A stretch of 64,000 bases of DNA, taken from NCBI RefSeq assembly GCF_032884065.1, contig NC_088872.1, positions 7,310,186 through 7,374,185 of the forward strand, in the 5' to 3' direction. Position numbers and translations under genes: made by a program. Of the stretch, positions 1 to 64,000 are shown one piece after another. The DNA is from Artemia franciscana (lineage: Eukaryota; Arthropoda; Branchiopoda; Anostraca; Artemiidae). How positions within the stretch are numbered: the stretch's first letter is position 1; each line of letters begins with the position of its first letter. The notes under the pieces are model-generated. The model did no database searches. It was not told the DNA's origin and worked only from the letters and a program-made list of their open reading frames with translations.

Positions 1-545
1 ACACAATTTCGAGACCTTTCAACTACATTGAACACTATGACTATCTCAAAATTATGACTGGAATTGTTTGGTGCCATTTACCATCCAATCACTTTCGACT
101 ATTAAAAAGGGCACTAGCCCTTTCCATCTTCATTTGAGTGAGCCCCTTTTGAAGTTTCTACGACAGCTTCATCCAATCGAAGTGTCCTGTGTCGAAAACA
201 AACAAACACCCCCCCCCCCCCCCAAAAAAAATATAATATATTGTACCAACATCGTTCTTTAATTAGGCAGCACTATTGAGCTTATGAGTCAAAATTATTA
301 TCCAGTCAAAATTATGACTGGAATTGTTTGGTGCCATTTGCCCTCCAATCACTTTCTATTAAAAAGGGCACTAGCCCTTTCCGTCTTCATTTGAGTGAGC
401 CCCTTTTGAAGTTTCTACGACAGCTTCATCCAATCGAAGTGTCATGTTTGTCGAAAACAAACAAACATCCCCCCCCCCAAAAAATATATATAATATATTG
501 TACCAACATCTTTCTTTACTTAGGGAGCACTATTGATCTGCCTCC
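1..545. repeat. Tandem duplication, two ~260-bp copies
   Basis: The block around 46-305 is repeated at 306-545, with the landmark attatgactggaattgttt at 51 and again at 311. Both copies carry an inverted motif aaagggcactagcccttt, a C-rich run and an ATATAATATATTGTACCAACATC-type AT stretch whose length differs between copies. Short open frames through it are the same non-coding repeat read twice. Family unknown. Confidence 0.85.
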
Positions 546-3500
546 TTTACAAGATAACTGAGGTGGGATTGATGAACATGTTTTTGTTGTGCATGTGATG
601 TAGAGCAGATATAAAGATAGTTCCAAAGATCATAAAATCTTTTGTATACTTTAAAATTTTACCTTGGGAAATTTCTCTAGATGTTCACTTGGAAGAAGAC
701 TGACTCAAATACCGTTACCAACAACTATGTAACAATTTTTTATAGACATATTTTACTGTAAATCCTATTCAGCCATCTACATATGTAACATAGCTTTAAA
801 ATTAATCTGTGTGATCAAAGGCAAGATTTAAGTTAAATTGTCAACAACTTATCTTTCTTTAAAGAAAAATTTGGCCTACTACTTTTGGCCTACTACTATT
901 GCAGAACAAATGTTTCAGAAGAGTGTCTCGGATTGAGTGTTGGTTAATTTAGCCGATGTCGGAAACGAACGCGCTTGCTACTAATTAGCTGTGTATAAGT
1001 TTGTTCATATAGGGGTTAAACATAGAGAATTATGCTTGAGCTGCTGGTTTTTTAAGGTGTATAGGAGTTGAAATTTGTTATGGTTGTAAATTTTTGGTTA
1101 AAAATGTTAACCTACATGTTTTTCTTTAGTTTGTGTTATTTGACGCTGTGTTTGTTGTTTGTACTTTTTTTTCTGCGCTGCTATGGCCCAAGGACTTCCG
1201 AAATAAATTATCATCTATATCTATCTCTTATGCTTGGCCTCCCAGCCATGAGACATCATGTGGTGCAAGGGGTAGCAAGTGTCTCTGAAGATATATCAAA
1301 CTATTCTGAAAATTCGCTGTGTTTCCGATTACCACCGGAGAGCATAAATTTTTTTAGGTTTGCTTTTATTTGCTCAGGAATGCAAAAGAAAATAGATTAT
1401 TATGGGATTACACATAGCCAGGTTTAAAAAAAGACATATTTTTATAAGTATATCCTCTTTGGTCGCATGGGTAGTGGTTCAGGTTGAACTTTCGTGTTTT
1501 TTTAGGGGGAGGGGGTGAAAGGGACTTAACATTCTTCATTTGAAGAAGATATAAACATTTTTTACTTCGATCCTTCCATGGCTGTCTTTTCTTTTTCAAT
1601 TAATGTTGTAAGGCAGATTATTGCCTTTCCCAGTTTTATGATGTGTCTTGGAATTCTATTTGATGATAGCGAGATTCACAGAGAGGGCTAATTCGTGTAC
1701 AGTTTCGCTATGTTCAGCTTTCAAGTGTAATTTTTATCATTTGCCAATCAGAGTAATGATTTACGTCTGCCTTTTTGAGGATAGTAAATATGGAAGCTTA
1801 GAACAGCAGTTCCCCTACTCTATGCCTGGTTTGACTGAAGAAAGTGGATTATTAAAAAATCTTGGCTTATTCATCAACAGGTACTGAATTTAGCGTAGTT
1901 CAAACATTAAGTTTTTGAGTTTCTTTCGTTCTGACCACAGATATAGAAAAAGAAAACTAGGCCAAATTCTAGAAAATTCACTTGTAGAATTTGTTTTAAT
2001 CTGGAGTCACGCCATTTTCAAACTGGCAGTACAGAACAAACAGCGAAAAGTAGCTGCAATCCGACCCTGGTTCTTTTGTTTCCCTGTGTTCTTTTACTTG
2101 TCCAATGAGATTTCCACTTATCGGGGTTTAACCCCTAAAAGATAACAACAAGTACTTATCTGGCCACATCTCAGTTGAAACGTCACAAATAACTACGAGA
2201 ATAACAACATTTTTCACATGTAAAATAGCCTATATTATTGCTTTAATGCTATGTGAAGTTCTGACAAGGAAGAGGCTGGGGCTTCGGGTCTGTTTCTAAT
2301 TTTACAGGCAAATATACCTTCAGCAATTATTTCAGAGCTGGGTAGCCTAATACAATTTGTGTGGCCAGAAGTTTAATTGTAAGATTGCAAATTGTGGTAG
2401 TTATTTGCCTTTTTTAGTCATTCCATTCAAGATGCTTTGGATATTTTTTATTGTGATAAATTGTCTTAATGCTCTGAAAAGGGAAAAATATTTCAATGGC
2501 ATAGGATAGGAAAATTTCAGTAGGCTAATCAATTTAAAGTCCTAAATTAGCCAGGGAAGTGTTTTTTTTTTTTCACTAAAAAATCACCACCTTCGTTGAA
2601 TTCCAATTATATAGCCCTGTTTTTGGCCCCCTTGAGCCAGTATCCAGTTCCTGATTGCCATTTAGACTAAATTTCACTTTTTCTGCTCCTCATTTCTTGT
2701 CAATATTACTAAGGGGTCATAGTTAAGCACAAGAGAAGTCATTGTTATATAACATGTGCTTATGTATATATAGCTTTTTGCTACTTATTCTTCTCTGGGT
2801 ATATAATGCTTGGTGTGGTATAAGCCAAGAGAAGGACCTGCAGACCTATAGAAGAAAACCATCTTTGCAAATTACATAATAATTATAGCTAACACATTCT
2901 ACATGCAGCCCTGCTCTACTTTAGCCCCAACCCTCCTAATATGGAAATCTATAGCTGAAATTACATATTTTCTATTGATTCTGCCAATCTATCCCTCAAC
3001 CCTAGTACCTTTTAACTGAAGCAACTGTGGCAAAACGAGAACTGGAAAAACAAGTAAAAGGTGGCAGAAAACATTGGAAATATATAATTTGGGCTATATA
3101 TTTGCAAATTAGGCATGTTAGGGGTGAATTTTTTACCCCTAACATGGCTTGGAGGTTTGCCCCTTCAGTCTGTTTAGAAAACAGATTCATAATTGAACCT
3201 TTGTTCATTTCAATCTTAGGGATGATCTACATTTGTGACACTTCATTAAATGGTTGTTTAGGGATACTTTTATTTATTTGTCTTGTTTGTTTTCTACATG
3301 ATTTTTTTAATCTTTAAATTGATATACATTTTTTACAAATTAATTAGTCATACCACAGTTCCATTTGCAAGTTTTGACCTACTTTGTAACCCTGGTCTCA
3401 AAATTGCATATAAATTTACTGAAGCTAGGAAACATAGAACTCCTCTCTGTTTAAAAGAAAATGGATGGACATAAGTAGGTTTTAATACACTAAAGTCCTA

Positions 3501-5497
3501 GGGCCATGGCAATTAAAACAAAACAATGAAAAAACATTCACAAAGAAAAACTATTCACAAAATTTTACTTTTGTGCTCAGTTGCCAACCTGAGCAATTGC
3601 CCTAAATTTTAAAACCTTGCAAAACATTCACCAGCCACCTCTTATGACCTACACTCTTGTCTGTACATCAACAATTCATTGAAAAGGAAGGACCACCTTA
3701 CTAGCATTTCTTCCTTTGTACTTATATTTAATGGGTTTAAAAGAAAGCTTCTATGGCTAAGTCAGAAGCCCAGTAAAGGACCAGGTGGTCCTTTAGCCAG
3801 GAAGTGCTATAGGAAGCTAGGGGCCAGTCATCCTATGCTTTTGCATGCCATTTCTGCTTACTGACCCAAGATTTCTCTAGGTAGCCTGTTAAGTTTGGTT
3901 CAATTCTGGCTGAACTTATAGTCACATCAGTGACCTTTGTCCCAAACCAAATAAACTGCTAATGCCAGGAATTAAACCTGTGCCCTTTGGATAAAGGATT
4001 CTCAACCTAGATTGCCAGCCACTTAGGAAGGAACACAAATGCCACCAGAGAACAAAAATTATTTGGAAAAGAAAGTATTAAAAAAACAACTCAAGTCATA
4101 GTTGCTCCCATTTTTCACTGCTATCCCACAAACAATAGATATTTTATCTAGACAAATAACTTTAAGACAGGTATCAACAAAACTCCATCAGGGATTGTAT
4201 TTACTTAAGATATAATCAGCAATATGAATGCTTAGTTTTGTGATATTCTAGTCTTGAAATAAAAAAAAAGAGAAATTATGTTCTATATGTTTTCCACCAG
4301 CCCATTTGAGAAAATTCATTTGTGACAACAATCTCTCTAAAATGCTTTAAAAAGAAGGAATTTTAAAAATAATTATACTGATCAGCAAGAAGAATATTAA
4401 CATAACTCTCTAAACTTGGCACTTTTTAAGACAATTTTTAGCAAAGCAAATGCAAAACTTTAATGGTGTCCTATGTCATCTAAAAAAAAAAAAAAATTAA
4501 AATGTGTCAGATGTATGTTGATGTAAGATGCCTCAAAGACTTTTAGCTGAATCTATGAAATGAAGTGCCAGGTATTCCTTTACATTTTATACAACATGTA
4601 AAAAAAACAGCTCAAATTTTTTCACAAAAGAAGAAGCTTGGTGTAAAGAAATAAATGTATTTTTAACAGAAAGCAACTGACATCAATGAAATCAAATAAA
4701 ACTAAAATTCATGGAGAATAAATAACTTCAGCCATATATTTAACCTATAATGAGGTGGCATAAGAGATTATTTCTAAAATTAGAAAAAACCAGTGTTATG
4801 GCTTAAAGTTCTGCTCAATCAACAGGAATTGACTTTCCAGAACTAAGGCCAGAGAAAAAGAAACTGATAACCAAAAAATAAGGCACCCACAAATTCCAGA
4901 ACCCTCTAGAGGGAAAAGAAGTAGAGGTAGGTACTTCAAAATACCTTCCTGAGACATATTTTAGCCTGTAGACACATCCCTGAAAGTTTCATTTTCCTAG
5001 CCTAACCTCTTTCAAAGATAGCTAAAAGTGGCTAAAGTAAAAAATTTCCCCTACTTTACCTTAAAAATCCAGTTTAAATAGCAATCTCAACAAATATAGA
5101 CTATATAAAAGCCTATAGGTAGGCCTATTGACCTATTCATTCTAATTTTTTTTCAACTAAAAACTATAGGATGGTTAAGAAACTAGACCTGTTCGATATG
5201 GTAATATTTGACTAGCTCACCAATGTGATAGTTGCCTTCCTAAGAACCAACCTTTTTTAATAACCAAAAAACTTTTCTTCTGACTCCTTATGAAGCTTAG
5301 CCTATGCAAGACGGGCCTAGAACACCAAAAACCCTTTAGATCCTAAGGAATATGTATAAGATTACTTACAGGTCACTGAAAAGCTAAGATTATTTCCACT
5401 ATTTACAGTTTCCTTGTCTTTTCTCTAGACTTAACGATTTCACATGTTGTCCATTTAAAAAAATGTGTAACATTGGCGTCACTTATCTTTAATAATC
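546..5497. other. AT-rich flank, no gene recognised
   Basis: About 5 kb upstream of Mpv17. Short open frames such as 1068-1427 and 3027-3317 have no recognisable domain and low-complexity composition. The only structure noted is a perfect 12-bp inverted repeat at 3114-3125/3135-3146 (CATGTTAGGGGT with its complement). No TE domain, tRNA or promoter could be supported. Confidence 0.6.
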
Positions 5498-5553
5498 TTT
5501 TTTCGGGGTTGGAAAACCCCGAAAAAATATACTTGTCCCACGGACAAGTATAT
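5498..5553. promoter_or_regulatory. Two back-to-back perfect hairpins upstream of Mpv17
   Basis: The first hairpin pairs 5498-5510 with 5515-5527 (13 bp, core TTTCGGGGTT, loop GGAA). The second pairs 5527-5538 with 5542-5553 (12 bp, core ATACTTGTCC, loop CAC). Together they end about 95 bases before the Mpv17 start codon, so they lie in its promoter or 5' UTR. They could form cruciforms in DNA, a structured leader in mRNA, or be a relic of a small foldback element. The function is inferred from position only. Confidence 0.5.
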
Positions 5554-5648
5554 GTCGATGGCTGTAGCGCTGTAGCTATCCACACTACCTGCGAATTTAA
5601 AAAGGCATTACATAAGAAAAATAAGGAACGTGGTTTTTATTGAGAAAA

Positions 5649-29065
<23,417 letters not shown>

Positions 29066-30039
29066 GATTGTTGCACTTTTTAGAAGAAAGTTTAGGTTTT
29101 ATTTTTAGTTTTTGGCACTTTTTTTGTCACCTTTGATATGTTTTTATGTTGGTTCTCTAATTTTCTTAAGCTGTCATGCTACAATCGAGTACTGATAAAA
29201 ATATTTTATTTAATTGATAAAGATAGTTCCAGCTTGTTTTAATATAGAACCTTGACAATCTGGGTCTGTCACTTGTTTTTAATTATTTGTGTCAACACTG
29301 GACTCGGTTCCCTTCGTTCTATCGTTCTTAAAGCTATGCTACCGTTTTGGGTATGTCTCCATCAAGCATAAAAAGGCTTCGGAACATAATTTTTTAACTT
29401 TGTAACTTTAAGCTATAACGCTTATAAAAATGGCAAAAACCCTAAATTTATGTTTTTATACATTAAAGTTTACGTTGTTTTCAAGGTTTATTTTGTTTTG
29501 GCCTGGCTTTTTATATAAAAAAAACAAAACAAAAAACATGGGATAGTTTTCATTGAAAAATGTTTTCTGTTCAAGTTTATCATCGTATTCATCTAAAAGC
29601 TACAGACCTCGCTTGCTTATTCAGTTCAATAAGCTTTTTTCGTGATCCAAAATGTTAGAATAGTATATTGTTCAAAATTTTGAATTTTGAAGGCTCTGCG
29701 CTAACTCCTCCTTAATAAGGTAGGAAATCTGTAATAATATAACTGGCCAAGGAGGCTCAAACACAGGGCTAGGTGGGCCTTTGTCACCTCCTAAAATATT
29801 GCAATTTATCTAAGAGAAAACTCCTTATAATTGATATATTTTTATGTTTTTCAATTTACATCTCCGAAAATGCTGAGCCTCCTCCAAAATGTGTTCCTAT
29901 GTCCGAAGTTAAATCCAAACCATATTTTAATTAGGAATTAGTACTACCGTTGCATATCAATTTCCATGACAAAGCGATTTATTTACAAAGAGGAAGAGAC
30001 CTACAATAGTAGAACAAAATTATTAGATTTTAGTAGATT
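29066..30039. other. 3' flank of Mpv17
   Basis: The 3' UTR and intergenic DNA. No canonical AATAAA lies near the stop; ATTAAA at 29462 is the nearest common variant. Nothing else was recognised. Confidence 0.5.
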
Positions 30040-30305
30040 TAATGAGGCAGATGAGGAATGACAGATTGCCAAAGATTGTCCTTGTCGGCCAACCGTCTAG
30101 GATTAGATGAAAAGCAGTTCGTCCACGAATGGGGTGGGAGGATGTCCTAAGGAAAGATTCAAGGGAATTAGGAAGTTCTTAGGAGGATGTAATGAGGGAG
30201 GCTCTGAATAGATTGGGATGGAGGAGGAGCGTGTGTTAGCCTCTGGTGGCTTGATACTGCAGTGGGTTGTTAGTAGTAGTAGTAATAGTAGTATATTACA
30301 TTTCA
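30040..30305 (+). mobile_element. LINE 3' fragment, (TAG)n-tail family
   Basis: Frames read ...RNDRLPKIVLVGQPSRIR, then RPRMGWEDVLRKDSRELG, then REALNRLGWRRSV, then stops and a gtagtagtagtaatagtag tail at 30272-30297. It is clearly homologous to the 63.7-kb copy, with stops inside. Sense orientation, and it lies outside the Mpv17 transcript. Confidence 0.8.
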
Positions 30306-30910
30306 AATACTTTCTAATGCCTCAAAATGTTTAATCCCCTTCTCAGCTAACTTCAACTAGAAATGAAAAATTTGATGAAAAAAACACAATAATTCTTTAA
30401 AAGGAGGTAGCTTTTCTAAAATTTTCCCTTTTTAATACCGTTTTCAGTAAACTGAGCTAATCAGAGGCGATCCCATTGGCCAACTCAAGCTTGATTTGTG
30501 ATATTAATTAGCCACATATGGTGTGTATGAGTCACACACACATATGGTGTGTAACCAACATTAAAAAAATATTTAGGAAAATGATCTAAGCAAAGATTAC
30601 CAGTGTTCGAAATTGGGTAAATACATCTTAGCCAATTTGTGAAAAAGGTTGACCGTTTGTGCCAATCGATGGATATTTGTTATTTATTTAAGGACCAACA
30701 CAAGGGATAGTATGCAGTATTTGGCAATTGGTGCATTAGAGCTTGCCAAAGAGCATAAAATGTTTTCGATTTTCCCGTTCGATTTTTACTTAAGGACCAA
30801 TTCTTGACAAATCTTGGTCACTAAAAATTCAGCACCAACCAAAGAATATAAATTGTCTTAGAATCTCACGCATGTTGTTCATTTGAGCACAATACTTGGT
30901 ACTGCAATGG
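30306..30910. other. Spacer
   Basis: A short direct repeat 'cacatatggtgtgt' occurs twice at 30510-30555. Nothing else was recognised. Confidence 0.45.
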
Positions 30911-31001
30911 GTTCTTAGCAGCACTTGGCAATTGGTGCCAACCATATGGTTGGTGCACCATGTGCCAACCATGGTTCTTAGCAGCACTTGGCAATTAGTG
31001 C
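30911..31001. repeat. Direct repeat, 63-bp period, with palindrome
   Basis: gttcttagcagcacttggca begins at 30911 and again at 30974. Between them lie the palindrome ccaaccatatggttgg and a second ccaaccatgg motif. Open frames on both strands across this area (30829-31249) are repeat translation. Confidence 0.7.
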
Positions 31002-31899
31002 ACTGGTGCCAACCATGTGATATAACGTGTCTAATATTTTCAAGTTTATTTTTGATTAAGGACCAATCCTTGGTAACACAATGGAGATTTGATGTTATAG
31101 ATTGTAATGGGGATTGTATAGAAGGTTTGGGCTCTTGTGTCACAGTGACACATGTGGCACAGTGTCAGATGTCAAAAGCTTTGAAGCTTGTTTTATTAAT
31201 TTTAAATGATTCCATTAAAAAAATTTTAAAGTATATTTCTGCGATATAGTCCATTTCTGGTTATTCCTGATCTTATCTGATATATTCGACGTTCATTCAT
31301 TCCAGATTCCATGACTTTAACCTATTGTGCCTCAATTAATAATATTCTGCATATATTACTATTGTCAAATTGGATGGATTTGGTTTTGTTTATTTTTGGT
31401 GTAATTGAGGTTTTGTAATTTAATTAACTTATCTTGTGTCTCATCTTCTATCTTGTCTATAGAAGCTAATACCAATTTTTGAGTATTTTTAGAAATTTAA
31501 AACATCTGCATTGGCTAGTTTAATCAATTTTGTTCAATGTAAAAGTTTTCTGTTTCTCTGCTTCTCTTTTTTCTGGTTTTTTTCTTTTTTCTGGTTTTCG
31601 GTTCGGCTTTTTTCGGTTTTTCTGGTTCTCTTTTTACCTGGTCGTTAAAAGGTGTTGTTTAATTTCTATCATTTTTGGAAATGTGCACTTTCAATAGGCT
31701 ATTTTAATCAGTCTTATTCCAAGTAAAAATCTTCTCTCTCTGCTTTAGAGGAAGTGTTAGTTGTGATATATGAAATCATTTCATTTTCCGCTCTAAAATT
31801 GACTCGTCTCGAAGAATGATTAAATCTGAACTGATAAACCATGATATAATTAACATGACATAAATAAACCACGAATAATTGCTAGGAATCAAGATTTGA
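31002..31899. other. Spacer, pyrimidine-rich in part
   Basis: A T/C-rich low-complexity run lies at 31550-31650 with repeated 'ttttttctggtttt' phrases. No gene was seen. Confidence 0.45.
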
Positions 31900-32070
31900 G
31901 CCAGTAAAGCTTAGAGAATACAAATGTATCGTAAATATTTTACCACTAAAGTGGGACTTAGGCCAAGTGTTTTAGACTGTAGCCAGTAAAGTTTAGGAAA
32001 TAAAAATACATAGTAAATATTTTACCACTAAAGTTGGACTTATGCCAATTATTTTGGACTTTAGCCTGTA
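31900..32070. repeat. Tandem repeat, 82-bp period, about two copies
   Basis: gccagtaaag starts at 31900 and 31982, and gcctgtaaag at 32064. Each unit carries aaatattttaccactaaagt. Copies are diverged by a few bases. Confidence 0.75.
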
Positions 32071-32824
32071 AAGTTAAAAGAAGAGACAATATTTTGCATG
32101 CATAAACAACAACGCGTCATCGGAGCTAGCAGCATAGAAAAGGTTTCGGATGTGCGGCCGAAATATTCGGAATTATTATTATTTGTATTATAAAGTGTTT
32201 TTTCTTAATGTTCTTCTCTGGTTGTATTAAAAATTTTTCCGTTTTTAGTAGATTTTCGTTTTGATTGTAGAAGTAAAAACTTAAACGTCACCAAAGAATG
32301 ATATAACTACGTAATTGAAGTGGGAAAACAAAATTCGAAATATACTGTTGTGTTGTTCTTATCACTGTTCTTATGCACTTTTTGTTTTCGTTTTCAACTT
32401 CTTTTTTTCTACTTTTGAAGTCCGCATTGTTTTTATCCTTTGCTTGTTTAGTTTCTTGTTGTTACCTGTACTGAGTTCGCCTTGTTACGTATATAAGTGA
32501 AATATTTGCGATATTCTTTTTCTCTTTGAATTCCATTGGCCAAAAGTCCTTTTTATTCTAATGTTTTCCTTATCCTCTAAATATTGAAGAACCGGATTAA
32601 CATAAACTTCCTCCTCTAATCTCACGACGTTTTTAAGTAAAAAGCGTTGCATCTTCGGCATGTTTTTAGGCTAGGGCATTGAATTTTTCATGTGCTTTTA
32701 AAGTAAAATGTAAAGAAAAAACAATTTTCTTTACTTTAATTTGACGAAACAGTGAAATTTACGGAATTTCTGCTTTTCATCCCTTTGTTTTTCTTATATC
32801 CCTATAATTGACTTAAATATTCTA
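32071..32824. other. Spacer
   Basis: AT-rich. An open frame at 32315-32500 has no recognisable domain. Nothing supported. Confidence 0.45.
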
Positions 32825-33180
32825 TTGTTAAACTAAGCCTTTCTTTTATTGTTTTATACCAATTTCCGATCTAGGTTTTTTTTATGGTCCAGAGCATTAC
32901 TTTCTTTCAAGTGGAATAGGGGGGTAGATTTTTTAATATTCTGCTGTTAACCTTATAAGTCTTTCTTTTATTGTTTTATACCTAATTTCGATCTAAGTTT
33001 TTTTTTTAATGGTCCAAGGCATTACTTTCTTCAAAATGGAATAGGGTAGATCTTTTAATATTTTGTTGTTAGCGTTATAAGCATTTCTTTTATTGTTTTA
33101 TACCAAATTCAGATATAGGTTTTTTAACGGTGCTGGGCATTACTTTCTTTAGTGGAATAGAGGTAGATCTTTTTAGAGGT
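32825..33180. repeat. Tandem repeat, 122-bp period, three copies
   Basis: ttcttttattgttttatacc begins at 32841, 32963 and 33085. Each unit continues with a gatctaggtttttt-like phrase, gcattactttctt and a gtggaataggg... block. Copies are moderately diverged. Confidence 0.85.
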
Positions 33181-33384
33181 CCTCCCGTTTCAAAATACAT
33201 TCCATATTGTCCCCGCTAAATTTATTGGTGAAGCCTTTGGAGCGATCAGAAGTCTCCTTTAAAATTTAACCTAGGGTAAATAATCGCTTCTGGGAAATAA
33301 CTTTCTTTAATGCTTAATCAAACTCAAATAACCACCAAATAAAGGAATGGGTAAAATATTTACATACTAATCATTACTATACCC

Positions 33385-33612
33385 TTAGCCATAAGGCCAT
33401 AGTACGGCCAAAGCAAAGGAAAACGTAAAGGATTTTTTGCCGTTGCCATGAGGCCATAGTACGGCCAAAGCAAAGAAAAACGCAAAGGGTTTTTTGGCCT
33501 TTGCCATAAGGCCATAGTACGGCCACAGTAAAGCGAAAGGGTTTTTGGACTTCGCCATAAGGCTATAGTACGGCCAAAGCAAAGGAAGCCGCCAATAATT
33601 TTTGGCTCTAAG
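33385..33612. repeat. Minisatellite, 51- to 58-bp period, four copies
   Basis: The unit landmark gccataaggccatagtacgg recurs at 33388, 33445, 33503 and 33554. Each copy carries GGCC spaced seven bases from another GGCC. On the - strand one frame gives repeated LLWPYYGLMA, but frame shifts between units and several frames being open indicate no protein. Confidence 0.85.
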
Positions 33613-34084
33613 GCCAAAGCAAAAAGAAAAGATATATGTACCCTAAGTACCATGGCGCTTAGGTTTTCACTTCAAAGAATATCAAAAAATTGACTGTTGT
33701 TTGATTAAACAATACTTGACCAATAATTTAGCACTAAGTTTTCAAAGAATCGCCGTAAATCATACCTTAATCATAAATAAAGCAGTGTCAGTTTTACCGA
33801 TACTGTTATAAAACCAAATTTAACTGCAGTCGGAAGTAGTCGCTTTCACGTCCAGAATATGACGTCGTTCAAATGTGATTGTTTACTCGAGCACATCATG
33901 TGTGCAAGGGGACTTTCCCCTTGAAGCTTATGGCCTAAACGCGAAAAAAAATGGACTTGGAATGATCGCATCAGTATATTCACCGTTTCATGGTGTATCC
34001 CTAGTGTACGTTTTATAACTGAAAAGATCCAATGAAAAATTCATAGAGAAAAACTCTATAGACTTTTTCGGAAACTATTTTGTA
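33613..34084. other. Spacer
   Basis: No gene or repeat family was recognised. Confidence 0.45.
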
Positions 34085-34280
34085 AAGCCTCGTCTTGACT
34101 GACATCATTCATCCTGTCAACACCATTTTTTGTTGGTGGATCATTTGTGGACAGCCGACTGTGATTTGACAGCCAATATAATAGGACAGCCTTCCAAAAT
34201 TTCAAAGACTATGATTGGCTGTCCACTCGAAGTCGGTCCTACTGCTGGTAGGGTGAATGGTGTCAATCAGGACGAAGCTT
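34085..34280. mobile_element. Foldback/MITE element with ~31-bp inverted ends
   Basis: The left arm 34085-34115 starts aagcctcgtcttgactgaca. The reverse complement of the right arm 34250-34280 starts aagcttcgtcctgattgaca, with few mismatches. The interior is also partly palindromic (gtggacagcc near 34152 against ggctgtccac near 34218). No coding. No clear target duplication, so the superfamily is not assigned. Confidence 0.7.
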
Positions 34281-35499
34281 AAGATTTGCGTTATAAAATA
34301 GTAGGGATGAGAAATGATCAAGGATGTGTTTTCTGGGATATAGTTCTTTCTCTCTGTTATAATTGGAAGTTTATGGTGATGGAAGTGTAGAAGTACAGAT
34401 GTTGAATTTGCATGACTAAGTTCGTGAGGAATTCATGGTCTTTTTAAGTCGTGTCTTCATTATGGCTTTTATAGATGAAATAAAGGCTTTTTCAGCCAGC
34501 TTCGGTCTCCATTGGCTTTTTTCATGGCCCAAAAAGCAAATAATTTTGCGTTTGAAGTGTTTTTTTTTTTTTTCAGAAAAAGTTTAATCTGGTGAACAAA
34601 AATCTGTTCTGACTTCATCTGAAAAGCCATAGTAAAGACAGGGTTAGGCTATACTTGTTAAAGATGATGAATTTATGTTTTTCTGAGAGTTGCCACAGAA
34701 GTAAGAATTTATTTTTAAGTCATTCCTTGGGTAACTGCTCACACCATCCTCTGACGTCTATTTCAACTCCATGAAAGTTTGTTCTGTCAAAGGGGACCCT
34801 ACCCCTAGGATTTATACTGAGAGTAAACCTTTCTTAAGTACAACTTATCGAGACGTCGCTCTTGTGTTTTCACTGTTGTAATCAAAAGTGTTTGAGGGAT
34901 GCATTCGTAGATAATGCACTATATTAGAATTTGTTTAAGGTCCCTCTCCCCGCCCTTGATTACAGTGAGATTTTATGTGATCAACAAATAACCCTCCTAG
35001 CCATATCTTGCTTGGTTGCTTCGTACATTAGTATATAAATGTGTAAAATATATTCGTCAAAAGAGCGGATGTTAGAGAATGTTCAAATGTCAATATGATT
35101 GAACTGACAATATATCTTTTTTATTTTAAGATATATTATGTAGAATTTTTGTTATAAGAAGATATAGGTCAGATTTATAACCTTAAAAAGCAATTTCATA
35201 AACCCAGGTCCCAACGATGCGCTCAGCGGGTTGTCCCGGGATCTTAACAAACTTATATTTTTAGGTAAATTTTGACTAAATTCAATATATCTTTTAATTG
35301 CTCAATTTGCGTGATAAAATTTTTATGTCGAATGTGAGCTTCCGAAGTTGTGCCTTTTGTTGTAGTTTTTTCAATAAATTTGTGGTTTTGAATCATTTAT
35401 TTTGATTTTAGGAAATTTTGCGTTTCAAAATATTGGTCTCTGTTTCTAAAATCATTCTACTCAACATTAATTTTCATCTTTACCAAATGGTCGATTCTG
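34281..35499. other. Spacer
   Basis: AT-rich, with no recognisable gene or repeat. A T-run occurs at 34560-34574. Confidence 0.45.
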
Positions 35500-36110
35500 C
35501 TATTTCTGATTAATTAGGTACGAGCTGTGTCTACTTGGGTAGGCAAGACACCAATAGTGATTAAAACACATACAATCGGGGTAGATATCGGAATTCCAAG
35601 AAGAAAAGGCGTATCTGCAACTTTCTGTAAATGAGTTGCTCCGTTTCCAAGAATTCTTTTGCAGGTCTTCATTCAATATTAGCATTGGGACGAGTGAGCC
35701 CAATCGCTGCATTAAAATACGAGACTAGTGGCCAGAAGAGAAAGGGCGTATTTGTTCACGGACTGATGCTATACGTGGACATTATTAAGGTACTTTACGG
35801 CCAGTGTAGCGAAAACCGTACCAACCTCGTCATCAAGTCTTTCTGTTCAATTCCATACTCTTGGCATTTCTTCAGAAACATATCTAATGTCTGTAGCTTA
35901 TAGGTTGCTTCCACACTCAGAACCCAAAATGTCACCTAGTTGTATTCACGAGAACAGAGTCTGACCGGACGCTCAAAACAAGATGACTCAAGTGGCATGA
36001 TTCGTTTATGCCATTTCTCGAGCGCTACCGATTGATTCGACATTCCTTCAAAAACCCTGGAGGAGAAAAGCGATGTAGAAACGTCAATAAACTAGAAATC
36101 ATGGATCAAT
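35500..36110 (-). pseudogene. Degenerate coding-like region, identity unknown
   Basis: On the - strand successive frames look protein-like though broken by stops and shifts: VALEKWHKRIMPLESSCFERP (about 36030-35970), then VEATYKLQTLDMFLKKCQEY and GIEQKDLMTRLVRFSLHWP (about 35910-35795), then GNGATHLQKVADTPFLLGIP with a hydrophobic stretch to 35505. GC content is above its surroundings. I do not recognise the family. It may be an old transposon protein or a retroposed gene. The + strand frame 35631-35903 covers the same DNA and is equally unsupported. Confidence 0.3.
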
Positions 36111-36436
36111 CACAGTTTGCTGTGTGTTTCTTATTGCCAAAGGAACTGTCTGTCTGACACAGTCTTTATGCAAGATTTTTCGGTTATTTGACTATCGCTT
36201 GTAAACATGTAAATAATACAATTTTCAGAATAAATGGGAGACACTGCTGTCGCTAAATTTGCTTTTGGGTTCGACGAAGCTCTGCGTTTTGCTGGTACTT
36301 TTGATATCTTTGATATCTTATCCCCCCAAGCCCCCCTCCCCGCGCGCGTAAGTCGTTACGTGCCATATTAGTTACGCGCCATTGTAGTTGTGTCCCTGTG
36401 TCCCACCTGTGAATATAGATAGATATATATATATTT

Positions 36437-36721
36437 TTAACTACGTAAAACTTGCGAATATACAGCATTCTTTGCTGTCACATTGTTTGTCCATATAAAT
36501 AGATTGTCAGGTTTACCAACTCTTGAACATGCAACATAATAATTGTCCATGGGAAAACAATCCGTATTCAGATCTGTACCGCATTTTTCTAACGATTGCC
36601 TTTGAGCTTTGTTGATGGTGATTGCTAATCGAACATTCCCTGTGTCCCCGTCGTCATTTATATATCCCCCTGTGCCCCCGGAGTCCCTGTTGTAGTTGTG
36701 TCCCTGTGTCCTGGTCGTCAT
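36437..36721 (-). pseudogene. Helitron helicase C-terminal fragment
   Basis: A 94-codon open frame whose first third is minisatellite. It then encodes VRLAITINKAQRQSLEKCG, NTDCFPMDNYYVACSRV and [20 protein letters not shown]. This is the last part of a Helitron Pif1-type helicase. The usual KAQGQ is KAQRQ here. Compared with the 15-kb copy it keeps the frame better (no stop after QSLE). All catalytic motifs upstream are missing, so it has no helicase activity. Confidence 0.8.
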
Positions 36722-36896
36722 TTATATTCCCTGTGTCCCGGTCGTCATTTGTGTCCCGGTATCCCAGTCTGTAATTTCTCTTTTAGTGTCCTGATCGTCA
36801 TTTATATTCCCTCTGTCCCGGTCTGTAATTTCTCTTTGAGTGTTTTTTCTTTTTAGTTTTTTACCTTTTTTCTTTTTTCAGTTTTCTTTTTCTTCT

Positions 36897-37394
36897 TTAT
36901 TTTTCAGCGTCACTATGAAATACATATCGTCGAACCTTTGTTTTTTTAACTAAAATCTGGTAGGTATTGATGACCTTATCCAAGTCAATATCCCAAACCC
37001 AATCATCATCGCTGTCATTTTCAGTTTTTATATGTTTTGACTCTTGCTGTCCAGGTGGATTTTCATCTAACTGCGCGGTTTTGCGTTCTTTAGCTGCAAG
37101 CCTGTTTTCATGCTGTTCTTGTGATTCCTCGGCACAATTTCTTTTCTTACTTTCTCTATCAGCCGCAAGCCTGTTTTCATGCTGTTCTTGTGATTCCTCG
37201 GCAAGCTTTCTTTTCTTAATTTCTCTATCAGCCGCAAGTCTGTTGGCATAGACTCTTTGAGCAGCTTCCTCGGCTGTTGCCATTGTAGGTTCTTCAGTCA
37301 TTTTACAATTAGAAATTTCTCTGTCAGCGATCTTCTTACAATTAAAAATTTGTCTTTGAACGATTTTCTTAAATACCTGTGTCCTGGTCGTCAT
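36897..37394 (-). CDS. Helitron-encoded charged protein, copy C (165 aa)
   Basis: Third copy, also starting MTTRTQ in minisatellite. It differs from B by several substitutions (EQHENR for EQQENR, KKRNCAEES for KKRKRAEES, WDIDLDKVINTY for WVFDLDKVINAY). It is intact from start to stop. As with A and B, the role is inferred only from membership of the Helitron. Confidence 0.5.
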   Translation of the reverse strand: MTTRTQVFKKIVQRQIFNCKKIADREISNCKMTEEPTMATAEEAAQRVYANRLAADREIKKRKLAEESQEQHENRLAADRESKKRNCAEESQEQHENRLAAKERKTAQLDENPPGQQESKHIKTENDSDDDWVWDIDLDKVINTYQILVKKTKVRRYVFHSDAEK

Positions 37395-37569
37395 TTATAT
37401 TCCCTGTGTCCCGGTATCCCAGTCTGTAATTTCTCTTTGAGTGTCCCGGTCGTCATTTATATTCTCTCTGTCCCGGTCGTCATTTGTGTCCCGGTCTGTA
37501 ATTTCTCTTTGAGTGTTTTTTCTTTTTAGTTTTTTACCTTTTTTCTTTTTTCAGTTTTCTTTTTCTTCT

Positions 37570-38067
37570 TTATTTTTCAGCGTCACTATGAAATACATAT
37601 CGTCGAACCTTTGTTTTCTTAACTAAAATCTGGTAGGCATTGATGACCTTATCCAAGTCAAAAACCCAAACCCAATCATCATCGCTATCATTTTCAGTTT
37701 TTATATGTTTTGACTCTTGCTGTCCAGGTGGATTTTCATCTAACTGCGCGGTTTTGCGTTCTTTAGTCGCAAGCCTGTTTTCTTCCTGTTCTTGTGATTC
37801 CTCGGCACGCTTTCTTTTCTTACTTTCTCTATCAGCCGCAAGCCTGTTTTCTTGCTGTTCTTGTGATTCCTCGGCAAGCTTTCTTTTCTTAATTTCTCTA
37901 TCAGCCGCAAGTCTGTTGGCATAGACTCTTTGAGCAGCTTCCTCGGCTGTTGCCATTGTAGGTTCTTCAGTCATTTTACAATTAGAAATTTCTCTGTCAG
38001 CGATCTTCTTACAGTTAAAAATTTGTCTTTGAACGATTTTCTTAAATACCTGTGTCCTGGTCGTCAT
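37570..38067 (-). CDS. Helitron-encoded charged protein, copy B (165 aa)
   Basis: Nearly the same as copy A after the first residues, but the start MTTRTQ comes from minisatellite sequence, so the initiator differs. It has the same two charged repeats, the NDSDDDWVWVFDLDKVINAY segment and the HSDAEK end. The frame is open through the whole unit, suggesting either recent duplication or constraint. Confidence 0.5.
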   Translation of the reverse strand: MTTRTQVFKKIVQRQIFNCKKIADREISNCKMTEEPTMATAEEAAQRVYANRLAADREIKKRKLAEESQEQQENRLAADRESKKRKRAEESQEQEENRLATKERKTAQLDENPPGQQESKHIKTENDSDDDWVWVFDLDKVINAYQILVKKTKVRRYVFHSDAEK

Positions 38068-38235
38068 TTATATTCCCTGTGTCCCGGTATCCCAGTCTGT
38101 AATTTCTCTTTGAGTGTCCCGGTCGTCATTTATATTCTCTCTGTCCCGGTCGTCATTTGTGTCCCGGTCTGTAATTTCTCTTTGAGTGTTTTTTCTTTTT
38201 AGTTTTTTACCTTTTTTCAGTTTTCTTTTTCTTCT

Positions 38236-38763
38236 TTATTTTTCAGCGTCACTATGAAATACATATCGTCGAACCTTTGTTTTCTTAACTAAAATCTGGT
38301 AGGCATTGATGACATTATCCAAGTCAAAAACCCAAACCCAATCATCATCGCTATCATTTTCAGTTTTTATATGTTTTGACTCTTGCTGTCCAGGTGGATT
38401 TTCATCTAACTGCGCGGTTTTGCGTTCTTTAGTCGCAAGCCTGTTTTCTTCCTGTTCTTGTGATTCCTCGGCACGCTTTCTTTTCTTACTTTCTCTATCA
38501 GCCGCAAGCCTGTTTTCTTGCTGTTCTTGTGATTCCTCGGCACGCTTTCTTTTCTTACTTTCTCTATCAGCCGCAAGTTTTTTGGCATAGACTCTTTGAG
38601 CAGCTTCCTCGGCTGTTGCCATTGTAGGTTCTTCAGTCATTTTACAATTAAACATTTTTCCGTCCACGATCTTCTTACAATTAAAAATGTGTCTTTGAAC
38701 GATTTTCTTAAATACTTTTAATGACGTCATCGTCATAACAAACAATGCGACAAGTAACTTCAT
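38236..38763 (-). CDS. Helitron-encoded charged protein, copy A (175 aa)
   Basis: The frame starts MKLLVALFVMTMTSLKVFKK about 85 bases inside the Helitron head. It then has MTEEPTMATAEEAAQRVYA, two ~22-residue repeats of ENRLAADRESKKRKRAEESQ type, an acidic patch NDSDDDWVW, and the tail ILVKKTKVRRYVFHSDAEK. Basic/acidic 'RLAxxRExxRxxRAEESxEQ' repeats are typical of the N-terminus of arthropod Helitron proteins; here they end in a stop instead of leading to Rep. It is the only copy with the original upstream context. Expression is unknown. Confidence 0.55.
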   Translation of the reverse strand: MKLLVALFVMTMTSLKVFKKIVQRHIFNCKKIVDGKMFNCKMTEEPTMATAEEAAQRVYAKKLAADRESKKRKRAEESQEQQENRLAADRESKKRKRAEESQEQEENRLATKERKTAQLDENPPGQQESKHIKTENDSDDDWVWVFDLDNVINAYQILVKKTKVRRYVFHSDAEK

Positions 38764-38850
38764 GACGACCTGACGTCACTCGACAGATAGACAGACAGAC
38801 AGACAGACAACTTATTTTTATATATATATAGATATTTTTATATATATAGA

Positions 38851-40313
38851 TTAGCCGAAAAGCCGTCATCGCGAGGTCTTTGTCACCTTCCTCCTCTCAA
38901 TCAGTAAATACTCCCTGACATCACTTCACTCTGCTCGCTATGATCGAAAGCTCGAGTCCTTGAAAGTGTGGCCTCTTTTTGCTTGGACCTTCACCCGCTT
39001 CTGGTCATGCTGTCATTTTTTTGGTTAATAATTTCTTAGAACACACTAACTTTCCCCTTACAAATAAATAAATAAATTGAATTAACGGATAAAAATTTTA
39101 ACAAAGACAATGAAAATAAACAAGAAAATGCCCGAATACTTTGACTTTACGTCTTGAATGATTTATCAACAAAAAAGAAGAAATTGAAGAAGCTTGATTG
39201 TCATTAGAAGACTATTATGTTGCTTACCCTTTTTTCATACCTAAGAGACAATGAATCCTATGCCACCTGGTGTTTTTTTTTTTTTTTTTATCTTAAAAAC
39301 AAGCATCGCTGGCTGTTACATTATTTTTCCTTTATTTTGTTGATTTGGCAAACATGGCAGCCATTGGTTAGAATTAATCGAAAAACTAAATGTCAATTGC
39401 TCACAGTAAAACGACTATTGTTATGTTACCAGGTCGGATTTCCTGTTAATTTTACACAGATTTCTCTGTTTTCAAGATGGGGGGGGGGCGTAACCTTCCT
39501 ATATGCAGGTTTGGATAATGGCGATTCCAATGGTGCAGTTTTCATTTTAATCCGACGCCATTTTTGAGACTGTTCAGGCTATCTATTGAAATTCCCATAA
39601 ATTTGTTTTAGCAATAATGAAAATCAACTAGATCATAATGGAGTGCCATTGCATAAATCAACAAGTCATGTAATTATCCGCCCTGGAAAATCATATTTTA
39701 AGTTTTTTATTGGATCATTAATGAAGATTGTTATTAGACTGCACTGAACATTTATCGAGGTCTCTACAAAATAGAGGCATTACACGAATTAGAGCTCCCT
39801 GGAACACTTTCTTCTTCTTTTAAGTTTTGGATTTATTAAATTTTTGACAAGAAAGTGCTTTCCACAAGCTCAGCCAAGTTAATGGGAATGTTTAGGGGGG
39901 GGGTTACAGTAATATACAACGACATTTATTTGATAGTATATAAGGAGTTCTTAGAAACTCGTGCTCAGTTCAATAACAAAGGAATTGAAGGCCAAGAAAA
40001 AGTGAAAGTTACGACTAAGGTTTGGAAAATTTAAAGTGAATTTATCAACTTTTGGACAGAAATTAGCCAGCCTGCACTTGCCTATTGAATAATTATAGTG
40101 TTTTCCCGCACTTAGCTTATTGACACTAACTTAGCTAATTAGTGTCATTAGCTCGCTGGGGAGTTACTTAATGCTGACGAGAGTTTTCCCAAACGCCTAC
40201 GTGGTGCACAATTAGCAAAAGTAAAATTTATTATAGTAGAAATGGTGCCTGACAAAGGTGCCAACAACTGATCAAATCGACAAATTTATTCTAAAAAAAT
40301 AGTGAATAAACAG
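38851..40313. other. Spacer between Helitron and satellite
   Basis: No gene was recognised. An open frame at 39217-39567 is T-rich and crosses a G-run; nothing supports it. Confidence 0.45.
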
Positions 40314-41886
40314 GATAAGAGGACGCCAGAAAAAAACTTGAGAAGGGTCCCCCCCCTTGGCCCCTAGATCAGCCAGTTAGACACGTGTAAAGAATTTAAG
40401 TTATTTCTTAAATTTATCATAACTTGGAAATAAGCTTCCCGCTGAACTAGCTTATACGGATTTTACTATCGTGCCACCGAATTATACAGGAAGTAATTCC
40501 GGTTGGATTTCCAAAAGAGTCGGGAAAAGCTGCTGTTAATTAATTTGGTCAAAGTTCAGCTGCTTTCGCTGTTAAGATTGTCTTCACTTTCTATTATTGT
40601 GTTACTGTAAGGAGATGTAGATGGGAATCAAATCCCTTTTCAACTTTCTGTTACTTTCCGTTCCGTTGATAAGAGGGTGCCAGAAAAAACTTGAGAAGGG
40701 TTCCCACTCGGCCCGTAGATCAGCCAGTGAGACACGTGTAAAGAATTTAAGTTATTTTATGAAGTTTATCATAACCTAGAAATAAGCTGCCCGTTGTACT
40801 AGCTTATACGGATTTTATTATCGTGCCACCGAATTATACAGGAAATAATTCCGATTGGACTTTCAAAAGAATCGGGGAAAAGCTGCCTTTAACTAATTTG
40901 GTCAAAGTTCAGCTGCTTTCGCTGTCAAGATTGTCTTCACTTTCTATTATTGTGTTACTGTAAGGAGATGTAGACGGGAATCAAATCCCTTTTCAACTTT
41001 CTGTTCCGTTGATAAGAGGGTGCCAGAAAAAACTTGAGAAGGGTCCCCCCCCCTCGGCCCGTAGATCAGCCAGTGAGACATGTGCAAAGGATTTAAGTTA
41101 TTTTATGAAGTTTATCATAACCTAGAAATAAGCTACCCGTTGTACTAGCTTATACGGATTTTATTATCGTGCCACCGAATTATACAGGAAATAATTCCGG
41201 TTGGACTTCCAAAAGAATCGCGGAAAAGCTGCTCTTAACTAATTTGGTCAAAGTTCAGCTGCTTTCGCTGTTAAGATTGTCTTCACTTTCTATTATTGTG
41301 TTACTATAAGGAGATGTAGACGGGAATCAAATCCCTTTTCAACTTTCTGTTACTTTCCATTCCGCTGATAAGAGGGCGCCAGAAAAAAAACTTGAGAAGG
41401 GTACCTCCCCCTCGGCCCGTAGATCAGCCAGTGAGACACGTGTAAAGAATTTAAGTTATTTTATGAAGTTTATCATAACCTGGAAATAAGCTGCCCGTTG
41501 TACTAGCTTATACGGATTTTATTATCGTGCCACCGAATTATACAGGAAATAATTCCGGTTGGACTTCCAAAAGAGTCGGGGAAAAGCTGCTCTTAACTAA
41601 TTTGGTCAAAATTCAGCTGCTTTCGCTGTTAAGATTGTCTTCACTTTCTATTATTGTGTTACTGTAAGGAGATGTAGATGGAAATCAAGTCTCTTTTCAA
41701 TACCTTCTTCTTCTTGTTCCACTCTCCCTTCCGTTGATAAGAGGGCACCAGAAAAAACTTGAGAAGGCCCCCCCTCAGCCCCTAGATCAGTCAGTGAGAC
41801 ACGTGTAAAGAATTTAAGTTATTTTCTTAAGTTTATCATAACTTGGAAATGAGCTGGCCGTTGTACTAGCTTATACGGATTTTATT
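40314..41886. repeat. Satellite array, ~355-bp unit, 4.4 copies
   Basis: gataagagg begins units at 40314, 40668, 41011, 41367 and 41736 (unit lengths 354, 343, 356 and 369). The fifth unit stops after gcttatacggattttatt at about 41884. Shared blocks include cttgagaagggtcccc, atcagccagtgagacacg, tatcgtgccaccgaattata and ctgctttcgctgttaagatt. Differences are mostly small indels in C- and A-runs. No conserved open frame. Confidence 0.92.
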
Positions 41887-41955
41887 TAAACTAATATTCT
41901 GGAGTTTTACGAGAACCTAGATCCATTTAGCCTGTCAGGAAAATAGCCATATGAT

Positions 41956-42354
41956 CAGTGGCATCAATTCACGAAAAATTAGATAGGGGGAAGGCTCATG
42001 CGTTTTTAATATCTAGGGGGGCAATTTTTTTTCAATGGGAATACCATGAAACATGTTTTTCGGCCTTCATATAATACACTTGCTAGTTAGAACTTACTCT
42101 TTGTATCGTTAGTTAAATACTCAAATCTGCTATTGCTAGTTAAAACTCAATTCTTTGTATCTTCATTAGCGAAATCATCTGCATCCAGTGGCGTCAATCG
42201 AGAGGCGGGGGCTGCCCCACATGATTTTGAAAAATATCCTTTTTGGGGTATTTTCATTGAAAAAATACCCTTTCTATATATTTTCATAAACAGAAAAACG
42301 AAAGATGTCCCCCCCCGATTTTGAATAGTGCCTTTTCGTGAACTGATGCCACTA
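41956..42354. mobile_element. MITE with inverted ends cagtggcatcaattcacg
   Basis: The left end at 41956 (cagtggcatcaattcacgaa) matches the reverse complement of the right end near 42334-42353 (agtggcatcagttcacgaaa) with one mismatch. A related third end, cagtggcgtcaatcgag, sits inside at 42186, suggesting one MITE in another or a composite. The interior has G- and C-runs and no protein. The flanks do not show a convincing target duplication. Confidence 0.6.
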
Positions 42355-42669
42355 TTTTCACTGCAAGTTTCTGGAAATGTGAAAGATTCAAGTTCTTCTT
42401 GAATGATGCAAGCCCATATAGGCTGGTTGGCTTTCCTGATAAGCCCTTTTTAAGTCTTTTGGCTGTTTTCTCTTGATACCAGTGAGCGATGTCCTCTAAT
42501 TCAAGGACGGTTCCTTTTGTTTCAAAATAGGAAGCAATATTTTCTTTTAAGATTTTTCTTCATTATTATAATTATTGAATTTCTTTTCATTTTCTTTGTT
42601 ATTTCTCATTCCTTCACTATTTTTATTTATTTTTTTTATCGTCGAATGTTGAACATCACTTTCCTAGTA

Positions 42670-42913
42670 AGATAATGCTCTAGGTTTGAAAAATTCTAAA
42701 AAAGAACTTACCGAAATATCACAGAGTGGTTTTATATTGCCTAAGGATGCTAAACCTCACCACGCTCTGTGGTCAGTCTATCTCAGGAGTAGTCTGCAGC
42801 TTCTTCGATTTAATTCTTACTCAAATGATGTTAAAAATGTCTTTTATTCATATTCTAGCAAAATTTTAGGATTTCCTCTGGTTTGTAATCGTCTATGTCT
42901 ATGTTACATTTAA
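42670..42913 (+). other. Coding-like open frame, unknown
   Basis: After a possible acceptor (gctctag at 42678-42684) a frame reads GLKNSKKELTEISQSGFILP, KDAKPHHALWSVYLRSSLQL and LRFNSYSNDVKNVFYSYSSK. Composition looks protein-like, but no family is recognised and no clear donor closes it. It could be an exon of an unseen gene or a transposon remnant. Confidence 0.25.
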
Positions 42914-43009
42914 GTACCAAAGACATCAAAATGAAAATATTTTTTTACCCCTCCCGCTCACTCTTGGACCCTTTTACAACTGAAAACCACGATATTTAGG
43001 AATTTTTTT

Positions 43010-43180
43010 AAGGCAATGCCATATTTTCACCAGTGTTGCCGCATTGAACGGTAAAAATAAATAAGTAAAACAGATTTGGTAACTTTGAGAACATTTTCGG
43101 TGGTAGAATTCAAACAGTAACTATCTGTTGATCCTCAGAGACAATCACCCCTTTAAAGGAAAGCTTTATCTTCTTAAGCT
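43010..43180 (+). repeat. Dispersed repeat R2, copy a
   Basis: The series 'agtgttgccgcattgaac ... aattcaaacagtaactatct ... gttgatcctcagagacaatc ... aaaggaaagctttatcttctt' is matched in order by 61920-62085. No coding. The element type is unknown. Confidence 0.6.
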
Positions 43181-43569
43181 GCTCGGTATCATTTAAATTT
43201 TACTTATTTTTCGCTGATTTTTTTTGTATCATTTTTTTTCGCTGATCTTCACTTACGTTTCTTTCTTTTTTTTTATCTTGTCACCCATCACTACCAAAAA
43301 ATTAATATACAGGTCTTTTTCATTAAAAATTCAAAGAGTGATTTATTCTTAATTTTCAAATAATATATGTTTGTGCAAGTTCTAGTTAAGCAATGCAAAA
43401 GTCGAATTTCATTTTCACTGTTCTTGATACTATGAAATTCCTTATTTTAATTCCCTACGTTTAAAAAAAAGCTATTGGCTCTGCTATTGCTAATGAGATA
43501 TAGTTGAACCTCCGATTCAGTCTTGTTTCATCGGTTGCTGGTGGCATCGTGTGTTTCCCTGAATGGAAG
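43181..43569. other. Spacer
   Basis: T-rich low-complexity sequence at 43195-43280. Nothing else was recognised before the MITE. Confidence 0.45.
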
Positions 43570-43725
43570 CAGGGGCGTCAATTCATGAATATACAGGGGA
43601 AGGGGGCAATTTTATTGTTTTCAGTTCTAATCAAAACACGTGTTTTTAAGTAGAAATGCCAAAACAAGGTATTTCCCAAAATCTAAGGAGGATATTGACC
43701 CTCTACTACCCGATTGACGCCCCTG
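43570..43725. mobile_element. hAT-type MITE, 156 bp
   Basis: Perfect 13-bp inverted ends, CAGGGGCGTCAAT at 43570-43582 and its complement at 43713-43725. The flanking octamers AATGGAAG and CGTGGAAG share their last six bases, fitting a decayed 8-bp hAT target duplication. The small interior has a G-run and no open frame of note. Confidence 0.8.
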
Positions 43726-43868
43726 CGTGGAAGACTCACCTCACGAGGTGGCTACTACTTTAAGCTGCGATGTTAAGGCTCTGGGTACCGATTTGGATGA
43801 AGCAGTACAAGACTTTGGAAACTGGCTGAGCTCTTTGTCCGTTCTGATTATTACATTTCTTTTTTAAA
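43726..43868 (+). other. Short coding-like frame interrupted by the MITE
   Basis: Right of the MITE one frame reads EDSPHEVATTLSCDVKALGT, DLDEAVQDFGNWLSSLSVLI and ITFLF, then TAA at about 43868. Left of the MITE the same frame has ATGGAAG at 43563, overlapping the target duplication. GC content is higher than in the flanks. The family is not recognised. It could be a broken gene start or an older transposon piece. Confidence 0.3.
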
Positions 43869-44566
43869 TATGCAATTGTTTTATTAGGAATGTAATATTG
43901 AATTGAAATATGCTCTGAATAAAATTTTGATGAAACTGTGAGTGGGACGTTGACTTGAGTACATATACACAGTCAAGAGATTGTTTTCGGAAGACCGAGT
44001 TTTCCTCCCACTCCTGTTTTAATTGAAAGGCACATTGCCTCAGGAACTTAAATAAAAGGTCAGATGCCAAATGACTAAAAAACGTATACTATTTCTTTCT
44101 GAGAAGAAGATTTTAGAAAGTCCTTATTTTTTGGACTGTTCCAGAATAAGATGCACCCCAAATTAAAGACTATGAAAAAAAGAAACAGTCGCCCTCATTA
44201 TAATATCACATAGAGAAGATTCCAGAGACACTTTCTGAAATGAAATGAATAACCATCTGGAACACATTTCTTTACTGTAATATTTACTGTTGGTACACAC
44301 AATGCTCAAGATGTGCTAAATTTGATTCTTTTTAAAAACTAATTTTTTAACGATGCCATTTTAAGGTTAAAGTTTATTAATGTTTGCCCAAAGCCTACGT
44401 TATTCCGGAGTCACTCCGCTGAAAATGGAATTGAAATGAATTAATGAAATGAAAATGGAATTGAAATGAAATATATCAATGAATTGATATAGATTCAGCT
44501 TTTTCTTTAATAACTAAGAATAGTGGTACAAAAGGACCTAAATAAACACAAGTAGGTAAGCAGTTA
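43869..44566. other. 3' flank of the RBM12-like gene
   Basis: It contains a - strand AATAAA (plus-strand tttatt at 44373-44378) about 190 bases past the stop of the RBM12-like exon, a plausible polyadenylation signal. The rest is unremarkable. Confidence 0.45.
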
Positions 44567-47435
44567 TTATTTCAAAGGGGATATCCGGATGGGACGATTC
44601 CAAATTTTTCGCCCATTGAGCCGCAATGCTCTTCCAACGTCAGCAGGCGAATCAAAACAAACTCTTGCCTCGTCTGACGCGAAACCATCGTCTGAAAATT
44701 TTCGGGCAATTTGTTCCTTTCTCAGCCCAAATTCATCAAAAAACAACAAAATGTCTTCAATTCCAGCTTTATATGGTATATTTTGAAGGCAAACAACACA
44801 ACGAGGGTCGGTAAAATTCGGTGGCTTAGCATCCATAAATTGTTCTGGTGGGAAAAGTGGTCTTGGTTCAAGACCTCTAGGATCCATTGGTCTGAAGGGT
44901 CGGCTGTTCGACAATAGAGAAGGACGCATTCTTGGTTCTTGCCCTCTTAGGCCTCCTGGAAAACCAGGACCCGGCTGACGGGGGTAAATACCTAGTAGAG
45001 AGGGTCTTGCCCGTAAAGATGGATGTAAAGGCCCTCTTGAGCCAAGAAGAGATCTCTCTGGCTGTTTTGGTGGCTCAATAACATTTTGTTTTGGTTCTTC
45101 TACTATGGGTTTATTTTCTTCAATTTCTTCTTCTTTAGTTGCCCCCACAATTTCTTCATTTTCGTCAGAGGGCTCTGTCTCTTCAACTTCCATGTCAACA
45201 TCACCAATGGAATCGGCAATTTGTGGAACATAAGTTGCGGCTTTTTTCCTGGAAATAGTTGATACTTCAATCGTATTTAGACCCATCATGCTGCCATTTT
45301 TGGCAGTAGCCTTTTCTGCGTCTTCGGGATTTTGAAACTCAATGATTGCATCACCAGAAGGATCGTTTGAGCTGTCAAGCAGAAAATGTATCCGAACCGG
45401 GAAAACACCGGCGTCAGAGAAAAAATCAAGAATATCACGCTCGGTGACTGTTGGTGGAAGTCCCTTGACGAAAGTTGTCTCACTTGCAGGACCCTTTGGC
45501 TTTGTTTCATCTATAGTAGGCTTGGCAGTGTCACGAATCTTGGATTTAAAGTATTCTTCGACAGGGGCAAGCGCGACTGGAACAACCTTATCATCAAATA
45601 ATACGCCACTGTAAAGGAGTTCACGGGCCTTTTCTGCTTCCTGTAAAGTTGAGAAGCGAACGTATCCAATAAGACAATTTGGATAATTGGGTGTAACCAG
45701 CTCTGCAGACACATCCAAGATGTCAAAGCCACTGAGAGCCACTTTCAAGCTTTCAACAGTAGCATCATTTGGCAAATTTCTGACACAAAAACAGCTATCA
45801 TAAAGCATTTCACGATGGAACTTGTTCGGTTGATAATCATCAATCGCCTGGTCGAATTCTTTGGTTGATGCATCGCTCAAAATAACTGTATCGTCTAGTG
45901 ACGTGTTCAAAGCCTTCATTTTGTCACTGACAGAATCAAAGCGGACGTAGGCAATACTGGCCAACTGGCCATCAAGGGCTGATATCAACCGAATATTATC
46001 GGCTTTTATGTAAATCCCCCGAAAGAACGAACGAATAGCTTTGTACGTCAAACGTGGAAATCTGCCAAACACTCTTATTACAGTACTCGCTTGAGTTGGT
46101 TTTGCTTCGCTTTCTTTTCTCTCAGACTGCGCCCATGTTTTTTTCGTGTCAGAACCATTCTGTGGAAAAGGTTGAAATTCATTAGCACCGAAATTTGGTG
46201 CCAGTTGTAGCAATGGCACTTTAGGAGATGGAATTTTCGCCACATCTGGCACTTCTTGTTCAAGTGGACTAAATCTAGTTTTAGTCTCTCTAATCGTGGT
46301 AGATTTGTCCACGTAAGGGACCTGGGACTCAAGTGGACTAAATCTACTTTTAGCCTCCCTAACCATGGATACTTTTTCATTTGAAGGCATACCAGGACCA
46401 TCTCTTTGTGGTGCACGGTCTTTTGGAGCTTGCTTCAATAAAGGCTGAGCTTTGTCTTGCTCACGAACAGGTGCAGTATCTTCTTGCTTAGGTGGTGCCG
46501 GTGATGGGATTGGTGCAGCTATGGTGTCTTTTCGATAGGTACCATCTCGATACTTGACATCCTTTTCAAAGCTTTCCTTACGTTTATCCCTCCCGAACTC
46601 GTCTAAGTCTCTTTTCCTCTGTGCAGGAGAAGTTCTTCTGTGTCGCCTGTCCCTAGATCTTGATCTTGAGCGCCTGTCTCTGCTTCGGCTTCTGTCCCAC
46701 CGCCGACGATCACGCCTTTCCTTTGAACGGCTCCTTTTTTTATCACGGTCGGGCGATGATTTAGACTTTGGACCGTAACGATAACGATCTCTCTCTTCCT
46801 CTTCCTCAGGTTTGCCCTTTTCTTCAGCAGCTTTTCTTTCTCTAATCATCGAGGACTTAGGGGCTGAAGCTATTTCAACTTCAGGTTTGGTTAAAGCTGG
46901 CCTGCTTGGTGGTGCTTGTGGTAACGGTGGCTGGGCATTAGGCGTCGCAGTCATTGGTGAAATTCTTTGTTGTTGTTGTTGTTGAGGGGCTCCAGTAGCT
47001 GTTGGAGCAAATCCAAAGGCTGCTAAGCTTTCATTTGACATTGCAGCAGCATTAGTTGTTGGTTTTTCCTGTTTTAACGCAGCAGTTTGAGCGAAGGCAG
47101 CCGCTTGAAAAAGTGCAGCATAGGTTGCAGCCAACTGCGGATTCTGCAACGCGGACAGTAGGCCAGCAGGATCAAGGGGCATTCCCAACAAAGGATTTGC
47201 AATAGGCATAGTTGGCAGAGGACCCATACCACCCATATTAGGAATTGGCATAGATGACATAGGTGTGGGCTGAGTTGGAGTCGGTTTTGGTGGAATTGGA
47301 GCCACTGGATGACCGCTTCTTGTTTGCTCAATAACTCGCTGCATCTCTGCTCTTGAGCTTAAGAGAAGACGGACTGAAGCGTCTTGTAGTCTCTCTCCAT
47401 TTAACGCCATAGCTTGTCGGGCATCTTCGTCTGAG
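44567..47435 (-). CDS. RBM12: RBM12-like RNA-binding protein, large terminal exon
   Basis: The acceptor TTTTCTTCTAG (47446-47436) starts the exon one base before TCA-GAC; a second AG at 47432-47431 is possible. The frame runs to a stop at 44569-44567, 947 codons from the first internal ATG (47410). It begins inside RRM1 (SDEDARQAM...LLLSSRAEMQ, as in RBM12). Next come a Pro/Ala-rich linker with Q6 (about 35-175), an Arg/Ser-Asp region (about 220-262), RRM2 (443-525), RRM3 (540-613), RRM4 (644-718), an acidic stretch (735-775), a Pro/Gly/Arg region (785-865) and RRM5 (870-945). The five-RRM order matches RBM12, a nuclear RNA-binding protein. Exon 1 with the RRM1 start was not found. RBM12 versus RBM12B is not settled. 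Confidence 0.8.
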
Positions 47436-47800
47436 CTAGAAGAAAATCAACAAGTTTTACACCCATAGCAAAATTATTTTATTAAAAATTATTTTGCAAG
47501 CTTCACGCAAATAATTTCCTTCTGATTCGAACACACTTTAATAGTTATTGATTAGCACTGAAATTTTGAACTTACTTATTCATGAACTTACTTATTATTT
47601 TTCATTGACAGGGCAGGAAGGGAGGAAACACTAACACTAATTGTGAAAGATACAGTGAAACTAAACTTAACTTGATTTCATCCCCTCCACTTTTACGTTC
47701 ATAAATAGTTTTCATTCGACTCTTATTAGTTGACTTATTCGAGCAGAGCAAGCGAAAAAATGTCTATTTACTTGCTTCAGGAACGGAACCCCTTACTTAC

Positions 47801-47904
47801 TTTACATTAGTAACAAAACACATTGAGTAGTTGATTGACCTTTTAGGAGAATTGTATGCTAATGCATCAACAGCCTTAAGCGCTTTTACTTTGTTAGGAA
47901 CTTG
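47801..47904 (-). CDS. Candidate preceding exon of the RBM12-like gene
   Basis: The 104 bases lie between a strong acceptor (CTCCTTTTTCTATATTACCGCAG) and a consensus donor (AAA followed by GTAAGT). Only one frame is open (QVPNKVKALKAVDALAYNSP...MCFVTNV). It ends in phase 2, exactly the phase needed to join the exon at 47435 across a 364-base intron; the join would read FVTNVNSDEDAR. Against it, the sequence lacks the GGVHI..G block expected before DEDAR in RBM12, so it may be a decoy or belong to something else. Confidence 0.35.
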
Positions 47905-48934
47905 CTGCGGTAATATAGAAAAAGGAGTGAATTTTAGATTTCCAAACTTTGCTATAGAATATTCATCGTTTTGTATTCTTTTGAGGGTACAAGACTAACA
48001 CAGGGGGTAAAAGAGTAGGTTTTTAGATATCCCTAGAAAGAGCTGTATAAAGAGACGCAAAATTTTCTTTTCATTTTATCCATAAAAAAATAAACAAGGC
48101 TCTTTTTTTGGGGGACCATTCCCAACGAAGACCTGGGTAGGCTCCTTCTATGCTATTAATATTGGCACTAGTGGTGTTTTAGTTATACGTTCGTTATTGA
48201 TTGTCTGCAACAAATTTGCATTATAATTTAGATAATTATTCATGCCTTTAATAAAATTGTAAAACTACCGACACTTTAAAGGCTCATGAATAATTTAAAT
48301 GTCAATACTTTAAAGGCTGATTTTTTCTGAAAAAAAGAATCTGTGTCTTTATCCCTTTTTGATAGTTTTTTCCGTAACCTGCTAATCGATATTCTACTGA
48401 CGAATTCGTTGTACTTTAATCTTTTGTCGTAGATGACTCAGCAATAATTTTGAGGATCCTCCGAGCATTATCTAATGTAAGGAAATACATGCCAAGCAAT
48501 GTCATTGATACTTGTATAATCAACTCTATTCCAATCTAGCCTCGACGTAATTCGATTTTTCTCCCGATTAGGCCTAGTAGTGAAGATGAGTTCTAATCTT
48601 CGTAGAAACTTCCACAATGTCCTGTTACTAAAACTGTTTCCAACATTTTCGCAGCATTTAGTACACACTGTTATAGGGATTGTCCGCTAGATCTGTGTCA
48701 AAATTGAATTGGCTAAATACAAATTCTTTTTCAGCCCCTTCATTTTTTTGTGTGTCGCAATGTAGTTCTAAATAATATTCGAAATCAAAGGGTTGAAAAT
48801 ACACTGTTTCTGTTTGTCTACCAGATTGTCATCATTGTTTAATTGTGTTTTCTTATTATTTTACATATATTCTTTATTATTTTTCAATAAAGGCTGAGTA
48901 TCAAAATCCAGCATATTCAAATATTGCAATAAAA
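47905..48934. other. Upstream of the RBM12-like exons
   Basis: No exon resembling the start of RBM12 RRM1 was found on the - strand. Open frame 48468-48668 has no recognisable domain. Nothing else was seen. Confidence 0.4.
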
Positions 48935-49115
48935 TTACTACTAACAACTCGCTGGAGGACCAAGCCCCCTAAAACCAACACAGCTGCGCAAGTTATAGAA
49001 AGCTTCCACCTCAACCTATAGAAAGCTTCGACCGCAACCTATAGAAAGCTTCATTCTTTACCCCCTCTCACGAAGCTCCAATTTCCTTTAATATCTTTCC
49101 TTATGACCTCTTCCC
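48935..49115 (-). mobile_element. LINE 3' fragment, (TAG)n-tail family
   Basis: On the + strand it reads tactactaacaactcgctgg, the reverse complement of the tail, then aaccaacacagctgcgca and the ctctcacgaagctccaattt block shared with the 63.7-kb and 14.4-kb copies. Inside, caacctatagaaagcttc is repeated three times (48995-49051), an expansion not in the other copies. Confidence 0.7.
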
Positions 49116-49299
49116 ACCCTCTTCGGATACCTTATTTTTATAGTTTATAATTATATATAATCTTGTAATGAATCAGAGCAGACAAGAGATGGTCTAGTCC
49201 ACAACAAGTGTTACTCAACTACATATCGGAAAAGTAATTCGTGCATTTATTAGGTTCAATGATAACGTTTTAGTTTTGAATTACTCAAAAAGTTCAGAA

Positions 49300-49780
49300 A
49301 TTGAAAATGGAAAGATATCTTATTGACAGAAATTTTGACGCGGCAATTAATTTTACAAGTTACTTAACTGTGAAAAAGGGCGCAACTGTCTTGCCGAAAA
49401 GCAAAACAAATCAAAATTACATATTAAAATTCAGATTATTTTTATATATGACAACATTGTCGTTGTTGCAAAATAGAAAGACTGCTATAAAAATCCCAGA
49501 ATCCATTAATTTGAAAAATTGTCTTTCGCTCAAATTTTTCAAATTATGTTATATCAAATTCAGGAATTTTGGGTCTTTTTTTTTAATTTTTTTTTATTTT
49601 GCGTGTGCGCTGAGTCTTTGAATGGTTGTAATGTAATATAGTGAATTTTTTTAGTATCTGCTCCATTTTTGTCTCTCCCCTGTTTTTTCCTGTCCATAGA
49701 GCCATACGGGGGAGTCTATGTTGCAGTGTTTTTGTTGTAAATTTATTGGTTGAATAAATTGATTGAATAAATAGAATTTA
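49300..49780 (+). mobile_element. LINE C-terminus and 3' UTR, decayed
   Basis: A frame includes KIPESINLKNCLSLKFFK, matching the 'iP.sIr...sL..FK' end of CR1/Jockey reverse transcriptases, and stops at 49621. The 3' UTR ends with ttgaataaattgattgaata repeats at 49760, a common LINE tail type. The rest of the frame is too decayed to align by eye. Confidence 0.45.
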
Positions 49781-51090
49781 AAACTATATAGGGCAGTCGT
49801 GCATTTGTAAATGCAAAAAACAAACAGGCAATGGAAAAGAGTAAATCAGATATTGGGTGTCGAGTACACGCCACGAGCATGCGCTGCAAGCGCCAAAAGA
49901 GAAACATGTAGGAGCCGAGCCATTGGGAGAGAGGAGGCTCTAGACTACTATCCTGAAACTTAACAGTTTGCTCTCAATTATTTTCAAAAACTGCTATCTA
50001 GGGCATCATCTAGGATGCTGCTCAGGACTATCTTGATTTGATGGAACAATTTCACAAGTTAGACACGTACTGAGACAAAACTAACTCTAATTTTCCCAAG
50101 ACCACCTAGGGGGTTCCGTAGCGGGAAGCAGCCCCACCCCCATAATGGCTTTATTCGTGATTTCACCTTATTAATCGTGATTTTCACCTTATTTAAACTT
50201 TTACTTAACTTGAAAGAGTCTGTAAAATCAAAATTAATTTAAGAGGACCAAATCGCTCTCTTTTTTTATAGCCCCTTGTATCCCCCTCCCTACATATCTG
50301 ATCCACAGTATTGTAGGTGTCTTAATTTTAATTATAGCTTTTTATACAATTAAACGGATCAATAAAATTGAATTTTGTTGAAGGGAATAAAATGTTTCTC
50401 CTTTTTAGAACACCTTGCACTATTTGTGATGATAATAGAACCCTTTTTTGTAATTAATTACTTTCTAATTAGTCAAATAAATAAATTATTAAATTAACTA
50501 CAATCAACTAAAGGGCGATTAATCAAAAGTTATAGATTTAACCTTGGTCACAATATGAAGTGTTTTCACTTTACGCTTAAGGCATTTTAAACTAATTAGA
50601 ATACTGGCGGTTTTAAAAAAGTACAGTTAAAAAAATTGACAGTTTTTAAAAGACGATTATAAAAGAGTAGCCTACAGGAATCTAGATTCATAATTAAATT
50701 CTAGTTTCCTAGGTTTTCATTAAAACATGGTAAGAAATTACAACCTAGAAAAAAAATACTGCATGAATATATTCTAATTCTTGTTTCCTATTTAATAATA
50801 ATAAAAATAATCTAGAGACGAAAATTTCATTAGAGACTTTAGTGGAATTGCCAAGTCTTCCTTACAGTCTAGAAAAAAAAATTTAGTGACACTTCTAAAT
50901 ATTTACGTTTTCCATTTAAAAGTTAATAAACAGCTTAGAGAAGAAAGTTTTCAATAAAATTTACAAAATCTCAAGTCTTCCATTTAACATTAACAAAAAA
51001 TAGCGATTAACAAAAAAATAGAGGATAATTTTCAGTTGCAACTATGTTGCAAGAATGAAACTGACATTTCAGAATTAAAATGAAGGAATT

Positions 51091-51091
<1 letters not shown>
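49781..51091. other. Spacer
   Basis: AT-rich. A G/C block at 50105-50145 resembles a MITE end but is unpaired. No gene was seen. Confidence 0.45.

Positions 51092-51175
<84 letters not shown>
51092..51175. repeat. Poly(A) tract, 84 bases
   Basis: An uninterrupted run of 84 A from 51092 to 51175, by far the longest in the window. It may be a retroposon tail, but no recognisable body precedes it. Confidence 0.95.
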
Positions 51176-51176
<1 letters not shown>

Positions 51177-52469
51177 GGCGGTCAAAATAAGAGCTCTCAA
51201 GTTAAAACCCGATTAAGTCCTAATCGAAGTAAATTACTCGGATTCCGAGTAGTCCATGCTCTCGAAATAAATCCAAATATTTATAAGAAAATTTAACGCG
51301 AATCAAGATTACAGAGATTATTGTGAAAAATTCAACTTTAAAGAGAACGTCAAAATTAAAGTTAACAAAACCGGATATTCTCTTTGTAAAATTTGGAAAC
51401 CCACTCTAAACTTCCAGAACACTAAATGATATTTAAGGGCTTGACAGATGAATCGTTTTTCAAATTAAAAATGACCGTATTTATTAAATAAGGGCATATT
51501 TTACGTCAGTCTCTAACGTAGCATTTCTTCCTAGGTTAGCCGTCAGTTTAAGCGTTTTATTAGATCGACTTTTCAGGTACAGAAATTTTCTTAGCGAATT
51601 GGAATATTAACATTTACATGCCACCTTATTTTATAAGCCAATTGATGGGTTAGCCAAGCAATTTGTCTTTGTAGAGTATTCAAGCTTTAAAAATTAAAAT
51701 GGTTTGCCTTGAATATCTTGTATATTCTAGAAAAAAGCCAGCTAATCATTCGCATATGTACACCCTAAAGGAGAATGTTCAGCGCTTTACTGAAAAAACA
51801 GTTCTTCCCTTCAAAAATATCTCTAGGAACGGTACTAATAGATAGCGCCATCTGAAACATCGGCTGGCCTATGAACTATATAGAGGCCTTAAACGTATAG
51901 ATCAGCATACAGTGATCAAATTATGCAGTTAAATTGAGGCCTAAGTTAACCTCATTTGCTAATGTTTTGTTGTTTATAAGTTTTTCTTCCTAAAGTTGGA
52001 GAGGGAGGGAGGATGCAAAGAAAATTATCTATACTAAAAGACAATGCTGTTAGGAAAAGTAGCTTTTATGCAGGTTTTTCTGTTTCGACGCATTCGACAT
52101 ATCCATCGATGAAGACTTAAAACGTGAGTTTCCTTAACCATTTGTTTTCGCTCAGAACTCAATATTAACCATTATTATTTATTATTTACAAAAAGGCAGT
52201 TTCAAACGACATTTGCTCAAAATTTACTTTTTTTGTAAGAAATTTGTATAGAAGCCACCATAAATGTAAATAGAGAAAGGGAAGGACAAACCTCCCAAAA
52301 AAGTTGCTAGAGAGACGTGCCTGTTAGTGTTCAGGGAAGTTCGAGAAGGACAAGGGACAGAGGTTTCATGACTCCCACCTCCCTTAAAAATGTCATATTT
52401 TTCTCCGAAAATTAAAATTTTTAAACGGAAAATTAAAAATTTATTCCCGTATATATTTCTTCTAGGGGG
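51176..52469. other. Spacer
   Basis: No gene, domain or repeat family was recognised. Confidence 0.45.
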
Positions 52470-52980
52470 AAGGGCAGGAATCCCGGATCACACCTCCCTC
52501 TCTCCTGTCCTTAATACCTGCAATCACATAGTCTTCTGAGGAAAGAAACGATAAACAGCTCCTATATCATGTTTTATTAAGAGCTATGAGGACCTTTATC
52601 TATTTGTTTTCTTGCCATTTACTTGATGTATTAAAAAAAACGCCTTTCTGCCTTCTTAAACCTACAAGCAGTGCCTCAAAAACTAAATTTTGGAAATCTT
52701 TCTTTGTGAAGGTATCTAAACAGTTAAATTTTGTCCTAAGGGGAGGAAGAGGACGTTCCAGATCAGCAGTTCCCTCTCCCCTGTCCTCAATACCGGGAAT
52801 CATATAGTCTTCTGAGAAAAGAAACGATAAAAGGCTCCTATATCCTGCTTTATTAAGAGATCTGAGGACCTTTATTTATTTTTTTTTCTTGCCATTTGCT
52901 TGATGTACTAAAACATAGGTATTTCTGCCTTCTTAAGCCTATAAGTAGTGTCTAATCAAACACGCCTTAATTTTTGTCAG
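52470..52980. repeat. Tandem duplication, 275-bp period, two copies
   Basis: atagtcttctgag begins at 52529 and 52804. Both copies share aagaaacgataaa, cttgccatttncttgatgta and tttctgccttcttaa. The small open frames 52586-52807 (+) and 52600-52803 (-) overlap in it and are not genes. Confidence 0.85.
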
Positions 52981-53049
52981 TTTTAAATAACTTCTAGGTG
53001 AACTGAGAGTTGAAAAAACCGAAACGATTCAAACATTTTCGAGATCAAA

Positions 53050-54240
53050 CGGTTCGTCTTAACGAACTGGAAGTAAGGAGCGATCCGGCTAAATTATAAC
53101 CGAAACTCTAAAAAACAGGATTTTGACACCAATAGATTTTTCAAAACAATCGGCTTTTATGCTAATTTCAAATATATAAATTTCAATAAGTTTAGCTTTA
53201 CCCATCAAAGGTTACGAGTCTGAGAAAAATTTCCTTGTTTTCGAAAAAGGAGGAAACATCCCCTAAGAGTAACACCATCCGATTCAGCGTATCATAGAAC
53301 CCTACTGTAGAGGTTTCAAGCTCGAATCTGCAAAAATGTGGAATCTTGTATTTTTTTGCCAAAAAAAGATCACGGATGCGGGTTTATTTGTTTTTTTTTC
53401 AGGGGTGATCGTATCGAATCAGTGGTCCTAGAATATCGGAAGAGGGCTCATTCAGGCGGAAATCAAAAATTCTAGCGCATTTTTTCAGTGACCAAAAAAT
53501 GGAGGGCAACTAGGCCCCCTCCCCCGCGCCCTTTTTCCAAAATCATCCGATCAAAATTTTGAGATTGATATTTTGTTCATCATAGTTGAAAGGCCCAATA
53601 ACTATGCCCTTGGGTATAACATGAATCCCCCTCCCGCACAGCCCCAGGGGAAAGGTCTAAGTTATAAAATTTGCCCCTTGTTTACGCATAGTTTTTGTTA
53701 TTGAGATGCATGCATACCATTTCGGGTGGGGGGGGGGACAAATTTCTTCTGGAGGTTTTTCCATGGTGAGGGAATTTTCCTTGGAGTGAACTTGTCAGGG
53801 GAAAGTATATACTGCGGGAATCCGCCAGAATTCTTCTACAAAATTCTTTTTATATGTCTTGATTTCTCTTTTCCGTTTCAATTTTACGCGCGGCGTGGTA
53901 AAGAGTAATTGACCGGGGCAAATTTTCACCGGGATCGAATTGTCTAGAGGATATTTCTGTGGGGAGGGAGTTTTTCCATGGAGGTGGGGCCAGATTTCCC
54001 GGCATTATTTAAAAAAATCGGAAATTATATAAAAAAAACAAGTATTTTCAACTGAAAGTATGCAGCAACATGAAAACTTAAAACAAAGAAAAATTATTAC
54101 GTATATGAAGAGGATTGCCCCCTCCTCAACACGTCGCTCTTACGCTAAAGTTGGAGTTTTGTCCCAGTTCTCTAAGAATGATTCCTGAAACACAAGGGCC
54201 GTTTAATTAGAACAATAAGACTTTTTTTAAGTACTAAAAA
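53050..54240 (+). repeat. Dispersed repeat R1, longest copy
   Basis: It runs from ggaagtaaggagcgatccgg (53069) through tagaaccctactgtagaggt, ggtgatcgtatcgaatcagt, agggcaactaggccccctc and aggtctaagttataaaattt to the terminal gaaagtatgcagcaacatg / cccctcctcaacacgtcgct blocks and the gaacaataagac module. Copies a, b and c contain subsets in the same order. No long open frame, so it is probably a non-autonomous element. Confidence 0.7.
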
Positions 54241-54244
54241 ACTT

Positions 54245-54360
54245 TAGCGTAAAGAGCGAGGTGTTGAGGAGGGGACAACCCACTCCATATACGTAATAAT
54301 TTCAGTTCGTTATAAGTTTTAATGTTGCTCCTTATTTTCAGTTGAAAAAAACTTGTTTTT
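54245..54360 (-). repeat. Inverted partial R1 copy (foldback arm)
   Basis: ctttagcgtaaagagcgagg ... tacgtaataatttc ... aatgttgctccttattttcag is the reverse complement of 54041-54152. The two arms of about 115 bases face each other across about 87 bases, so this locus can fold into a long hairpin. Confidence 0.8.
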
Positions 54361-54669
54361 TTAATTTAATAAAAAAAAAGATAGACCAGAGAGTTCACAT
54401 AAAGAAGATTTACCACACTTATGGTTTCTGCTATATATCAACAAATTTCTAGCCGTCGATTCTGGAGGAAAAAAGAATCACTACAGCTCTAACTGACCGA
54501 GTCTCCTTATATTTCATAAAATATATCTCATAATCATAAAATATTTCAGATATTTGTTTAAGTAGAATTTACACTCACCCTGATTGATATTTTTTTTAAA
54601 CTAAAAGCCAGAATTGAAACAGAAAAATTGCTTGACTGAGTGATTCCGTCTAAGATACTGGTGTAATAG

Positions 54670-54865
54670 CAGAGGCGTTCCTAGGGTTGGTGGTGCCCGG
54701 AGAAAAATTAATTACAGCGCGCCCCTCCCGAACCAAAAACATATGCAAAGAAGCGGATTAAAGTGAAACATTTGATCATTGGGTGACCCCCTCACTGCTG
54801 CACCCTTCCCAACCACGGCGTCCTGGGTAGCTGTCCCGGTTGCTCTTCCCCTTTGAATGGCTCTG
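54670..54865. mobile_element. hAT-type MITE, 196 bp, decayed
   Basis: It begins CAGAGGCGTTCCTAGGG at 54670. The right end gaatggctctg (54855-54865) corresponds to a mutated GAACGCCTCTG. The flanking octamers TGTAATAG and CGTTTTAG agree at five of eight positions, consistent with an old 8-bp target duplication. The body is GC-rich relative to its flanks. Confidence 0.6.
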
Positions 54866-55047
54866 CGTTTTAGCAACAAATTCCCGAATATGTTGAAAAA
54901 CTCATTTCTTTGAAAAATGAAAAGCCGTTATTTATTCTTTCAATCAACTATTTTCTCCTTAAGCTCCTGCTGGGAATCTACGTTCAAGAATTGTCAATAA
55001 ATCAGTGAAGAAATACATTCTATAAGAAAGATTCAATTGCAGTTGCT

Positions 55048-55200
55048 CAAGGCCGTATCCAGGAGGGAGGTATGTTTGACCCCCCTCCCCAACAAAAAAA
55101 ATAAATTGTCCGACTCGCAAAAAACATGACAAAAATGAATATAAACACATTTTGATGCAGTTTTCACAATTTTTGTAAAACCCCCACTCCCCCCAAAAAA
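55048..55200 (+). repeat. Dispersed repeat R3, copy b
   Basis: It starts caaggccgtatccaggaggg, identical over 20 bases to copy a at 20254, and then shares the C-run/A-run/actcg order for about 100 bases. Confidence 0.65.
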
Positions 55201-56352
55201 ATCAAGGATACATTCTTGCAGTTACTGCTCGAGCCTGGCTTTTCAGGGGTAAAATTTGCTTTAATACAATAAATTTCTTCAGGGAATAAAGACTTGTGTA
55301 CATATCAAGAGAATTTGAAACTACACGCCTTCCTTTAAATACCGAGTTTCAAGCCCTTCTAGGGAAGCTTCACCAAAATGAAAACTACATACTTAGGGGC
55401 AAAAAATTTCACAGCGTTATGTATTTTAGGGGGTCATGACTCTTTTAAGATTTTCTAATAGCTATGCAAACAGTGTACCCTTCTTATTTTTTTTTATCAA
55501 CGGCATATCAGTCAAGTAGGCCAATATTAAGCTACTCAATGGATAAATAGTATGTTTTTTTTTTTCATTAGCATGATTTGCTGCTTTATTTTAAGACATC
55601 ACAAACCTAGCTTTGTTCAAAAGACGGGTTGTTAAAGACAATTTTTAGAAGTTAGATTTTGTTCAGTCGAAAAAAAAACGATTTCTTTTTTTATGAAAAA
55701 CTTCAGTTTGTATTTGGTTTCTGCATCCTCCATCTAATTTGAAATGGTTTTCTTCAAACTAAGCCTCAGAAACAGAGCCTCAACGATTTGTTGCAAAGCC
55801 TATAGTTGTACAGACTTCTTTAACAAGCCAAGTAGGATGCAGAATTTCCAGAGATTCGTAGCTTGTACTACTAATGAGCAGAACTATACATTTTTTGCAC
55901 AGGAAAACTAACCACACCTCACAGAAGAACAATAACTCAGGCATACAAGTAATCCGCCATCGTACACTTGTTACGATGACGTCATATTTCTCGTTCTTTC
56001 GTTTTAGTTTCAATTTTATATTTTTATCGTCAATGTGCATCTTCATCAAAGTTATTCTGCTGATTTTTCACGGTTTCGACTTATTCAGACTAGCTTATTT
56101 TTCTAGGATAAACACAAAATCGGTCTAGACACAAAACCACACATAATCACACTCATAAGCTCGATTTTTACTTAATAGATAATGTGTATTCATATAAAAG
56201 CAGTTAATCTTTTTGATCACACAGACTCTCACAAATGTATAGATTTTGTGAGGAATGAACTAGCTTATGCTGTTTCATGGAGCAAAATTAACCTACAACT
56301 TCACGAGAAGAAGACGAACAAATACAATAGTGCGAGATGTAGAAGTTGTTAA
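55201..56352. other. Spacer
   Basis: Overlapping open frames on both strands at 55780-56128 have no recognisable domain. Nothing else was supported. Confidence 0.45.
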
Positions 56353-56690
56353 CGGGGTCAAGAAATGCTTTCCGCCCACCAAAGCTAAGACCAGAATATA
56401 ATTTGCACTTTACTGAAATTAATCTTTATTTCGAGCTGAATATTCCTATTTCTCATAATATTTGAAAAAGAAAATCCTTATAACCAAAATTATTGAACAA
56501 AACAATAAACGAATGTGGATTAACAGTTTAATATACATATACTGATATTTCTTTCTTAAAGTCTTAAGTAGTTTTGGATTTATTAAAGTTAAAAAAGTAA
56601 AAACCTTTAAAATATTTATTTTTCACTAAAGTGCAGATTATATTCTGGTCTTCAGAAAGCATGGGGGTCGTCAACCCCTCTCATCAAAGT
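56353..56690. mobile_element. MITE with 32-bp inverted repeats
   Basis: The left arm 56387-56418 (aagaccagaatataatttgc...) and the reverse complement of the right arm 56621-56652 (aagaccagaatataatctgc...) differ at two of 32 positions. Outer sequences, ggggtcaagaaatgctttcc on the left and, reversed, gacgacccccatgctttctg on the right, extend the symmetry loosely to about 56353 and 56690. No protein inside. Confidence 0.7.
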
Positions 56691-58680
56691 TTCTGCTCGT
56701 TTTAAGTTTGACTCGGCTATTTACTGTAATTTCTGTTCGTTTTGGGTTTTATTTATTTATTGATGGTTATTTTTGGTAGTTTTACACTTGGAAAATTATT
56801 TGACTTTATTTCAGCACATTTTTTGCTGAATGTGGCTTTTCTTTTCTTCGAAAATCGTATATTGTGGGAAAATTTTTCAAATTAATTTCTTTTTGATTTT
56901 TAAATTCTTTTAATTTCTTTTTGATTGATTGATTTTAGAATCTTTTTTTTTAAATATAAGAGTTATTATGTACATCTTTATTTTTGCTGCAAAGTTGGGG
57001 ATTAATGAAAATTATAGGAAATTATGAGTAAAGTCGTAAAAATTTCGAAATTACAAGGAGGGGGTGAGCACGAGACCGAAAACTTTTTTCAGCAGCAGCT
57101 TTAATTTTTCAGTGGCGTAGGTAGTTTCGAATAGAGTCTTTTATCAACGAAAATGCTTCATGTGCCAAATAATCGTTCAGTGCTTGTAAAAGAAGATTTC
57201 TTTTTAGCGTGGAAAAATAAAAATAAATCCAGAAAATATTGGAATTTTGAAGGAGAGAGAGGCACAGAAACAAAAGCCCCTTGTAAAGTCAGAAACAATC
57301 TTTTAGCAAACCTATTAGTTTTTTTTTTGAGTACGAGCTTTTGTCTATAAGTTTTAAATGTCATTTATTCTTTTTTTTGTCAATTTGTATATTTTGTATA
57401 GTCTCATTCAATATCTTTAATACATGTTTTTTCTTTGCATACATATCTCTAAGACTCGTCTCTTCATAAGCCAAAGCATAAAATATATGCTTCCCATAAT
57501 TTAAAATTTAATTTGAATCACTAAAACTTTAAACAACTCGAAACAGACGAAATCTCACTGCCTCTTCAAATGTCTAAAAACAATTTGGATATCAAAATAA
57601 TCACACTTGATTCCGCAGGCACCCAATATTTTCCTTAGCTGACTATAGAAGGAAAGGGTCAGTAACGGGAGGGGGCTGATCACTGACAAGTTAGTGCTAG
57701 CATTCTTACACCATCATCAATCATGTTTGTACACAAGCAAAATATCAAAACATAGTCTCTAAGCTGACTGTAGATCAGAAGGACTAGTACAAGAGATCGC
57801 TAATTTAGCTTAGGATGGTTGTTCAAAACAATAGATATTGTCTTAGCTGTATCATCTAACTATTCCCTTTTTTCCCTATATATTACTACTGTTAGCCTAA
57901 TGTTATTTCAGCAATTGTTTTTTTTTCTATCCATCTTTTAGAAGAAGGTTTTTCTAAGAAAATATTTTTCTTCTATTAATGATAATCATTTCTTTAAACA
58001 TCTGGAGTTCAATTTTTCAAACACTTTTTTTGGTATCAGAGAAGAGGTTGCCTACTTTCTATTGGAGATGTAAAGGTAGGGACGGGGTTCTAAAATTCCA
58101 TTCCACTTCCCAGTTTTATACACTCTTTACTTTGTACCAAAGAGGTATTATTAGAGCATGGCAGCGGCTTCACATTTGGTTCAGATTGGTTCACATGGTA
58201 GTGATTTACTTAAGATCCGCAAAAATGTAAACTTAATTGACCAATGATGGACTATTTTGCGTTGAGTGGCTTATATTTCGGAATGACAAAGTAAAACCAC
58301 TATAACTTTTTTTTAAGTTTTAGATTATTTTCTTCGCCGAATACCATTTATAATTTGGCTCAATGAGGTCTTCCAAATTTTCTTAAGATTAAAAGTAGAT
58401 GGCGCTGAGAATTGTTACAATTTTTCCGGCAGTTTTGTATATTCCTGTTTTTGGTTGTTTATAAGTCTTTGCCTCATCCTCAAAAATTTTCCATGTATTT
58501 ACTTGTCCTGGATCTTAAATGAGGTCAATAATTTTTTTTATCTAGTTGCGGAATATTTTTTGTTTTAGTATGCTCGATCATTTGACACTAACATAAAAGT
58601 TTTCCCATTTCCATCATTTTAAGTAATTCTTAGATCAAATAAAAATAGTAAAATCGGACCACGATTAACTGTAATGTAAA
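56691..58680. other. Spacer
   Basis: AT-rich. No domain was recognised in the frames at 57153-57364 or 57979-58230. Confidence 0.45.
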
Positions 58681-59475
58681 TCACAGTCTTTCAAAGAGGG
58701 AATTGAAAGCAAGATAGACATCAACATCAATATCTGGTATGAAAACGGTGATAGGTAATTCGAAGAAAGAATTGTGTAAGTACTTCTCAATGCAAGAGAT
58801 ATCGGACAACACTGGAAAAAGATGGAACTTAAGCTCATTTTTAAATGCAGCTATAATAAGAGTAAGTAAGTACTTCTCAATGCAAGAGATATCGGACAAC
58901 ACTGGAAAAAGATGGAACTTAAGCTCATTTTTAAATGCAGCTTAATTTAGCAATTAAGCGCGAAGAGAGTCCGCTGACATTATCTGCCGATAGGATGTTA
59001 CACTTAGACTTCAAGTCTGAAAATTTGAATACCTTTTGGTTAAAAAGAAAAACAGACTACCCCGGATAAACAACAGAGGCTTTGAAGTGTTTGATTCCAT
59101 TTTCTGCCTCACACTTGTGCGAGTTGGTATTTTCATTAATGACCCAAATAAAAACTCAACTAGGAAATCACTTAAATCTTGAAAATGATATAATACTAAA
59201 TATTGCAAAATAAGGACCCAAGATCGAACTAAATTGATTGAACAAATGGAGCACAACCTTCACATTAAAATGCAGGAGGAATGGGAGGTTTTTTTTCGTT
59301 AGTGTTTCTATAAAATGTTATAAATAAGTAGCATAACGAGCATTATATTTACTTTTTCTTGATATACTTACCTATTTAACGTTTGATGATTTTTTACTCA
59401 CCCCCTCCCCTTTACAGACTTTGCAACCCCATAGGGGGTGGGGGTGGTTCAAGACCCACATGTTGAAAAACACTG
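58681..59475 (+). mobile_element. hAT transposon remnant with transposase C-terminus
   Basis: On the + strand, frames give KRWNLSSFL, then FKSENLNTFWLKRKTDYPGI (59010-59070), then IPFSASHLCELVFSLMTQIK and ENDIILNIAK to about 59212. This is the hAT dimerisation region ('FW...k.eYP...', 'PFs.s.lCE..FS....iK...R..L'), most like the BED-finger/SCAND3-type hATs. A stop and a frameshift are present. The 3' end, cccacatgttgaaaaacactg ending at 59475, is the inverse of a CAGTGTTTTTCAAC hAT terminus. The 5' part of the element is missing. Confidence 0.75.
58776..58942. repeat. Perfect 77-bp duplication inside the hAT remnant
   Basis: 58776-58852 and 58866-58942 are identical over 77 bases and separated by 13 bases. 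The 90-base period (30 codons) keeps the reading frame, so the KYFSMQEISDNTGKRWNLSS segment appears twice. No mismatches, so the duplication is much younger than the decayed transposase around it. Confidence 0.95.
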
Positions 59476-61904
59476 ATGGAAACCGATGATTTGACTCTAA
59501 AAATAGGTCAGTTTCTTCAAATTTTGAAAACGTCAACAACCTGATTCATCAACACAAATATTTCTGTTGTTTGCTCGTTTTTAAAATACATCAAGCGAAA
59601 TACTAGGTTCGACTTATTGAGTCGGAAATGGCACATTTTATCATAAGCAGTTGGTGAAGCAACACCACTTCTTTTCTTCATTATCATCATTATTGGTTAC
59701 CAAACTTGCATTATTCCGAATATTATTTCCGGAAATGAACCTTCTTGTCATTACTGACGTAATATTATTCCATTAAGCAAATTTTTAAAATTATTGATTA
59801 TAGTGAGGAAATTTGGTGGTTCATCTAAGCAAATCCTCAAGTGGAACTCGTCTAGTGCCATAATCGTTGAAGTATCCTAGTACCAAACTGGGTCAGAATC
59901 GGGTTTCAACATCAAATTTCAACTTCTGGTGTTAAATTTACTCCAAAAACGACGAGCCAAAACAAAAATTACCCTAAAAAAACGACTATCTCGAAAGGAA
60001 AAGGATGGAAAAGGAAAGGATGCCTAAACAGTATTTGGGGCCACATTGACCTTATACAGCTAAGTTGTTTAAATAGAATATTGTTTCAACGCAGAAAAGT
60101 CTATTATTGGTCAGCCAAAAACAAGTTTATATTCTCACGCATCTTAAGTCAATCACTGCCATAAACACACTTACCCAGCGTGAAGCCCCTGCTAAGCTCT
60201 AACAATACCTCTTTGGTACAAATTGAAGAGCATGTAAAATTGGCAAAGTGGAATAGAATTTTAGAATTTCAGAACCCCACCCTACCTGTATATTTGAATT
60301 GTTCTGTTGTTGAATTTTGTTTCGGCTTTTGTGTTTTTTTGATTTTTTTTTTACTTTTGATTGTCCTAGATAAAACTAACTTACAGTTTACCAGACACAA
60401 GTACTCTAGTACCAGCAGATTTTTTGGAAGTTTCAAATTATTTTGTCAAAGACGATTGGGTTTTATTGGTCGTTGAAGTTTTTTTTTCAACTTCTGATTG
60501 TGTTTGATGAAAGTAACCTGCAGTTTACCACACAAAATTGCATTCATAGTCTACAAAGCTGTTTTCTCTTTTTAAAGTTTTAAATAATTGATAATTAATA
60601 TTCAGAGAATCAGTAACACATTTCAAGATTTTTCATGCAGAGAAACTGGAGAAGTAAAGGCCAAAGGAATGACAAACATTTAAATACAACTACTGTAGAC
60701 TTTTGGAGGTTAAAAACTGAGGTTTCTCAGATACTGCTAGACTACACAAAAGGTTAGCGAAATGCCAGAGAATATGCTATTATAGATATAGCCTTAAATT
60801 GTTGAGGCCCACCAAAGGCATAACTTTTATTATCACCAGGTCAAAGAAGGAACATCAATTGCAGCAAAGCATTCTTATAGAAGAAACTGAAGTTAAGCCC
60901 CCAGACCCTCTGAACCCACCGAACTGGGCGAAAGACCTCCCAAATACTTCGGGGAACAGAGGACTTTTAAGGGAATGAGGGATTAATGCATGCAAAATGA
61001 ATCGTGATTTTAAATGTTTCCTGATTTAGTAAAATGTCTTCAAACCAGCTTAAGACGGATTCCTATCCATTGTGACCAGGAGAAGTGCTAAAAACAGACC
61101 AATTACTCGCATGAGCAAAATTGGAAATTGCTATCCTGCTACAAAATTAACGCAAACTTAAGAAGAAAGAAAATGAATCATAACTCCTATTTTTTGGAAT
61201 ATAAATTTCAATAGAAGAACTTGGAAATGCTTCTTCTAAGAACGGAATTGGCGATTCTTATAATCATTCTCAAAATAAGAAAGTAACTGCAGAAGCTGGT
61301 TACTAGACAGCAAATATAGTCAGGAGTAGAACATCTTGAATTTGATTAATGAATTGAAAGCCTTAAGCTAAGCTGTCACTATTCTACCCTTTCTTTTAAT
61401 TTAGTATTTACGGTGCGATTTAAATTTCATATAGGAGATAAAACGAGATATTATACCTCAAATGCAATAGAACATACTCTATATTAGTGTCGACTTCAGC
61501 TCCTACCTTCTTTCGTGTGTTATATGTCGGCACTATATTTAGTTCATTAAATTACATTCTTATTTGTCTTTGCTGCATTTTTCTTAGCAATTTCGAGTTT
61601 TAGTCATTTCCAAGTTTTATCTCATCATCTTTACCACCTCTTCGCTAAAAATTAAGACGAAAGAAAATGACAAGAAGGGAAATCCTGGCACATTGAAGTG
61701 GGCTAAAAAAGAAACTAAAACTATTAGCACCAATGACAGCGCAGCGTTTCCCGTCTGCAAAAAAACTTAATCGACGTTCATCTTAATTTAGACTACAATT
61801 AAATATTAAGATTTGTTTTCTAACAACAGTTAGGTTACGGTATTTGCATTAAAGTTTATTTCCTAACAAAGTTTCTTGCAGTTCTTTCAAAATTATGAAG
61901 TATT
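59476..61904. other. Spacer
   Basis: No gene was recognised. The frame at 60180-60476 has no known domain. Confidence 0.45.
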
Positions 61905-62090
61905 TACAGCAGTACCGCATTTTCGTCAGTGTTGCCACGTTAAACCTCAAAAATAAATTAGCCAAATAAATTAGTTAAATTTAACGCCACTTTTTTCCGT
62001 CAAAATTCGAACACGAACTATTTGTTGATTCTCAGAAATAACTACACATTCAAATGAAAGCTAAATCATCTTAAGGGTTTTGGTGGCATA
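61905..62090 (+). repeat. Dispersed repeat R2, copy b
   Basis: It matches copy a (43010-43180) in order: agtgttgccacgttaaac, aattcgaacacgaactattt, gttgattctcagaaataac and aaatgaaagctaaatcatctt. Confidence 0.6.
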
Positions 62091-63660
62091 CATTTTCAGA
62101 TAATTTGTGATGATCACTAATTTTTTTTTTTGTTTAAGCAGGACATCCACTACTATCCGAAACCGCGTAATTTTACGTGTAGGTTTTTCGTTTTTGAAAA
62201 TGGGATTTTTAAATTTCCCTAATTTCCCAATATTAGAATTCATTTGAAATTTTTCAACTTTAACAATTCAAACAATCCAAATTCACTTGGCACTGTCCTT
62301 GGCACTTTAGCTATTTTTGTTGATTGTAAGTAGTAAAAGCTAGATTAGTTTGCTAAACACAAGCTAGCGAAAAAACTATATTCCTGTTACACTCTTTAAA
62401 AAAAAGATCTTTCTACCAAAAGTAAAACGGAAGTAAGAAGAAATGAAACAGAACAGGGATATTATCTATATTTAATAGTTAAATGAATGATTTTGCTAGG
62501 TAGATAGCGTTAACTGGCTTTTCTTTTCAGAGACATTTGATTTTCATCTATTATCAAGTCAGACACTCTTTGCACAATCCGGCACTTCATAATTTTCACA
62601 TCATTTAAATGACTTTAGCTTTTGGGCATAAGTCAATTTTTTTAACAAGTTCACCTATAACTTAAATCAGATAAAAACCTATAATAATGGGTAAAAAAAA
62701 GGCGTGATATGCACTAATAAAACTAGACTTCTATTGGAATATTTCCAATTGTGTTAAATAAAAACTTCACACTTAATCATATATTTTTAATTCGATTTTA
62801 GTAATAAATAAAAAGGTAGTTCGATCTAAGGTTTATTAATTTTAGCCATCGATTGTGAACAGTCGCGTAATTTTTTTTTTTTTTTTGAAGTGGAACACTG
62901 TGTGTACTTTAAGCACTGCGTAGAGATCTGTGATAGATTATAACTATCGTTCAAGGCTAACTAGAAACTATCTCAGCCGCAACATCAAATTATCTTATTC
63001 TTTTCTTATACTATTTCTTCTAACCGGAACTTATCTGAGTGATTTCCTTTAAAATGAATCCTTAAAAGAAATTATTTCTTCTAAATGGTGCAATTCGGTC
63101 GGATATTTTTTCAAACAGTTTTTTTTTTATACAGCTAACGAAGGTTCTGTAAACTTTCTATCGGATTTGCATGGAACATAAAGGTCTCCAGCTTTGTCTC
63201 CAATTCTGAGTCCGTCTATACTATGTTCAAGGAACAGCCTAGTACGCAAAAAAAAGTATGACAGACAGAGAGAGAAGGGGGCGGATGTACAAATTCTAGT
63301 TTATATCTGTAACTCTTTCTTTCCCTTTTCCAAAAACTTTTATGACCTCCTTCATTTTATAAGCGATATTACAATTGGCAAAACAAAAACAGTATTTACA
63401 AACTACCCTTTTTAAAAACTTTTTGTTTAACTTCACCAATTTAGGTCACAGATCTAATACCTGTTTCAAAGTGATGATATTTTTTGTTGCAAGGGGGAGA
63501 TGGGCACTGTTTTATTTATTTTTTTATTTGTCCTAACTATTCTATTAACGATGAGAATTTTACTAAATCCGAGAAATACTAGCTCTCATTTGAGCTAATC
63601 AGAATTTCCATAAAATTTATTGCACTAAACAGAAAAAATCGACCATGAGAAGTTTTTCTA
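62091..63660. other. Spacer
   Basis: T/A-rich, with homopolymer runs at 62870-62886 and 63120-63128. No gene was recognised. Confidence 0.45.
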
Positions 63661-63664
63661 TACT

Positions 63665-64000
63665 GAATATATACTACTAATACTACTACTAATAACTCAC
63701 TGCAGCAACAAGCCGCCTGAGGCCAACACAGCTACGCACGCTCCTCCTCCAACCTAATATATTTAAAGCCTCCCTCTTTACACCCTCCCAGGAAGTTCCC
63801 ATTTCCTTTAAATCTTTACTTATGACATCCTCCCAACCCAGACAAGGACGACCTGCTTTCCGTGTAGCCCCAGACGGTTGGCCAAAAAGGACAATCTTCG
63901 GTAATCTGTCATCCTTCATCCGTAGAACGTGGCCTAGCCATCTCAACCTTTCTTTCATTATAGCCCCAGAAAGCGGGATTGAACCACACTTTTCGTACAA
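63665..64000 (-). mobile_element. LINE 3' end, (TAG)n-tail family, runs off the window
   Basis: An open frame of at least 103 codons ends at 63689: YEKCGSIPLSGAIMKERLRW, LGHVLRMKDDRLPKIVLFGQ, KAGRPCLGWEDVISKDLKEM, REALNILGWRRSVRSCVGLR. 'RLRWxGHVxRMxDxRLPK...GRPxxxWxD' is the usual C-terminal tail after a LINE reverse transcriptase. The microsatellite tail (on the + strand, tactactaatactactact) is at 63672-63695. This is the best-preserved copy of the family here; its RT lies beyond 64000. Confidence 0.85.

Follow-up and report, generated by a model that had tools for sequence, protein, structure and literature searches.

The Helitron copy and its three units

We analysed a stretch of 64,000 nucleotides of the Artemia franciscana genome (contig NC_088872.1, positions 7,310,186 to 7,374,185), here called the window. 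Its minus strand carries three head-to-tail units, U1 to U3. Every unit contains a leader and an open frame, followed by an A-rich stretch and a minisatellite. The element that holds the units is probably a non-autonomous Helitron of a Helraiser-type family, truncated at its 3' end. The features are listed below in window coordinates.

about 36322..38850, minus: whole element, a putative 3'-truncated non-autonomous Helitron copy, with its 5' end at 38850 and its 3' limit where homology to the family stops
38716..38850, minus: 5' terminal sequence and leader (TC, AT tract and AAGTTGTCTGTC ... GACGTCATTAAAAG)
38049..38715, minus: unit U3, first in the element, head type X, 667 bp, with a private 7-bp deletion
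37376..38048, minus: unit U2, middle, 673 bp, starting like U1 and finishing like U3
36703..37375, minus: unit U1, last in the element, head type Y, 673 bp
38236..38763, minus: open frame A, 175 aa, with the shared internal ATG (MTEEPTM)
37570..38067, minus: open frame B, 165 aa
36897..37394, minus: open frame C, 165 aa
37092..37244, minus: 69-bp (23-codon) STPR-like repeats of U1, with counterparts at 37768-37917 and 38434-38577
38034..38061, minus: tandem junction U3/U2, the minisatellite ending in ACACAGG followed directly by TATTTAAG
37361-37388, minus: tandem junction U2/U1
36440..36640, minus: C-terminal piece of a RepHel helicase, 63 aligned codons, immediately after the minisatellite, 79% identical to the RepHel of locus L061 in the same genome
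15191..16176, plus: second non-autonomous copy, with TC and hairpin plus CTAG ends

The head-to-tail repetition of the units is far beyond chance. When the region was compared with the window by blastn, the unit repeat gave 94.7% identity over 1365 columns, and the pairwise identity of the units is about 90-95%. The first-pass annotation had described three head-to-tail units, each with an open frame and a minisatellite, and this was borne out by the coordinates and by the frames of 165, 165 and 175 aa. An exact period of 673 bp had also been proposed and was rejected, since the spacing is 673 bp and then 666 bp, the right unit (U3) being 7 bp short. U1 and U2 are equal at 673 bp by coincidence, because two 18-bp minisatellite indels cancel: compared with U2, U1 is 18 bp shorter at one site and 18 bp longer at a second. 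The interval first assigned to the element, 36838..38763, covers part of it; the element goes further, to 38850 at the 5' end and to about 36322 at the broken 3' end.

The internal ATG (MTEEPTM) is common to all three frames, and the residues downstream of it align with the RepHel N-terminus. Frames B and C had been read as starting in the minisatellite and frame A in the original head. Because all three share the internal ATG, this contrast need not carry meaning, and the minisatellite ATG is a doubtful candidate for a new start codon.

At its 5' end the window copy reads TCTATATATA, with the T of TC at 38850 and a host A before it (GGCTAA, then TCTATATATA). The TC is inserted after an A, as expected of a Helitron 5' end. 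The first approximately 18 bases of the 5' terminus are duplicated in tandem at 38811-38850. A 3' hairpin with a CTRR end followed by T was sought in the window copy and was absent, and the family homology ends at about 36322, ahead of the hairpin and CTAG. Because the copy is without this 3' end, its membership was drawn from homology to intact relatives, and it was filed only as a truncated relative. The hairpin and CTRR/T feature is present in four copies with long RepHel frames, in the second window copy and in L070. In the second window copy the hairpin folds at -27.8 kcal/mol versus a shuffle mean of -11.9, and no cassette was found in that copy. The L070/L071 element is flanked by A and T, an observation that bears on insertion between A and T. 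Rep is absent from the window element, in agreement with the first-pass annotation. The accompanying statement that the helicase was lost is close to correct, except that its last 63 codons are kept.

Beyond the element, a 358-bp tandem repeat of 4.4 copies lies at 40314-41886. At 44567-47446 the minus strand has a 959-aa open frame that encodes an RRM domain (E 1.8e-26) and is likely a host RNA-binding protein gene. Scans of the window for tRNA and Rfam families found nothing.

RepHel relatives and the small cassette protein

A search of the genome with the Helitron Rep-domain profile gave 7435 first-look candidates, and 150 were scored, with every listed match above the Pfam cut-off. Seven regions around Rep matches were taken, and four of them (L061-L064) hold frames of 1571-1688 aa that run from the repeats through the helicase end. 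Upstream of each of the four lies the 5' sequence TCTATATATATAAAAATAAG, and on the 3' side there is a hairpin-CTAG end followed by T. A genome search for relatives had been suggested by the first-pass annotation, and it thus yielded RepHel frames of up to 1688 aa in the same genome. The 1688-aa frame of L061 contains PF14214, PF05970 and PF21530 (Rep, PIF1) together with STPR domains, and is a RepHel by domain content. It matches Helraiser at E 3.3e-266 over query residues 221-1668. Helentrons and HINEs are marked by a Helentron-type protein with an endonuclease domain and by subterminal inverted repeats. The Pfam scan of the L061 frame showed no endonuclease family. The Helitron identity first proposed for the window element is supported through these relatives, by the RepHel frames, the Helraiser match and the matching ends.

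The Artemia franciscana elements resemble Helraiser (Helibat; PDB 7lcc) in the L061 RepHel match and in the 5' TC, 3' hairpin and CTAG ends. Unlike Helraiser, their RepHel has a long run of STPR-like 23-aa repeats, and their non-autonomous copies carry tandem coding cassettes with a minisatellite. Residues 17 to about 100 of Helraiser align weakly with the end of the L061 repeat run. According to the accessible text of PMC4778049, Helraiser mobilises some non-autonomous relatives in trans, and Helraiser proteins missing their first 489 aa failed to bind single-stranded DNA, a result that says nothing on the cassette piece alone. In a motif count that may miss diverged repeats, the number of 23-aa repeats was 4 to 11 in L061-L064 and L066; other loci in the same count, with shorter or partial frames, had 0 to 8. 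Since repeat number varies among the long RepHel frames, the transposase N-terminus seems to expand and contract. At L068:1072-1929, a RepHel-type N-terminus and one of cassette type are fused in frame within a single open frame, which we take as a further sign of module shuffling.

The cassette protein was 66% identical to the RepHel N-terminus over 70 aa, and its nested 69-bp repeats encode 23 aa each and correspond to the RepHel STPR repeats. Judged by these alignments, the small protein is the RepHel N-terminus, with STPR-like 23-aa repeats, joined to a C-terminal tail. PF21107 (STPR) was found in the L061 RepHel in 5 stretches (E 4.1e-15, 56.4 bits), and the RepHel N-terminus matched FMBP-1 chain 5d23 at 0.00056. 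The cassette proteins reached 14.7-15.9 bits versus a PF21107 cut-off of 27, so they are labelled only as STPR-like; the Pfam scan of the cassette gave no family above its cut-off. The short form at L018 has a RepHel-type start, one repeat and the tail of the cassette, and its Pfam scan gave no family at E 0.001. From its make-up, this form looks like an intermediate between RepHel and cassette.

The structure model of the cassette has a mean pLDDT of 66.5, with one long helix and a low-confidence tail. The cassette is like the STPR proteins (FMBP-1) in its 23-aa Lys/Arg/Glu-rich repeats and in the long helix of the model, and unlike them in holding only about 2-3 repeats, which fall below the cut-off by themselves. 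A literature search for STPR together with Helitron returned no paper linking both. As a long shot, the cassette might be a piece of the transposase that has become an independent DNA-binding peptide of the STPR type. Such a peptide would bind Helitron DNA in trans and help or compete with RepHel; two or three cassettes would then give a dosage advantage, and the tandem would be kept at the element level.

The tandem junction and the hybrid middle unit

The junction between minisatellite and cassette was searched across the genome at one mismatch or fewer. It was found at 2854 places, and a reversed-pattern control gave 0. Only 95 of these places are exact matches, two of them in the window, and one variant accounts for 2690 of the 2854. 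The X head pattern was found at 1157 places. As the Y pattern (2854) outnumbers the X pattern, these counts are no census of dimers. Same-strand junction neighbours within 2 kb were counted by eye; they occurred at 3 of 92 loci among the 95 exact matches listed, with the window locus included, and at 6 of 93 loci among 100 matches listed separately.

We then considered the 29 non-window loci with a leader module, a set that leaves out L001, L002 and L004, which are the window locus itself. At 15 of these loci, 17 leader modules are preceded by the minisatellite and are of junction type. In 11 of these 17 modules the 14 bases ahead of the junction are identical to those in the window, and in the remaining six they are not. 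An X-type head is also present at 13 of the 15 loci. A full cassette body follows 7 of the 17 junction-type modules. The leader stands alone in the other 10, some of which have a tRNA-like segment in place of the cassette body, so a junction is in most cases no sure sign of a second complete cassette. At L016, at L022 and in the L070/L071 element, arrays have at least three modules. The L070/L071 element is complete and 3217 bp long; it lies between A and T, has TC and CTAG ends and contains three junctions, and its parts are 91-99% identical. In the leader tree the Y units form no clean clade, and L005, L008, L010 and L012, which have no preceding minisatellite, sit beside them. Because the junction is family-wide, the founding duplication would predate the spread of the family and would have happened in the family rather than at the window locus.

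The tRNA-like segment was observed after the second leader in the related Helitrons L020, L021, L029 and L070 (for example L070:2423-2503, minus). Among 5 sources scanned, the Rfam tRNA family exceeded its cut-off in L021 (one place), L029 (one place) and L070 (three places), and ARAGORN called tRNAs in L020, in L021 and three times in L070 (4 sources scanned). The segment resembles a SINE head that a Helitron picked up and then amplified inside its array. Head-to-tail neighbours were also observed, in which a Helitron hairpin end is followed by the 5' part of the next Helitron, directly in L026 (638-824) and within about 25 bases in L003 (2644-2814).

Tandem repeats within Helitrons have been described. 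The accessible part of a 2025 review (PMC12628747) states that Helitrons often hold satellite-like arrays in their centre. It also describes plant Helitron arrays with several 5' ends and one 3' end, attributed to terminator loss on the circle (Xiong et al. 2016). Transposons have been discussed as sources of tandem repeats in general (PMC9659126, in its accessible part). As far as these sources describe them, such Helitrons or Helentrons with internal satellite arrays and the plant arrays share with the window copy the internal tandem repeats between single ends and the repeated 5'-derived material. The window unit is unlike them in being a protein-coding cassette of about 670 bp that ends in a minisatellite. 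Its start also lies within the element rather than at the 5' terminus, and thousands of places carry its junction. Literature searches that were not aimed at such cassettes, and that covered titles, the starts of abstracts and few subscription papers, found no tandem RepHel-derived cassettes or STPR repeats in Helitrons. Searches for Helitrons with internal tandem repeats and unequal crossing-over, or for Rep-Hel with a minisatellite, found nothing.

By analogy with the plant arrays, the units could have been multiplied during rolling-circle replication past a lost 3' terminator. The window copy has one 5' end, several internal units and no terminator, and L070/L071 likewise has several internal units and one 3' end. 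However, the window tandem excludes the 5' terminus, and L070/L071 keeps its terminator yet has an array. One circle would also be expected to give like units and no single-switch hybrid, and the hybrid middle unit described below does not follow from this model. We regard it as a doubtful source of the window units, and one that may explain the founding duplication.

The middle unit U2 resembles the left copy (U1) over its first quarter and the right copy (U3) thereafter, with one switch.

37853..37876, minus: 24-bp interval with the U2 switch point, inside the 69-bp repeat region, bounded by unit columns 173 and 198 (window 37877 and 37852)

Comparison of the three units gave 31 informative events. 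Before unit column 198, U2 agrees with U1 in every one of 11 events, and from that column onward it agrees with U3 in 18 of 20. The chance probability of the first 11 events falling so was 9.2e-7, a value that treats neighbouring columns as independent and drops a U2-private site (column 36) and one end column. Ahead of the switch, U2 differs from U1 by 1 substitution, and past it U2 differs from U3 by 1 substitution and the 7-bp deletion. U1 and U3 differ from each other by 28 substitutions, two 18-bp indels and the 7-bp deletion. The family-wide diagnostic columns for X and Y gave the same pattern: U1 is Y at 9 of 10 and U3 is X at 10 of 10, and U2 is Y at 7 of 8 up to column 136 and X at both later ones (197 and 266). 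A dimer X-Y recombining out of register would give exactly X, Y-to-X and Y. These results suggest that the third unit is probably a recent local event, a hybrid of its neighbours. In a by-eye count of 152 genome matches, two close long same-strand matches occurred at four other loci and three only here.

The first-pass annotation had favoured a very recent triplication of a single cassette in place. In line with this, the identity of the units is about 90-95%, and in the tree the three window units cluster with one another in their body segments (support 0.83). However, the junction and the X/Y leader difference occur at other loci, and 28 substitutions separate U1 from U3, whereas U2 is near-identical to parts of each. 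Local triplication of one unit was rejected on these grounds and is highly improbable. Very recent amplification applies to the third unit only, given the U2 mosaic, and not to the tandem junction, which is family-wide.

The third unit could also be an assembly artefact, produced by an out-of-register join between two haplotypes of an X-Y dimer. Such misjoining yields exactly X, a Y-to-X hybrid and Y, a false tandem gives the identical mosaic, and the private differences (two substitutions and 7 bp) would act as heterozygosity. The locus lies within a 51.7-Mb contig, however, and arrays of at least three modules occur at other loci. We consider the artefact unlikely.

Open frames and the proposed history

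The first-pass annotation had offered selection on the small protein as a reason for the three open frames. We examined 35 full units, a sample ranked by protein similarity. Nineteen are open, 3 of them in the window, and 16 of the 32 non-window units are broken by a stop or frameshift. Singleton changes in the 35 units were 52 synonymous, 118 missense and 14 nonsense versus 38.2, 131.7 and 14.1 expected (p = 0.012). In a Rep-domain sample picked by profile search (36 copies, 29 distinct), they were 21, 32 and 1 versus 13.7, 36.6 and 3.7 expected (p = 0.023). Changes common to several cassette copies were 40 missense or nonsense to 12 synonymous, near the neutral ratio, versus 25 to 17 for Rep. 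NG86 dN/dS rested on few changes in the window frames; dN was below dS in the B-C pair (0.024/0.046) and above it in the other two (0.029/0.023 and 0.054/0.046).

A small STPR-like protein under selection, at the element or the host level, would keep all three frames open and would fit the synonymous excess and the B-C pair. Against this, half of the non-window units are broken despite their choice by protein similarity, and the nonsense singletons, matching expectation, argue against frame upkeep in most copies. The shared-change ratio and the other two window pairs point the same way. Nor are the open frames three independent cases, since frame B, in the middle, is a near-identical recombinant of its two neighbours. 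Selection was rejected as the cause of the open frames, and we judge it very unlikely; the weak synonymous excess in the cassette may reflect sampling, or selection in source copies.

We favour as likely a history that joins a founding duplication in the family, spread by transposition and a local step from dimer to trimer. In this history, the repeated cassette is the start of the RepHel gene (leader and STPR-like 23-aa repeats) fused to a short tail with a stop. After the tail come an A-rich stretch and then the 27-bp minisatellite, which leads into the helicase codons of the C-terminus. At an early stage of the family, a tandem duplication would have copied the segment that extends from TATTTAAG to ...GACCAGGACACAGG. 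Transposition, presumably by RepHel in trans, would then have carried junction-bearing copies across the genome, to the places counted above. At the window locus, out-of-register exchange or slippage during replication would later have turned a dimer X-Y into a trimer whose middle unit starts as Y and ends as X, the pattern observed. Unequal exchange and slippage have an identical sequence outcome. The small frames would be remnants of the RepHel N-terminus, with no function of their own needed.

Read in this way, the locus would trace a route from the coding part of a transposon to a tandem array, through a founding duplication with a recurring junction, spread by transposition and a local out-of-register exchange with a readable hybrid. 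The STPR-like repeats at the N-terminus of the Helitron transposase vary in number between copies and have been split off into many short reading frames. With its many long RepHel frames, this genome is suited to asking whether such arrays seed satellite DNA or alter transposition.
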